Assembly (NCBI RefSeq): GCF_030295325.1
Contig: NZ_AP027059.1
Coordinates: 1 to 64,000, forward strand
Length of the DNA stretch: 64,000 bases
Direction: 5' to 3'
DNA from: Haliovirga abyssi
Lineage (GTDB): Bacteria > Fusobacteriota > Fusobacteriia > Fusobacteriales > Haliovirgaceae
Under the pieces are notes generated by a model. It searched no databases. It was not told the origin of the DNA and worked only from the letters and a program-made list of their open reading frames with translations. Each line of letters starts with the position of its first letter. The stretch's first letter is position 1. Below, piece after piece: positions 1 through 64,000 of this stretch. A program made the translations under genes and the position numbers.

Positions 1-82
1 AGTATGTTGAAAAGTGGAAAAGTAATTAAATCTGTTGAAAATATTTATTTTATGTGATATAGTATTGTGGATAAATTGACTA
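1..82. promoter_or_regulatory. oriC: dnaA upstream region with DnaA-box-like sites (edge of oriC)
   Basis: A perfect DnaA box, TTATCCACA on the minus strand, lies at 66-74. A near box, TTTTCCACT on the minus strand, lies at 13-21, with TGTTGAAAA variants at 5-13 and 33-41. Boxes next to dnaA are typical of a chromosomal origin. The rest of the origin, if present, lies to the left of the window, so I see only its edge. Confidence 0.6.
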
Positions 83-100
83 TTGGAGGGACTTTTGCGA

Positions 101-1501
101 ATGGAGGAAATGAATGCTGTAGAAGTGTGGAAAAGAATACTTAAAATTTTAAAATGGAATATTAATGAAACAGATTATAATTCTTGGATGTTAAATGTAA
201 AGCCAATTGATTTAACAGAAGATAAATTAATTCTTGAAGTTGATAATAAATTTATAAAAGATAGAATTGAATCTAAATTTAAAGAGAAAATTATTGAAAT
301 ATTAAATGAAATTTTAATTTTAAAAGGGTATAAAGATTTAGAGTTTAGAATTAAAGAAAATGAAGATAATAAGCTTTTTTTTCAAAAAGAAGAAGAACCA
401 ATAAAGCAAGAAAAAAAAGAATCAAAACAATCTAAACAATATAAAATTCAACAAAATTTATTTAGTAAAGGTTATTATAATCTTAATGATAAATATTTAT
501 TTAATAATTTTATTGTTGGAAAAAGTAATGAATTTGCACATGCTGCCTCAGAAGCAGTAGCAAATGCACCAGGAAAAGTATATAATCCTCTTTTTATATA
601 TGGAGGAGTTGGGTTAGGAAAAACTCATCTTATGCATGCTATTGGAAACAGTGTACTAAAAAATAATAGTAATAAAAAAGTTTATTATTGTTCTTCTGAA
701 CAATTTACTAATGATTTAATAAATTCATTAAAAAATGATAAAATGATGGAATTTAGGAGTAAATACAGAAAATTAGATCTTTTATTAATAGATGATATTC
801 AATTTATCGCAGGTAAAGATAGTACACAAGAAGAATTTTTTCATACTTTTAATGAGTTACACCAAGCAGGAAAACAGATAGTTCTTTCTAGTGATAGACC
901 TCCAAAAGAGATTGATAATGTGGAAAAAAGGCTTGTTTCGCGATTTGAGTGGGGACTTATTGCAGATATACAACAGCCGGATTATGAAACTAGAGTTGCT
1001 ATTTTAAGTAAAAAAGCTGAAATGGAAAATATTAAAATATCAAAAGAGGTATTAGAATTTATAGCAGAAACAATAAATTCTAATATTAGAGAATTAGAAG
1101 GAAATTTAAATAGAATAGTAGCAAAAGCTTCAATTTTAAAAAAAGAGATAAATATAGATTTAGTAAAAGATGTCTTTTATGATGTTGTAAAAAGAAATAA
1201 TAAAGTAGTTAATAAAGATAAAATAATAAAAGTTGTTTCTGAATATTATGAAATTTCTATTGAGGATATGATATCTTCAAAAAGAAAAAAAGATATTGCT
1301 AAATCTAGGCAGGTTGCTATGTATTTGTTAAGAGATATATTAAGTGAATCATTTTCAGCTATTGGTGGTATTTTTGGTGGTAAAGATCATACAACAGTAA
1401 TGCATAGTGTTAGTAAAATTGAAAAAGATATGAAAGAAAATAAGTATTTTGAAAAAGATATAATGAGTTTAAAAGAGAAAATTTTAAATAACTCAAATTA
1501 A
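101..1501 (+). CDS. dnaA: Chromosomal replication initiator protein DnaA
   Basis: Binds DnaA boxes as an ATP complex, melts the origin and recruits the replicative helicase in the cytoplasm. About 466 residues, the usual length. An N-terminal helicase/DnaB-interacting domain (about 1-85) is followed by a Lys/Gln-rich linker (90-120), the AAA+ domain with Walker A GGVGLGKT (168-175) and Walker B LLLIDD (227-232), and a C-terminal box-binding domain with the family motif GGKDHTTVMHS. I chose ATG at 101 because GGAGGG lies at 85-90. The upstream in-frame TTG at 83 overlaps that ribosome site and is unlikely. It is followed 17 bases later by the S4 gene, so dnaN is missing from its usual place. 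A DnaA box at 66-74 suggests autoregulation. Confidence 0.97.
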   Translation: MEEMNAVEVWKRILKILKWNINETDYNSWMLNVKPIDLTEDKLILEVDNKFIKDRIESKFKEKIIEILNEILILKGYKDLEFRIKENEDNKLFFQKEEEPIKQEKKESKQSKQYKIQQNLFSKGYYNLNDKYLFNNFIVGKSNEFAHAASEAVANAPGKVYNPLFIYGGVGLGKTHLMHAIGNSVLKNNSNKKVYYCSSEQFTNDLINSLKNDKMMEFRSKYRKLDLLLIDDIQFIAGKDSTQEEFFHTFNELHQAGKQIVLSSDRPPKEIDNVEKRLVSRFEWGLIADIQQPDYETRVAILSKKAEMENIKISKEVLEFIAETINSNIRELEGNLNRIVAKASILKKEINIDLVKDVFYDVVKRNNKVVNKDKIIKVVSEYYEISIEDMISSKRKKDIAKSRQVAMYLLRDILSESFSAIGGIFGGKDHTTVMHSVSKIEKDMKENKYFEKDIMSLKEKILNNSN

Positions 1502-1518
1502 TTTAAGAGGAGAAAAAA

Positions 1519-1731
1519 ATGGAAATTATTGAAATTTCAACTGAATATATAAAATTAGACCAATTTTTAAAATGGGTAAATATTGTAGGTTCTGGAGTAG
1601 AAGCTAAATTTTTAATAAAAGAAGGTCAAGTAAAAGTAAATAAAGAAGTTGAATTAAGAAGAGGAAAAAAATTAAGAGATGAAGATATTATAGAGATAGA
1701 TAAAAATATTTATAAAATAAAAAGGGTTTAA
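1519..1731 (+). CDS. S4-domain RNA-binding protein (YaaA type)
   Basis: A 70-residue protein made almost wholly of one S4 RNA-binding fold, with the typical pattern IKLDQFLKWVNIVGSGVEAK, then LIKEGQVKVNKEVELRRGKKL. The gene between dnaA/dnaN and recF in many Firmicutes and Fusobacteria encodes this family, sometimes linked to ribosome biogenesis. The RBS AGAGGAG sits just before the ATG. It lies 17 bases after dnaA and is probably cotranscribed. A hairpin follows at once, so the recF genes may have partly separate expression. Function is inferred from family and position only. Confidence 0.88.
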   Translation: MEIIEISTEYIKLDQFLKWVNIVGSGVEAKFLIKEGQVKVNKEVELRRGKKLRDEDIIEIDKNIYKIKRV

Positions 1732-1738
1732 GAACGTT

Positions 1739-1766
1739 TAAAAAATAATGTTCTCATTATTTTTTA
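1739..1766 (+). terminator. Hairpin after the S4 gene, FR1-like left end
   Basis: A 12-bp perfect stem (1739-1750 with 1755-1766) with a TTCT loop. The 3' arm is itself U-rich. The bases just before it, GAACGTTTAAAAAATAA, match the left end of the FR1 repeat family, so this may be an FR1 remnant serving as a weak terminator. Confidence 0.5.
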
Positions 1767-1787
1767 GCTATTTCTAAGGAGGAACAA

Positions 1788-2870
1788 TTGCAGCTTTTAG
1801 ATGTTTACTTGTTAAATTTTAGAAATTTAGAAGAAATTAATTTATCTTTTGATAAGGGAATAAATCTTTTTTATGGAGAAAATGGACAAGGAAAAACGAG
1901 TTTTATAGAAGCACTTTATTTTAATATTACAGGGAAAAGTTTTAGAACAAAAAACATATCTGAAATAGTAAAATACAGTAAATTAGATTGTGGAATTTTT
2001 TTGAATTTTTTGGATATTTATGGAGAAAAAAGTTTAGCTTTAAAATATGAAAAAAAACATAAAAAATACTTTTATAATAAGAAAAAAGTAAATTATGATG
2101 AATATATTGGAAAAGTAAATGTAATTTCATTTATACCAGAAGATATTGAACTAATAAATAGTTCTCCCTCAACTAGAAGAACTTATTTTGATTATGAAAT
2201 ATCTCAATCAAATTATAACTACTATTTAGAATTAAAAGAATTAAACAAAATTTTAAAAGTTAGAAATAAATTTTTAAAAGAAAAAAATATAAAAAATGAG
2301 ATGTATAATATTTATAATGAAAAATTTATAGACATTTCAGCAAAATTATTAATAAAAAGAGAAGATTATATAAAAAAATTATCAATATTACTTAATTTAA
2401 ATTATAGGAAGCTTTTTAAATCGAGTTCGGAATTAAAGTTGATTTATAAGCCATTTATAGATAATATTGAAAAAAAGAGTTTAGAAGAGATTAAAGAAAA
2501 AATAAAAGATAAATCTCTAAAAGTGCAAAAAAAAGAGTTGATTTATGGATATTCTCTTGTGGGACCTCAAAGAGATGAATATGTATTTAATTTAAATGAA
2601 AAAGATGCAAAAAAATATTCATCACAGGGAGAAAAAAAATCTATTATATTTTCTCTTAAAATATCTGAAATAGATTTAATTGTGAAAGATAAAAAAGAGT
2701 ATCCTATATTTTTATTAGATGATGTATCTTCATATTTTGATTTAATGCATAAAGATAGTATTTTAAACTACTTTTTTAATAAAAATATACAAGTATTTAT
2801 AACCTCAACTGAAAAATTAGATATAAAAGGGAAAAAATTTTTAGTAAAAGAGGGGAAAATTTATGAATAA
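1788..2870 (+). CDS. recF: DNA replication and repair protein RecF
   Basis: SMC-like ABC ATPase that helps load RecA at single-strand gaps with RecO and RecR. It has 360 residues, the usual length. Visible features are the N-terminal Walker A YGENGQGKTSFIEALYF (about residue 30), the signature region YSSQGEKKSIIFSLK (about 283) and Walker B FLLDDVSSYFD (about 310). The start is TTG at 1788, supported by AAGGAGG at 1776-1782; no better ATG lies nearby. It overlaps the next gene by 8 bases, indicating translational coupling with the DUF721 protein. Confidence 0.95.
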   Translation: MQLLDVYLLNFRNLEEINLSFDKGINLFYGENGQGKTSFIEALYFNITGKSFRTKNISEIVKYSKLDCGIFLNFLDIYGEKSLALKYEKKHKKYFYNKKKVNYDEYIGKVNVISFIPEDIELINSSPSTRRTYFDYEISQSNYNYYLELKELNKILKVRNKFLKEKNIKNEMYNIYNEKFIDISAKLLIKREDYIKKLSILLNLNYRKLFKSSSELKLIYKPFIDNIEKKSLEEIKEKIKDKSLKVQKKELIYGYSLVGPQRDEYVFNLNEKDAKKYSSQGEKKSIIFSLKISEIDLIVKDKKEYPIFLLDDVSSYFDLMHKDSILNYFFNKNIQVFITSTEKLDIKGKKFLVKEGKIYE

Positions 2871-3708
2871 GCCTGTAAAATTAAAAGAGGTTATTGAGTC
2901 AAAAATAAAAAATAATGTTTTTTATAAATTAGAGTTTTTAAAAATTAATTGGGTAGATATTGTAGGAAAAAACTTAGCTAAAAAAAGTTTTCCTCTATTT
3001 GTAAAAGAAGATGTTTTAATAATAGGAGTTACAAGTAGTATATGGTCTCAACAAATGTTATTTTTGAAAAATCAGATAATAAAAAATAGTAATTTAAAAC
3101 TAAATGGAGAATATATAAAAAACATTAGATTTAAAGTTTCTAAATATGAAAAAACTATTAATTATATAGAGAAAAAACAAAAAGTAAAAAGAGAAAAAAT
3201 TGATTTTAACAATATATCTATACAGCCATTTGAAATCAAACAATTGAAAAAAGCTATAGAATTTATAAAAGATGATGATATAAAAAGACACATATATAAA
3301 GTATCTGTTTTAAATAAAAAAAGAGAAAAATATTTATTAGAAAATGGATATAAAAAATGCGAAAAGTGTGGAGAATTATTTGTTGGAGAAGGAAAAATTT
3401 GTATTTTGTGTAAAAATGATATTCAAAAAGAAAACAGGAGAAGAATTTATAATAAAATAAAAAACAATTTATTAATAACATATACAGAAATGAAATATGA
3501 AGAAAAATATTTAACTAAAATAGAATTTGAAGATATTAAAAATAGAGTTAAAGATGGAATATATAGAGAAATATTAATAAATATAAAAGAATTAAAATAT
3601 AAAAAAGCTAGAGATTTATTAGAAAAATATTTTATATTAGATAGTGGAACAGATAATAAAAGAGTTATTTTTGAAAAAATAGATATGTTTTTTCAGAGTT
3701 TCACGTGA
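2863..3708 (+). CDS. DUF721 (DciA-like) protein with added zinc-ribbon region
   Basis: The first ~95 residues match the DUF721/DciA family: VDIVGKNLAKKSFPLFV, then VLIIGVTSSIWSQQMLFLK. DciA proteins act as loaders of the replicative helicase in bacteria lacking DnaC or DnaI. This protein is longer (281 residues) than a minimal DciA. After a Lys-rich linker it carries a four-cysteine knuckle pair (C166, C169, C180, C183), likely a zinc ribbon, and then a helical tail. The start ATG overlaps the recF stop by 8 bases. Being between recF and gyrB fits a replication role. The helicase-loading function is inferred; the family match is fairly secure. Confidence 0.82.
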   Translation: MNKPVKLKEVIESKIKNNVFYKLEFLKINWVDIVGKNLAKKSFPLFVKEDVLIIGVTSSIWSQQMLFLKNQIIKNSNLKLNGEYIKNIRFKVSKYEKTINYIEKKQKVKREKIDFNNISIQPFEIKQLKKAIEFIKDDDIKRHIYKVSVLNKKREKYLLENGYKKCEKCGELFVGEGKICILCKNDIQKENRRRIYNKIKNNLLITYTEMKYEEKYLTKIEFEDIKNRVKDGIYREILINIKELKYKKARDLLEKYFILDSGTDNKRVIFEKIDMFFQSFT

Positions 3709-3727
3709 AACATCATCAGGAGGTAAA

Positions 3728-3985
3728 GTGTATATATACTTGGAAAATAATTTTTTTATTCCATTAAATGAAATTATCGCAATTGTAGATTATGAAAAAT
3801 TTACAGAGTCAGAAAATGGAAAAGATTTTTTTGAAATAAACAAAAAAAATATAATAAATATTTCAAAAAATAAAAAAAGTATGGTTATAACAGATACTTA
3901 TTCTTATGTTAGTTCATATAGATTAAGAGCTTTATATTCAAGAGGTAAAGAGTTTGAAAGATTAAAAACAGGAAAAGTAAAATAA
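3728..3985 (+). CDS. DUF370 / RemB-like small protein
   Basis: An 85-residue protein of the DUF370 family (extracellular-matrix regulator RemB, YaaB in Bacillus), which sits between recF and gyrB in many low-GC bacteria. The family hallmarks are MYIYLENNFFIPLNEIIAIV at the N-terminus and SYRLRALYSRG near the C-terminus. The relative RemA is a DNA-binding ring protein; RemB function is poorly known. The start is GTG at 3728 behind AGGAGG at 3719-3724, an unusually short spacing but the only reasonable start. It probably belongs to the recF-gyrB operon. Confidence 0.85.
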   Translation: MYIYLENNFFIPLNEIIAIVDYEKFTESENGKDFFEINKKNIINISKNKKSMVITDTYSYVSSYRLRALYSRGKEFERLKTGKVK

Positions 3986-4017
3986 GTTAGGAATGTTATT
4001 TTTAAGCAGTTTATTAG

Positions 4018-5939
<1,922 letters not shown>

Positions 5940-5940
<1 letters not shown>

Positions 5941-6040
5941 GAACGGCTTAAAAATAACCTACTTATTTTGTTTTAAAATATGCAACGTATCAAGCATTTT
6001 TAAAACAAAATATTAGGAAATTAATTTTTTAAACGTTCTT
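5940..6040 (-). repeat. FR1 interspersed repeat, full copy (inverted)
   Basis: Begins GGAACGGCTTAAAAATAA on the + strand and ends TTTTTTAAACGTTCTT, so it lies opposite to the copies at 9118, 44491 and 48017. The termini form an imperfect inverted repeat. The interior has two arms of TTGTTTTAAAA type and a central GCAACGTATCAAGC. About 100 bp, no coding capacity. Confidence 0.75.
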
Positions 6041-6042
6041 TA

Positions 6043-6100
6043 GGAACGGCTTAAAAAGAAGCTACCTATTTTGTTTTAAAATACGCAATGTATCAAGCTA
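6043..6100 (-). repeat. FR1 repeat, partial copy
   Basis: A second FR1 copy in the same orientation as the preceding one. It starts GGAACGGCTTAAAAA and runs to CAAGCTA, where it is cut off by the 6107-6178 palindromic element. Only the first ~58 bases remain. Confidence 0.65.
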
Positions 6101-6106
6101 AGAACT

Positions 6107-6178
6107 GGGCTTGCCAACGGCAAGCCCCTACAGTATTAATTTGTTTTATAATGTAGAGGTTTTACCGTTGGCAAATCC
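6107..6178. mobile_element. MITE-like palindromic element with TGTAGNGG ends
   Basis: Two ~26-base arms (6107-6132 and 6152-6178) are inverted copies sharing TTGCCAACGG and CTACA. Each end also contains its own hairpin: the left one, GGGCTTGCC-AAC-GGCAAGCCC, is perfect. The pattern of TGTAGGGG followed by a short palindrome resembles non-autonomous repeats I know from many bacterial genomes. It lies at the break point of an FR1 copy, consistent with insertion. Confidence 0.6.
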
Positions 6179-6255
6179 GATATAAAATTATAAATTATCG
6201 TTAATTTGATGACATTGGGATTTAGATGAGGTCTGAAAGAAGATAGAATGAATAT

Positions 6256-6303
6256 AAATAAAAAGCATAAGTTTTTTTATGAATTAATTTATGTTTTTTA
6301 TTT
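6256..6303 (+). terminator. Long hairpin downstream of gyrB
   Basis: A 15-bp stem, 6256-6270 with 6289-6303 (one G·U pair), with an 18-base loop and U-rich 3' arm. No gene lies between it and gyrB, so it could end the dnaA-gyrB transcript. Confidence 0.45.
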
Positions 6304-6310
6304 AAGAGGA

Positions 6311-6370
6311 AAGTATAAATTTATTCAGAAAATAGGCTACACAGTTTTTTGAAACATGTGATTTTTCAAA
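6311..6370 (+). repeat. FR2 repeat, partial (left half only)
   Basis: Matches the left half of the FR2 family seen at 17.5 and 23.3 kb: AAGTATAAATTTATTCAGAAAATAGGCTAC, then a GATTTTTCAAA segment. The distal arms A' and B' are absent. (Motif quoted in parts: A arm AAGTATAAAT, B arm AAATAGGCTAC.). Confidence 0.6.
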
Positions 6371-6412
6371 GTAAATAAGAAAAATTAAATAATATTGAAT
6401 TAATAAAAAATA

Positions 6413-6440
6413 GTAATGGTGAACAGCCGTTTACCATTAC
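6413..6440 (+). promoter_or_regulatory. Hairpin 31 bases upstream of gyrA
   Basis: A 12-bp stem, GTAATGGTGAAC (6413-6424) with GTTTACCATTAC (6429-6440), one G·U pair and an AGCC loop. No U-run follows, so it is not a simple terminator. It may be an operator or an mRNA element controlling gyrA. Confidence 0.45.
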
Positions 6441-6471
6441 AGATGATATATTTTAGAGAGGGGATTTACAA

Positions 6472-8925
6472 ATGGCAAAAGAGACTCAAATTTATATAGA
6501 GGACGAAATAAAAAATTCATACTTGGATTATTCAATGAGCGTAATAGTAAGTAGAGCTCTTCCAGATGTAAGAGATGGATTAAAGCCGGTACATAGAAGA
6601 ATACTTTTTGCAATGAATGAAATGGGAATGTTTCACGAGAAACCTCACAAAAAAAGTGCAAGAATAGTCGGAGAAGTTTTAGGTAAGTATCACCCACATG
6701 GAGATACTGCTGTATATCTTACAATGGTAAGAATGGCACAAGATTTTAACTATAGATATATGTTAATTGATGGGCATGGAAATTTTGGTTCTGTTGATGG
6801 TGATAGTGCGGCAGCAATGAGATATACAGAAGCACGTATGTCAAAAATAACAAGAGAACTGTTATTAGATATAGATAAAAATACTATTGATTATAGAAAA
6901 AACTTTGATGACAGTTTAGATGAACCTATTGTTTTACCAGGAAAACTTCCAAATTTATTATTAAATGGAGCGGCAGGGATAGCTGTTGGAATGGCAACTA
7001 ATATACCACCACATAATCTAGTTGAATTATCAGATGGAATTATTGCTACAATAGATAACAGAGATATAGAAGATGATGAATTAATCAAGATAGTAAAAGG
7101 GCCAGATTTTCCAACAGGTGGAATAATAAATGGAGTTTCTGGAATAATTAGTGCTTATAAAACTGGTCGTGGAAAAGTTAAAGTTCGTGGAAAAGTTAAA
7201 ATAGAGGAGATAAGATCAGGAAAAGAAGCTATAATTATAAATGAACTACCTTACCAAGTAAATAAAGCTAGATTAATAGAAAAAATAGCTAATTTGGTAA
7301 AAGAGAAAAAAATATCTGGAATTACAGATTTAAGAGATGAATCTGATAGAGATGGAATAAGAATAGTAATAGAATTAAAAAAAGGTGAAATTTCAGAACT
7401 AATTTTAAATAAATTATATAAATATACAGAACTACAAAATACCTTTGGAATAATAATGTTAGCACTTGTAAATAATGTTCCTAAAGTATTAACTTTAAAA
7501 CAAATATTAAATCATTATTTAGATCATAGATATGAAGTAGTAGTTAGAAGAACAAAATATGAACTTGAAAAAGCTGAAAAAAGAGCTCATATATTAGAAG
7601 GGTTTAGAAAGGCATTAGATAACATAAGTGAAATTATAAAAATTATAAGAGGTTCAAAAGATGCAGCAACTGCAAAAGAAAGTTTAATAAAAATTTTCGA
7701 ATTTACTGAAATACAAGCAAAATCAATTTTGGATATGAGATTACAAAGATTAACAGGATTAGAAAGAGATAAAATAGAAACAGAATATAAAGAATTGTTA
7801 AAGGTTATAGATGAATTAAAATTCATACTAGGAAATGATTCAAAAGTATTTGAAATTATAAAAGATGAAGTTATAGAATTAAGAGATAAATATGGAGATA
7901 AAAGAAGAACAGAAATAAGAGCAGCAGCAGAAGATATACTTTTAGAAGATTTAATAAAAGATGAAGAAGTAATAGTTATGATGACAAATAAAGGATATAT
8001 AAAAAGAATAGGATTAGATAAATATAAAGCTCAAAATAGAGGTGGAAAAGGTGTATCATCTCACAATGCGGCATCAGAAGATTTTGTGGAAAATATGTAT
8101 TTGACTAAAAATTTAGATAGTTTATTAATTTTTACAAATAAAGGAAGAGCTTTAAGTTTAAAAGTATATGAAATACCAGAAAGTTCTAAAAAAGCAAGAG
8201 GAAAACTAATAAATAATTTAATAAACTTAACAACTAATGAAAAAGTAAAAGCAGTGTTAAAAGTAAGAGAATTTGAAGAAAATAAAAATATATTTTTTGC
8301 AACAAAATCTGGAGTAGTAAAAAAAGTTAGTTTAAATAAATTTAAAAAAATAAGTAAGGCAGGACTAATTGCAATAAATTTAAAAGAAAATGATAATTTG
8401 ATATATGTTGGAGTGGCTAATGGAGATAATGACATATTTTTAGCAACTAAACAAGGGTATTCAATAAGATTTAATGAATCAGAAATAAGAAGTATGGGAA
8501 GAACAGCTACAGGAGTAAAAGGAATAAATTTAAGAAAAAATGATGAGGTAGTTTCTGGACTAGTAATAGAAAATCCAGAAGCAACAGTATTAACAGTAAC
8601 TGAAAATGGAGCTGGAAAAAGAACGAAATTAAAAGGATATAGACTACAATCTAGAGGTGGAAAAGGATTAATAAATATGAAAATAAATCCAAAAACTGGA
8701 GATGTTGTAGAGGTAAAAGGTGTTACAGATAGTGATGAAATAATGTTGATTAGTTCTAATGGTATAGTAATAAGAACAGCAGCAGATACAATATCTACAA
8801 CTGGTCGTTCAACACAAGGTGTAAGAGTTATGAAAGTTGATGAGAATGAAAAAGTTGTATCAGTAATAAAAAGACATAAAGACAAAGAGATAGAATCAGA
8901 TATAGAAAGTGGAGAAGAAGAGTAA
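6472..8925 (+). CDS. gyrA: DNA gyrase subunit A
   Basis: DNA-cleaving subunit of gyrase. It has 817 residues: the breakage-reunion domain with catalytic Tyr118 ([12 protein letters not shown]), a coiled-coil tower, and a C-terminal beta-pinwheel with GyrA-box-like motifs QNRGGKG (near 526) and QSRGGKG. The acidic tail [11 protein letters not shown] is typical. The quinolone-determining region reads [17 protein letters not shown]: Thr at the position of E. coli Ser83, and Leu where Asp87 (Asp/Glu in most bacteria) is expected. The start ATG follows AGAGAGGGG. The gene has its own 5' region with a hairpin and ends in a terminator that overlaps the stop codon. Confidence 0.98.
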
Positions 8926-8942
8926 TCTTCTTCTTTTTCTTT
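8913..8942 (+). terminator. gyrA terminator
   Basis: A 9-bp perfect stem AGAAGAAGA (8913-8921) with TCTTCTTCT (8926-8934), GTAA loop, then TTTTCTTT. The loop includes the gyrA stop codon. Confidence 0.75.
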
Positions 8943-9083
8943 GTGGAAAACAAATTTTATAGTCGTGTTTTCCACAATTGTTAATAAAAAAGCCTATTTT
9001 TTCAAAAAGTTTTCCACTTTTCCTCATAGTTTCCCACAATTATATAATAATTTGAATTTTTTTAAGAAATAGAGTTATACACA
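8941..9083. promoter_or_regulatory. DnaA-box-like cluster downstream of gyrA
   Basis: Five sites of the TTNTNCACA type occur in 143 bases. They are TTTTCCACA on the minus strand at 8942-8950 and on the plus strand at 8968-8976 (the two form an 11-bp inverted repeat), TTTTCCACT at 9010-9018, TTTCCCACA at 9030-9038 and a strict box TTATACACA at 9075-9083. An A/T-only stretch lies between the last two. Together with the box before dnaA, this looks like a second part of the origin or a DnaA titration site. No gene is present here. Confidence 0.55.
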
Positions 9084-9117
9084 TAGGAGATAAATTAAAA
9101 AATTTTATTTTAAGTAA

Positions 9118-9264
9118 GGAACGTTTAAAAAATAATTTTTATATATTTTGTTATAAAAACGCTTGAAACGTTGCATACGTTGGGCGTAGTTTTTTATGTG
9201 GTTTTCATAAAAGAACCTTGAGCCTTTTAAAACAAAACAGGTAAGTTATTTTTAAGCCGTTCCT
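9118..9264 (+). repeat. FR1 repeat, long copy with internal extension
   Basis: Starts GGAACGTTTAAAAAATAA and ends TTATTTTTAAGCCGTTCC, the full FR1 inverted termini. It is 147 bp rather than about 100 because extra sequence lies after the central GAAACGTTGCATA. A fragment like the FR2 left end (AAAGTATAAATTTATT) follows near 9274. Confidence 0.7.
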
Positions 9265-9432
9265 AAGTAGAAAAGTATAAATTTATTTTGAAAAATATGT
9301 AGTATTGTTGAAATATCCTAGATTGAGAAAATTTTCTTTTTATTAAAAACGGTATTTAGGTTACTTATAGAACATTATTTACGGTTTGCGTAGCATAAAT
9401 TTGAAAAAAGTTATAAAATCCGAAAATAACCT

Positions 9433-9461
9433 TTGAATTTTTTTTGATTTTGTAGTATAAT
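9433..9461 (+). promoter_or_regulatory. Putative promoter of the malK operon
   Basis: TATAAT at 9456-9461 with TTGAAT at 9433-9438, spacing 17. The malK ATG is 43 bases downstream of the -10. No gene lies from 8926 to here. Confidence 0.5.
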
Positions 9462-9503
9462 AATTGAAATTGGAAAATACTAAACTAAATGAGAGGTGAA
9501 AAC

Positions 9504-10610
9504 ATGGCAAAAGTAGTTTTAACAGATATGGAAAAAACATATCCAAATGGATTCAAAGCAGTACATGGGCACAATTTAGAAATAAAAGATGGAGAATTTA
9601 TGGTATTTGTAGGGCCATCAGGTTGTGCAAAATCAACAACATTAAGAATGATAGCAGGATTAGAAGAGATAACAGGAGGAACAGTAGCAATAGGAGATAT
9701 AATAGTAAATGAGTTGCCACCAAAAGATAGAGGGATAGCAATGGTGTTTCAAAATTATGCCTTGTATCCACATATGAACGTATATGATAATATGGCATTT
9801 GGGCTAAAATTAGCAAAAACACCAAAAGAAGAGATAGACAAAAGAGTAAAAGATGCAGCAGAAATATTAGGAATAACAGATCTATTAGATAGAAAACCAA
9901 AAGAGATGTCAGGAGGACAAAGACAAAGAGTAGCAGTAGGAAGAGCAATAGTAAGAGATCCAGAGGTATTTTTATTTGATGAACCATTATCAAACTTAGA
10001 TGCTCAATTAAGAGTACATATGAGAGTAGAGATAACAAAATTACATAAGAGATTAGGAACAACAATGATATATGTAACTCATGATCAAGTAGAAGCAATG
10101 ACAATGGGAGATAGAATATGTGTAATGGAGTTAGGAGTAATAAAACAAGTAGATACTCCATTAAATTTATATAATAAACCAGAAAATAAATTTGTAGCAG
10201 GATTTATAGGAAGTCCATCAATGAATATAGTAGAAGCAAAACTAGAAAAAGATGGAGATACAACATATGCGGTAACAGAACATATGAAATTAAGATTACC
10301 AAAAGAAAAAGCAGACAAAGTCCAAAGTCATATAGGAAAAGAAATATGGTTTGGGATAAGACCAGAACATATAGGAAGTCATGAAACACATCCAAACGAA
10401 AAAGATAATTATGTAAATTCAGAAATATATGTAGTAGAACAGATGGGAAATGAAGTATTTGTATATTTCACACCAGGAAAGAATCAATATATAGCAAGAT
10501 TAGGAAGTGAAGGAGTAACAGTAAAATCAGGAGAAAAATATGAAATATGGTTTGATACAAGTAAATGTCATATATTTGACAAAGAGACAGAAGAAAATAT
10601 AAGTTTATAA
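9504..10610 (+). CDS. malK: Carbohydrate ABC transporter ATP-binding protein (MalK/UgpC/MsmX type)
   Basis: Cytoplasmic ATPase dimer that powers sugar import through the MalF/MalG pair encoded next to it. It has 368 residues, the family length: an ABC domain plus the C-terminal OB-fold/regulatory domain (from about 240). Signature [16 protein letters not shown] at 135-150, Walker B VFLFDEP at 155-161, H-loop His193. The Walker A reads GPSGCAKST (37-45), with Ala42 where Gly is expected. ATG at 9504 is preferred over 9489 because GAGAGGTGA lies between them. It is first in the operon, ahead of the permeases, unlike E. coli. Substrate (maltodextrin) is inferred from neighbours. Confidence 0.93.
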
Positions 10611-10627
10611 GAAAGGTGGTGGAATTT

Positions 10628-11893
10628 TTGTCTTCAAAATTTACTGAATTAATAGAAAGCATAAATATTTTTAATAAAATAGAAAGAAGTTCAGGTTATA
10701 TGTGGTTAACAGGAGCTATTTTAAGTTTTATTGTTTTTATATATGGACTTGTTTTGTTAATAAAAGGAGTTATGTATGGAAATGGAGCAGGAACATATAA
10801 AATAGCGGGATTAAAATTAACAGCACCAGCAATGGGTTTTATCTTGATATTTATAGGATTAATAGTTTTATTTATAACAATAACACAAACAATTCATAAT
10901 TCAAAAGAGGAATTTAAACGAAAATATAATAATTTAGGAACTGCATATGTATATACATCTCCAGCTATAATAGGAATGGTTGTATTAGTATTTTTTCCTT
11001 TAGTATTTGGAGTATGGGTAGCATTTACAAATTATAGAATAGATATACCATTGGCAAAGGCTAATTTTCCAACATTATCAAGATTTTTGGATGTTTTTAC
11101 AAGTAAAAATAGTGATTTTAGAGATATATTTTTTACAAATATATGGTGGACAGTTATAAATATAGTTTTAGCAGTATCTTTAGGAGTTATGTTAGCATTA
11201 ATATTGAATAGAGAAGATATGAAATTAAAAAAAGTGTATAGAACATTATTAGTTTTGCCTTGGGCAGTACCTAATTATGTAACAGCACTTATGTGGAAAG
11301 CGATGTTTCAAAAAGAATTTGGAGCAGTAAATCAAATATTATCGCCAATATATGCAATGCTGCATATGGACAATTTACAGTGGCTTTCGAAATCATTTAT
11401 AAGTTTGAAATTTTTAGATCATATACCATATTTAGGGTCACTTCTAATAGATGCAATTGGATTAAAAGGATACCTTGTTTCTTTACCATTTATTGCAGTA
11501 GTAATAGTAAATGTATGGCTAGGATTTCCATTTATGATGATAGTGGCTTTAGGAGGGTTACAATCAATATCTAAAACTTTTTATGAAGCAGCAGAGATTG
11601 ATGGAGCTACAAAATTTCAAATGTTTAAATTTATAACAGTACCACTACTAAAACCAACAATGATACCAGCTATAATATTAAGTATAATATGGACTTTTAA
11701 TCAATTTAATGTAATTTATTTGATTACTACAAATGATAAAATGTCATTATTGGTTGTAAGTGCATATAGAGAAGCTTTTGAAAAAGGAAGATATTCTTAC
11801 GCAGCAGCATATTCTGTAATTATATTTATAATTTTAGCAGCATATAGTATATTTACAATGAAAGTGTCAAAAGCTACTGAGGAGGTGTATTAA
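10628..11893 (+). CDS. malF: Maltodextrin ABC transporter permease (MalF-like)
   Basis: Inner-membrane permease of the binding-protein-dependent superfamily. About 421 residues: two N-terminal membrane segments (roughly residues 25-45 and 65-85), then the core with six segments. The EAA motif is FYEAAEIDGATKFQMFKFITVPLLKPT. It lacks the very large periplasmic P2 loop of E. coli MalF. The start is uncertain. TTG at 10628 is well spaced from GGTGG at 10615-10619, whereas GTG codons at 10616 and 10619 would sit inside the ribosome site. It overlaps malG by one base (TAATG). Confidence 0.9.
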   Translation: MSSKFTELIESINIFNKIERSSGYMWLTGAILSFIVFIYGLVLLIKGVMYGNGAGTYKIAGLKLTAPAMGFILIFIGLIVLFITITQTIHNSKEEFKRKYNNLGTAYVYTSPAIIGMVVLVFFPLVFGVWVAFTNYRIDIPLAKANFPTLSRFLDVFTSKNSDFRDIFFTNIWWTVINIVLAVSLGVMLALILNREDMKLKKVYRTLLVLPWAVPNYVTALMWKAMFQKEFGAVNQILSPIYAMLHMDNLQWLSKSFISLKFLDHIPYLGSLLIDAIGLKGYLVSLPFIAVVIVNVWLGFPFMMIVALGGLQSISKTFYEAAEIDGATKFQMFKFITVPLLKPTMIPAIILSIIWTFNQFNVIYLITTNDKMSLLVVSAYREAFEKGRYSYAAAYSVIIFIILAAYSIFTMKVSKATEEVY

Positions 11894-13740
11894 TGGCAAA
11901 CAAAAAATATACTAAAAAACAGTTTATTAGAAGTTTAATAGTAGTACTAACATCTCTTTTAATAGCTGTATTATTTACAGGATGGTATAGTAATTACGCA
12001 AAAAAAACAGTAATAACAAGTGTAACAAAATCATCAGAATTTTTTAGTAAAAAAATAGTGGAAGATATAAATAAAAAATTTGCTAAATCAAAAAGAATAA
12101 TATTTATAAGAGCGAAAAAAATAATAGATCCTAAAAGTTTATTTAAGTATATTCCAGAAGGTAGAAGCGATATAAGTAAATTAAGTGTTGCTTCAATTGC
12201 AATATGGAGCAAAAAAGATGGAAAAATTGTAAATGAGATACATACAATTAGTAGTTTAAATAGAAAAAATTTATATGGATTAAGAAAAGGAGAAACATTA
12301 AATAAAAATAATGTAAAAAACTATTTTGAATCAAAAATAGAAAATAGCTGGATTGAAAATAATTTTGATAAGATACAAGAAAATCAATTTGTAGTTGAAA
12401 ACATAAATGGATTTCTTAAAAATAAAAAAAGAAATAATCTTCATACAGTTAGAAAATTTAATTTAAAAGGAAAAGATTATTTATTAGATATACAATATTC
12501 AAAGAGATCAATTGTTTCAAATAGAATAACAAAGAAAATTCAAACAGAAGTAATAGTTATAATATTTATATATCTTTTATTTTTATTGGTATATTCTTTA
12601 ATAATGGATAGGAATTTATTAATGCATGTACTGGTTCTTTATGTATTGGTTTTTACAACGTATCCATTAACATGGGTAATATCTCTTACGTTTAAAAGCA
12701 GCAATTCAATGGGAGGTACAAATCTAAACCCTATACCTAAAAATGCTACATTAGATAATTATAAAGCAGCATTATTAAATCTAAAAAAAGTAAAAGAGGA
12801 AGGAATCGTATTAGATAAAAATAATAAATTGTTTATAGGACAAGAAGTAATTGTAGATGGAAAAGGAGCAATGATAGAAGCTAAAAATATAAAATCTGTG
12901 TACAATGTATTTGATCCTAATTCAACTAATTTATTAAAAGATGTAAAATTTGAAGTAAAAGAAAAAGATACAAAAGTTACTTATAATGGAAAAGAAAAAA
13001 TTATAAAACAAGATGCTTATTATTTAAGGTTAAATAAAGTATCTGAGTTACCACAAGATATGCAAATATATAATGTAGAATATTATACACATATTAATTT
13101 TTTATTTTTATCAGGAATATTCAATAGTTTGTTTATAGCTATATTAACGGCATTAATAGGAATGATATTGTCATCAGCGGCAGCATATGCTTTTTCTAGA
13201 TTTAGATTTCCAGGAAGAGATGGTTTTATGATGTCATTTCTAGTAACTCAAATGTTTCCTGGAACAATGATGTTGATTCCTTTGTATATAATATTTTCCA
13301 ATTTAGGATTTATAAATACATTTAAAGGATTAATATTTGCATATTCAATAACGGCATTGCCATTTAATATATGGAATTTAAAAGGATTCTTTGATACAGT
13401 ACCAAAAGAATTAGAAGAAGCAGCATTAATAGATGGATGTTCAGCTTCACAAACATTTTATAAAATAGTGTTGCCATTATCACTGCCTGCATTAGCAATT
13501 TCGGCTCTATTCTCATTTATGGGAGCTTGGAATGAATATATAATGGCAGCAACATTTATGAATACAGAATCAAAATATACAATACCAGTAGTAATAAAAA
13601 TGTTAGTAGGTTCAAATAGTGTAAATTGGCCAATGTTTGCCACAATGGCAGTATTAGTATCAATACCAGTAGTAATAGTATTTTTAATGAGTCAAAAATA
13701 TCTTGTAGGAGGATTAACTGCTGGAGGAGTAAAAGGATAA
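11893..13740 (+). CDS. malG: MalG-like permease with a large extracytoplasmic N-terminal domain
   Basis: The last ~220 residues are a clear MalG core: SAAAYAFSRFRFPG, MFPGTMMLIPLYIIF, EAA motif EEAALIDGCSASQTF and the ending GLTAGGVKG, identical in type to E. coli MalG. At 615 residues it is about twice the usual length. A first membrane segment (about 13-31) is followed by a ~180-residue extracytoplasmic region (about 32-212) with a long N-terminal helix and alternating strands, resembling a Cache/PAS-like sensor fold. Then come two membrane segments (about 214-262) and a second extra loop (about 266-390). Long MalG forms exist, I recall, in Thermotoga. Strong RBS GAGGAGGTG overlaps the malF end. 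Confidence 0.88.
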   Translation: MANKKYTKKQFIRSLIVVLTSLLIAVLFTGWYSNYAKKTVITSVTKSSEFFSKKIVEDINKKFAKSKRIIFIRAKKIIDPKSLFKYIPEGRSDISKLSVASIAIWSKKDGKIVNEIHTISSLNRKNLYGLRKGETLNKNNVKNYFESKIENSWIENNFDKIQENQFVVENINGFLKNKKRNNLHTVRKFNLKGKDYLLDIQYSKRSIVSNRITKKIQTEVIVIIFIYLLFLLVYSLIMDRNLLMHVLVLYVLVFTTYPLTWVISLTFKSSNSMGGTNLNPIPKNATLDNYKAALLNLKKVKEEGIVLDKNNKLFIGQEVIVDGKGAMIEAKNIKSVYNVFDPNSTNLLKDVKFEVKEKDTKVTYNGKEKIIKQDAYYLRLNKVSELPQDMQIYNVEYYTHINFLFLSGIFNSLFIAILTALIGMILSSAAAYAFSRFRFPGRDGFMMSFLVTQMFPGTMMLIPLYIIFSNLGFINTFKGLIFAYSITALPFNIWNLKGFFDTVPKELEEAALIDGCSASQTFYKIVLPLSLPALAISALFSFMGAWNEYIMAATFMNTESKYTIPVVIKMLVGSNSVNWPMFATMAVLVSIPVVIVFLMSQKYLVGGLTAGGVKG

Positions 13741-13838
13741 TTTTAGAATAGAGATATATACAGAAATAAAAAAATTGATTTTTAAAATTTTATAAGGTAG
13801 ACTTATAAATAAGAACACAAATAAAAAGGAGGAAAAAA

Positions 13839-15053
13839 ATGAAAAAAAGAGTATTAGTTATTTTAGCACTATTTACATTAGTATTTTCTAGTGTAGTATC
13901 TGCAAAAACAGTAAAGTTATGGTATGGATGGACAGGACAAGAAAAAGAAGCAATGTTAGGAATACTTGCAAAATATGAACAAGTATCAGGAAACAAAGTA
14001 GATGCATTAATGGTACCATTTGATGCATTGCAAGGAAAATTTCAAACAATGGCTCCACAAGGTCAAGGACCAGATGTAATAGTTGGACCTGCTGATTGGA
14101 TAGGAACATTTAAAATTCAAAATTTATTAGCACCTATTGATGGATTTGCATCAGAAAGTACTTTAAAAGGATTTATACCAACAGTATTAGGGGCATGTAA
14201 ATATGAAAATAAATTATATGGATTACCAGAATCATATAAAGTAGTAGCTTTAATTTATAATAAAGATTTAATACCAAATCCTCCAAAAACAACAGAGGAA
14301 ATGATAAAAATAGGAAAAGAATTAACTAACGAAGATGAATCACAATATGGACTAGTTTATGATAAAGGAAATTACTATTATCATATGGGATGGATTGGTG
14401 GATTTGGAGGAAAAATATTGGATAAAAATAATAATCCAACATTTGATTCTAAAGCTCAAATAGAAGCAGCTAAATTTGTAGCTTCTTTATCAGAAGATCC
14501 TCAGAAGATAATGCCAGAAGAAGTAGATTATAATGTAATGATGACACTATTTAATGATGGGCTTGCAGGAATGATAATAAATGGACCTTGGGCAATAGGA
14601 GATTTAGTAGAATCAGGAGTAAATTTTGGAGTAACAAGAATACCAATGGTTAATCAAACAGGGCTTTGGCCAGCACCAGCATTGGGACCAGAAGTAATGA
14701 TGATGTCAGCTTATTCTAAAGACAAAAAAAATGGATATGATTTAATAAAATTTTTAACATCAGCAGATTCACAAGCTGAAATGTCTAAAGTTGGACATTT
14801 ACCGTCAAGATCAGAAGTTTATGAGTATAGAACTGTAAAAAATAGCAGTGTATATCAATACATAAAAGGATTTAAATCTCAAGCAGAAGTAGGAACTCCA
14901 ATGCCGACAGCACCAGAAATGAATGCTGCAGTTTGGGCAAATGGAGCTACAATGTTATCACAAGTATTATCAGGAGATGCAACAGCAGAAGAAGCAGCAA
15001 AAGATGTACAAGAAAAAGCTATGGAATCAGTTAAAGAATTAAGACAAAAATAA
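13839..15053 (+). CDS. malE: Maltose/maltodextrin-binding protein (MalE type)
   Basis: Periplasmic solute-binding protein (family 1 extracellular solute-binding) that delivers maltodextrins to MalFGK. 404 residues. A Sec signal peptide ends near VVSA-K (residue 23); there is no lipobox cysteine, so the protein should be soluble in a periplasm, which supports a diderm cell. Typical patterns: LWYGWTGQEKEAM, GPDVIVGPADWIGTF, LYGLPESYKVVALIYNKDLI, GMIINGPWAIGDL and the C-terminal MPTAPEMNAAVWANGA. A 98-base gap separates it from malG. Strong RBS AAAGGAGG. A terminator follows at 15081. It may also present ligand to the chemoreceptor encoded next. Confidence 0.95.
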   Translation: MKKRVLVILALFTLVFSSVVSAKTVKLWYGWTGQEKEAMLGILAKYEQVSGNKVDALMVPFDALQGKFQTMAPQGQGPDVIVGPADWIGTFKIQNLLAPIDGFASESTLKGFIPTVLGACKYENKLYGLPESYKVVALIYNKDLIPNPPKTTEEMIKIGKELTNEDESQYGLVYDKGNYYYHMGWIGGFGGKILDKNNNPTFDSKAQIEAAKFVASLSEDPQKIMPEEVDYNVMMTLFNDGLAGMIINGPWAIGDLVESGVNFGVTRIPMVNQTGLWPAPALGPEVMMMSAYSKDKKNGYDLIKFLTSADSQAEMSKVGHLPSRSEVYEYRTVKNSSVYQYIKGFKSQAEVGTPMPTAPEMNAAVWANGATMLSQVLSGDATAEEAAKDVQEKAMESVKELRQK

Positions 15054-15080
15054 TTTGTTTACTTTTAAATATTCTTTAGA

Positions 15081-15115
15081 GTAAAGGTAGCTTTATGCTG
15101 CCTTTACCTATTATT
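15081..15115 (+). terminator. malE terminator
   Basis: An 11-bp stem (one G·U pair), GTAAAGGTAGC at 15081-15091 with GCTGCCTTTAC at 15097-15107, TTTAT loop, then TATTATTTAT. Confidence 0.65.
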
Positions 15116-15206
15116 TATATAAAATAAGGGGAAAGTATATTTTGTATAAATAATAGTGTGATTATAATTCAGAGGGAAAAATACTAAACAATTGGAGGGG
15201 ATTAAT

Positions 15207-17477
15207 ATGAAAAAAAGAACAAATAAAAAAGGGACATTAAGTTTAAAAGCTAAACTGATTTTAATTAATAGTGTAATAGTGTTTGCAATATTAGTAGCAT
15301 CAACAATAACAGCAATAAATATAAGTGGATCTAAATTAGGAGAGGTATCTGATAATATAAAAGATAATTTGGGAAAAGCTTTAAATGAAAAATTGAAAAA
15401 AGCAGGAGAGATATCTATAAATATATTAAAAGATAAAGAAAATGTCATTTTAAGAGAAGCAAATATAATGGGGAGCAACTCTGATTTAATAACTTTAGTA
15501 GAATATAATATGAAGAGAAAAACAAGTAAATTATCAAAAAATAGTTTTATTCCTGATGAAAAAAATAAAAAGAAATTTTTTGTAGAATATAAAAAAACAA
15601 AATCAATTTTAAACTATATTAGAATAGTTGGAGATTTACAAAAAAGTATGTATGGAGATGGAGCAGAAAAACAGATAGAAATTGTAGATGCAACAGGAAA
15701 AGTAAAAGCGAAAACTAAAGGAATAAAAAGAGCATTTAGAGAAAAATCTAATTCAGATAAAATAAAACAAATTTTGGGAACGGCTGGAGGGCTAACGCTT
15801 ACAGATGTAATACCTTCATCTAATGGACTGATAATAAAAGCTTATGGAAAAATTGATAAAGATTCAACAGATAATCAACAAAAAGGTATATTAATTGTGA
15901 CATTGCCCTTAAATGTTGCATTTGCAAATCAATTAAAAAATATGACAGATACTGAAATTGGACTTTATAATGGAACTAAATTTTTTACAGGAACATTATT
16001 TGGGGATAATGGAAAGCCTTTAGATTTAGGTGATGGCTCTAAAATATTAAAAAAATTAGAAACTGGTGAAAAAATAGTAATAGAAAACAAAGAGCTTGAT
16101 TTTGGAAATGTACAAGGAAAAAACGTAAAAAAGAGTTATAGATTTGCATATATACCAATAACAAATTATTTAGGTAAAATAGTAGGAATGATGGCTGTTG
16201 GAGTAAAGACAGAGAACTTGAATAAAGCTATTTCAGTTTCTGAAAAAAATAAAAAAGAGGTAAAAAGTGAAATTGTAAAATCTTTAGTAATAGTTGCAAT
16301 TTTTGGAATATTAATAGGTATGATATTTATATATATATATTCTGGAACAATAACAAAAGAGATTAAAAAAATATTAGATGCAGTAAATAAAGTATCAGAG
16401 GGAAATTTAACATTGGAAGTAAAAACAAAACGTAAAGATGAAATAGGAGATTTAGCTGATGGAATAAATAATATGACGAAAAATTTAAAATTAATGGTTT
16501 ATCAAATAACAGATATGTCAGAAAGAATAGCTTCTTCTACTGAGCAAATATCAGCTACTTCAGAAGCAAACAGAAGTTCTATGGAGGGGATAGTAAATAT
16601 ATCTGGTGAAATAAAAGATAAATCAAATGAAGAGATGTTGAGAATACAAGAAGCTGTGGAATTTATTAGTCAAATTAACGCAGGAATAAAAGATATATCT
16701 AAATATTCAGAAAAAGTTACAGAAAAATCTAATGATTCATCAGAATTAGCTATAGAGGGAGGAAAGGCAGTAAAAGATGCAGTTGATTCTATAAATGAAA
16801 TAAAAAGCACAGTTGAGGAAACGTCTGAAATAGTAAAAAGTTTGAGAACAAAAACGGAAGTTGTAGATAAAGTGGTAACTGTAATAACAGGAATAGCAGA
16901 TCAAACTAATCTTTTAGCGTTAAATGCAGCAATAGAAGCAGCGAGAGCAGGAGAAGTAGGAAAAGGGTTTGCAGTAGTTGCCAATGAAGTAAAAAAATTA
17001 GCTAGTCAATCAGCAGAAGCAGCAGAAGAAATTAGAACTATAATATTAGGGATACAAAGTGAAGCAAATAATGTAAGTAAAAGTATGAAAAAGGGATTAG
17101 AAGAGGTAGAAAAAGGTGTTAATATTAGTAATAAAGCAGGAGAAGCATTAAAAAGTATAATAGATTCAGTATATGATACAACAGAAATGGTAACTGAAAT
17201 AACAGCATCAACGCAGGAACAGTCAGCTAGCTCAGAAGAAGCATTAAAAACTATGGAGGATATAGCGGCAGCTTCAGAACAAACAAATGCAATTTCTGAG
17301 AGTATTGCAAAAGAAGCAGAGGAGAGATTAAAAGGTGTAGAAGAAATAGTAGAAGGAGTTAACAGTATTTTAGATGGAGCAGAAACACTTAATAATTTAA
17401 CCGATACATTTGATATAGGAAAAGATTTTGATATGAGTGAAAATGTAAAAAAAGAGTTAAAGGAATTAGACGATTAG
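15207..17477 (+). CDS. Methyl-accepting chemotaxis protein with Cache-type sensor
   Basis: Transmembrane chemoreceptor, about 756 residues. The N-terminal membrane segment (about 13-36) and the second at about 357-380 flank a large periplasmic region of the double-Cache type. HAMP follows (about 380-430: [18 protein letters not shown]). The signalling tip is the invariant [20 protein letters not shown] and then [15 protein letters not shown]. Glutamine/glutamate-rich helices ([15 protein letters not shown]) are probable methylation sites. No C-terminal CheR-docking pentapeptide is seen. ATG at 15207 follows GGAGGGG; the earlier TTG at 15192 lies in that site. Its place directly after malE suggests taxis toward maltodextrins, but ligand is not shown by sequence. 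Confidence 0.92.
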
Positions 17478-17490
17478 AGAATAGAAAAAT

Positions 17491-17543
17491 AAATAAAAAT
17501 AGAGCTTGCAAATGGTTGATTTGTGAGCTCTATTTTTATTTAC
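17491..17543 (+). terminator. Strong terminator after the chemoreceptor gene
   Basis: A 22-bp stem, 17491-17512 with 17520-17541, two G·U pairs, loop TGGTTGA. The A-rich 5' and U-rich 3' arms could make it bidirectional. Confidence 0.8.
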
Positions 17544-17547
17544 TAGG

Positions 17548-17680
17548 AAAGTAACTTATTCAGAAAATAAGCTACGCCGTTTTTTTGAAATATGCAATTT
17601 TTCAAAGCGAAATTTTTCAGAAACCAAAAATTTTGAAAAACATTTATACTTTACATTATGAAGCGTAGCTTATTTTTTTA
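17548..17680 (+). repeat. FR2 interspersed repeat, copy 1
   Basis: Arm B AAATAAGCTACGC (17565-17577) is the perfect inverse of B' (17663-17675). A central hairpin AAATTTTT/AAAAATTT lies at 17610-17617 and 17626-17633. A' (ATTTATACT) is at 17642-17650, but arm A at the left is degenerate (AAAGTAACTTATT). Ends in a T-run. The stretch 17681-17920 after it holds no gene or motif I recognise. Confidence 0.7.
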
Positions 17681-17928
17681 TTATTGTAAAAGAACAATAA
17701 TCCTTATATAGAACTTGTGTCCTTAAAGAGGATGAGCGTAAGTTGAAGTTATATTATGACAAAATAAACTGACGGATCTCAACTAATATGTTTTGTGTAA
17801 AATCAAAAGTAGGACGTACAAACAGAGAACAAACACATAGATATCGTTCTGATATAGCACTTGGTGTAGATTAAAACGAAAAATAATGCAAAAAACGGTT
17901 AAAAATTCACAAAAAATGTATAAAAATA

Positions 17929-17957
17929 TTGACATAATAAAAAAAGTGTGCTAAAAT
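17929..17957 (+). promoter_or_regulatory. Promoter of the SLH porin/starch-binding operon
   Basis: TTGACA at 17929-17934 and TAAAAT at 17952-17957, spacing 17. This leaves a leader of about 120 bases before the ATG at 18082, containing a purine-rich GGAGG sequence at 17998-18002 with no start codon close by. Confidence 0.7.
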
Positions 17958-18081
17958 TATAAAAAAGAATTGTAAATGAAATAAAGTGAGGAAAAAAGGA
18001 GGTACTAAAAAAGTTAGAAGTGGAGAATGAAAGAAAAAAAGTAATATGTTATAATACACAAATAATAAGGGAGGTAAAAAA

Positions 18082-20388
18082 ATGAAAAAAATTAAGTTGG
18101 CATTAGCTTTTTTTACTATTTTAAGTAGTTTAGCTTTTGCAAGTTTTAACGATGTACCAGATAATCATTGGGCATCAAACGCAGTAAGGAATCTTTATAA
18201 TAAAGGTCTTTTAGCACCGAGTCTTGACAATGCAACGAAGTTTAAGGGTGAGGGGGTTTTTTCTAGGTATGAAATAGCATCTATGCTTTATTCTAATTTG
18301 AGTTATGTAAATGAAAAACTTGAGAAAAAAGCTTCAGCACAAGATTTAGAAGCAATAAAGGTGCTGGTAACTAATTTTGCTCCAGAATTGGTGAAATTGG
18401 GGGCGAAAAGTGAAGAGTTAGATAAGAAAATAGCAAAAATGGAAAAAGAGATAGGCGATAAACTAGGAAAGAAGATAGATAAATTAAAAGATGATGTAAA
18501 TAAAGTGAAAATATCTGGAGATTTTTCTGCAGAACAAATAGTAGGGATGAAAGATAATAATCCAGGAATGAGAGATTTAGACTATACAGGAAATTTAACT
18601 CTTTCTGGTAAAGTAAATAAAAATGTATCTGCTAAAGTTAAATTAGGTATTGATCAAGGGAAAGATGCTTCTGTAGATGCAATAGAATTAAAAGCGAAAT
18701 CTAAGAAATTGACAGTAGCTGTTTTTAAAGATAGCGATAAAGAAGTTGCAAGTTTTGAAGATACATTTAACCTGTTTGCGGGAGATGTAGTTGATCCGGA
18801 CAATGGAGTAATAGCTAATGGAAATTTAAGTTTATTAGGGAACTCTAATAAATATGTAGCTATGATGTATAAAACTGGTTCTGGAGATTTTTATGGGATG
18901 CAAGTAAAACAAAACTTTGATGTGTTGAAAAAAATGGGGATAAATGCTTTTGTAAGAGGTAGTTATGCAGAAAAAGTTATTAATTATAAATGGGATGATG
19001 CGAAAGATTCTGATAATGCAAGAGGGTTATATGCTGTAGATGGAGAATTGGTAATGAAACCACTTCCTATTTGGAGTTTAACTGTTTCTGGAGAATATGG
19101 AACAAGAAGAAGTCCAGGGATAGAAAACGTAGAAAGTGATGCAATTAACGCATATGTACCTAGTAGAGATGCTATATATTTATATACAAAGAATTTATTT
19201 AAATTAGGATGGCTTGGAAAGATAGATGTAAGAGCAGGGCTGTATAATTCTGGTGAATATTTTGATGTGGCTGGAATGGGAAAAAATACAAAAACTGTTT
19301 TTGCGGAAACAGATATTGTGAAATTAGAAGCAGATAAAAAAGCATATTTGGCATATGCGAGTTATGATCTTTTCAGTAAAGGTTGGTTAACAACAAATGT
19401 AATGTATTCTAGTTATGGAGCTAATATAAAAGATAGTTTTCCTAAAGAAAAAATAAATTCATTAACAACATTGAATTTGTGGCCTGGAAAAATAAAATTA
19501 GAATTAGAAGGAACTCTTGAAAAAGATGAAAAACTTCCAGCAGATGCAAAAGCTGGAAAGCTTGAAGCTGCAAAAGGAAAAATAACAATAGAACAAAGAA
19601 ATAAATTTACATTAATACCTAAATGGACAGAAAATGTAAATTTCCATTATGAAATGGATAGAGATAAAGATGAAAAAGTAAAAGATGATGCTAGAATAGC
19701 GGAAGTTTACGTAGATCACGGAATGGACATTACTAAAAATAGTTATTTTAAAGTAGCTGGAAAAATCAATATAAAAGGTTTAGGATTAGGAAAAGAAGAA
19801 GATGCAGAAAAGAAAACATATGATGAAGATGGTAAATGGGTAATAGACCATTCATATGATAAAAAGGTAACTGTTGAAACTGGTTCTGATTATGAAATTA
19901 GGAATGTTAAATTGGCAGGATTTAATAATAAATTTATTGTTGGTGGAAGATTCTCCATAGAGGATAAACAAGGTAAAAGAGTAAATGCCAAAGATAAAGA
20001 TGGTAATGATATAAAAGTAAAAAATGGAGATAAAGATGTAAACGTTACAACAACAAAAAACACAGAAAAATTAGATGATAATTACAAATATAGAGCGTTT
20101 GTATATCATAAATTGGAAAAAGGAAACTTTACTTTATATTGTGGAGCAAAATATGAAAAAGAGTTAACTTATCAAGCTGATAGCAAAAATTTTAAAGATA
20201 CAGATGATAGTGATGATGTAAAATATGCAGTTGGAATGGAATATAATTTTGGGAACGATACAACAGCAACATTAAAATATGGAGATCCTACAGTAACAGA
20301 AGATAGTGGAGATTTTATAAGCGACAAAACATCTTTTGCAGATGGAGAACAAGATCAACTTGCGTTTAATATTTCAGCGAAATTTTAA
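18082..20388 (+). CDS. SLH-domain outer-membrane beta-barrel protein (porin-like)
   Basis: 768 residues. Signal peptide to about residue 20 (SLAFA-SF). One SLH domain (about 21-75: FNDVPDNHWASNAVRNLYNKG, later FSRYEIASMLYS). An alpha-helical coiled coil follows (about 75-140, heptads such as KLGAKSEELDKKIAKMEKEI), then a long beta-rich region ending in Phe (FNISAKF), the usual last residue of outer-membrane barrels. This SLH–coiled coil–barrel plan matches OmpM/Omp-alpha-type proteins that tether the outer membrane to the cell wall. Its place before two starch-handling lipoproteins suggests passage of maltodextrins. It has a consensus promoter and 22-base spacing to the next gene. Specific substrate is inferred. 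Confidence 0.85.
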   Translation: MKKIKLALAFFTILSSLAFASFNDVPDNHWASNAVRNLYNKGLLAPSLDNATKFKGEGVFSRYEIASMLYSNLSYVNEKLEKKASAQDLEAIKVLVTNFAPELVKLGAKSEELDKKIAKMEKEIGDKLGKKIDKLKDDVNKVKISGDFSAEQIVGMKDNNPGMRDLDYTGNLTLSGKVNKNVSAKVKLGIDQGKDASVDAIELKAKSKKLTVAVFKDSDKEVASFEDTFNLFAGDVVDPDNGVIANGNLSLLGNSNKYVAMMYKTGSGDFYGMQVKQNFDVLKKMGINAFVRGSYAEKVINYKWDDAKDSDNARGLYAVDGELVMKPLPIWSLTVSGEYGTRRSPGIENVESDAINAYVPSRDAIYLYTKNLFKLGWLGKIDVRAGLYNSGEYFDVAGMGKNTKTVFAETDIVKLEADKKAYLAYASYDLFSKGWLTTNVMYSSYGANIKDSFPKEKINSLTTLNLWPGKIKLELEGTLEKDEKLPADAKAGKLEAAKGKITIEQRNKFTLIPKWTENVNFHYEMDRDKDEKVKDDARIAEVYVDHGMDITKNSYFKVAGKINIKGLGLGKEEDAEKKTYDEDGKWVIDHSYDKKVTVETGSDYEIRNVKLAGFNNKFIVGGRFSIEDKQGKRVNAKDKDGNDIKVKNGDKDVNVTTTKNTEKLDDNYKYRAFVYHKLEKGNFTLYCGAKYEKELTYQADSKNFKDTDDSDDVKYAVGMEYNFGNDTTATLKYGDPTVTEDSGDFISDKTSFADGEQDQLAFNISAKF

Positions 20389-20411
20389 TAAAAAAAGGAG
20401 GAGATAGTACA

Positions 20412-23207
20412 ATGAAATTAAAATATAGTTTACTTGCTGTATTAACAACTTTCTTATTGTTATTCAGTGGATGTATATATGAAAATAATAATATGAAAAA
20501 ACCAGATACAGCGTCATTGAAATTAACAGTTCAAGTTAAAAAAAGTGCAGGAGAAAATGCTGTAACAGCTTTAACAAAAGAGGATTATGTAAAATTTTGG
20601 TATTTTGTCCCAAGTACATCAGGGTCAAAATCTATCATAGCTACAAAATTAGCGGATGATTCTACTGATTTAGACGATATAAAAAATGACTTTAATGAAG
20701 GGAATACAGGTGAGAAAATAACAAATAAAATAGATGCAGACTTAGCAGATGATGCTATGGATGATTATGTAATATCAGAGGTGCCATTAAATGCTAAATG
20801 GTTGGCAGTTGGGATACCTGGAAAAGGGTATGATGTTCAACTAATAGATTTAAGTAAAAAAGGAACTATGAAAAAAGATACAGAATTAGATCTTGGAACA
20901 ATAATATTACAACCAAGACCAGATAAAACATTTACAGTAAAAGCTGTACCAGAAATGTTTGGAAAAGCAGAATTATCTAAACCTATATATATATCTGGAC
21001 CATTTAATGGATGGCATGGAAATGAAAATTCTTCTCCAGTTATGGTAAAAGGTGCAGATGGAATTTATACATATACATTTACAGGGATAGCGCCAGGAGA
21101 ATTTGAATATAAATTTAATCCATCTGAATTTTCGTCACCTTGGTCAGCAGATCCAACAGGAGATAAACTTGTTGATGATGGAAATGGAGGATCAAATCCA
21201 AAAGCTATAGTTAATGGTAAAGCTAAATCTAAATATATGCCAGTAATAGCTTTGGATACAAAAAGTTTTAGCAAAAATACAACAGCGGATGCAATTGAAG
21301 TTACTGTAGATATATCTAAATATATAAAAGATCCAGTTTCTGATAAAACTATAAAATCTGTTAAAATAAATTATGCTGGAAAAATGGTTTCTGGGAAGAT
21401 AATAAAAGGAACAGAATTCTCAACTTTATCTAATAAGGCGATGACTTTAGAAGATGGAAAATATAAAGTTAAAAATATAAAAATACCAGAGGTTGGAGAA
21501 TATTTGTTTACAATAACGGCAGTAGATGAATACGGAATTACAGCAATGTCTTCTGTATATATAACTGTAATGGATAGCGCGCCAGTAGTAAAATCAGTAA
21601 CAGTAAAACATAAAAATTTAGAAACAGTATTAAAACAAAAAGATGATTGGAGTTACGAAACAACAGTAACTACACCAGGGGCATATGAACTTGGATTTAT
21701 GGTAGATGGGAATTGGCAAAATGCTACTGCAAGTGATGCGGTACAAGTAGAGACTAAAAAAGATTGGAGTTATACAACTACAATATCTGCACCAGGTACG
21801 TATGAACTTGGATTTATGGTAGATGGGAATTGGCAAAATGCTGTTGCTACAAATAGTGTTTCTGGAACAGGAGTTACTTTTGAACCAGCAAGTGGTGGAA
21901 ATGCTAAATTTACAACAACAACAACAGATACAGCAATAACTATTAATTATGCAGGACCGGCAAAAGTAGTGACAGTTAAGGGAGGCTTTAATGGTTGGGC
22001 AGAAGTTGCATTGTCAAGTTCAACTTTTGTTGATTTTACATACGAAAAATCAACAAGTGGAAATGCTAAATTTACAACAACAGTAACAAATACAGCAATA
22101 AAAATAGTGTTTAATAATTCTGATTATAATTTGATTCCGTATGGAGTTAAAGTAAAAGGTAGCTTTAATTCTTGGGCAGAAGTGGCGTTGACAGGTGGGA
22201 AGACAGTATCTGTTGCACCTGGATCAAATAAAAGAATGGTTGTATTACTTGCAGCAAAAGTTGAAGATAACGATGGAATGAAAGATATAGAATCTGTAAA
22301 AGCTGATTTAACTCAATTTGATAAAGGTATGTTAACTTTATTAAATGATGGACAAGCAACAGTGTCTGGTGATGAAAGTTCAACAGATAAAGTATATACA
22401 AACTCTATAGAAATGAATTTATTAATAGGGACATATATGATACCTGTTATAGTTAAAGATAAATCAGGGCAAGAAACAACTTATAATGCAGAATTAAAAG
22501 TAGAAGAAGATAATGATTATAGTGATGATGAAAATAGTTCAACTATAATAAAAGATATGGGAAGTTTATCAAATTCAGTAAAAATAGTATTTGATGCTAC
22601 TAAAATGTCAGAGATGAGTGGAGTAGACTTATCTAAAATAAATAAAGTGATAATAAAAGGGTCTATAATAGATGGTAGTTGGGCTAAACACATAGAATTG
22701 ACAAAGGATGACACAGGAGATACATGGTCTGGATTTATTCCAATAGATAGTAAAACAGGAGAATTTGGATTTGCATATTGGACATCAGATGGAACAGCAA
22801 ATGATAAATGGGCAGGAAAAAATCCTGATACTGGTAATAATTATACTTACTCAGAAGGGGTAGCAAAAGGATTGATTGTAGAAGGTAAAAAAACAGTAAA
22901 AGTAGTGTTTGATGCTACAAAATTATCTGAAATGGATGGAGTAGATTTAACAAAAATAGATAAGATGATAATAAAGGGCTCTATAATAGATAGTGGTTGG
23001 GCTAGACAAATAAGATTAACTAAATCAAATGATGATAATACTTGGTATTGTTATACAGAAATAGCTAGCAAAACAGGAGAATTTGGATTTACATATTGGA
23101 CATCAGATGGAACAGCAAATGATAAATGGGCAGGAAAAAATCCTGATACTGGTAATAATTATACTTACTCAGAAGGAATGGAAAAAGGATTAATTGTAGA
23201 GTTTTAA
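20412..23207 (+). CDS. Carbohydrate-binding lipoprotein with repeated beta-sandwich domains
   Basis: 931 residues. Type II signal with lipobox LFSGC (Cys21). After a ~150-residue unknown N-terminal part lies a CBM48/glycogen-binding-like domain (about 176-265: PIYISGPFNGWHGNENSSP, then EFEYKFNP). Next come an Ig-like segment, two copies of DWSYxTTxxxPGxYELGFMVDGNWQNA, two GNAKFTTTxTxTAI…GxFNxWAEVAL units, and two C-terminal repeats (about 723-825 and 830-930) starting V-FDATK-SEM-GVDL-KI. No catalytic domain is seen. It probably holds starch at the surface, like SusE/SusF in principle though not by homology. It lies 22 bases after the porin with RBS AAAAGGAGGAG, so the two are one operon. Confidence 0.78.
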   Translation: MKLKYSLLAVLTTFLLLFSGCIYENNNMKKPDTASLKLTVQVKKSAGENAVTALTKEDYVKFWYFVPSTSGSKSIIATKLADDSTDLDDIKNDFNEGNTGEKITNKIDADLADDAMDDYVISEVPLNAKWLAVGIPGKGYDVQLIDLSKKGTMKKDTELDLGTIILQPRPDKTFTVKAVPEMFGKAELSKPIYISGPFNGWHGNENSSPVMVKGADGIYTYTFTGIAPGEFEYKFNPSEFSSPWSADPTGDKLVDDGNGGSNPKAIVNGKAKSKYMPVIALDTKSFSKNTTADAIEVTVDISKYIKDPVSDKTIKSVKINYAGKMVSGKIIKGTEFSTLSNKAMTLEDGKYKVKNIKIPEVGEYLFTITAVDEYGITAMSSVYITVMDSAPVVKSVTVKHKNLETVLKQKDDWSYETTVTTPGAYELGFMVDGNWQNATASDAVQVETKKDWSYTTTISAPGTYELGFMVDGNWQNAVATNSVSGTGVTFEPASGGNAKFTTTTTDTAITINYAGPAKVVTVKGGFNGWAEVALSSSTFVDFTYEKSTSGNAKFTTTVTNTAIKIVFNNSDYNLIPYGVKVKGSFNSWAEVALTGGKTVSVAPGSNKRMVVLLAAKVEDNDGMKDIESVKADLTQFDKGMLTLLNDGQATVSGDESSTDKVYTNSIEMNLLIGTYMIPVIVKDKSGQETTYNAELKVEEDNDYSDDENSSTIIKDMGSLSNSVKIVFDATKMSEMSGVDLSKINKVIIKGSIIDGSWAKHIELTKDDTGDTWSGFIPIDSKTGEFGFAYWTSDGTANDKWAGKNPDTGNNYTYSEGVAKGLIVEGKKTVKVVFDATKLSEMDGVDLTKIDKMIIKGSIIDSGWARQIRLTKSNDDNTWYCYTEIASKTGEFGFTYWTSDGTANDKWAGKNPDTGNNYTYSEGMEKGLIVEF

Positions 23208-23213
23208 TTAATT

Positions 23214-23243
23214 AAGAAAGGGCTTGTTAAGCCCTTTCTTTTT
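23214..23243 (+). terminator. Terminator of the porin/lipoprotein operon
   Basis: A 12-bp perfect stem AAGAAAGGGCTT (23214-23225) with AAGCCCTTTCTT (23229-23240), GTT loop, followed by TTT. Confidence 0.85.
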
Positions 23244-23255
23244 AAATTGGTTAGT

Positions 23256-23390
23256 AAAGTATAAATTTATTTAGAAAATAAGCCACGCTATTTTGCTTAA
23301 GTATGTGATTTTTCAAGGCGAAATTTTTCAGAAGCCAAAAATTTTGAAAAACATTTATACTCTATGAGTTGAAGCGTAGCTTATTTCTTT
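23256..23390 (+). repeat. FR2 repeat, copy 2 (tandem with copy 3)
   Basis: A AGTATAAAT (23258-23266), B AAATAAGCCACGC (23276-23288), A' ATTTATACT (23353-23361), B' GCGTAGCTTATTT (23374-23386). B and B' differ at one position. Central AAATTTTT/AAAAATTT hairpin present. Confidence 0.75.
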
Positions 23391-23400
23391 ATTTGTTAGT

Positions 23401-23537
23401 AAAGTATAAATTTGTTCAGAAAATAAGCTACGCTATTTTTTAAAATATGCAATTTTTCAAATCAAAATTTTTCAGAAGCCAAAAATTTAGAAAAATATTT
23501 ATACTTTACGAGATGAAGCGTAGCTTATTTCTTTATT
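23401..23537 (+). repeat. FR2 repeat, copy 3 (most regular)
   Basis: A AAAGTATAAAT (23401-23411) pairs perfectly with A' (23497-23507). B AAATAAGCTACGCT (23421-23434) pairs perfectly with B' (23517-23530). Central hairpin 23465-23472 with 23481-23488. The arms come in the order A-B-A'-B' with equal 9-base gaps A-B and A'-B'. Confidence 0.78.
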
Positions 23538-23559
23538 AGTTAAAAAATAGGAGGTAATT

Positions 23560-26500
23560 GTGAAAAAAAATATATTATTGTTATTTATAGTGGTGTTTTC
23601 TTTGTTTGGGTGCATAGAAAAATCAAATAACGTTGAGAAAGAAACAAAAACAGATACAACAAATTTAACAGGAAATACAATAAGGGTTCATTATAGTGGG
23701 GACAATAGTTGGGGCTTACATTTGTGGGGTGCTTCTATAAAAACGGAAAAAGATGGTGTGTTCTATATAGGGAATACAAAACATGATTGGACAACTCCAC
23801 TGAATTTTGATAAAAGTGATTCATTTGGAGTGTATGTGGATTTCAAAATTTTAGATAGTTCGCAAGATTTGAATTTTATTATACATAAAGGAGATGTTAA
23901 AGATTCTGCTGATCGGGATGATAAAAATCCTAGAAAGCTAGATGTTTCAAATGGCAATAGAGAATTTTGGGTGATAAAAAATGAATCAACAATTTATACT
24001 AAATTGCCTACTATAACTCAAAAAATAGAGAGAGCAGAAATAGTAAATGATAAAACTTTAAAATGTTATATTACTTTAAATGAAGATATTAAATTATCAG
24101 AAATAAAAGCATATAAAAGAGATGGGAAAGAGGAGATTATAACTAATGTTTTAAGAGATGGAAAAATATTAACTTTAACTTTAAATAATGCTTCAAAAAT
24201 AGTTAAGCTAGAGTATAAGGAAAATTATTTTTATACAACAATATCGTCAGAAGCATTAAGAGGAGATATATTTTATTATAGCGGAGATGACTTGGGAGCT
24301 AAATTAAATTCTGATGGAACGGTTGATTTGAAAGTGTGGTCTCCTTTGGCAATGGAGATAAGTGTAAATATATATGATAAAACAGACCAAAATAAAAAAG
24401 TGGCTGGGGCTATAAAATTAAATTTAGGAGATGCTGGAGTTTGGAGTGTTAAGTTAAATAAGGCAAATACCACTCTAGATAATATGGATGGATATTTTTA
24501 TCAATATGAGGTTAAAGCATATTATCCTCAAGAAAAGGCAGTGAAAACAAAACAAGCTCTTGATCCTTATGCAAAATCGATGGCTTCTTTTGACAGCAAT
24601 AGCAATGATAAGATAGGGAAAGGTGCATTTGTAGATATAAATTCTATAAACGCAGGAGAAAAATCTTCTAGTATAGGGAATACAAACTTAGAAAATTCAG
24701 TTGAAGAGATAGCATATGAAACCCATGTAAGAGATTTTACAATATCTGCAGAAGATGTGCCTGAAAATGAAAGAGGGACTTTTAAAGGTTTTTCTGATTT
24801 TACAAAAGGATTAACACATTTGAAAAATTTGGGGATAACAGATGTACAATTTCTTCCAGTGCAAAATTATTATACGGTTAATGAGAAAGAAAAAAGTTAT
24901 ATGCCTGTTGGAAATGGCGATAAAACGAATTATAATTGGGGCTATGATCCGCATAACTATTTTACCGTGGAAGGATGGCTTTCATCTGATTCAGAAGACC
25001 CATATAATAGAATAAAAGAATATAGAGAACTGGTTGGGAAATTGCATGAAAATGGAATTGGAGTAATAATGGATGTAGTTTATAATCACACTTATGGTTG
25101 GGATGTATTTGAAAATATTGCACCTGGTTGTTATTATAGGACTATTGAAGGAACAATATCGACAAAATCTGGAGCAGGTCCAACTGTAGAGAGTAGAAAT
25201 AAAATGGTTAGAAAATTAATTATAGATTCTTTAAAACATTTTGTTAACGAATATGGTGTTGATGGATTTAGATTTGATTTAATGGGATTTATTGATACAG
25301 ATACGATGAAAGAGATAAGAAAAGAGGTTGGAGACAAGATTATTTTACAAGGAGAGGCTTGGAATTTTACAGATTTGGATAAAGGAGAGTCTCCTATAAA
25401 AGGAGAAACGGCTTCATATCCGCACAATATAGATTTGGCTGTATTTAATGATACAAGTAGAGATAGTTATTCTGGAAGTACATCTGCGGAAGGTGATAAT
25501 GGATTTGTTCAAGGGAATATTAAACTTACAGGAAAAGTAAAGGCTGGAATAATTGGAGGAATAACAGGATTTGATAATGGAGGAACTCCTCTAAATATAA
25601 CAGAAAATGGATATGATTTGTTTGCGGATTCACCTAAAGAAACTTTAAATTATCAATCTATACATGATGGATTTACTTTGTGGGATAAAATAAATCTTAA
25701 TATAAAAGGAACGAAAGAAATAAGAGCTAAATATGTAAAACAAGCAATGGCTATGTTGTTTACATCTGAGGGGAAAATAATAATTCAAGGTGGAGATGAG
25801 ATAGGTAGAACGAAACCGCTTGCACTTGATGATGCAAATGGTTCGAATAGGGCTCATACTAATTCAAATTATGATTCTGATGGCGAGCCAGATTCTAGTG
25901 GCGGAAAGCTACATGAAAATAGTTATAAATCACCAGATTATACAAATATGTTTAGATGGGATAGAATGGATAAGGAACCATATGCTTCTTTGGATGAATA
26001 TGTGCAAGGTCTTGTAAAAATGAGGAAATCAATACCTGCATTTAGATATGAAAATTCTGAAAGTATAAAAAATGGATTAAAATTTATAGGAGAAGAAGGG
26101 TTTAATAGTGGAGAAACTACAGGGCCTTTTAGTAATTTTTCGGAACTACAAGATTTAACTTTGAAATTTATAAATGGAGTACCAGACAGTGTATATTATG
26201 TAGTTGGAGAAGTTTTTTCTACTGCTGGAGATGGTGGAGTTAATGGGAATCCAGCAACAAATGCATTTAAAATAGTTTTTGATAGTGAAGGAAAAGGAGA
26301 AATAACATTTACAAAAGGACAAATATCAGAATTTAATTTAAGCGGATGGAGTGATCCTAATAATTTACAGGTTAAGCTTGTAAAGACTCCTGGAAAGTGG
26401 GATTTTGTACCGGGAGGATATTCTGGTAGTGGAAATAACAGTATAAAAATAGGAACGATATCGAATAGCCGAGAGGTTCAAATAGACTTAGGGGTAGAGG

Positions 26501-26814
26501 ATGATATTCCTGGACAAGTTCCGTTTGAAAATAATAATTATATTGCGTATGAACTTGACAATAGTCTAGAAAGTGGAGGAGATACAAATTATACAAAAAT
26601 AATTGTAGTGCATAATGTTGGTAGCGTAACGGAAAAAATATCTGTTCCTGAAATAGTAAATAATAGTAATTGGAAAGTTATAGTTGATGAAGATGATGCG
26701 GGGATATTACCTTTAGATTATAATGAAAACGGAGGAAGAGGAAAAACTAATGTTAAAATTTTAAATGGAGAAATAGATGTACCGGCAAATTCAACATCTG
26801 TAATAGCAAAATAA
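23560..26814 (+). CDS. pulA: Type I pullulanase, surface lipoprotein (GH13)
   Basis: Hydrolyses alpha-1,6 branches of pullulan and starch. 1084 residues. Lipobox SLFGC (Cys18). CBM41-like starch-binding domain (about 40-147: IRVHYSGDNSWGLHLWGAS). CBM48 N-domain (about 237-345). GH13 barrel with the pullulanase motif YNWGYDP (458-464), region I DVVYNH (505-510), region II GFRFDLMG with nucleophile Asp573, region III QGEAW with acid/base Glu599, region IV SIHD (His702, Asp703). The C-terminal part carries an insertion (about 855-980) rich in Gly/Ser absent from the second pullulanase. GTG start behind AGGAGG. The preceding gap has two FR2 repeats, so it has its own transcript or read-through past 23243. 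Confidence 0.92.
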   Translation: MKKNILLLFIVVFSLFGCIEKSNNVEKETKTDTTNLTGNTIRVHYSGDNSWGLHLWGASIKTEKDGVFYIGNTKHDWTTPLNFDKSDSFGVYVDFKILDSSQDLNFIIHKGDVKDSADRDDKNPRKLDVSNGNREFWVIKNESTIYTKLPTITQKIERAEIVNDKTLKCYITLNEDIKLSEIKAYKRDGKEEIITNVLRDGKILTLTLNNASKIVKLEYKENYFYTTISSEALRGDIFYYSGDDLGAKLNSDGTVDLKVWSPLAMEISVNIYDKTDQNKKVAGAIKLNLGDAGVWSVKLNKANTTLDNMDGYFYQYEVKAYYPQEKAVKTKQALDPYAKSMASFDSNSNDKIGKGAFVDINSINAGEKSSSIGNTNLENSVEEIAYETHVRDFTISAEDVPENERGTFKGFSDFTKGLTHLKNLGITDVQFLPVQNYYTVNEKEKSYMPVGNGDKTNYNWGYDPHNYFTVEGWLSSDSEDPYNRIKEYRELVGKLHENGIGVIMDVVYNHTYGWDVFENIAPGCYYRTIEGTISTKSGAGPTVESRNKMVRKLIIDSLKHFVNEYGVDGFRFDLMGFIDTDTMKEIRKEVGDKIILQGEAWNFTDLDKGESPIKGETASYPHNIDLAVFNDTSRDSYSGSTSAEGDNGFVQGNIKLTGKVKAGIIGGITGFDNGGTPLNITENGYDLFADSPKETLNYQSIHDGFTLWDKINLNIKGTKEIRAKYVKQAMAMLFTSEGKIIIQGGDEIGRTKPLALDDANGSNRAHTNSNYDSDGEPDSSGGKLHENSYKSPDYTNMFRWDRMDKEPYASLDEYVQGLVKMRKSIPAFRYENSESIKNGLKFIGEEGFNSGETTGPFSNFSELQDLTLKFINGVPDSVYYVVGEVFSTAGDGGVNGNPATNAFKIVFDSEGKGEITFTKGQISEFNLSGWSDPNNLQVKLVKTPGKWDFVPGGYSGSGNNSIKIGTISNSREVQIDLGVEDDIPGQVPFENNNYIAYELDNSLESGGDTNYTKIIVVHNVGSVTEKISVPEIVNNSNWKVIVDEDDAGILPLDYNENGGRGKTNVKILNGEIDVPANSTSVIAK

Positions 26815-26832
26815 AGAGTAATCTAGAAAAGA

Positions 26833-26864
26833 AGGTTGGTGTGGATTACACCAATCTTTTTTCT
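26833..26864 (+). terminator. Pullulanase 1 terminator
   Basis: A 10-bp stem AGGTTGGTGT (26833-26842) with ACACCAATCT (26848-26857), one G·U pair, followed by TTTTTCT. Confidence 0.75.
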
Positions 26865-26928
26865 AAAATAAAGAATAAAAGTTCAAAAGTTTTGAGAAAA
26901 CTTGATAAATTTTGGAGGTGAACGTAAA

Positions 26929-27237
26929 GTGCAAGATTGTTCTGAGGAATATTTTTGGATATTTAAAGAAATTAAATTGTCAAAACTTAAATTAGTTATA
27001 TACGTAGAAGAGGTTGAAATTGAATTAACAAAATTAGAGTATCTTTTAATGGAGTTTTTTATAAAAAATCCTGGAAGAGTTTTCTATAGAGGTCAGATTA
27101 TAGAAAGGGTTTGGGGTGATAATTATATAGGTGAAGACAGAGTGGTTGATTCTTGTTTAAAACGATTGAAGAAAAAAGAAGAAAAATTGAAAGAGCATTT
27201 TAAAAGCGTTAGAGGAATAGGTTATATTTTTGAGTGA
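26929..27237 (+). CDS. Stand-alone winged-helix regulator (OmpR/PhoB C-terminal type)
   Basis: A 102-residue protein that is only the effector half of a response regulator. ELTKLEYLLMEFFIKNPGRV, then IIERVWGDNYIGEDRVVDSCLKRLKKK and the final VRGIGYIFE match the Trans_reg_C winged helix, including the recognition helix and wing. There is no receiver domain with a phospho-acceptor Asp. I chose GTG at 26929 because GGAGGTG lies at 26914-26920; an in-frame TTG at 26902 is upstream of that site. It ends 101 bases before the subtilisin-like gene, so it may regulate the peptide cluster. That link is inference. Confidence 0.75.
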   Translation: MQDCSEEYFWIFKEIKLSKLKLVIYVEEVEIELTKLEYLLMEFFIKNPGRVFYRGQIIERVWGDNYIGEDRVVDSCLKRLKKKEEKLKEHFKSVRGIGYIFE

Positions 27238-27285
27238 TGTATAGCAGAACATAAAAATGTAAAATAAAACAAAAATGACATCATT

Positions 27286-27313
27286 TTGACAATAATATAT
27301 GGTATTATAAATT
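27286..27313 (+). promoter_or_regulatory. Possible promoter of the peptide-maturation cluster
   Basis: TTGACA at 27286-27291 is consensus. The -10 is weak (TAAATT at 27308, spacing 16, or an overlapping TATAAA at 27306). A second TGACAT lies 10 bases upstream. RBS AAGGAG precedes the ATG at 27339. Confidence 0.4.
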
Positions 27314-27338
27314 AAGGATGATAAATTAAGGAGAAAAA

Positions 27339-28007
27339 ATGAAGATAGCTATTATAGATAGTGGGGAACCAGAAAAAAGCAAATTAAATATAATAAAATC
27401 AATAAACGTGACTGAAAGTGTTCAAAAGGATGAAAATGGACATAGTACAGCAATTTATAAAATATTAGAAAGATACTTAAATGAAGAAGATGAGATTATT
27501 AATATAAAAATCTTAAATAAAGATTTAAAAGGAAGTAGTTTTGAATTGTTAAAGGCTTTAAATTTATTGAAAAATGAAAAAGTAGACATTATAGGGCTAA
27601 GCTTAGGAACGACTACTTATAAACATGTATATGGGATGCATAAAGCTATAAATTATTTAATAAAACAAAATATTGTAGTCGTTGCAGCCAAAAATAATTC
27701 GGGAAAAATATCTTTTCCAGCAGAATTTGACAAAGTTATAGGAGTCGGGAATTCTATGGTAGATGTAAATGAAAAAAAATGTTTTATAGATTATTTTAAT
27801 ACAAATATATATTTAAATATAAATGAAGAATTAGATATAGAAAATAAAAAAATAGAGTTAATAGGGAATAGTTATTTGGTGCCTCATATAGTAGGGTTGA
27901 CATCTAAAATATTAAAAGAAAACAGTATAAAAGATTTAGAAGAACTATTGTATATTTTAGAAACGGAAAAAATAGAGGAATTATCTATAGAAAATGAAAT
28001 TTTATAA
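27339..28007 (+). CDS. Small cytoplasmic subtilisin-like serine protease (S8)
   Basis: 222 residues, shorter than typical subtilases (about 275 or more), with no signal or propeptide. The triad is in order: Asp7 in AIIDSG, His35 in GHSTAI, Ser178 in GNSYLVPHIVG (the usual GTSMAxPHVAG). The oxyanion Asn lies in VVVAAKNN (about 119). It should therefore act in the cytoplasm. With the 71-residue peptide gene and an ABC exporter lacking a peptidase domain in the same cluster, the natural reading is leader-peptide removal or processing of that peptide. The substrate is not proven. It ends 19 bases before the next gene, within one operon. Confidence 0.85.
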   Translation: MKIAIIDSGEPEKSKLNIIKSINVTESVQKDENGHSTAIYKILERYLNEEDEIINIKILNKDLKGSSFELLKALNLLKNEKVDIIGLSLGTTTYKHVYGMHKAINYLIKQNIVVVAAKNNSGKISFPAEFDKVIGVGNSMVDVNEKKCFIDYFNTNIYLNINEELDIENKKIELIGNSYLVPHIVGLTSKILKENSIKDLEELLYILETEKIEELSIENEIL

Positions 28008-28026
28008 AAAAATAAAGGAGGAAAAG

Positions 28027-29076
28027 ATGAAATTATCGTTATATCCATTAAATAACATTGCCAAACAGATAATTAATACTAAAGAATATTTAGATTATGA
28101 ACTGAAATATTTAATTTTAGATGAAAATGAAGAATTTGTAGGAGAAGTAGAAACAGGTAAAGAGATAAAGAATGTAATAATGAAAAGCGATATAATTTTA
28201 TTTACAGATGTAGATAATAAAGAAAGAGAAGATAATATAATTAAAATAATGTTAGAAGCAAATAAGCAAAATAAAGATATAATTTTATTAGAACTTCCAA
28301 CTAGCGAAAAAATAAAAACTTTAATAAAGGATAATAATATAGATGTTTTAACTTGTTTTGAAGGTAAAAAAGATATAGTAAAGTATATTGGAGAATATTT
28401 GAATTTTGAAGAAAATTTTCGAAAAAGAGGATATGTAGGAAAAGGAGAAAAAATTAAAAAAATAGGTTTTTTTGAAATATCAGAAAAGCAAGAAAGTTTA
28501 AAAATTTTACTAGAATTAAATGAAAAATTAAAAGAACATTATAATATAGGTAATATAGTTAATGAAAAAATAGGCTTTTTATATGATTTTAAACAATTAA
28601 AAAATATATATGAAAATTATAATCTTAATTGGCAGTATGTAGAAGCAATGTTTAGAGAATTTGAGAAAGAAAAAAAAGAGTTAATATTTATAGAAGAAAA
28701 ATTAAGTTTTCCTATTTATGACAATGATATTCATGATTTTATGAAAAAAAATTCTAAATTATTAGGGTATAGATTAGATGAAGCTGTATTAATAATAGAT
28801 GAATTAAATGAGAAATTTATAAATAAATTATCAAATATGTTTAGGATATATTATGGTTTAGAAGAAATTTTAGCGTGTATAATAGAAAAAAGTTTTTATT
28901 ATGAAAATAAAAAGAGCATAGACAATATTACTGCAAAATATAATATAAAAAATGTAATTTTTAAAGATGAATTAGAAAAATTTGAAAAAATATTGTTATT
29001 AGAAAAATTAGAAGAAAGATTGGAAAATAAATATAAAAAAATGAGTGATAGATATTATGAATTTAAAAATGCTTAA
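28027..29076 (+). CDS. Paralogue A of the cluster's Rossmann/P-loop family, P-loop lost
   Basis: 349 residues, function unknown. The N-terminus (LSLYPLNNIAKQIINTKEYLDYELKYLI) aligns with the starts of the three genes that follow: x-YP-N–K-T-GxIRFRELLDF-I. At the point where the two P-loop paralogues read GTxSCxGKFTT this one has KKIGFFEISEKQESLK, so nucleotide binding there is doubtful. The C-terminal half is helical and Lys/Glu-rich. ATG at 28027 is chosen by AAAGGAGG at 28015-28021; the upstream ATG at 27994 overlaps the protease gene. Possibly a non-catalytic partner of the next protein. Confidence 0.72.
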   Translation: MKLSLYPLNNIAKQIINTKEYLDYELKYLILDENEEFVGEVETGKEIKNVIMKSDIILFTDVDNKEREDNIIKIMLEANKQNKDIILLELPTSEKIKTLIKDNNIDVLTCFEGKKDIVKYIGEYLNFEENFRKRGYVGKGEKIKKIGFFEISEKQESLKILLELNEKLKEHYNIGNIVNEKIGFLYDFKQLKNIYENYNLNWQYVEAMFREFEKEKKELIFIEEKLSFPIYDNDIHDFMKKNSKLLGYRLDEAVLIIDELNEKFINKLSNMFRIYYGLEEILACIIEKSFYYENKKSIDNITAKYNIKNVIFKDELEKFEKILLLEKLEERLENKYKKMSDRYYEFKNA

Positions 29077-29108
29077 AAAATAATATTCTAAATAGATAGG
29101 GGGTAAAA

Positions 29109-30164
29109 ATGAAGCAAGCTGTACTATATCCATTTGATAAAATAACAATGGGGATTATAAGATTTCGAGAGCTATTGGATTTTAAAATTAATTGTGTTGT
29201 AGATTTTACAAAGTATGATGAGTGTGATGCTGTAAAATTAGCAATAGGGGAAAAATCAGATATAAAAATAACTAAAGACATAAAAAAAGGATTAAAAGAT
29301 TCCGAAATATTAATATTAAATGATGCAGGAGCTCCTGTTCAGGTTCCAGCAGCTATTAAATTTTATGAAGAAAATAGATTGCAGGAAAAATGGAAAGATT
29401 TAGTAAAAACAGCACATGAAAAAGGGATGAAAATCTTATCAACTCATACTATTTTAGATGTAGGGTTAAAAAAATGGTTAGAAGAAGAGGAAATAAATGT
29501 TGAAATTGGAAAACAAATAACAAATGAAGAAGCAAAAAATAGAGTAGAGAAAAATGAAAATTATACATTTAAGAATAAATTAAAAAAAATAGGGATTTAT
29601 GGTACAAATAGTTGTGTTGGTAAATTTACAACTCAAATGGAATTATTAAGAAGTTTAAGTAAAAAAAGTAAAACAAAAGCAATTATAACAGAGCCTACGG
29701 CATTTTTATTTAATCAACCACAATTTGTAAATATACAATCGGATGAACTTTTGGCAGGAGAATATATGGGGGCAATGTTAAAAGAAATGGAACAAGATGA
29801 TGTAGAATATGTTATAAATTCTGGGCAATCGGGGCTTAGTTTCATACTAAATAGATCAGCTGGTTGGATTAATTATAATATTATGAGATTGACTAGCTTT
29901 AATCCAGATAAGGTTATTATTGTTTGTGGATTAGATGATGATAAAGATGTAAGAGATGTTATTGATTTTTTAGAGATTACATTAGGAATTTCCAAACCAA
30001 TAGCAATTATGATAGCAGATAAAAAAGAAAATAAGGGAGTCTTTGAAAGAATAGAGAAAGAAAAATTGGAACAAAGGAAAAAGGAACTAAGAGAAAAATT
30101 TGGAGTTAAAAATGTAGAAATAATAAAAGATATAGAAAAAATAATTCCGGAAATATTAAATTAA
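29109..30164 (+). CDS. P-loop maturation protein B1 (DUF1611-like)
   Basis: 351 residues. The N-terminal Rossmann-like region (1-155) includes ILILNDAGAPV and ILSTHTILD. The P-loop domain has GTNSCVGKFTTQ (165-176, Lys172). It continues with IITEPTAFLF and NSGQSGLSF and a terminal RKKELREKFGVKNVEII. The P-loop GTxSxxGKxTT with its upstream Rossmann part recalls the DUF1611 family. I also recall a TIGRFAM family (TIGR04066) of clostridial 'peptide maturation system' proteins that could be the same, unverified. Close paralogue of 31031-32086 (shared GIRFRELL, ITEPTAFLF, FNPDKVIIV). Probably acts on the small peptide encoded at 32132; the chemistry is unknown. Confidence 0.72.
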   Translation: MKQAVLYPFDKITMGIIRFRELLDFKINCVVDFTKYDECDAVKLAIGEKSDIKITKDIKKGLKDSEILILNDAGAPVQVPAAIKFYEENRLQEKWKDLVKTAHEKGMKILSTHTILDVGLKKWLEEEEINVEIGKQITNEEAKNRVEKNENYTFKNKLKKIGIYGTNSCVGKFTTQMELLRSLSKKSKTKAIITEPTAFLFNQPQFVNIQSDELLAGEYMGAMLKEMEQDDVEYVINSGQSGLSFILNRSAGWINYNIMRLTSFNPDKVIIVCGLDDDKDVRDVIDFLEITLGISKPIAIMIADKKENKGVFERIEKEKLEQRKKELREKFGVKNVEIIKDIEKIIPEILN

Positions 30165-30176
30165 TAGGAGGTAAAA

Positions 30177-30998
30177 TTGAAAGATATAATATTATATCCA
30201 AATAATGATAAAAGTAAATTTTTATTAAAACATAAAGAAATTTTCAATTATAAAATAGCAGGTATGTTTTCTTCAAAACAAGAGTTAGAAGAAAATTTGA
30301 ATAAAGGAGATAGTATATTTATAACTGGTGAAGATAAAAATTTTAATGAGTTTAAAGAGATTATAAAATTAGGAAATGAAGCAAATAAAAATATTATATT
30401 TAATTATAATATTTTTGACAAACAAACAAAAGAATATATATTAGATAATAAATATGAAGTTTTTGCAAATTATGAAACAGAATCAGAAATAATGAAAATG
30501 TTATCCAAACAAACAAAAAAACCTTTAAAAAAAACAATAAAAAAAACAATGTTATTGTGTATAGATGATGTTGAAGACAAATTAGATGTAGAGCTAAGAT
30601 ATTTAAAAAAAATAGGTTTTAAATCAGAAGAGTATGAAGTTGTTACAGATGATAAAAGGGGAAGATTGTTTGGATTTAAAGAAATTTATAGCGGTTTGAG
30701 CGAATATACTGTTTATGATTATACCAAAAATATTATAGAAGAAGCAGAAAAAAGTAAATCTAAAAACTTATTTCTTGCATATACAAATGATTTTTTAGAT
30801 TTTGAAGATTATTATAAAATGTTGAAAAATATGTCGCTTTTATACTCTTTTATGCCAGAAGAATTAATAATAGCAACTAAAACAAAAAATGAAAAAATAG
30901 ATATGTTAGTTAAGTTTATAAATATATATACTAATTTAAACTCAGTGAAAATATTTTTTTATGATAAAGGAGAAGAAAAAATAGAGATATTAAATTAA
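30177..30998 (+). CDS. Paralogue C of the cluster's family, short, P-loop lost
   Basis: 273 residues. It begins KDIILYPNNDKSKFLLKHKE, the same N-terminal pattern as its neighbours, then IFITGEDKN and IIFNYNIFDK. In place of the P-loop it has KKTMLLCIDDVEDKLD. The second half (LFLAYTNDFLDFEDYYKML, EELIIATKTKN) resembles paralogue A more than B. Start TTG at 30177 behind AGGAGGT at 30167-30173; no ATG is near. 12 bases after B1 and 32 bases before B2: the order A-B1-C-B2 suggests two pairs of one degenerate and one intact subunit. Function unknown. Confidence 0.7.
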   Translation: MKDIILYPNNDKSKFLLKHKEIFNYKIAGMFSSKQELEENLNKGDSIFITGEDKNFNEFKEIIKLGNEANKNIIFNYNIFDKQTKEYILDNKYEVFANYETESEIMKMLSKQTKKPLKKTIKKTMLLCIDDVEDKLDVELRYLKKIGFKSEEYEVVTDDKRGRLFGFKEIYSGLSEYTVYDYTKNIIEEAEKSKSKNLFLAYTNDFLDFEDYYKMLKNMSLLYSFMPEELIIATKTKNEKIDMLVKFINIYTNLNSVKIFFYDKGEEKIEILN

Positions 30999-31030
30999 AA
31001 AAATGTAAATAAATTAGGAAGGGGACAAAA

Positions 31031-32086
31031 ATGGAAAAAGTATCTATATATCCAAATAATAAAGTAACGCAAGGCTTAATAAGATTTAGAGAATTACTTA
31101 ATATAGAAATAAAAAGTGTTATAGATTTTGTTTTTGATGTAGGAAAAGATGCTCAAGAGATATTGGATGGAGAAAAATCGGGAATAATGATAATGAATGA
31201 AGTAGATGAAGCGTTAGAAGGAGTAGATACATTATTATTAAATGAAGAGGGAACTCCTTTAGCTCATTTTCAGGATTTTTATTTTGAAAATGAATTGGAC
31301 AAAAAGTGGAGGTTAGTAGTAGAAACTGCTTTTAATAAAGGGAAAAAAATAATAAGTAGTCATAATATATATAGTAAAAAAACATTAGATTGGTTAAGTG
31401 AAAAAAAAATAAAAATTGATTTTCCAGAGCCTATAGAAAAAGAAAATATAGAAAAAAAATATTTTGAAAATTTGAAAAATGATTATAAAACTAAAAATAT
31501 GACAAGAATTGGAATTTATGGAACTAGAAGTTGTATTGGAAAATTTACAACTCAGCAAATGTTATTTAAGGAATTGAGAAAAAAAAGAAAAGTTAAAACT
31601 ATCATAACAGAGCCTACAGCTTTTTTATTTAAAGATACATATCCTTTATATAGCACAATACCATTGAGTCAATATGAAAATACAGCATATTTAAGAAAAT
31701 TAGTAGAAGAAGAAGACAAAAATGAGACAGAATATTTTATATTTTCGGATCAAGGAAGTGTGGTATTAGATTTTGGATTAGGGTGGTATATGACAAAGTT
31801 ATCATATTTAAAAGGGTTTCATCCAGATAAAGTTATTATAATAGCAGATTATAGAGATGATGAGGTATTGGAAAAAATGATAACTTTTTTCAAAGTTTTT
31901 TCCAATATAGATAAACCAATGGCAGTTTTGATTCCAGATAGAGTAGAAAAAGAATATGGAATTTATGAAAAGAAAACTGAAGAAGAGATGAAACAAAGAA
32001 AAAAAGAGATAAAAGAAAAATTCAATATTTCAACGGTAGAGATTATTAGAGACATAGATAAAGTTGCTCAGACTATTTTAAATTAA
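31031..32086 (+). CDS. P-loop maturation protein B2 (DUF1611-like)
   Basis: 351 residues, equal in length to B1 and collinear with it: VSIYPNNKVTQGLIRFRELL at the start, LLLNEEGTPLAHF, IISSHNIYSKK, P-loop GTRSCIGKFTTQQ (164-176, Lys171), IITEPTAFLF, FHPDKVIIIADYRDD, and the ending EIKEKFNISTVEIIRDIDK. B1 and B2 clearly arose by duplication but differ in the region after the P-loop (FSDQGSVVLDFGLG against NSGQSGLSFILN), perhaps reflecting different substrate sites. It directly precedes the peptide gene, 45 bases away. The left arm of the inverted repeat begins 5 bases after its stop codon. Confidence 0.73.
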   Translation: MEKVSIYPNNKVTQGLIRFRELLNIEIKSVIDFVFDVGKDAQEILDGEKSGIMIMNEVDEALEGVDTLLLNEEGTPLAHFQDFYFENELDKKWRLVVETAFNKGKKIISSHNIYSKKTLDWLSEKKIKIDFPEPIEKENIEKKYFENLKNDYKTKNMTRIGIYGTRSCIGKFTTQQMLFKELRKKRKVKTIITEPTAFLFKDTYPLYSTIPLSQYENTAYLRKLVEEEDKNETEYFIFSDQGSVVLDFGLGWYMTKLSYLKGFHPDKVIIIADYRDDEVLEKMITFFKVFSNIDKPMAVLIPDRVEKEYGIYEKKTEEEMKQRKKEIKEKFNISTVEIIRDIDKVAQTILN

Positions 32087-32091
32087 ATTTT

Positions 32092-32414
32092 GGTCCAGAT
32101 AGATAAAAATAAAATATGGAGGTAATTATTAATGAAATTGAAAAAAGTAACAGAAGAAATGTTTTTAGAAGAAGAATTTGATTTAGAAGGATATAATTAT
32201 GGAGTAGATGGGGACGATGGAATAGACGGAGATGGAGAAACAGATTCAGGATCAACTTCAACAGGAATAGATGGAGATGGAGAAACAGATTCAGGAATAA
32301 TTTCAATAGGAATAGATGGAGACGATGGAATTGATGGAGATCAATAATAGAGTTTTATAGAGAAAATGGTTTTAATAAGAAAGTAATTTTTTAAAAGTTC
32401 AATCTATCTGGACC
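32092..32414. repeat. Perfect 13-bp inverted repeat bracketing the peptide gene
   Basis: GGTCCAGATAGAT at 32092-32104 and its exact inverse ATCTATCTGGACC at 32402-32414 enclose the 71-codon gene and nothing else. The arms are unusually G+C-rich for this region. They could be ends of a small mobile or exchangeable cassette, recombination sites, or a long-range mRNA stem. Confidence 0.7.
32132..32347 (+). CDS. Asp/Gly-rich repetitive small peptide, candidate RiPP precursor
   Basis: 71 residues with no Cys, Pro, Ala, Arg, His or Trp, but 15 Asp, 15 Gly and 8 Glu. Residues 1-20 look like a leader (MKLKKVTEEMFLEEEFDLEG). Residues 24-71 are repeats: GVDGDD, GIDGDGETDSG-STST, GIDGDGETDSG-IISI, GIDGDD, GIDGDQ. 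The 15-residue unit repeats at DNA level (32228-32251 and 32273-32296 identical, period 45). RBS GGAGGT precedes the ATG. Thr/Ser alternating with Asp/Glu recalls graspetide cores, but no ATP-grasp ligase is encoded here. Calcium binding by the DGDGET-type runs is another option. Placed between the maturation genes and the exporter. Confidence 0.7.
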   Translation: MKLKKVTEEMFLEEEFDLEGYNYGVDGDDGIDGDGETDSGSTSTGIDGDGETDSGIISIGIDGDDGIDGDQ

Positions 32415-32430
32415 TTAAATTAAATAAATT

Positions 32431-32469
32431 GTTTAAAAAGAAGTCGAATTTTTTGACTTCTTTTTGAAC
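32431..32469 (+). terminator. Terminator between peptide gene and exporter
   Basis: A 15-bp stem (32431-32445 with 32455-32469, one G·U pair) with a 9-base loop and U-rich 3' arm. It probably lets the peptide be expressed at a different level from the export genes. Confidence 0.75.
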
Positions 32470-32537
32470 TGTTTTAGAATAAAAAATCTGTTAGTTTATA
32501 AAAAAATTAAGAAAAGAATGATGAGGTGCGGTCTGAT

Positions 32538-34289
32538 ATGAATTATATAACGACAGTGAAAGAAATATTTAAATTTATGAGGTATTTAAAGCCATTTTAT
32601 AAATTTCAATTTTCAATAATGTTTGTTTTGCTAATTTCGACAATATTGGGGTTGATAAATCCATTAGTATATAAAATGGTGGTAGATGATTTTTTTATAG
32701 GTAAAAATATAGAAATACTTTATTTTGCTATTGCAATACAGATAATAGTATTTATATTTACTAAAATACTGTCAATTTCAAAAGAATATTTATCGGCATA
32801 TATGGGAAATTTTATATCAATGACAATGAGAAAAAATGCATTTGATAAAATAATGAAAGCAGAAGCAAGTGAAATGAATAAAATAAATATAGGAGAGATT
32901 TTTGTTACTTTTGATAATGATATTTTAGCGATAGAAAATGCAATAACAGGAACAATTATTAATTTAATCCTTACATTATTTAATTTCATAACCAATACAC
33001 TTGTTATGTTTTTATTGAGTTGGAAATATGGGATAGTTGTATTTTTAGTAATACCATTCCAATTAATTAATAATAATATATGGATAAAACATGTAATGGA
33101 AAAAAATAAAGCAATAAGAAAAAGTGTATCTGAAATGTTTGAATTTGTAAATGAGGCATTTTCGAATATGAAATATTTAAAGTTACTTACAAAAGAAAAT
33201 TTTGCTAGAAGGGTTTTTTTTAAGAGAAATAGTAATATGGTGATTAAGATATTTGATTCGCTAAAAATAAGCTGGATAACAGGGACGATTAGTGAAGTGA
33301 TAGGACTTGGGGACTCTATATTCTTGTTGATTGTCGGTGGCGGTTTGATATATAAAGGTGAGATAACGTTAGGAACATATATGGCATTAATGTCATATTC
33401 GGGAACTGCAAAAGGAAGCTTTATGAGCTTATTAAATTTCAACATAAATATGGCTCCCGTGATGATTTCGATTGAGAGATTGGAAAAGTTATTACAATTA
33501 TCTCAGGATAATCTTAAGGGAGAAAAGCCGAAAGAATTTAGCGGAGATATAGAATTAAAGAATTTGGATTTTTATTATGAAGAAAATAATTATATACTAA
33601 AAGAATTTGAGTTAAAGATAAAAAGAGGAGAAAAATTAGCATTAATAGGTGAGAGTGGGAGTGGAAAATCTACAATAATAAATTTGATAATGGGTTTATA
33701 TAATCCAATTAATGGAGAAATTAGAGTTAATGGATATGAGTTGCGAGAATTAGATAAAAGATATTTTAGAAAAAAAATAGGAATTGTAAGTCAGGATAGT
33801 TTCTTTTTTAGTGATAATATACGAAATAATTTATTATTAGGTGATAAAGCTAAAGATGAAGAGATAATGAGAGTGTGCAAAATTTGTCAGATAGATAAAT
33901 TTATAAATGATTCTCCAAACGGGTTGGAAACTTTATTGGAATTTGGAGGGACAAATCTTTCTGGTGGGCAAAGGCAAAGATTGTCTATTGCGAGAATGCT
34001 TTTAAGGCAGCCTGAAATAATAATATTGGATGAAGCTACATCAGCGCTTGATAATATAACGGAAGCTTGTATTTTGAAATCTTTGGAGGAAGAATTAAAA
34101 ACAAAAACAGTTATAACAATAGCTCATAGATTGTCGACGATAGAGAGTTCTGATAGAATAATCGTATTAAAAGATGGAGTTATAGTGGAAGAGGGAACGC
34201 ATGAAATATTATTAGAAAAAAGAGGGGATTATTATAATTTGCAAAAACTAAGATCGGAGGATAAAGCTAATGATGAAAACTCCGCATAA
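32538..34289 (+). CDS. ABC exporter, fused membrane and ATPase domains
   Basis: 583 residues: a six-helix type-1 exporter membrane domain (about 1-320) followed by the ATPase with Walker A GESGSGKST (about 371), signature NLSGGQRQRLSIARMLL (about 474) and Walker B IIILDEATSALD. There is no N-terminal C39 peptidase, so cleavage must be done elsewhere, in line with the subtilisin-like gene upstream. ATG at 32538 is used with GAGGTG at 32523-32528; a GTG at 32526 overlaps that site. It overlaps the HlyD-type gene by 20 bases, so export genes are coupled. Probable cargo: the matured peptide from 32132. Confidence 0.9.
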   Translation: MNYITTVKEIFKFMRYLKPFYKFQFSIMFVLLISTILGLINPLVYKMVVDDFFIGKNIEILYFAIAIQIIVFIFTKILSISKEYLSAYMGNFISMTMRKNAFDKIMKAEASEMNKINIGEIFVTFDNDILAIENAITGTIINLILTLFNFITNTLVMFLLSWKYGIVVFLVIPFQLINNNIWIKHVMEKNKAIRKSVSEMFEFVNEAFSNMKYLKLLTKENFARRVFFKRNSNMVIKIFDSLKISWITGTISEVIGLGDSIFLLIVGGGLIYKGEITLGTYMALMSYSGTAKGSFMSLLNFNINMAPVMISIERLEKLLQLSQDNLKGEKPKEFSGDIELKNLDFYYEENNYILKEFELKIKRGEKLALIGESGSGKSTIINLIMGLYNPINGEIRVNGYELRELDKRYFRKKIGIVSQDSFFFSDNIRNNLLLGDKAKDEEIMRVCKICQIDKFINDSPNGLETLLEFGGTNLSGGQRQRLSIARMLLRQPEIIILDEATSALDNITEACILKSLEEELKTKTVITIAHRLSTIESSDRIIVLKDGVIVEEGTHEILLEKRGDYYNLQKLRSEDKANDENSA

Positions 34290-35331
34290 GATTATGAAGT
34301 TAATAAAAAGTACAGTTGTGTTGTTTTTGGTGGTAATAATAGCTACTTTATTTTTATTTCAAAAAACTGAATATGTAGAAGGGAATGGAATTGTTATTGC
34401 GGATAGATATAATGTTTATTCTCCTGCTTCTGGTGAGATAAAAAGGATAGAAAAGGATTTTGGAGATATAGTAAAAAAGGGAGAAACGGTTATTGAAATT
34501 GATCCGAAAGAGACAGAAAATAAATATATAGAAAATAAAATCGCTATGGATAATTTATTTACAGAATTAAAAATAAAGGAAATGGATGAAAATCAATTAG
34601 ATTTAGAACAAAAAAGTTATGAAAATAATTTAGAATTATTAGAAATGGATTATATAAATTTGGAAGATGAGTATAAAAATTCTGAATTTTTATATAAAAA
34701 AGGAGAAAAATCAGAATATGAACTAAAGAAAAGTAGATATTTACTTAAAAAAAAGAAATTAGAAATTAGTGATTATAAAATTAAAAATAATATAAAAATT
34801 AAAAAAAATTTAATAAAAAAAGAAAAAAGAGATCTAAAAAATCAAATTAATTATTATGAAAATAAGGGAAAAGATTTAAAGGAAGAAATAAAAAAATGTA
34901 TAGTGAAATCAGAATATGAAGGTGTGACTATAATAACAAAAGATTTAAAAGAATTAATGGGCTCAACAGTAAATAAAGGAGAATTACTTTTTACATTAGC
35001 TGATTTAAAAAATCTTAAAATGATAGTTACTTTGCAAGAAAATGCAATTGGAAAAGTAAAAGATGGACAAAAAGTAATTATAATGTTAGATGCGATACCT
35101 TATGAAAAATTTACAACGATTGAAGGCGAGGTAATAAAGTTATATCCGCAGGCAAAAGATGGAATGACTTATAATAAAGTGGAAATTATAATAAAAGGAT
35201 TTACGAATAAATTAAAAAAAGACAAACTAAAAGAAATAAATTTAAAAAATGGATTAAAAGGAAAAGCGAAAATAATTGTAAAAGAGAAAAAAATAATTGC
35301 AAAATATTTGTGGGATAAATTGTTTGAATAG
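34270..35331 (+). CDS. HlyD-family periplasmic adaptor of the exporter
   Basis: 353 residues. A cytoplasmic start and one membrane helix (about 15-33) are followed by a half-lipoyl motif (YSPASGEIKRIEKDFGDIVKKGETVIEIDP), a long Lys/Glu-rich helical hairpin (about 75-205), the second lipoyl half (VKSEYEGVTIITKDLKELMGSTVNKGELLFTLADL) and a beta-barrel region. This is the membrane-fusion plan of type I secretion. It overlaps the ABC gene and precedes a coiled-coil gene by 8 bases. It should link the inner-membrane ABC protein to the TolC-like protein at 36218. Confidence 0.88.
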   Translation: MMKTPHKIMKLIKSTVVLFLVVIIATLFLFQKTEYVEGNGIVIADRYNVYSPASGEIKRIEKDFGDIVKKGETVIEIDPKETENKYIENKIAMDNLFTELKIKEMDENQLDLEQKSYENNLELLEMDYINLEDEYKNSEFLYKKGEKSEYELKKSRYLLKKKKLEISDYKIKNNIKIKKNLIKKEKRDLKNQINYYENKGKDLKEEIKKCIVKSEYEGVTIITKDLKELMGSTVNKGELLFTLADLKNLKMIVTLQENAIGKVKDGQKVIIMLDAIPYEKFTTIEGEVIKLYPQAKDGMTYNKVEIIIKGFTNKLKKDKLKEINLKNGLKGKAKIIVKEKKIIAKYLWDKLFE

Positions 35332-35339
35332 GAGCTGGA

Positions 35340-36221
35340 ATGAAAAAAATAGTAATAATTTTAGTGATTATAATACAGAGTACAATATATTCAGGAACGT
35401 TAGAAATTCTAAAAAAAGAGTATAATGTTATAAATAAAGAGATAAAAGGATATTTGGAAAATAAGGAATTGGGGTATTCTGAAATAGAATTATCAAAATT
35501 ATATAATAGTTTGTTTTTAAAAGAAATTGATATTGAGGAAGAAAAGAAAAATATAAAAAAAGAATACTTAGATTACAATAATCAAATTAAAATAATAACG
35601 AAGAGCTTAAAGTTTTATAGTAGAAAAATAAGAGAATATATAACCAATTTAAAATTGATGAAGGATAATTTAGAAAACACTAAAAAATCAGATATAGAGG
35701 AGTTAGAATATACAATAGCGTATAGTAATGGCGAAATAAAAAAACTTGAAAAAAGAAAAGAATATATTGAATATATGTTGAAAGAATCTGAGTATAATAG
35801 TGGAATAAAATCTATTAAAAGAGAAGATTATATAAATAAAAAATATGAGTTGTTTGATAAAATATTAAAAAAGGAATTGTTTTTAATAAAATTAGAAGAA
35901 AGCGGTAAACAAAAACAAGATTTAAAGGAAGAAGAAATAGAGATTAATAAAATGAAATATAAAGAGGAATTAGAAAAATTAAAAAAAGAAAAACTTGGAA
36001 AAAAGAAAGATTTATATATCTTAAAAATTGATGTTGAGATTTTAAAACGAAATTTAATATTAAAAAATAAAGAGGTGGCAGTATTAAAAGATAAAGTGGA
36101 AAAAGGGGTTTCTGGATATAAAAAATATTTAGATAAAGAACAAGAGGTGACTGAATTGGAGATAAAGAAGATAGAAATGGAAGGAAATATAAAATATCTT
36201 GAAATGGAGCTTGAAGAATGA
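35340..36221 (+). CDS. Exported coiled-coil protein of the secretion operon
   Basis: 293 residues, not recognised as a family. A short signal peptide (KKIVIILVIIIQSTIYSG) is followed by almost pure charged helix, rich in Lys and Glu, with runs such as KSDIEELEYTIAYSNGEIKKLEKRKEYIEYML and KEELEKLKKEKLGKKKDLYILKIDVEILKRNL. It lacks beta-strand segments or the Ala/Gly pattern of TolC. It overlaps the TolC-like gene by four bases (ATGA). Likely a periplasmic accessory of the channel, perhaps a degenerate TolC/adaptor hairpin. The function is not assigned. Confidence 0.75.
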   Translation: MKKIVIILVIIIQSTIYSGTLEILKKEYNVINKEIKGYLENKELGYSEIELSKLYNSLFLKEIDIEEEKKNIKKEYLDYNNQIKIITKSLKFYSRKIREYITNLKLMKDNLENTKKSDIEELEYTIAYSNGEIKKLEKRKEYIEYMLKESEYNSGIKSIKREDYINKKYELFDKILKKELFLIKLEESGKQKQDLKEEEIEINKMKYKEELEKLKKEKLGKKKDLYILKIDVEILKRNLILKNKEVAVLKDKVEKGVSGYKKYLDKEQEVTELEIKKIEMEGNIKYLEMELEE

Positions 36222-37504
36222 AACAAAATTTTATAAAGGTAATAATATTAATGATTTTGTTTCAAACAAATTTATTTGCCGTAGAAAAAATAAATCTTGA
36301 AGGCGTAATAAAAAGTTTTATTGAAAAAAGTAGTTATAGAGAAAAAGAAAAGATAGAAATAAAGAAGTTAGATATAGAAAAACAGGGAAACGTTGCAGAA
36401 GAATGGCGAAAAATAAGTTTTAATATAAATCCGATTTATAATAGTTATAAAAATAAAGATACGAATAAATATTTTGGAAATACAACTTTAAATTTTGGAT
36501 ATAAAATGTTTTATTTGAACTTTAATTATGATAATTCTACGGATAAGCTGAAAAGAACAATCTATAAAATAGGATTAAGTGAAAGTTTGGATGATGTTAT
36601 ATATAGCGAGCAAAAATATAAAAAAAAATTATTAAAGTTAAAAGAAAAGGTTACAATGAATAGGTTGAGTTCTGAAAAAATAACAGAAATAAAAAGTATT
36701 ATAGAACTTTATGCAGATATAAAAAATATTGAATCAGAAATAGATATAAAGAGAAAAACTTTAAAAAATAGGAATAAAGAATTTGAAAATTTAAAGGAAA
36801 AATATAAGCAAAATGAAGCAGTGAAAATAGATGTAGATTATATGAGTATAAAAATAAAAGAGATAAAAAATAATATAGTTTATTTAGAAGAGTCATTTGA
36901 AAATAATAGTAAAAAACTTCTTGAAAAAGTAGGTATTAAAAGTCGAAAAAAGATAGTATTTGAGGATATATCTGATGTAAATATAGATAAAATAGGTGTA
37001 AATGAATTAGAAATAACAAGTAAAGGGTTAGAAATAAATTCAAAAGAGGAAGAGATTAAATATAGTGTAATAAGAAGTTGTCCAGAAGTAAAGTTAGATG
37101 TAAATTATGATATAGAAAATAAAATATGGATGGCGGGAGTGGTATTTACAGGCAATGTATTAGAATCGAAGACAGATATTAAAACTGAAAAAGAAGAATT
37201 AAAAAAGCTAAAAATAGAAAAGAAAGAAATAGAAGCTAAAAGAAATAGAACGGAACAACAATTGGAGATAGAATATCAAAATTTATTAAATAAAAAAAAG
37301 ATATTGAAGGATAAAAGAGATAACTTTGGAAAGAGATATCTAATTTCAAAGAGTGTATACAAAAAAGGGTATATGAGTCTTATTAATTACATAAAATCTC
37401 AAGAAGACTATGAAAAAGCAGAAATGGAGTATAAAAAAGCAAAGAATGAGTTGAATGCTTTTAAATATAAAATAAAATTTGGTAAAAAAACATTTTATAT
37501 TTAA
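36218..37504 (+). CDS. TolC-like outer-membrane channel of the secretion operon
   Basis: 428 residues. Signal peptide to about residue 21 (LFQTNLFA). Two pseudo-repeats, each with a beta part (FNINPIYNSYKNKDT … YFGNTTLNFGYK; CPEVKLDVNYDIENKIWMAGVVF) and long helices (EQQLEIEYQNLLNKKKILKDKRDNF … GYMSLINYIKSQEDYEKAEMEYKKAKNELNAFKYK). This matches the outer-membrane efflux protein family, including the C-terminal helix pattern. It completes ABC + HlyD + TolC, so the cluster encodes a dedicated route from cytoplasm to outside, as expected in a diderm cell. Confidence 0.85.
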   Translation: MKQNFIKVIILMILFQTNLFAVEKINLEGVIKSFIEKSSYREKEKIEIKKLDIEKQGNVAEEWRKISFNINPIYNSYKNKDTNKYFGNTTLNFGYKMFYLNFNYDNSTDKLKRTIYKIGLSESLDDVIYSEQKYKKKLLKLKEKVTMNRLSSEKITEIKSIIELYADIKNIESEIDIKRKTLKNRNKEFENLKEKYKQNEAVKIDVDYMSIKIKEIKNNIVYLEESFENNSKKLLEKVGIKSRKKIVFEDISDVNIDKIGVNELEITSKGLEINSKEEEIKYSVIRSCPEVKLDVNYDIENKIWMAGVVFTGNVLESKTDIKTEKEELKKLKIEKKEIEAKRNRTEQQLEIEYQNLLNKKKILKDKRDNFGKRYLISKSVYKKGYMSLINYIKSQEDYEKAEMEYKKAKNELNAFKYKIKFGKKTFYI

Positions 37505-37548
37505 AAGCTATGGGATTTTTAGATTTTGTGAATTAAAATAGAAAAGAG

Positions 37549-37577
37549 TTGAAAAATAAGTGCAAATGTGTTATTAT
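37549..37577 (+). promoter_or_regulatory. Promoter of the second pullulanase gene
   Basis: TTGAAA at 37549-37554 and TATTAT at 37572-37577, spacing 17, 28 bases before the ATG at 37606, which has RBS AAGGAGG. Confidence 0.6.
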
Positions 37578-37605
37578 AAGATAAATTATCTACAAGGAGG
37601 ACAAA

Positions 37606-40290
37606 ATGAAGAAAATAATTTCACTGTTTGGGATTTTAACATTGCTTTTAGGTTGTGCTAATAATAATGTTAAAATGAAAAAAGAGGTTAATAAAAAAAT
37701 TGAGAAAAAAGTTACAAAACAAAAAAAGAAAAAAGAGGGATTACTAGTAAATTTAAATAAACCAATTGCAGAAGGAACTTTGAGAATACATTATTATAGA
37801 ACAGATGGAGATTATATGAAATGGGGCCTTCATTTATGGGGAAATGCAATAGATTTTCCAGTTGCTTGGGATAGTCCATTAAAATTTGAAGCACAAGATG
37901 ATTTCGGGGCATTTAAGGATATTGCAATTGCAGATAGTGGTAAAAAATTAAATTTTATTATTCATTCAGGAGGAACAAAAGATGTAGCCAAAGATAGAAC
38001 TTTTCCATCGTTAAAAGGGGTAAAAGAGGTATGGTTATTAGAGGGGATTGAAGATGCTTTCTTAAAAAAACCTGATGTAAATATAAAATTATTGCAAAGT
38101 GCATTATTAAAAAAATCAAATAAATTAGAATTAATACTTACGAATAATAAAAATCTAAAAAAAGATGATTTTATTATTTTAAATAGCGATAATAAAAAAA
38201 TAGATATATCAGATTTGAAATTAATTGGAAATAAAAAAGTAGAATTAACTGCGAATTTTGATTTGTCAAAGATATATTCTATAAAATATGGAGATAAAAA
38301 AATAGGAATTAGAGTTGCTCCAGAATTAATTGATGAAAATTATTTTTATAATGGAGATGATTTAGGTTTTACTTATAAAGATAATAAAGCTACTTTTAAA
38401 TTATGGGCACCATTGGCAGAAAATGTAAAATTATATTTATATGATAAAAATGATCAATATAAATTAATTTCAACAGATAATATGATAAAAAAAGATAAAG
38501 GGGTATGGGAATATCAACAAAATATAGATTTTGGAAATATTGTAGGATATTTTTATCAATATGGAGTAACTATTAATGGAAAAGAGAAAAAAGTATTAGA
38601 TCCATATGCAAAATCAATGGCAGCTTTTGAAGATAAAGAAAAGGATTTAGTAGGAAAAGCTGCAATAGTAAATCCTTCAGATTATTCAGTTGAAAGTTAT
38701 GCAAAAATACCAGGATATACAAAACGAGAAGATGCAATAATATATGAAGTGCATGTAAGAGATTTTACATCAGATCCAAATTTAAAAACAAAAGCAAACT
38801 TTGGGACATATAGAGCATTTATAGAGAAATTAGGCTATTTGAAAAAACTTGGTGTGACACATATTCAACTTATGCCAGTATTAAATTATTATTATAGCAA
38901 TGAACTAGATCAAAAAAGAGAGTTGAAATATTCCGCAAGAGGAAATAATTATAATTGGGGATATGATCCTCATAACTATTTTTCGCCTGAAGGGATGTAT
39001 TCAGAAAATCCGAGAGATCCTAATGTTAGGGTAGAAGAGTTGAAAGAGTTAATTAATGCAATACATAATGCAGGAATGGGAGTAATATTGGACGTGGTAT
39101 ATAATCATACTGCTAAAACAGATATTTTTGAAAATATTGTACCAGGATATTATTATAGAATGACTAATGATGGGAATTTTAAAAGCAAGTCAGGATGTGG
39201 AAATGATGTAGCCACAACACATAAAATGGTTAGAAAATTAATAGTAGATTCTTTGAGATATTGGACAAAAGAGTATAAAGTTGATGGGTTTAGATTTGAT
39301 TTAATGGGTCTTATAGATACAAAAACTATAGAAGACGGATATAAAGCGGCTAAAAAATTAGATTCTAAAACTCTATTTGTAGGTGAGGGGTGGAAAATGT
39401 ATGATGGTCCAGATTCTACAAAAGGAGCTGATCAAGATTGGATGAATAAAACAGATGATGTAGCAGTTTTTTCCGATTCATATAGAGATGTATTAAAAGC
39501 TGGCGGATTTCACGAAGGAGAAAAGGCGTTTTTAACAAAAGGAAGACAAAGAGTTAAAGATGTATTTGAAAATATAGTTGGAAGAGCTACTAATTTTACA
39601 GCAGATGATCCAGGAGATTCTGTACAATATATATCTGCTCATGATGGATTAACTTGGCATGATACTGTGGCGTATACAGTAAGATTAGATAGCGAAAAAG
39701 ATAAAGCTGAAATATATAAAAGGTTAAAATTGGGGAATTTAATAGTTTTAACATCTCAAGGAGTAGCATTCCTACATGCAGGAGAAGAGATGGGAAGAAC
39801 TAAAGAGTGGAAAGGTAAGGGAAAACCTGAAGGAGAAAATGTTGGGAAATTTATTAGAAATTCATATGATTCTTCAGATATAATCAATAGAATTGATTGG
39901 AATTTAGCAGAAAAAGATCCATTTGGTAAAAATTTAGTAGATTATACAAAAGGTTTAATTGCAATAAGAAGATCAACAGATGCTTTTAGACTTGGTACAG
40001 AAGAATTGATAAAATCAAATACAAAATTAATAATGTCAAAACCTAAGAAAAGAAAGGATTTTGCTTTGGGGTATTTGTATAAATCAACTAAAGGAGAAGA
40101 ATATTATATATTTATAAATTCTGATAAAAATGAAAGAGATTTTACAATAGATGCAGATTTAACAAATGCTAAAATATTAGTAGATGACGATGAAGCTTCT
40201 GTAAATGGGGTAAAAAAATTAACTGGAGTAAAAATAGAAAATAACAAAATTATATTGTCGCCATTAACGGCAACAATTATAAAAAAATAG
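37606..40290 (+). CDS. pulA: Type I pullulanase, surface lipoprotein (GH13), second copy
   Basis: 894 residues, the more typical pullulanase length. Lipobox TLLLGC (Cys17), then a Lys-rich linker to about 45. CBM41-like domain (about 58-148: LRIHYYRTDGDYMKWGLHLWG). CBM48 (about 246-340). GH13 motifs YNWGYDP (449-455), DVVYNH (496-501), GFRFDLMG with nucleophile Asp565, VGEGW with acid/base Glu594, SAHD (His679, Asp680). It is collinear with the 23560 gene but lacks its C-terminal insertion. Own promoter and terminator. The two pullulanases lie either side of the peptide cluster, as if that cassette had been inserted into a starch-use locus. Confidence 0.93.
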   Translation: MKKIISLFGILTLLLGCANNNVKMKKEVNKKIEKKVTKQKKKKEGLLVNLNKPIAEGTLRIHYYRTDGDYMKWGLHLWGNAIDFPVAWDSPLKFEAQDDFGAFKDIAIADSGKKLNFIIHSGGTKDVAKDRTFPSLKGVKEVWLLEGIEDAFLKKPDVNIKLLQSALLKKSNKLELILTNNKNLKKDDFIILNSDNKKIDISDLKLIGNKKVELTANFDLSKIYSIKYGDKKIGIRVAPELIDENYFYNGDDLGFTYKDNKATFKLWAPLAENVKLYLYDKNDQYKLISTDNMIKKDKGVWEYQQNIDFGNIVGYFYQYGVTINGKEKKVLDPYAKSMAAFEDKEKDLVGKAAIVNPSDYSVESYAKIPGYTKREDAIIYEVHVRDFTSDPNLKTKANFGTYRAFIEKLGYLKKLGVTHIQLMPVLNYYYSNELDQKRELKYSARGNNYNWGYDPHNYFSPEGMYSENPRDPNVRVEELKELINAIHNAGMGVILDVVYNHTAKTDIFENIVPGYYYRMTNDGNFKSKSGCGNDVATTHKMVRKLIVDSLRYWTKEYKVDGFRFDLMGLIDTKTIEDGYKAAKKLDSKTLFVGEGWKMYDGPDSTKGADQDWMNKTDDVAVFSDSYRDVLKAGGFHEGEKAFLTKGRQRVKDVFENIVGRATNFTADDPGDSVQYISAHDGLTWHDTVAYTVRLDSEKDKAEIYKRLKLGNLIVLTSQGVAFLHAGEEMGRTKEWKGKGKPEGENVGKFIRNSYDSSDIINRIDWNLAEKDPFGKNLVDYTKGLIAIRRSTDAFRLGTEELIKSNTKLIMSKPKKRKDFALGYLYKSTKGEEYYIFINSDKNERDFTIDADLTNAKILVDDDEASVNGVKKLTGVKIENNKIILSPLTATIIKK

Positions 40291-40303
40291 CTATCACACA
40301 CTT

Positions 40304-40338
40304 AAACAGTTTGCTTTCGGGCAGGCTGTTTTTTGTTT
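40304..40338 (+). terminator. Pullulanase 2 terminator
   Basis: An 11-bp stem AAACAGTTTGC (40304-40314) with GCAGGCTGTTT (40321-40331), two G·U pairs, TTTCGG loop, then TTTGTTTT. Confidence 0.8.
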
Positions 40339-40463
40339 TATAAATTTTATTTTATAAACGTTCTTAAAATAATTTTAGGGTATTTTTTTATACTTTAAAA
40401 AAAGAATAAAGTGTGTTAGAATAAAGATACAAAAAAGAAAAAATTATAATTTGGGAGGGAAAA

Positions 40464-41861
40464 ATGGCAAAACTATGGGGCGGAAGATTTAAAAATAATA
40501 CAAGTGAAATAATGGATAAATTTAATGCATCAATTACATTTGATAAAAGAATGTATGAAGAAGATATAAGAGGAAGTGTGGCACATTCTAAAATGTTGGC
40601 AAAGCAAGGTATAATAAAAGAAGAAGAACAAAAGAAAATAGAAGAAGGGTTATTTAGAATTTTAGAAGAGATAAAAAAAGATGAATTTGAATTCCTTATT
40701 TCAGATGAAGATATACATATGAGTATAGAAAAAAGATTAATAGAAATAACTGGAACTGTTGGGGGTAAATTACATACAGCAAGAAGTAGAAATGATCAAG
40801 TGGCGGTTGATATAAGGCTATATTTGAGAAAAGAGATAAAAGAAATAGAAGATTTATTAAAAGAATTACAATATGTAATAGTTAAAAAAGCAGAAGAGAA
40901 TAAAAAGGTTATATTGCCGGGATATACTCATTTACAAAGAGCTCAACCAATAGTATTTGGGCACCATTTAATGGCTTATTATGAAATGATAAAAAGAGAT
41001 TTAGATAGATTAAAAGATTGTTATAAAAGAGTAAATCAATCTCCTTTAGGAGCTGGAGCATTAGCAGGAACTACATTTCCAATAGATAGAGAATATGTAG
41101 CTAAAGAGTTAGGCTTTGAAAAAGCAACAGAAAATAGTTTGGATAGCGTAAGTGATAGAGATTTTATTATAGAACTAAATTTTGTGATCTCTATGATAAT
41201 GATGCATCTATCTCGTTTTTCAGAAGAGATTGTACTTTGGTCTACAACTGAATTTGGATTTGTAACTTTGGATGATAGATATTCTACTGGCTCAAGTATA
41301 ATGCCGCAAAAGAAAAATCCTGATGCAGCAGAACTTGTAAGAGGGAAAACAGGAAGAGTTTATGGAAATTTAATGGGGATATTAACTGTTATGAAGGGGT
41401 TGCCTTTAGCATATAATAAAGATACACAAGAGGATAAAGAGGGAGTATTTGATTCAATAGATACTGTGAAATTATCGTTAAATGTATTTGTAGGAATGTT
41501 AGAGACTTTAAAAATAAATGAAGAAAATATGAAAAATGCAATTTATGCTGGATTTACAAATGCAACAGATGTAGCAGATTATTTAGCTAAAAAAGGGATG
41601 CCATTTAGAGATGCTCATAAGGTTGTGGGAGAAATAGTTTTATATTGCGAACAAAATAAAAAGTTAATTTCCGATATGAAATTGGAAGAATATAATAAGT
41701 TTTCAGAACTATTTGAAGAGGATATAACAGAAAAAGCATCTATTGAAGGATGTGTGAGAGAGAGAAAATCATATGGTGGAACTGCATATGTTGAAGTAGA
41801 AAGACAAATAGAGAATGCGAAGAAAGAATTGAAGATAGGAGGTTGGAATGGAAATAATTAA
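40464..41861 (+). CDS. argH: Argininosuccinate lyase
   Basis: Cleaves argininosuccinate to arginine and fumarate; last step of arginine synthesis or part of the urea/citrulline interconversion. 465 residues, standard length. It begins KLWGGRFKNNTSEIMDKFN and carries TARSRNDQVAVDIRL, GYTHLQRAQPIVFGHHLMAYYEM and the fumarase/lyase signature GSSIMPQKKNPDAAELVRGK, all intact. RBS GGGAGGG. No argG or other arginine genes are in the window, so the other steps lie elsewhere or the gene serves another route. It overlaps the following DUF438 gene by 14 bases. Confidence 0.97.
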   Translation: MAKLWGGRFKNNTSEIMDKFNASITFDKRMYEEDIRGSVAHSKMLAKQGIIKEEEQKKIEEGLFRILEEIKKDEFEFLISDEDIHMSIEKRLIEITGTVGGKLHTARSRNDQVAVDIRLYLRKEIKEIEDLLKELQYVIVKKAEENKKVILPGYTHLQRAQPIVFGHHLMAYYEMIKRDLDRLKDCYKRVNQSPLGAGALAGTTFPIDREYVAKELGFEKATENSLDSVSDRDFIIELNFVISMIMMHLSRFSEEIVLWSTTEFGFVTLDDRYSTGSSIMPQKKNPDAAELVRGKTGRVYGNLMGILTVMKGLPLAYNKDTQEDKEGVFDSIDTVKLSLNVFVGMLETLKINEENMKNAIYAGFTNATDVADYLAKKGMPFRDAHKVVGEIVLYCEQNKKLISDMKLEEYNKFSELFEEDITEKASIEGCVRERKSYGGTAYVEVERQIENAKKELKIGGWNGNN

Positions 41862-43035
41862 GAATCATGAAGAAAAAATTAATAAATTATTGGAATTTTC
41901 AAAAGGGATGATAAGTGGAGAAGATGGTAAATTTTTAGTTGATAAATATCAAAAAGTTATAGATGAAATAACGCCGTTTGATGTTATTGAATTAGAAGAT
42001 AGGCAAATTAAAATGGGAATAACTCCTGCAATTATAAAAAATAGTATAGAAAAAATTATGAATATTTTTTATACTCCTTTAGAAAATTATAATTGGGAAA
42101 AACCAGAAGAAGGAAATCCATTATATTATTATATGAAAGAAAATGATAAATTAAAAGAGATATTGGAAGAAATTAAAAAAGAAGCAATCATGAAACAAGA
42201 TATAACAAAATTAAAAGAGTATATGGTAAAAATAAAAGAGATAAATAACCATTATATAAGGAAAGAAAATGTATTATTTCCATATTTAGAAAAATTATGG
42301 ACAAATTATACCCCTTTAAAAGTTATGTGGTCTTTACATGATGATATTAGAAAAATGCTGAAAAATATAGATAAATTAATAGAACAAAATAGTTCATTTA
42401 ATGTAGAAATAAATAAAACTGTTGGAGAATTTTTCTTTTTGATTTATGGAATGATTTTTAAAGAAGAATTAGTGGTATTTCCAGTAGCTATGCAGACTGT
42501 TCCAGAAAAATCATGGCAAGAGATGATGAAAGAGGAGTTGGGATTTGAATTTTCATTTATAGAAAAACCTATTATAAAATTTGATGATGAGGTTAAAAAA
42601 GATAATATGGGGAATTTAAAAGAACTATTTTTTAAAGTAGAAACAGGAGAATTAAATAAGAATCAATTAGAATTAATATTAAATAGTTTGCCAATTGACA
42701 TAACTTTTATAGATGAAAATGATGAAGTGAAATATTTTTCTAAACCAAAAGATAGGTTTTTTCCAAGGACACCTGCAATTATTGGGCGAAAAGTGCAAAA
42801 TTGTCATCCGCCAGAAAGCGTAAATATAGTAGAAAGAATATTAGATTCATTTAAAAGCGGAGAAAAAGATAGTGAGAAATTTTGGTTAAAAATGAGAAAT
42901 AAATATATATATATTCAATATTTTGCTGTGAGAGATGATAAAAATAGATACATAGGAACATTAGAAGTAGGGCAGGATATAACGGAAATATCAAAATTAG
43001 AAGGAGAAAAAAGATTAGTAGATGATACGAAATAA
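41848..43035 (+). CDS. DUF438 – hemerythrin – PAS protein
   Basis: 395 residues. The N-terminal ~70 residues match DUF438 (LLEFSKGMISGEDGKFLVDKYQKVIDEITPFDVIELE). A hemerythrin-like four-helix region (about 85-225) follows with candidate iron ligands in EINNHYIRKENVLFPYLEK, WSLHDDIRKM and FKEELVVFPVAM. The C-terminal PAS domain (about 278-385) includes DITFIDENDEVKYFS, GRKVQNCHPPESV and a closing GTLEVGQDITEI. Such proteins are thought to sense or bind oxygen, NO or iron-sulfur-damaging species in anaerobes. It overlaps argH by 14 bases, so the two are cotranslated. Role of that link is unclear. Confidence 0.87.
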   Translation: MEIIKNHEEKINKLLEFSKGMISGEDGKFLVDKYQKVIDEITPFDVIELEDRQIKMGITPAIIKNSIEKIMNIFYTPLENYNWEKPEEGNPLYYYMKENDKLKEILEEIKKEAIMKQDITKLKEYMVKIKEINNHYIRKENVLFPYLEKLWTNYTPLKVMWSLHDDIRKMLKNIDKLIEQNSSFNVEINKTVGEFFFLIYGMIFKEELVVFPVAMQTVPEKSWQEMMKEELGFEFSFIEKPIIKFDDEVKKDNMGNLKELFFKVETGELNKNQLELILNSLPIDITFIDENDEVKYFSKPKDRFFPRTPAIIGRKVQNCHPPESVNIVERILDSFKSGEKDSEKFWLKMRNKYIYIQYFAVRDDKNRYIGTLEVGQDITEISKLEGEKRLVDDTK

Positions 43036-43080
43036 GTTGAATTTTTATGTGATAAAGGATAAAAAACTGTATTGAAAAAT

Positions 43081-43109
43081 TTGACAAAAGTACTAAAAAA
43101 TCGTATAAT
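43081..43109 (+). promoter_or_regulatory. Consensus promoter of livK
   Basis: TTGACA (43081-43086) and TATAAT (43104-43109), spacing 17: a perfect sigma-70 type promoter, 53 bases before the livK ATG. Confidence 0.85.
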
Positions 43110-43162
43110 ATGTAAACTAATTGTACTAATAAAATAGACAAAACTAAAAGGAGGAATGAGTA

Positions 43163-44422
43163 ATGAAAAAGTTAGTAGCGTTATTGATGGTTTTATTTAC
43201 ATCATTTGTATGGGCGGGAGAAATAAAAATAGGGGTAATTGCACCGTTATCAGGACCAATAGCAGTATATGGGCAAGCAACAGTAAATGGATTTAAACTA
43301 GCAGCAGAAAAAATTAATGAAAAAGGTGGTATTTTAGGAAATAAAATAAAATTAATAATTGAAGATAATAAAGGTGATGCAGCAGAAGCAGTTAATGCAG
43401 CGAAAAAACTTATTAATTTGGATAAGGTAGTAGCAGTATTAGGACCAGTAATAAGTACAAATTCATTAGCTGTAGCACCTATAATGCAAGAATCAAAAAT
43501 ACCAATGCTTACACCTACTGGAACAAATGTAAAAATAACAGAAGCTGGAGATTATGTTTCAAGAGTTTGTTTTATTGATCCTTTCCAAGGAGATGTAATG
43601 GCAAACTTTGCAATAGATAATTTAAAAGTAAACAGTGCAGTTATAATGAAAGATGTTAATAGTGATTATAGTGATGGATTAGGGCAGGCTTTTAAAAAAA
43701 GATTTGAAGCAAGAGGTGGAAAAGTAATATCAGAAATTTCATATGCAGCAGGAGATGTAGATTTTACTTCTCAATTAACAAAAATAAAAATAAAAAAACC
43801 AGATGTAATATTTGTGCCTGGATATTATAGTGAAGTGGCTTTAATAGTAAAACAAGCAAGAGATTTAAAAATAAATTCAACTTTCCTTGGTGGAGATGGA
43901 TGGGATAATGGAAAATTATTTGAGATAGCTGGAAGCGCAATAAATGGAAGTTATATTAGTACACATTTTTCACCAGAAAGTGCAGATCCAATGGTTCAAA
44001 ATTTCTTAAAAGATTATAATAGTAGATTTGGGGAAGCTCCAAGTGTACTTGCTGCATTAGGTTATGATGGAGCAGATGTTATGTTTGCTGCAATGAACAG
44101 AGCTGGAGAAATAAATTCAGAAAAAATAAAAGATGAAATAAACAAAACAACTAAATTTAAAGGTGTAACAGGGGTAATTACTCTTGATAAAAATAGAAAT
44201 GCAGTAAAAAGTGCATTTGTAATTGAAGCAAAAGATGGAAAATTTGTATATAAAACAACAGTTGAACCAGTAGTAGAAAGTACAGCAAAAGAGGTAAAAC
44301 AAGCCGCAACAAAAGAACCGGTTAAAGCACCTAAAAAAAGTAATTCTAATAATACTGTAATAATTGCAATAATAGCAGTTGTAGCATTATTCATAGGAGT
44401 TTCATTAGTGAAAAAAAAATAA
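43163..44422 (+). CDS. livK: Branched-chain amino-acid binding protein (LivK type) with C-terminal membrane anchor
   Basis: 419 residues. Signal peptide ends at FVWA-GE. The mature part is a type I periplasmic binding protein: EIKIGVIAPLSGPIAVYGQA, NAAKKLINLDKVVAVLGPVIST, GYYSEVALIVKQARDLKI, KGVTGVITLDKNRNAVK. Beyond the usual end (about 375) it has a Lys/Ala/Pro linker and a hydrophobic helix VIIAIIAVVALFIGVSLV followed by KKK, so the protein should be anchored in the inner membrane. That is unusual for the family. Strong promoter and RBS AAGGAGG. It is separated from livHMGF by an FR1 repeat and a palindrome, so it can be expressed at a higher level than the permease. Confidence 0.92.
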   Translation: MKKLVALLMVLFTSFVWAGEIKIGVIAPLSGPIAVYGQATVNGFKLAAEKINEKGGILGNKIKLIIEDNKGDAAEAVNAAKKLINLDKVVAVLGPVISTNSLAVAPIMQESKIPMLTPTGTNVKITEAGDYVSRVCFIDPFQGDVMANFAIDNLKVNSAVIMKDVNSDYSDGLGQAFKKRFEARGGKVISEISYAAGDVDFTSQLTKIKIKKPDVIFVPGYYSEVALIVKQARDLKINSTFLGGDGWDNGKLFEIAGSAINGSYISTHFSPESADPMVQNFLKDYNSRFGEAPSVLAALGYDGADVMFAAMNRAGEINSEKIKDEINKTTKFKGVTGVITLDKNRNAVKSAFVIEAKDGKFVYKTTVEPVVESTAKEVKQAATKEPVKAPKKSNSNNTVIIAIIAVVALFIGVSLVKKK

Positions 44423-44490
44423 ACTAGTATTTATAAAAAAATAAATTTATTTTTATAAATAAAAATTAAAAATAATAAAAAGATTATTAT

Positions 44491-44590
44491 GGAATGTTTA
44501 AAAAATAATTTTATCATATTTTGTTGTAAAAATGCTTGAAACGTTGCATATTTTAAAACAAAAAGGGTAAGTTATTTTTAAGCCATTCCT
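44491..44590 (+). repeat. FR1 repeat, full copy
   Basis: Runs GGAATGTTTAAAAAATAA to TTATTTTTAAGCCATTCC, 100 bp. The two ends carry matching changes (GGAATG left, CATTCC right, versus GGAACG/CGTTCC elsewhere), so the terminal inverted repeat is conserved by paired changes. Confidence 0.75.
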
Positions 44591-44601
44591 ATATTAAAAA
44601 A

Positions 44602-44621
44602 GGCGGCACAATTGTGCCGCC
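44602..44621. promoter_or_regulatory. 20-bp perfect palindrome upstream of livH
   Basis: GGCGGCACAATTGTGCCGCC, with A6 on its left. On the minus strand it would be a hairpin plus U6 terminator. On the plus strand it could be an operator or weak terminator between livK and livH. G+C-rich against an A+T-rich background. Confidence 0.55.
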
Positions 44622-44669
44622 ATATTTACCTTACTGGAAAAGAAAAAAGTATACTACGGAGGGAAAAAG

Positions 44670-45548
44670 ATGACAGAATTTATACAACAATTGTTGAATG
44701 GTTTATCTCTTGGATCTATATACGCCCTGATAGCTTTGGGATATACAATGGTTTATGGAATTTTACAACTGATAAACTTTGCACATGGAGAAATATATAT
44801 GTTAGGAGCTTTTACAGCTTATTATTTGGTATTTTATTTTAAGCTGAATTTTATATTAGCTTTGGTTTTATCTATGATTATAACTGCAGGAATAGGTGTT
44901 GTTATAGAAAAATTAGCATATAAACCACTTAGAAATTCATCTAGAGTTTCTGCACTGCTAACTGCACTTGGAGTTTCTATGTTATTACAAAATTTAGGAT
45001 TAAAAATATTTGGGGGAGATCCAAAAGCATTTCCACAATTAATACCAAATAAACCTATATTTATAGGGGATTTGATAATATTTAATCAACAAATAGTTAT
45101 TGTTGTTGTGGCTATAATATTAATGGTTATTTTAGAAATCATTGTACACTATACAAAAATAGGAAAAGCAATGAGAGCTGTAGCGTTTGATAAAGATGCA
45201 GCTAAATTAATGGGGATAGATTCAAATATGGTAATATCTTTTACATTTGCAATAGGATCAGCATTAGCAGCAGCAGCAGGTGTATTAATTGGAATGAGAT
45301 TTAATAGAATAGATCCTCTTATGGGGATGATGCCAGGGATAAAAGCTTTTGTGGCAGCGGTATTAGGAGGAATTGGAAGTATACCTGGAGCAGTTCTTGG
45401 GGGACTTATAATGGGAATTTCAGAATCTCTTGTTGTAGGATATTTATCATCTACTTATAGAGATGCAATTGCATTTGCTCTTTTGATAATTATATTGATT
45501 ATTAAACCAGCAGGATTACTTGGTAAAAATATAAAAGAGAAAGTTTAA
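44670..45548 (+). CDS. livH: Branched-chain amino-acid ABC transporter permease LivH
   Basis: 292 residues, inner-membrane permease of the hydrophobic amino-acid transporter family. Typical start FIQQLLNGLSLGSIYALIALGYTMVYGILQLINFAHGE, later MRAVAFDKDAAKLMGID and AFVAAVLGGIGSIPGAVLGG. About eight membrane segments. RBS CGGAGGG. Pairs with LivM, 15 bases downstream. Confidence 0.96.
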   Translation: MTEFIQQLLNGLSLGSIYALIALGYTMVYGILQLINFAHGEIYMLGAFTAYYLVFYFKLNFILALVLSMIITAGIGVVIEKLAYKPLRNSSRVSALLTALGVSMLLQNLGLKIFGGDPKAFPQLIPNKPIFIGDLIIFNQQIVIVVVAIILMVILEIIVHYTKIGKAMRAVAFDKDAAKLMGIDSNMVISFTFAIGSALAAAAGVLIGMRFNRIDPLMGMMPGIKAFVAAVLGGIGSIPGAVLGGLIMGISESLVVGYLSSTYRDAIAFALLIIILIIKPAGLLGKNIKEKV

Positions 45549-45563
45549 CAAAGGAGGAGATCA

Positions 45564-46409
45564 ATGGAAGTATACATTACTCAGATATTAATAATTATTG
45601 CTATAAATATTATATTAGCTGTAAGTCTTAATTTAATAAATGGAATGACTGGACAATTTTCATTAGGGCATGCAGGATTTATGGCAGTTGGAGCATATAC
45701 ATCAGCAGTTTTAGCCAAAACATATGGCGTGAATATTTTACTTGCAATATTAGTAGGAGCAGCAGTGGCAGGTGTAGTTGGATTTATAATTGGATTTCCG
45801 GTACTTAGATTAAAAGGTGATTATTTGGCTATAGTGACTCTTGGATTTGGAGAAATCATTAGAGTAATTATATTAAATATGAAAATAACAGGTGGAGCAA
45901 AAGGATTACCTGGAATACCAGGTGGGATAAATTTGTTAATATCTTACACTTTTGCAATTGCAACTGTAATTATAATAAGAAATATTATGCTTTCTTCTGA
46001 AGGAAGAGCATTTTTATCAATAAGAGAAGATGAGATAGCAGCAGAAGCAATGGGAGTTAATATAACTAGATATAAAGTATTGGCATTTATAATAGGAGCT
46101 TTTTTTGCAGGAATTGCAGGAGGAGTTTATGCTCATTTTTATCAATTTTTAAAACCTGATAGTTTTAATATATTTAAAACAGTTGATATATTATTAATGG
46201 TTGTGTTAGGTGGAATGGGAAGTATAACTGGTTCTATAATTGCAGCAATAATATTAACAATAGTTCCAGAGCTTTTAAGAGGGTTTTCAGAGTATAGAAT
46301 GGTAGTATATTCATTAACATTAATAATATTAATGATAGCAAGACCAGATGGAATATTAGGTAAAAAAGAGATAACAGACATAATATCATTCAAGAAAAGA
46401 GGTGCATAA
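45564..46409 (+). CDS. livM: Branched-chain amino-acid ABC transporter permease LivM
   Basis: 281 residues. Membrane permease partner of LivH: NLINGMTGQFSLGHAGFMAVGAY, LRLKGDYLAIVTLGFGEI, FLSIREDEIAAEAMGVN, VDILLMVVLGGMGSITGSI and a closing MIARPDGILGKKE. RBS AAAGGAGGAG. It ends two bases before the livG start. Confidence 0.96.
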   Translation: MEVYITQILIIIAINIILAVSLNLINGMTGQFSLGHAGFMAVGAYTSAVLAKTYGVNILLAILVGAAVAGVVGFIIGFPVLRLKGDYLAIVTLGFGEIIRVIILNMKITGGAKGLPGIPGGINLLISYTFAIATVIIIRNIMLSSEGRAFLSIREDEIAAEAMGVNITRYKVLAFIIGAFFAGIAGGVYAHFYQFLKPDSFNIFKTVDILLMVVLGGMGSITGSIIAAIILTIVPELLRGFSEYRMVVYSLTLIILMIARPDGILGKKEITDIISFKKRGA

Positions 46410-46411
46410 AA

Positions 46412-47173
46412 TTGCTGTTAGAAGTAAAAGAACTTAGTAAAATGTTTGGGGGATTAAAGGCAGTAGATAATTTTTCTATTGAAATAAAACAAAATGAAAT
46501 TATGGGATTGATTGGGCCTAATGGAGCAGGAAAAACAACAGTTTTTAATCTGCTTACAGGAGTCTATGAGCCAACTATGGGATACGTAAAACTTTTGGGA
46601 GAAGATGTTACGGCACAAAAACCATATATTATAACTGAAAAAGGGATTGCCAGAACATTTCAAAACATAAGATTGTTTAAAGATTTAACTGTTTTGCAAA
46701 ATGTATTAGTTTCAAAACATTTTACTGTAGAATATGGATTGTTTGGGGCTATTTTTAGGACAAAAATATATAATAAAGAAGAGATAAGAGTTAGAAAAGA
46801 AGCAGAAGAGCTGTTAGATAGATTTGGACTTTTGGAGAAAATGAATTTACCTGCAAATAGCTTGCCGTATGGAGAACAAAGAAGGCTGGAAATAGTTAGA
46901 GCACTTGCTACAAATCCAAAATTGTTATTATTAGATGAACCAGCAGCAGGTATGAATCCTCAAGAAACTGCAGAATTAATGGATTTGATAAAAGGGATAA
47001 AAGATGACTTTGATATATCTGTGTTACTTATAGAGCATGATATGAAATTTGTAATGGGATTATGCGAAAGGCTTGTTGTTTTAGATTATGGAAAAATAAT
47101 CGCAAAAGGAAAACCAGAAGAAGTAAAGAATAATCCGAGAGTAGTAGAAGCGTATTTAGGAGAAGCAGAATAA
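46412..47173 (+). CDS. livG: Branched-chain amino-acid ABC transporter ATPase LivG
   Basis: 253 residues. ABC ATPase with Walker A GPNGAGKTT, the LivG-specific ARTFQNIRLFKDLTVLQNV, a reduced signature LPYGEQRRLEIVRALA (normal for this family), Walker B LLLLDEPAAGMNPQE and C-terminal VVEAYLGE. The start is TTG at 46412 with GAGGTG 13 bases before; no ATG fits. Energises LivHM together with LivF. Confidence 0.95.
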   Translation: MLLEVKELSKMFGGLKAVDNFSIEIKQNEIMGLIGPNGAGKTTVFNLLTGVYEPTMGYVKLLGEDVTAQKPYIITEKGIARTFQNIRLFKDLTVLQNVLVSKHFTVEYGLFGAIFRTKIYNKEEIRVRKEAEELLDRFGLLEKMNLPANSLPYGEQRRLEIVRALATNPKLLLLDEPAAGMNPQETAELMDLIKGIKDDFDISVLLIEHDMKFVMGLCERLVVLDYGKIIAKGKPEEVKNNPRVVEAYLGEAE

Positions 47174-47260
47174 AAAATTATGAAATAATGATTAGCCACA
47201 AAAGATAAATATGTTTTTGCAGGTTAACTATATTCTTTGAAATTAAAATGAGGTGATACT

Positions 47261-47965
47261 GTGTTAAAAATAAAAGATTTACATGTGCATTATGGGAATA
47301 TTCACGCTATAAAAGGAATTAATTTAGATGTGAATGAAGGTGAAATAGTAACCTTAATTGGAGCTAATGGAGCAGGGAAAACTACTACATTAAGAGCAAT
47401 ATCGAAATTACAATCTCCATCAGCAGGAGAAATTAATTTTTTAGATGAAGATATAACAAAAATGAGTGCGACAAATATAGTAAAAAGAGGGCTTATACAA
47501 GTTCCAGAAGGAAGAAGAGTTTTTTCTCCAATGAGTGTAATGGAAAATTTAGAGCTTGGGGCATATCTTCGAAAAGATAAAGCTGAAATAAAAAAAGATT
47601 TGGAACATATATTTAATATATTTCCAAGATTATATGAAAGAAAAACACAATTAGCAGGAACATTAAGTGGTGGAGAACAGCAAATGCTTGCAATAGGAAG
47701 AGCATTAATGAGTAAGCCTAAGTTGTTGCTTTTGGATGAGCCTTCAATGGGATTGGCACCATTATTGGTAAAAGAGATATTTGAAATAGTAAAGGATATT
47801 AACAAGAATCAGGGGATTGCAGTTTTATTAGTAGAACAAAATGCGAATATGGCTTTGAAAATAGCAGATAGAGCATATGTAATTGAAACAGGAAAAGTTG
47901 TAATGAAAGGGAATGCTAAGGATATATTGGAAAATGCAGATGTTAAAGAAGCTTATCTTGGATAA
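47261..47965 (+). CDS. livF: Branched-chain amino-acid ABC transporter ATPase LivF
   Basis: 234 residues. ABC ATPase with Walker A GANGAGKTT, the LivF motif VPEGRRVFSPMSVMENL, signature LSGGEQQMLAIGRALM and Walker B LLLLDEPSMGLAP. GTG start behind GAGGTGA. An 87-base gap from livG is longer than elsewhere in the operon and holds no clear promoter. The C-terminal codons form part of the terminator hairpin. Confidence 0.96.
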   Translation: MLKIKDLHVHYGNIHAIKGINLDVNEGEIVTLIGANGAGKTTTLRAISKLQSPSAGEINFLDEDITKMSATNIVKRGLIQVPEGRRVFSPMSVMENLELGAYLRKDKAEIKKDLEHIFNIFPRLYERKTQLAGTLSGGEQQMLAIGRALMSKPKLLLLDEPSMGLAPLLVKEIFEIVKDINKNQGIAVLLVEQNANMALKIADRAYVIETGKVVMKGNAKDILENADVKEAYLG

Positions 47966-47976
47966 GCTTCTTTTTT
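47945..47976 (+). terminator. livF terminator overlapping the stop codon
   Basis: A 13-bp perfect stem AAAGAAGCTTATC (47945-47957) with GATAAGCTTCTTT (47961-47973), TTG loop, ending in a T-run. Confidence 0.85.
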
Positions 47977-48016
47977 ATAGAGTAAAAGAGAAAGAGCTTT
48001 TTATAGTTGTTTCTAA

Positions 48017-48115
48017 GGAACGTTTAAAAAATAAGTTTCTCATTTTTGTTATAAAAACGGTTAAACCATTGCGTATTTTAAAACAAAATCAGAAGATTAT
48101 TTTTAAGCCGTTCCT
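48017..48115 (+). repeat. FR1 repeat, full copy
   Basis: GGAACGTTTAAAAAATAA … TTATTTTTAAGCCGTTCC, 99 bp, with the central AAACGGTTAAACCATTGCGTA. Same orientation as the 44491 copy; sits between converging transcripts. Confidence 0.78.
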
Positions 48116-48121
48116 AAATAA

Positions 48122-48168
48122 AAATACCCTTTCAGTAACGAGAGCGACTGAAAGGGTATTTTATTATT
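48122..48168. terminator. Bidirectional terminator between livF and the minus-strand gene
   Basis: A 16-bp perfect stem, 48122-48137 with 48148-48163, 10-base loop, and T-runs on both strands. It ends one base before the minus-strand stop codon. Confidence 0.85.
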
Positions 48169-48953
48169 TCAAATATTTATCTAGCATTTTTTGTAATTCA
48201 CCTGATTTTTCTAATTTTTTTATATTTTTATTGAAAATATTTCTTAAATTTAATCCTAAATCAGTTTTAGGAAATAAAAAGTAAAATTTTCTTGGAGCCA
48301 TATCTTGTATTTTCACAAATTTTATATCACTGTCTAAATATTTTTGTCCTACATATTCAAATCCCTTCATAATTTCATATTCTGCTAGAAAGATATCAAA
48401 TCTATTTTTCTTTAATTTTTTAACTAATTGGGTATAATTTTTTGCTCCTGTATCAATTTCTGTATTGTTAAATCCATAAGTTTTATAATTATATCCAAGT
48501 AAACCTCCAACTTTATATTTCTTTAAATCGGATTTATTTTTAATGTCTAATCCGTTTGGAAATTTTTTAATATTGTAAAAATAGTAAGAATTAATTGTGT
48601 AAATTGGTTCAGAGTAATAATATATTTTTTTTCTTTCCTCATTGATAGAAGCATCCATTAATACTTGATATTTACCAGTTTCTACATATTTTTTAGATCT
48701 TTTCCATGGTAACAATCTTACGTTTATTGTAAAATTTTCATTTTTAGCAATTGTTTTCAATAAGTCGTAAGTGAACCCTGATATTTTATCTGTTTTTTTA
48801 CTATTTTTTCTTATGAAAAATTCATAAGGCGGCCATTCTCCGACATCTCCTGCTGCTTTGAATGTTTTTCCTGAAAATTCACCACCTAAAGCCATTAGAC
48901 TTAACATAGAAAAAATACTACATACCAATAAACCCCATTTTAACTTTTTCATT
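48165..48953 (-). CDS. Family-3 extracellular solute-binding protein
   Basis: 262 residues on the minus strand, the only such gene in the window. Signal-like N-terminus (KKLKWGLLVCSIFSMLSLMALG) without a convincing lipobox. Family-3 (amino-acid-binding/transporter substrate-binding) patterns: GEWPPYEFF, ISGFTYDLLKTIAKNENFTINVRLLPWKRS, DASINEERKKIYYYSEPIY, KKYKVGGLLGYNY, and the end GELQKMLDKYLK. No permease or ATPase gene adjoins it, so it is an orphan binding protein, or feeds a transporter elsewhere or a sensor. Start ATG at 48953 follows GGAGGAG; an in-frame TTG before that site is unlikely. Confidence 0.87.
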
Positions 48954-49076
48954 CCAATCTCCTCCAAATATTATATTTTTAGTATAATTTTATGTAGCTC
49001 TAATAGTAATATACTTTGTTTTTTCTGTTTTCCTTTAATTTTTTTAAATTTTTTTAAATTTTTTAAGGTTATCTTA

Positions 49077-49105
49077 TTGACATTTAGTTTCAAAAAAGGT
49101 AATAT
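49077..49105 (+). promoter_or_regulatory. Promoter of the lytic transglycosylase gene
   Basis: TTGACA (49077-49082) and TAATAT (49100-49105), spacing 17, in the divergent gap 48954-49191. The rest of the gap is T-rich with repeated TTTTTTAAA and no gene. Confidence 0.7.
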
Positions 49106-49191
49106 ATTACTTAGGCAGAACAAAATAAATAGTACAAGTGGAAAACAAATTATTTATGGGGCTGATTTTTAAATTTCGGGAGGGGAAAATT

Positions 49192-51609
49192 ATGAAAATG
49201 AAAAGGTTTGCAGTGAAAATGATGGTTTTAGGGGTTATGCTATTTTCGGTTTTAGGGTGTTTTAATAATGCTTTAGAAGATGGAGTTCAAAAAGGTGAAT
49301 TAGTTGAAAATTTAGCATTGCCTCCAGAAGAGCAAGGTGAAATGGATAGAATTCAAGAGGAGATTTCGAGAAGTTTTCCATTAGAAGTTAGAAACATAGA
49401 TATCACGAGAGCTAGTAATCCTAGTAAAAGAACTATAAAGGCGACTATGAAAGAAGTTGGGAGAAAATATAATATACCATATGAAATTTTATACGGTTTA
49501 GCGTTGGAAGAATCACATTTGAGACAATTTAAAAGTAATGGGAAACCTTTAATAAGCCGAGATAAGGGGTATGGTCTTATGCAGGTGACACCATGGGCGG
49601 TAAGAACAAAATTCAATACTAATTCTTTAGCGTATGACTATAGGTATAATATTGAGGCTGGAGCACAAGTTATTTTGGGGAAATGGAGATATATTACTAG
49701 AAGAAATCCTGTTGGCAATAATAATCCTAAAATATTAGAAAACTGGTATTTTGCTATATGGGCATATAATGGTTTTTGTAAAGTGAATAATCCAAATTAT
49801 TATAAAAATGGACCTCATCGATGGAGAAATAGACATATGAGTTGGGTGAGGTATTCTGCTTATCAAAGTGAAGTTTTAAGAGGAATTAGAAGACATTTAA
49901 ATATAAATATAACTCCAATTCCAATGAATAAAATACCAAGATATGGAATCCCTAAAAGAGGAGTGAGATTTAGTACACCAACATCAACACATTATACAGG
50001 GAATGGAAGTGATGAAAATTATCCTCCAAAAGAAAAAGGCTGGATAAAATTTGATAAGGAGTATAAAGAAGCTTATAAAGGGGCGACAATGTTTAATGTG
50101 TCGACATCTATTAATGTGAAAAGAGTAGAAGTATCATTAGATGATAAATATAAAAGAATAAAAGATGTCAAAAATGGTAAATTTGATTTCACTTATAGAT
50201 TTGGGGTATTAGGGAAAAGGGATTTAAAAGTTATAGGATATGATAAATATGGGAGAGAGATAGCTAGATTAGTTCATCCCATAATAATAGAGGAAAAACC
50301 TGTGGAAAATATTTCGTATGTTAAAGTAAATGCTAAAGAAATTTATTATACGGGTATAGAACAGGAGTTTATATTCGAAGGGTCAAAAGATATAGTAAAA
50401 ATAGGGTTGAAAATAAATGGGGAAAATTCAGGCGAAATTTTATTAAAAGATGGAAAAGGCGAGATGAAAGGACCTTTTACACAAGTTGGAACTTTTAAAG
50501 TTGAATTAGTAGGATATGATAAAGATGGTAAAGTAGAAGCTACAAATAGTTATAATATAATAGTAAGAGAAAAATCATATATAAAAATGGAAAGCAAATC
50601 GGAAATATATAAAGAGAATACAACATTTAATGTAGAGGCCTCAAACGATATAAAAGAGATAGAGGTATCCTTAGATGGAAAATATAATAAGAGAAAAGCG
50701 GTAATAAATGGAAAATATGAATTTAGTTATAGATTTGGAATATTAGGAGAAAGAACAATAAAATTAGTAGGATATAATGCAAATGGAGAAGTAGTATTAA
50801 CAAAAGAGGAAAAAATAGTAGTAAGAGAAAAATCATATATAAAAATGGAAAGTAAATCGGAAATATATAAAGAGAATACAACATTTAATGTAGAGGCCTC
50901 AAATGATATAAAAGAGATAGAGGTATCCTTAGATGGAAAATATAATAAGAGAAAAGCAGTAATAAATGGGAAATATTCATTTAGTTATAGATTTGGAGTA
51001 TTAGGAGAAAGAACAATAAAATTAGTAGGATATAATGCAAATGGAAAAGTACTATTAACTAAAGAGGAAAAAATAGTAGTAAGAGAAAAATCATATATAA
51101 AAATGGAAAGTAAAACGGAAATATATAAAGAGAATACAACATTTAATGTAGAGGCCTCAAATGATATAAAAGAGATAGAGGTATCCTTAGATGGAAAATA
51201 TAATAAGAGAAAAGCAGTAATAAATGGAAAATATGAATTTAGTTATAGATTTGGAGTATTAGGAGAAAGAACAATAAAATTAGTAGGGTATAATGCAAAT
51301 GGAAAAGTGTTATTGACTAAAGAGGAAAAAATAGTAGTAAGAGAAAAATCATATATAAAAATATTGAACAATCAATATTACTATAGTAGAGGAAGAAGAT
51401 ATTATTTCAATGGAACTACATCATCTGATATTGTAAAGGTTAGAGTAACTTTAGATGGAAAATATCCTGGGGTAAGATATGTTAGAAGTGGAAAATATTC
51501 ATTTAGTTATAAATTTGGAGTTAGAGGATATAGAACAATAAAGGTAGTGGGATATGACAGAAAGAATAAAGCTGTTGTGTCGATGATAAAAAGAATAAGA
51601 GTTAGATAA
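49192..51609 (+). CDS. Lipoprotein lytic transglycosylase with tandem Ig-like repeats
   Basis: 805 residues. Lipobox FSVLGC (Cys23). The SLT domain (about 80-235) has catalytic Glu107 in LALEESHL, then GYGLMQVTPWAV and WAYNG, the three standard motifs; it cleaves peptidoglycan glycan strands. From about 280 onward lie Ig-like beta units of ~86 residues. One is divergent (about 290-365), another (about 375-455) more so, three are near identical (about 458-715: TTFNVEASNDIKEIEVSLDG, YRFGxLGERTIKLVGYNANG), and a last one differs. ATG at 49192 follows GGGAGGGG; an upstream in-frame ATG at 49138 would bury the signal peptide. Probably anchored at the inner face of the outer membrane. Confidence 0.85.
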   Translation: MKMKRFAVKMMVLGVMLFSVLGCFNNALEDGVQKGELVENLALPPEEQGEMDRIQEEISRSFPLEVRNIDITRASNPSKRTIKATMKEVGRKYNIPYEILYGLALEESHLRQFKSNGKPLISRDKGYGLMQVTPWAVRTKFNTNSLAYDYRYNIEAGAQVILGKWRYITRRNPVGNNNPKILENWYFAIWAYNGFCKVNNPNYYKNGPHRWRNRHMSWVRYSAYQSEVLRGIRRHLNINITPIPMNKIPRYGIPKRGVRFSTPTSTHYTGNGSDENYPPKEKGWIKFDKEYKEAYKGATMFNVSTSINVKRVEVSLDDKYKRIKDVKNGKFDFTYRFGVLGKRDLKVIGYDKYGREIARLVHPIIIEEKPVENISYVKVNAKEIYYTGIEQEFIFEGSKDIVKIGLKINGENSGEILLKDGKGEMKGPFTQVGTFKVELVGYDKDGKVEATNSYNIIVREKSYIKMESKSEIYKENTTFNVEASNDIKEIEVSLDGKYNKRKAVINGKYEFSYRFGILGERTIKLVGYNANGEVVLTKEEKIVVREKSYIKMESKSEIYKENTTFNVEASNDIKEIEVSLDGKYNKRKAVINGKYSFSYRFGVLGERTIKLVGYNANGKVLLTKEEKIVVREKSYIKMESKTEIYKENTTFNVEASNDIKEIEVSLDGKYNKRKAVINGKYEFSYRFGVLGERTIKLVGYNANGKVLLTKEEKIVVREKSYIKILNNQYYYSRGRRYYFNGTTSSDIVKVRVTLDGKYPGVRYVRSGKYSFSYKFGVRGYRTIKVVGYDRKNKAVVSMIKRIRVR
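50563..51336 (+). repeat. Three tandem 258-bp repeats inside the transglycosylase gene
   Basis: Units start at 50563, 50821 and 51079 (GTAAGAGAAAAATC each time; a fourth start at 51337 opens the divergent final unit). Period 258 bases, 86 codons, with only a few differences, mostly silent, which points to recent duplication or gene conversion. Confidence 0.9.
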
Positions 51610-51717
51610 AAAAGCAGAAATATAGATTTTTATTAAATGGTTAAAAAATGTAAAATTTGAGATGGTATTAAAAATAGTTGAGAATATTGAAGTAGAGGAT
51701 ATAAAAGGAGATTAGGG

Positions 51718-51751
51718 ACGCCAGCTTGAAATTTACGCTGGCGTTTTTTAA
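51718..51751 (+). terminator. Transglycosylase gene terminator
   Basis: ACGCCAGC (51718-51725) with GCTGGCGT (51737-51744), 11-base loop, then TTTTTAATAA. Confidence 0.75.
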
Positions 51752-51901
51752 TAATTAGAAAAATATAAATTTTAGATTTGGAGAAATTTCATAGATGTTT
51801 GTTGATTGGTTGAATAAAATAGGGGAAATTTATTTTTTAGCACGTATAGCGTTGGAAAAGACTCGTTTTTGGTCAAAAGTTAATCTTTTTTTTAAAAAAA
51901 C

Positions 51902-51930
51902 TTGATTTTTATAATGATATATAGTAATAT
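51902..51930 (+). promoter_or_regulatory. Promoter of the parvulin gene
   Basis: TTGATT (51902-51907) and TAATAT (51925-51930), spacing 17. The stretch 51752-51901 before it holds no gene I can support. Confidence 0.5.
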
Positions 51931-51975
51931 ATATACTGAATGAGACAAAAAAATGCTACAAAAGGAGAGAGTGTT

Positions 51976-52887
51976 ATGAAAAAGAACACGAGAGCGAATG
52001 CGGTGTTGGTTTTAAGTATGGTTTTGAATATTGGATTAATAATTTATATTTTCAATATTCAGCAAAAAGCCTCCCAATATAAAATAAAAGCTAAGTCTAA
52101 CGAGCTGATTTTAGCAAAATATAAAGGAAAAGTGTTTACCCAGAAAATGATGGATTTTGAAATGAAAAGGTTATCAAAAGACTATAACAATAAAGATTAT
52201 AAAAAATTTATATTGGAATCCTGGATAAAAAACAATATTTATGCAGATAAAGCTTTGAAAGAGGGGCTTATAAAAGATGATTATTTGAAATACTGGTTGG
52301 ATAAGCAGAAAATAGAGATGTTGGCATCAGAATATTTGAATAATAGACTAAAAAAAGAGGTTAAGATTACAGAAATAGAGATAAAAAATGAATATACAAA
52401 TAATCCATTTTATAAAAAGAGACCTGAAAGAAGAAAAGTAAGGCATATTTTAATAAGAGTGCCATATAACTCTACAAAAGAGGAGATTGAAAAATATAGA
52501 AAAAAAGCTAAATTAATAAGAGATAGAATTTTAAAAGGGGCAGAATTTTCTATTATGGCAGAGAGTTATTCTGATGATAAATTTAGTAGGAAAAAAGGTG
52601 GAGATTTAGGATTTATCTCAAAAGGGATGTTTTCTGAAGAATTTGATAAGGCTGCTTTTTCTTTGAAAGAGAATGAATTAAGTCCGATTATAGCAACGCC
52701 TGTTGGATTTGAAATAATGAGGATTGAAAAGATTGAGCTTTCTAAAAGGCAGAGTTTTGAGAGTGTGAAAGAGGATATTAAGAAAAATTTGGAGAAGAAA
52801 AAGAGAGAGAAGATATATAAAGAGATAGAGAAGGATGTAATGGGGAAGAATAAGAAAGATTATAAGATTTATGATGAGAAATTGTGA
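51976..52887 (+). CDS. Membrane-anchored parvulin-type peptidyl-prolyl isomerase (PpiC/SurA-like)
   Basis: 303 residues. An N-terminal membrane helix (about 9-28, no cleavage site seen) is followed by a SurA/PrsA-like helical chaperone part (about 40-140: VFTQKMMDFEMKRLSKDYN). The parvulin domain comes next (about 150-250), with VRHILIRV, GAEFSIMAESYSDDKFSRKKGGDLGFISKGMFSEEFDKAAFSLKENELSPIIATPVGFEIMRI in family order. A charged C-terminal tail follows. It would help fold envelope proteins in the periplasm, perhaps including the giant protein encoded next. ATG at 51976 follows AAAGGAGAGA. The last ~50 bases are duplicated downstream. Confidence 0.87.
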   Translation: MKKNTRANAVLVLSMVLNIGLIIYIFNIQQKASQYKIKAKSNELILAKYKGKVFTQKMMDFEMKRLSKDYNNKDYKKFILESWIKNNIYADKALKEGLIKDDYLKYWLDKQKIEMLASEYLNNRLKKEVKITEIEIKNEYTNNPFYKKRPERRKVRHILIRVPYNSTKEEIEKYRKKAKLIRDRILKGAEFSIMAESYSDDKFSRKKGGDLGFISKGMFSEEFDKAAFSLKENELSPIIATPVGFEIMRIEKIELSKRQSFESVKEDIKKNLEKKKREKIYKEIEKDVMGKNKKDYKIYDEKL

Positions 52888-53119
52888 GTTGAGGAGAAGA
52901 GAAGATAAAAAGATAAGAGATTCAGCACTAAGAAAGGAGAGCGCAAAGGGTCACGAAGAGGGGCTTGTGTATAGGAGTAATGGAAAAGAATAAAAAAGAT
53001 TATAAAATATTTACGATAAGGGATTATGAGTGGAGGAGAAGAGAAGATAAAAGAGAAGATAAAAGAATCAACGCAGAGACGCTGAGAGAGCAGAGGGCCG
53101 CAGAGGAGGAATTTTGTAG
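52840..53119 (+). repeat. Two diverged 140-bp tandem units after (and including) the parvulin gene end
   Basis: Unit 1 starts at 52840 (ATGGGGAAGAATAAGAAAG, the end of the parvulin gene). Unit 2 starts at 52980 (ATGGAAAAGAATAAAAAAG). Both continue with GAGGAGAAGAGAAGATAAAA and then a purine-rich, G+C-richer stretch of GCGCAAAGGG / ACGCAGAGACGC type, and GTAGGAGT or ATAGGAGT. An 84-codon open frame at 52965-53219 is an accident of this repeat. No gene is supported between 52888 and 53175. Confidence 0.7.
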
Positions 53120-53175
53120 GAGTGGAACTTGTGTGTTCTTGTGGGGGAATTTTACTATAATAAGGGGGCTAAATA

Positions 53176-56100
53176 ATGAAAAAGAAGATGTTTATAGCAG
53201 CACTTATTTTAAGTGCTAATTTATACTCAGCAGAAATGAGTAACTATTCATTTGATGGAAATAAGTTAAACATAGGTAATAAACAAATAATAACTCAAAC
53301 TGTAAAAAAAGATGGAGATAGTTATATTTTAAATGGAGAATTTTCATTTCAAGGGTTGGTAATTGGATTTGAAAATGGAGTTTTGACAGATAAAGGGTTG
53401 GATATATCGCTAAATAAAGAGGTTGTGTATAAAAATTATAAATTAAATATAAAAAATATTTTAATAAGTGATAAAACTATTGTAAATATGTCTGTGAATG
53501 TTGGAGATAGAGAAATTTTAGTTGAAACAGATGAGAAATTTTCATATTTTAAATTTGAAAATAGTGTGATAAATTTAGATGGATTTGAGATAGCATTAGA
53601 AAATATGAAGCTTTCAAAAGAGGGATTAATATTAAAAGGAGAGATTTTTCTGCCTCAATTAGGAGAGGGAGCAAAAACTAATATCTCGTTAAATGTAAAT
53701 AGTGATGAAACATATAATGGGGAGATTGGGAATTTCAAATTTAGTTATAATGGGGAAAATTATGAAATTTTAAATTCTGATTTTAGTTCAAATGGATTAA
53801 GTTTAAATTCCATATCTAAAGATAAAGTTGTAAATTTTTTAATAGCAACATCAGGAGTTAAAATAGTAGATATAAATAGTTATAATGGGGTTTTTAATTA
53901 TAATAATTTTAAAATTGCATATAAAAAAGATAATGGCAAGATGTATGGAATTTTAAAAGTTGGAGAAAATTATATAAAATTATTGAATATTGAAACATCA
54001 GGAGATAAAATTACAAAAATTGGTGGATTTGATATATCTAAATTTAAAATTGGAGATGTTGTTTTAAATATAAAAAGCCTTGAAATAACAGAAGCTGGAT
54101 TAAAATTAGATGGCGAAGTTAATGGAATAGAAACAGAGATTATTGTAGATAATAGTGGAAATTTAGTAAGTTATACATTTTCTAAAAAGAGTTATGATAT
54201 AGAGTATAATGGAGTGAAATTAAATTTAACTAATTTGAAATTCAGAAATAGTGGAATAGATTCAAATTTTAATGTTAAATTGGGAGATAATAGTTTAAAT
54301 GGTGAAATTAATATAACGGAGTCTGATATTAATATAACAAAATTAAATAGTAGTAAAATAGAGTTAAATGGAGTAGATTTCAGAATAAAAAATATGGATA
54401 TATCCAAAAATGGAGTTGTATTAAATTTAGATGGAAATTTAGCTTCTAAATTAGGTGGAGGAAAAATTGTTGTAGATAATTTAGTTATAGGTAATAATGG
54501 TGAGATTACAGCAAATGATATTAAAGTTGAAAATTTATCAATTAATGGAAAAGAGATAAATTTAATTTCAGCTAAAATTGATAAAGAGGCTATATATTTA
54601 AAAGGATACAGTTTTAACAGTGTGATTAATCTGAAAATCAGTAGAGAAAGTGTTGGAGTAGATGAAGTTGGAATTGATACAAAATATGAGGTTGGAGGAT
54701 ATATATTAAAAGCAACCTCTAAATATGTGAAAGATGATAAAGTTATTGTAAATGGACTGTTGTATTTGCCAGATAATCTTGGAGTAGTTGAACTAAAAAA
54801 TGTAGAATTTGACCTTAATGGGAAACTATTATCTAATGTGGATTTATCTTTGAATGAGATAGAGTTAGATGGATATAGAGTAAATATAGCTGGTTCATAT
54901 TTAGATAAAGACGGAGTTCATCTATCAGGGTTATTGAAATTAAAAGATGGAGGAATGTTAAATTTAAGTGAGCTTTCTATAAATAGCGACGGCGATTATA
55001 TTGGAAAAGTTTCAGCACAAAATATATCTATAAATGGATTTGAAATAACTGGAAATGGAATAATTGAAAATGGAAATATTTCATTAGCTGGAATTGGTAA
55101 ATATGGAGAATTGACATTTAATTTAAATAGATTAGATTATAAAAATGGAAAATTGGAAAATTTAGATATTCAAGTTAGGAATTATAGTTTTGCTGGACAA
55201 AATTTGGATATATTATCAGCAAATTTTAATAAAAATGGATTAGAGATAAAAGGTGTTGTTAGACTTTCAGATGAATTTAGCGGAAATAAAATAGATGTAA
55301 GCGGTATTTTTGATAAAAATGGAAATTTGAAAATAGATTATCAAAGATTAGAGGATAAAACTTTAACTTATAATGGTAAAAGTTATGAAAATGTAGAAGT
55401 TGTTGTTAAAGATAACAGTATAATTTTAACAGGTGAAGTTCAAGGATTAGGATTTAAAAATTTAATAATTACAAAAAATGGAGTATCTGTTGAAACTGTT
55501 AGTTATAAAGGAAAAATGAATATAAAAGGATATTCTATATATGTGAATTCGCTTTATAATAATTTTGATGGAAGCAAAAGTTTAGATGGATATTTAATAT
55601 TGCCAAATGGAGTAAGAGCAGAAATAAATAGTTTGAAATTAGATAATGAAAATAATATTATTGGAGAAGCTAGAGTTGAGTTGTCTAAAATTAATCTAAA
55701 TGGATATACAGTTGAAGTTGAAAATTGTATATTTAGTAATAATGGATTGAAGATAGCTGGAACAATAGATAATAGATTTCATGCTAATTTATCTATAGAT
55801 TATTCTGGAAAAGTAGAAGGAGATTTGAAATTAGATTCTGTTAGTATAAATGGATGGAGTTTTGAGAATTTATCAGGTAGTTATAATAATGGAGAGATGA
55901 TTTTAAATGGTTCATTAAATTATTTTGGAACAATTTTAAAAGTTGAAAATGTGATACTGTCGAAAGATTTAGTTTCTGGAAAATTGATATTAAACAAATT
56001 AAATCTGTATGGATTAAATATAGATGTGATAAATGCTAAATTAGAAAATGGAGTTGTAGATATTAATGGAAAAGCAAATTATAATGGAGCAGAGATATTA

Positions 56101-59100
56101 TTAAATCTTGAAGCAGATTCTAATGGAGCTGTAAAAGGAAATGGTTCTGTAAAAGATTTAGAGTATAAAGGGTATAAGGTAAATGTATATGATTTATCAG
56201 CTACAAATGATAACTTATTAATAAAAGGAGAGATAGAAACAGAAACAGGGAAAACAGGAATTAATATGGAATTTAGTTCAAATGGAGTAAAAATAAAAGA
56301 GATAAGCTATGCTACTAAAGGTATAATTGAGTTGTCAAATGGATATTCTATAGAGGTTGAAGAGGCAAAAGTTATTGATGGGAAAAACAGTTCTATAAAA
56401 GGAAGAGTTTTGATAGATGGAGTAGGAGAAATTGAAGTAGAAAATTTAATAATAGATTTATCAAATAGAATTGTGAAAGAGGGAATAATAAAAGATACAA
56501 ATTTGAATATTGGAAATGGAGTATTAAAACTTGCTGGAATAAAATTTGATAACAATGGAGTTGAGATTGGAAGTGCAAATTATATATTAAATGGAGCAAG
56601 TTATAGACTATCTGATTTTAAAGTTGATAGAGAAAGCGGAATAAGTGGAACTATATCTGGAGAGAATATATTATTTGGCGGATATACATTAAAAGAGTTT
56701 AATGGAAAATTGACAAATGAGAAAATAGTATTAAATGGGACATTTAAAGGAATAACAATAAAAGAGTTGGAATATAATTTTAAATTGAAAAAATTTGCAT
56801 TTAAATCACTTAATATATTAACAGAAATAGAGTATGAAGGATTTAAATTGCATAGCGTAACATTATCATTTGTAAATAATAAGTTAAATATAAAAGGTGA
56901 TTTGGAATTGCCAGAAAGTTTAACTGTTGCATCATCAATGTTAAAAAGAGGAGTTACAAGAGGAATAACTACTAATAAAAATAAATTTAGCTTAAATATA
57001 GTTGTAGATAATGACAATAGTTATAGAATAGAATTAAAAAATATACCTAACTTAAAATATAAAGGTGGAGTATTTGAAGTTACAGAGAGTTATATAGATA
57101 AAGATGGAATAACACTTACAGGAAAATATAATAAAAATGGAAATGAATTAAAAGTTGCTAAATTAAAAATATTTAAAGATGGAACTATAAAATTTGAGAA
57201 TATCCAATATAGTGGAGAAAAAACTATAAATGGATATACATTAAAAATAAAAGATTCAACTGTTGATTCAAATGGAAATATTTTAATAAATGGAGCAGTT
57301 GTAATAGATGGTGTAGGAGAAATAGAGATACAAAATTTAACAATTACACCTTCAAATGAGATTTTAGTTGCAGGGAAAATTGTAGCAGAAAATTTAAAGA
57401 TAGGCGGATATAATCTTGCTGTAAAATCAGGTGAATTTGGAAAAGATGGATTAACAATAATAAGTGGAGAATTATCAAATGGTAATATGTCAGCCGAGAT
57501 AGAGAGATTGACAATTAATAGAGATGGAGATTATAGTGGAGTTGTATTAATAGAAAATTTAGTATATAAAGGTTACAAACTGTCTCAATTTAAGGGAGAA
57601 TTTAAAAATGGAATAATTATAGCAAGTGGAGTAAAAATAGAAGCTGGTAAAGCAGAAATTGCTATAAATAATCTAAAAATAGAAAATGGAACTGTAACTA
57701 TTGATAAATTTAGAGTTGGATATTATAAGCTGGCTAATTTGGATATGAAAGTTGACAATATAAAATTTGTAAATGGAAAAATTCAATTTAGTGGAGAAGC
57801 AGATACAACAAATGGAGTATTACTGTTTAGTAATATATCAATCTCAAAATCAGGAGATTATTCTGGGAAAATTGAGATTAAAGATTTTAGTTATAGAAAT
57901 ATGAAATTAGAATCTATTAAAGCAAGTATAACAAAAGATGGAGTAATCTTAAATGGAATATTAAATAGTGGAAATATACAATATGAAATTGCAAAATTAA
58001 AAGTAAGTAAAAGCGGAGTTGAATTATTAGATAGTATAGCAATAAAAGGCGATACTGTAATAGGAGGATTTCCTATAAAAGTTGAGAAAATTGCATATAA
58101 TAAAGATGGATTAAAAGTTATAAATGGAGAGTTGAAACTTCCTAATGGAATGGGAGCTGTAAAAATAGTAAACTTAAAAGTTAATCCAAAAACAGATAAA
58201 ATAGTTGATGAATTAGAGATAAATGCTAATTTAATTAATTTAGGTGGATATTCAGTAAATTTAAAAAGTGTAAAATTAACTGATAAGGGAGTAGTAGCAA
58301 CTGGAGATTTTGCATATAAAGGAAATAAAGTATATGTCAAAAATCTATTAATAACAGGAGATGGAAAAGTAACTGGAGATATTGGTGCATTAGATATATC
58401 AGCTGGAGCATTGACAATTAGAAGTGCAAATACAAAAATAACAGAAGATGGATTTAAAATAGATGGAAATGTTGAATTTGCTGGAGTTGTAGATGGTAAA
58501 ATTTCAGTTAAAAATTTAGTTATAACTAAAAAAGGAGATATATCTGTTGAGAGTATAAATTCAGATAGATTAGAGGTAAAAGGCGTTATAGTAGAAAATG
58601 CTAATTTAAGTTTTGATAAAACTGGATTAAATATATCTGGAAATCTAAAAATTGGCGATGGATATGCTAAAATAGAGAGATTAACAATAACAAAAGATGG
58701 AGATATAGCAGGAGAATTAGCATTAAACAGTATAAATTATAAAGGTAAAACTTTAGAGGTAGCAAGAGCAATATTTACAAATAGTGGAGTTGAGATTTGG
58801 GGAACATATAGAGATGGAGGAAGAGTAGTAGATGTAGAAAAATTAACTGTAAATAAATCTGGAATAACAGATGGAATAGTTGATTATAAAGATATTATAA
58901 ATATTAATGGATATAGTGTGTTGGTAAAAGATTCTAAATATAATTTTGCTAATAATAGTTTTGAGGTAGCAGGAGATATTATTTTACCTGAAATAGGAAA
59001 AGTTGAAATTTCTAACTTAAATATATCATTTGATGGTAGTAAAATAATAGGAGAAGCAGAGATTAATGCTAAAGAGTTGAAATTAGATGGTTATACAGTT

Positions 59101-62100
59101 GAAATTTCAAAAGCAAAATTAAATAACAGTGGATTTATATTGGAAAAAGGAGAAGTCCTATTTAAAAATGGGGTAATTGGAACAATTAATGATTTAGAGA
59201 TTTATGAAAATGGAGATTTTAATGGAGATGTGGCTATTTCAAATATTCTTTTAAATGGAGTAGAGATAAAAACAGTTGAAGCGTTTATCTCAAATAGAGA
59301 AGGAATAGTTTTAAATGGAGAGGCTAAATTGCCAAAAGAGTTTGGGAATGGGAAAATAGAGGTTGTAAATGTAAAATTAAATAGAGAAGGAATATTAGAA
59401 AAAGGAAAAGTTATAGCAAATTCAATAGCATATAAAGGATTTGCATTGGAGAATTTTAATTTAGAATTTGGATATGGAAACTTATATCTATCTGGTGCTG
59501 TTAATAGTAAATATGGAAAATTTGCAATAGAAGATTTAGCAATAGGAAAAACAGTAGCAACAGAAGTAAATTTATCCGCCACTAATATAGGAATAGATGG
59601 ATTAAAAATGGATATTGTAAAAGCTAAATTAACAGATGATGGAATCCAAATAACTGCTAAAAATAGTTTTATAGAGATAAAAGATATGATAATAACAAAA
59701 GATGGATTAAAATTAGTTAATGCAAAAGTGACAAATATAGAGGTAGCAGATATATTTAAACTTGAAAATGCAGAAGTGAGTTATGATTCTGTAAAAGGGT
59801 TGACTTTATGGAGCAATATATCAATAAATAGTAAATATGGAGCTATAAAAAGTCAAATTGAAAATGTAAAAATAACAGAAAATGGACTTGAAAGCTTTAA
59901 TTTAGAAACAGAAGCAGATTTAGATATTAATGGAACTAAATTAACAATAGAAAAAATAAAATTAGATAAAAACAGAATTATAGCATATAATTCTACATTA
60001 GAGGGTAAAATATTTAATGGTGGAAAAACTACATTAAAAGAGTTGAGAATAGATAAAGATGGAAATATATACAGCAAAATAGCAGATAGTTATTTGAATA
60101 TAGAGGGTTATAAAGTTTTTGTTGATTCTGTAGAGTTTACAAATAATTATCTAAAAGTGGAAAATGCAGGAGTTGAATTAGCAGACAACGCTGGAACAAT
60201 TACTCTTAAAAATTTAGATGTGGACTTTAATGGTAAATTGTTGAAAAGGGCTGAATTTACAGTAGCTGAATTAAAATTAAAAGGAATGACTTTAAATAAC
60301 GTTGATTTAGCATTTTCACAAGATGGATTAGAGATTACAAATGGAAAACTAATATTTGATAAATTAGGTGGAGAGTTCACAATTGATTCATTAAAAGTAG
60401 GTAAAGATAAAAGATTATCAGGAAAATTAAATCTAAATAGTATGAATTACAAAGGATTTAATTTAACAAATGCAACAGTAGAGTATGAAAATAACAGATT
60501 TGTAATGAGTGATGTAGAATTATCTACAAATACAACTAAGATAAAATTAAAAGAACTTTCATTTAATTTAAATGGAGAGGTTGAATTAACAGATAATATA
60601 GTTGAAGTTGCAGGAAATATAATAAAAGTATCGAATTTTGCAATTAATAGTGAAGGAATAGAGGGAACAGGTGAGATTGATTTAGATTCAAAAGTTGTAA
60701 ATGGAAAAATTAAAATTGAGAATATGAAAATAGGTCACGATGGCAGAGTCTATGGAAAAGTTATAGTTTCAAATATGAAAGTAAATGATATGAATTTGAA
60801 ATTGGCAAGCTCTGAATTTGTAGGCGATGGAATAGTTTTAAATGGAGAATTAATAAGTGCTGGAATGGCATATAAAGTTGTAAATTTAAAAATCAGTAAA
60901 GATGGAGTGCAGTTATTAGGAGCGGTATCTGTTAGTGGAGATAGTGTAATAGCTGGCTATCCTGTACAAGTTGAAAATGTAAGTTATGACAGCACAGGAA
61001 AAATCGCTATAATTAATGGAATATTAAAACTTCCTAATAATGTAGGTGTATTTAAGATTAATTCATTAAAATTAAATACAGAAACAGGAGAAATTGTAGA
61101 AGAGGCTGAAGTTTCAGGAAAAATAGCTACATTTAACGGATATAAAGTTGAATTAAGCAAATTGAGATTTGATAATAGTGGATTCTATATGAGCGGAGAT
61201 ATTCTATTCCCTTATGGAACTATTGCAAAAGCTGAAAATATAAAAGTTACACCAGAGGGAGAAATAAGCGGAAAAATATCAGCAGAAAATATTAAATTTA
61301 ATGGATATGAAGTGAAATCAACTGCAATTGAAGTTAAAGATAGAGAGTTTATATTATCGGGAGATATGAAACTTCCTGGAAATGTAGATGGAACAATAAA
61401 ACTTAAAGGGCTGCATATAGGATTTAATGGAAAAGTAAAAGTTGATAGTTTTGTAGCAACGGGATTAAAAGCATATGGCAGTGAAATTAATGTAACAAAC
61501 GTATCATTTGATGATACAGGCTTAAAATTAGCAGGAGATATTAAATTGCCAGAAACAGTTGGTGGAGCAAAAGCTGAATTGAAAAATTTGCATATTTTGA
61601 GAGATGGAACATTTGTAGGAAATATAAGTGTAGGAAAAGTAAATTATAAAAATAGTTCAATAGAGATAGAAACAGCTAATTTCAGTAATGAGTATTTAAT
61701 TTTATCAGGAAAATTGGCTAACAATAGTGCTGGAGAGTTGACAGTTAAGAGATTAATGGTCGCAAGAACTGGAAAAGTTTCATTTGATGAAATAAGTTAT
61801 CAAGGAACAGTTAATGTTAGTGGATACCCTGTGTATATAACAAGCTCTGTATATAATCCATCTGAAGGAGCATATACAATTAATGGAGAATTAAACTTAA
61901 ATGGTGGAATAGTAAAAATAAACAATTTACAAGTGGATACGTTGGGAGCAGATGCTAAAATAGTAAAAGCTGGAGAAATTGAGATTGGGAATATTAATAT
62001 AGGACGAACATTAATAAAATCTACAAAAGCTGTATTGGATAAAGATGGTGTAAAATTAGATGCTAAATTTATTGTAGATGGAGTTGGGGAATTTGAAGGA

Positions 62101-64000
62101 AAAGATATATTAATAAAACCAGATGGAACGTATGAAGGAGAATTAACAGCAAAAGATATAAAAGTAAGAGGATATAAATTAGATGTAGTTTCAGTAAAAT
62201 TAAACAATAATGGATTTGCAATTAATGGACAATTGACAATTCCAAAAGAGTATGGAGCAGGAGTTATAGCATTAAATAATTTACAATTAGATTATAATGG
62301 TGGATTTGAAGAGATTGCAGTAGCGTTAAATAATATAGAGGTTAGTGGATATAATTTAAAAAATGCAACATTCTATTTTAATAGAGATAATGGAATGGTA
62401 ATAAATGCAACATTAAAAGTACCAAATAATGGATTGGTTTCAATAGAAAATATTGAATTAACATCAGATATGAAATTAAGAGGTGGAAAAGCAGCAGTAA
62501 AAGATATAAAAGTTGGTAGTAGTGTAATAAAAGTTGTATCAATAAACTTTGTAAAAGAGGGGATTGAGTTAGCAGGGGATTTTGAGAGAGAAAATAGTGA
62601 TGGAACTAATTTAAAAATAGGTGTAGAAAAAGTACTTGTAGCTAAATCAGGAATAGATGTATCAGGAGCCTATATTAAAAATGCCAAATTGGGAGATTTC
62701 ACTGTAAGTATTGATAAATTTGATTTTACAGATAAAGATGGAATGATATTAGATGGAACAATAGTATTACCTAAATCAGCAGGAAATGGAATTGTAATGG
62801 TAAAAGGGATAAGAATTGATGGAGCTAAAAACTTCTCTATTGATGAGATATCAGCAGGACACATTACAATAGGAAATTATGTAATAAAAAATGTGAAATT
62901 AACATTTATAAATAATGAATTGAATTTAGCAGGAGATGGATATGTAGAAACAGGTAATGGAACAGTTACATATGGAGTAGATAATATATTAATATCTAAA
63001 TCAGATATTGCAATAGATAAACTTACAATACAAAATGTAGATATAGATGGGTACCATTTTGATGTAAATAATTTTTCATTTAAAGAGAATAAACTTTATT
63101 TGAGTATTAAAGGTGGATTGCCATATGGAGTAGTAATTGGAGTTAAAAACCTTATAATAGGAAAAGATAGTTTTGATTTAGATGGAATGAGTGTGGAGAA
63201 TTTAAAAGTTGGAGATTGGAAAGTTGACGTAAAAGAGATAAGCTATATAAAAGGTAAATTCTTATTGGATTCAAGAATAAAATTACCAAAAACAGTTGGA
63301 GGAAACACGGCTAAATTAAAAATTGAGTTATCTAAAGAAAGTATGGCAGTAAATGCAGCAATTAATAAAATTACAGTTGGAGATTACAGTATAGCAATAA
63401 GAAATATTGGGTATAAAGATGGAGAATTTATATTAGCTGGAACAGTTAAAATACCTGGAAGTTACGGATATTTAACAGGAAATATAGACAATATGATAAT
63501 CACAAAAGATGGATTTAGCAATGGAGTAGTAAGTATAGGAGCAGACTTAAATATCAAAGGGTTGAAACTGTACTTAAATCAAGCTAAATTAACAACAGAT
63601 GGAGTAGTTATAGAGTATGCTAAATTTGCAGTTGCACATATATCTGATATAGAACTTGGAGCAGGAATAGGAGTAAAAAATCTTGTGATAAACTATAATG
63701 GAGATATAGATGGAGAATTAGTAGGAGCAAGTGTAAAAATAGGAGGATTTGCAGTAGGATTTGAGAACGCAAAATTAAAATCAACTGGTATATCTATAGT
63801 GAAAGCAGGAATAATGTTGCCATCGCCATTTAATACAGGTGTAAGTGTAAAAAACCTTATAATAAATGGAAATGGAATAACAATGCAGGGAGGAAAAGTT
63901 AGTTTACCAAATATAACAGTTGGTGGATATAATTTAAGCGGAATTTCAGCAGAGTTCGCATATACTCCAGTAGGATGGAGAGTAGTTGGAGATGGAGTCC
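53176..64000 (+). CDS. Giant exported beta-repeat protein (incomplete at window end)
   Basis: Open from ATG at 53176 to the window end without a stop in my reading: at least 3608 codons. RBS AGGGGG 7 bases before. Signal peptide MFIAALILSANLYSA-E. The rest is a monotonous series of ~55-60-residue units, roughly 60 of them. A consensus is GYxVxVxxAxxxxxGLxIxGxxxLPxxxGxxxIxNLxIxxDGxxxGxI. This is alternating strands with Gly/Asn-Gly turns and conserved GY. No coiled coil, Cys pairs or enzymatic motif is seen. The fold could be a long beta-groove of the AsmA/TamB type or a beta-solenoid adhesin. The C-terminus, which would decide, is outside the window. Composition is Lys/Asn/Ile/Gly-rich like its neighbours. 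Confidence 0.85.
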   Translation, partial: MKKKMFIAALILSANLYSAEMSNYSFDGNKLNIGNKQIITQTVKKDGDSYILNGEFSFQGLVIGFENGVLTDKGLDISLNKEVVYKNYKLNIKNILISDKTIVNMSVNVGDREILVETDEKFSYFKFENSVINLDGFEIALENMKLSKEGLILKGEIFLPQLGEGAKTNISLNVNSDETYNGEIGNFKFSYNGENYEILNSDFSSNGLSLNSISKDKVVNFLIATSGVKIVDINSYNGVFNYNNFKIAYKKDNGKMYGILKVGENYIKLLNIETSGDKITKIGGFDISKFKIGDVVLNIKSLEITEAGLKLDGEVNGIETEIIVDNSGNLVSYTFSKKSYDIEYNGVKLNLTNLKFRNSGIDSNFNVKLGDNSLNGEINITESDINITKLNSSKIELNGVDFRIKNMDISKNGVVLNLDGNLASKLGGGKIVVDNLVIGNNGEITANDIKVENLSINGKEINLISAKIDKEAIYLKGYSFNSVINLKISRESVGVDEVGIDTKYEVGGYILKATSKYVKDDKVIVNGLLYLPDNLGVVELKNVEFDLNGKLLSNVDLSLNEIELDGYRVNIAGSYLDKDGVHLSGLLKLKDGGMLNLSELSINSDGDYIGKVSAQNISINGFEITGNGIIENGNISLAGIGKYGELTFNLNRLDYKNGKLENLDIQVRNYSFAGQNLDILSANFNKNGLEIKGVVRLSDEFSGNKIDVSGIFDKNGNLKIDYQRLEDKTLTYNGKSYENVEVVVKDNSIILTGEVQGLGFKNLIITKNGVSVETVSYKGKMNIKGYSIYVNSLYNNFDGSKSLDGYLILPNGVRAEINSLKLDNENNIIGEARVELSKINLNGYTVEVENCIFSNNGLKIAGTIDNRFHANLSIDYSGKVEGDLKLDSVSINGWSFENLSGSYNNGEMILNGSLNYFGTILKVENVILSKDLVSGKLILNKLNLYGLNIDVINAKLENGVVDINGKANYNGAEILLNLEADSNGAVKGNGSVKDLEYKGYKVNVYDLSATNDNLLIKGEIETETGKTGINMEFSSNGVKIKEISYATKGIIELSNGYSIEVEEAKVIDGKNSSIKGRVLIDGVGEIEVENLIIDLSNRIVKEGIIKDTNLNIGNGVLKLAGIKFDNNGVEIGSANYILNGASYRLSDFKVDRESGISGTISGENILFGGYTLKEFNGKLTNEKIVLNGTFKGITIKELEYNFKLKKFAFKSLNILTEIEYEGFKLHSVTLSFVNNKLNIKGDLELPESLTVASSMLKRGVTRGITTNKNKFSLNIVVDNDNSYRIELKNIPNLKYKGGVFEVTESYIDKDGITLTGKYNKNGNELKVAKLKIFKDGTIKFENIQYSGEKTINGYTLKIKDSTVDSNGNILINGAVVIDGVGEIEIQNLTITPSNEILVAGKIVAENLKIGGYNLAVKSGEFGKDGLTIISGELSNGNMSAEIERLTINRDGDYSGVVLIENLVYKGYKLSQFKGEFKNGIIIASGVKIEAGKAEIAINNLKIENGTVTIDKFRVGYYKLANLDMKVDNIKFVNGKIQFSGEADTTNGVLLFSNISISKSGDYSGKIEIKDFSYRNMKLESIKASITKDGVILNGILNSGNIQYEIAKLKVSKSGVELLDSIAIKGDTVIGGFPIKVEKIAYNKDGLKVINGELKLPNGMGAVKIVNLKVNPKTDKIVDELEINANLINLGGYSVNLKSVKLTDKGVVATGDFAYKGNKVYVKNLLITGDGKVTGDIGALDISAGALTIRSANTKITEDGFKIDGNVEFAGVVDGKISVKNLVITKKGDISVESINSDRLEVKGVIVENANLSFDKTGLNISGNLKIGDGYAKIERLTITKDGDIAGELALNSINYKGKTLEVARAIFTNSGVEIWGTYRDGGRVVDVEKLTVNKSGITDGIVDYKDIININGYSVLVKDSKYNFANNSFEVAGDIILPEIGKVEISNLNISFDGSKIIGEAEINAKELKLDGYTVEISKAKLNNSGFILEKGEVLFKNGVIGTINDLEIYENGDFNGDVAISNILLNGVEIKTVEAFISNREGIVLNGEAKLPKEFGNGKIEVVNVKLNREGILEKGKVIANSIAYKGFALENFNLEFGYGNLYLSGAVNSKYGKFAIEDLAIGKTVATEVNLSATNIGIDGLKMDIVKAKLTDDGIQITAKNSFIEIKDMIITKDGLKLVNAKVTNIEVADIFKLENAEVSYDSVKGLTLWSNISINSKYGAIKSQIENVKITENGLESFNLETEADLDINGTKLTIEKIKLDKNRIIAYNSTLEGKIFNGGKTTLKELRIDKDGNIYSKIADSYLNIEGYKVFVDSVEFTNNYLKVENAGVELADNAGTITLKNLDVDFNGKLLKRAEFTVAELKLKGMTLNNVDLAFSQDGLEITNGKLIFDKLGGEFTIDSLKVGKDKRLSGKLNLNSMNYKGFNLTNATVEYENNRFVMSDVELSTNTTKIKLKELSFNLNGEVELTDNIVEVAGNIIKVSNFAINSEGIEGTGEIDLDSKVVNGKIKIENMKIGHDGRVYGKVIVSNMKVNDMNLKLASSEFVGDGIVLNGELISAGMAYKVVNLKISKDGVQLLGAVSVSGDSVIAGYPVQVENVSYDSTGKIAIINGILKLPNNVGVFKINSLKLNTETGEIVEEAEVSGKIATFNGYKVELSKLRFDNSGFYMSGDILFPYGTIAKAENIKVTPEGEISGKISAENIKFNGYEVKSTAIEVKDREFILSGDMKLPGNVDGTIKLKGLHIGFNGKVKVDSFVATGLKAYGSEINVTNVSFDDTGLKLAGDIKLPETVGGAKAELKNLHILRDGTFVGNISVGKVNYKNSSIEIETANFSNEYLILSGKLANNSAGELTVKRLMVARTGKVSFDEISYQGTVNVSGYPVYITSSVYNPSEGAYTINGELNLNGGIVKINNLQVDTLGADAKIVKAGEIEIGNINIGRTLIKSTKAVLDKDGVKLDAKFIVDGVGEFEGKDILIKPDGTYEGELTAKDIKVRGYKLDVVSVKLNNNGFAINGQLTIPKEYGAGVIALNNLQLDYNGGFEEIAVALNNIEVSGYNLKNATFYFNRDNGMVINATLKVPNNGLVSIENIELTSDMKLRGGKAAVKDIKVGSSVIKVVSINFVKEGIELAGDFERENSDGTNLKIGVEKVLVAKSGIDVSGAYIKNAKLGDFTVSIDKFDFTDKDGMILDGTIVLPKSAGNGIVMVKGIRIDGAKNFSIDEISAGHITIGNYVIKNVKLTFINNELNLAGDGYVETGNGTVTYGVDNILISKSDIAIDKLTIQNVDIDGYHFDVNNFSFKENKLYLSIKGGLPYGVVIGVKNLIIGKDSFDLDGMSVENLKVGDWKVDVKEISYIKGKFLLDSRIKLPKTVGGNTAKLKIELSKESMAVNAAINKITVGDYSIAIRNIGYKDGEFILAGTVKIPGSYGYLTGNIDNMIITKDGFSNGVVSIGADLNIKGLKLYLNQAKLTTDGVVIEYAKFAVAHISDIELGAGIGVKNLVINYNGDIDGELVGASVKIGGFAVGFENAKLKSTGISIVKAGIMLPSPFNTGVSVKNLIINGNGITMQGGKVSLPNITVGGYNLSGISAEFAYTPVGWRVVGDGV

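Follow-up and report, generated by a model that had tools for sequence, protein, structure and literature searches.

The 64,000-nucleotide stretch of Haliovirga abyssi DNA analyzed here (further referred to as the window) carries, at the end of an operon, a short ORF (positions 32132–32347, + strand) encoding a cysteine-free, Asp/Gly-rich peptide, which raises the questions of whether this is a real gene and what kind of product it may give. The sequence bore out the composition reported in the earlier note, i.e., 71 residues with 15 Asp, 15 Gly, 8 Glu and no Cys; the net charge of the peptide is −20 and it contains nine DG dipeptides. It can be divided into a putative N-terminal leader of approximately 22 residues (MKLKKVTEEMFLEEEFDLEGYN), including the LEGY motif, and an Asp/Gly/Glu core (approximately residues 23–71), in which the repeats follow the order A-B-B'-A. 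The element GIDGDGETDSG, previously described as part of a unit repeated exactly at the DNA level, is indeed present twice in identical form in the protein, but its DNA copies are not exact: the 33-nt core of the repeat has a single mismatch (GAC/GAT), and the 45-nt unit is identical at 40 of 45 positions (89%), with the remaining differences all located within the STST/IISI insert. A second repeat, G(V/I)DGDDGIDGD, was overlooked earlier; it is found at both ends of the core (29 of 33 nt identical).

Such a composition exceeds chance, this being the sole short ORF within the 64-kb window with a summed Asp, Gly and Glu content above 40% or with four DG pairs. Its frame has a codon score of +0.76 bits per codon, the scores of the two remaining forward frames being −1.5 and −1.0, and its ATG is preceded by GGAGG. 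The strong ribosome binding site, the in-frame codon usage and the last position in the operon before a terminator show that the 71-aa ORF is a real gene. In 26 related loci (those longer than 8 kb) no Asp/Gly/Glu-rich small ORF was found, and no homolog of the peptide core was identified in any locus examined. The supposition that homologous loci of relatives would lack such a peptide is half true, as the related loci do hold peptides in the same position, but with cysteines.

The operon (all genes on the + strand) is headed by a gene for a possible regulator, an OmpR-type winged-helix DNA-binding domain protein devoid of a receiver domain (26902–27237; PF00486, 2.9e-19). It is followed by a gene for a cytoplasmic subtilisin-like (S8) protease (27339–28007), a predicted leader peptidase, in which alignment to subtilisin BL indicated the presence of Asp7, His35 and Ser178; this protein is similar to QhpE (NF049966, 4e-25), with a score of 88.5 bits that does not reach the model cut-off of 165. 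The next four genes encode related proteins, here named B0–B3. B1 (29109–30164; P-loop GTNSCVGKFT) and B3 (31031–32086; P-loop GTRSCIGKFT) share 40% identity and match DUF1611 (PF07755, 2.3e-7 and 1.6e-6, respectively), in both cases above the Pfam cut-off. B0 (27994–29076) and the shortened B2 (30177–30998) are divergent DUF1611-like proteins that have lost the P-loop and were recognized by hhalign (probability of 96.8%, against the B1/B3 profile, and 95.6%, respectively). The B0 frame begins 14 nt before the end of the S8 gene, but its true start is likely the ATG at 28027. The genes from S8 through B0, B1, B2 and B3 to the peptide gene lie in one direction with gaps from −14 to +45 nt, and the series ends with a terminator-like hairpin (32431–32469, + strand; 18 pairs followed by a T-rich run).

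Downstream, on the same strand, there are genes for an ABC exporter that lacks a C39 peptidase domain (32526–34289), an HlyD-type membrane fusion protein (34270–35331; PF13437, PF16576), a coiled-coil protein whose sequence begins with a signal-like N-terminus (35340–36221) and a TolC-like outer-membrane efflux protein (36218–37504; PF02321, 4.7e-10). The window locus encodes no radical SAM, and no acyl-carrier protein (ACP) was recognized in it. None of B0–B3 matched TIGR04066 ("peptide maturation system protein") at E ≤ 1, and the link of these proteins to that family therefore runs via their homologs.

Apart from the window, B-family proteins are encoded in one further place in the genome, namely locus L009. 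Its S8 subtilase and ABC exporter are 40% and 47% identical, respectively, to those of the window, and its DUF1611 pair forms one 728-aa two-domain protein, with the N-terminal half 43% identical to B3 and the C-terminal half matching TIGR04066 (2.2e-30, below the cut-off), for which reason we refer to the whole as a TIGR04066-type peptide system. L009 also encodes a SPASM radical SAM protein of the Clo7bot/TIGR04463 type, the only SPASM protein detected genome-wide, approximately 0.7 Mb from the window locus if the replicon is circular (2.0 Mb in contig coordinates). Adjoining it are two precursor genes for short Cys/His peptides (L009:6097–6276 and 6634–6771, − strand), which are tandem duplicates with identical leaders and different Cys/His/Gly cores. 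A full-length OmpR-type regulator is encoded upstream of this locus (L009:11689–12387). To our knowledge, a RiPP locus like L009 has not been described.

The two loci share cis-elements. The 14-nt block ATTAAATTTTGGTC, located just 5' of the window peptide gene (32082–32095, + strand), has three exact copies in 2.73 Mb, compared with 0.17 expected, and each of the three peptide genes has one of them a short way upstream; the two sites with one mismatch lie inside long ORFs and are not followed by a peptide gene. Each peptide gene is also bracketed by a long-range inverted repeat, one arm of which continues the block, with the partner arm placed downstream of the stop codon. In the window these arms are GGTCCAGATAGAT (32092–32104, + strand) and ATCTATCTGGACC (32402–32414, + strand), and in L009 (5971–5982, 6295–6306, 6507–6518 and 6790–6801) the pairs are GGTCAGGGTATA/TATACCCTGACC and GGTCAGGGTATA/TATATCTTGACC. 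The arms differ between the loci with complementarity kept, although, as the L009 genes are tandem duplicates, only two cases are independent. An inverted repeat around a gene might also be regarded as invertible DNA, but this covariation and the two G-U pairs in GGTCAGGGTATA/TATATCTTGACC lead us to favour pairing at the RNA level. The window segment folds better than 100 of 100 shuffled sequences (z = −3.4), to which the terminator hairpin contributes in part. The arms together with the 14-nt block are possibly an RNA element isolating or stabilizing the precursor message, and such bracketing hints at a means of setting the precursor level inside one operon.

The pattern [hydrophobic]-[E/N]-[A/G]-Y is present in all three peptides of this genome and in seven of 12 canonical precursors, compared with 14 of 1704 background ORFs, bearing in mind that it was picked after the peptides had been seen. 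Similarity of the whole leader to the L009 leaders was also considered as proof of kinship and was dismissed as not significant (222–228 of 2000 shuffles were equally good).

The B3 model (pLDDT 88) has its best structural matches among DUF1611 structures (2obn and 2g0t; Foldseek E-value of 1e-12 for 2obn) and the D-glutamate N-acetyltransferase DgcN (7xrj), with which it shares the fold and the P-loop domain at an identity of only about 14–17%. The substrate of DgcN is a free amino acid and DgcN is not known as a peptide maturase. A scan of the genome contigs collection with the single B3 protein gave no match, and a search with an alignment retrieved only NRPS-type and aroA-linked loci. Searches of viral contigs, plasmids and Rfam gave no match. 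Among 98 genomes sampled from the phylum, B1/B3-like proteins are clear only in this one (elsewhere there was one marginal partial match), which suggests horizontal gain. B3 homologs in L015 and L016 match TIGR04066 at 1.5e-8 and 6.8e-12, below the cut-off. It is also worth noting that B3-like DUF1611 proteins (33–40% identical) adjoin an MFS exporter and NRPS-like genes in L016, L017 and L018 (near 9001–10060), whose hosts are Anaerosporobacter, Vallitaleaceae and Halonatronum and which make up an NRPS-linked branch of the family. In Paenibacillus fonticola (L015:9001–11309 and 12951–14327), tandem B3-like genes lie by genes for an EPSP-synthase-like protein and a MATE-like exporter, and similar tandem pairs occur in four more genomes of the same order.

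Taking into account the real gene, the operon, the cis-elements common with L009, the predicted fold of B3 and the S8/TIGR04066 fusions found elsewhere (see below), we consider the 71-aa peptide to be probably (at roughly 77%) a RiPP precursor from a form of the TIGR04066 and subtilase system that does without both Cys and a radical SAM. The precursor would be made from the bracketed mRNA segment, and the DUF1611-fold proteins B0–B3, two with intact and two with degenerate P-loops, would bind or modify it, perhaps as two mixed pairs. The QhpE-like cytoplasmic protease would take off the leader, as QhpE does on QhpC, and the product would presumably exit through the ABC-HlyD-TolC exporter. Since the window locus has no radical SAM, no recognized acyl-carrier protein and no Cys in its peptide, its chemistry must differ from that of the TIGR04066/CcpM system. 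Our best guess, a weak one and much less probable than the precursor role itself, is that the DUF1611 proteins acylate the cleaved acidic core, e.g., at the N-terminus that the protease sets free; it was prompted by the N-acetyltransferase among the fold matches of B3, the ACP of the sister systems and the fusion of protease and DUF1611 domains there. In more general terms, and equally tentatively, the DUF1611-fold (TIGR04066-like) proteins might themselves be peptide-modifying enzymes that need no radical SAM partner and whose substrate is an acidic repeat core devoid of Cys; they could, e.g., be peptide acyltransferases operating together with the leader protease ("cut and cap"). If true, this would be a new RiPP class and would give a function to TIGR04066. 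Proteins of that family accompany many radical-SAM RiPP clusters, and the window locus, with its multiplied TIGR04066-like copies, protease and Cys-free peptide and no radical SAM, offers a direct test of their role.

Other explanations of the same genes have to be weighed against this. The peptide might be modified in trans by the SPASM radical SAM of L009 (e.g., by epimerization or by C-C or C-O bonds), with the DUF1611 proteins as accessories; a single regulon is suggested by the cis-element and the leader motif common to both loci, and a second SPASM enzyme was not detected in the genome. We regard this as unlikely, as the window peptide offers no Cys for thioethers and the gene of the enzyme lies far from the window locus, next to Cys/His peptides of its own. 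The locus could also be a decaying paralog of L009, the product of which is no longer made. The lost P-loops of B0 and B2, the regulator without a receiver domain and the absent radical SAM would agree with decay, to which we nevertheless give little credence, because all frames are open, the S8 triad, the strong ribosome binding site and the B1/B3 motifs are present, and the arms and the 14-nt block are intact.

Two further readings concern the peptide itself. Its DGDGETD resembles the DGDGxxD of thrombospondin type 3 repeats, so that an unmodified, S8-cut, acidic calcium-binding peptide, exported by the type I route and folding only with calcium, can be envisaged; calcium binding was also raised in the earlier note. 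The downstream ABC-HlyD-TolC set and the predicted disorder of the unmodified peptide (pLDDT 54.5, in a model without calcium) are in line with it, but neither an EF-hand nor an RTX nonapeptide (GGxGxDxUx) pattern was seen by eye, Pfam gave no match for the peptide and four DUF1611-like proteins would be left unexplained, which makes this reading distinctly unlikely. As for the earlier note, its proposal of a precursor is upheld by the S8/DUF1611 operon, the paralogous RiPP locus L009, which shares a cis-element found nowhere else in the genome, and the downstream exporter genes. The multicore graspetide layout that it suggested draws on the repeated core with Ser/Thr adjoining acidic residues; ester or amide bonds would then link Asp/Glu side chains with Ser/Thr. 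This reading is highly improbable, since no ATP-grasp protein was matched among the ten locus proteins scanned and the neighboring genes belong to another RiPP system.

The preferred reading, a precursor of a TIGR04066-type system, can be set against the known ones. A cytoplasmic subtilase is shared with the quinohemoprotein amine dehydrogenase system QhpC/QhpE/QhpF, in which QhpE cuts a 28-residue leader off QhpC, with ABC export as the next step (PMC7876137); there, unlike at the window locus, the substrate carries Cys-Asp/Glu thioethers made by a radical SAM enzyme, and the window S8 stays under the QhpE cut-off. Both S8 and TIGR04066-like domains are present, as one polypeptide, in five loci of Clostridia and Paenibacillus (L071, L072 and L093–L095), also with ABC exporters. 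Unlike the window locus, most of them have a radical SAM gene (in L093 none was detected by similarity) as well as an ACP-like ORF, and the probable precursors of L072 and L095 are of about 30 aa and end with CC or CCx. Several such peptides per locus (L072:5150–5525 and L095:9899–10096) lie before or beside the fusion genes.

In published clusters, TIGR04066 occurs with CcpM (TIGR04068), TIGR04069, a subtilase and an ABC exporter, e.g., in Roseburia (PMC4573289) and in the SacP23 cluster of Paenibacillus polymyxa, where there is also a short precursor (PMC10731318). The same gene set was present in most of the 20 regions fetched around TIGR04066 matches, and in the canonical loci a short precursor rich in Cys goes together with CcpM, ACP, S8 and ABC. 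The window locus shares with these clusters a subtilase beside DUF1611-fold proteins, which may be of the TIGR04066 type, an ABC exporter and a short precursor whose leader has [V/L]E[A/G]Y, whereas it lacks the radical SAM maturase and the Cys-rich core. For TIGR04069 (ACP-like) there was no match in this genome, in a search that matched no control genome either. The window locus also differs in having four DUF1611-like proteins, a smaller subtilase and HlyD/TolC export of the Gram-negative type. We found no paper with a tested function for TIGR04066 proteins; the authors of the SacP23 study proposed that they give immunity (PMC10731318). Considering the acyltransferase-like fold and the fusion with a protease, maturation seems to fit better than immunity.
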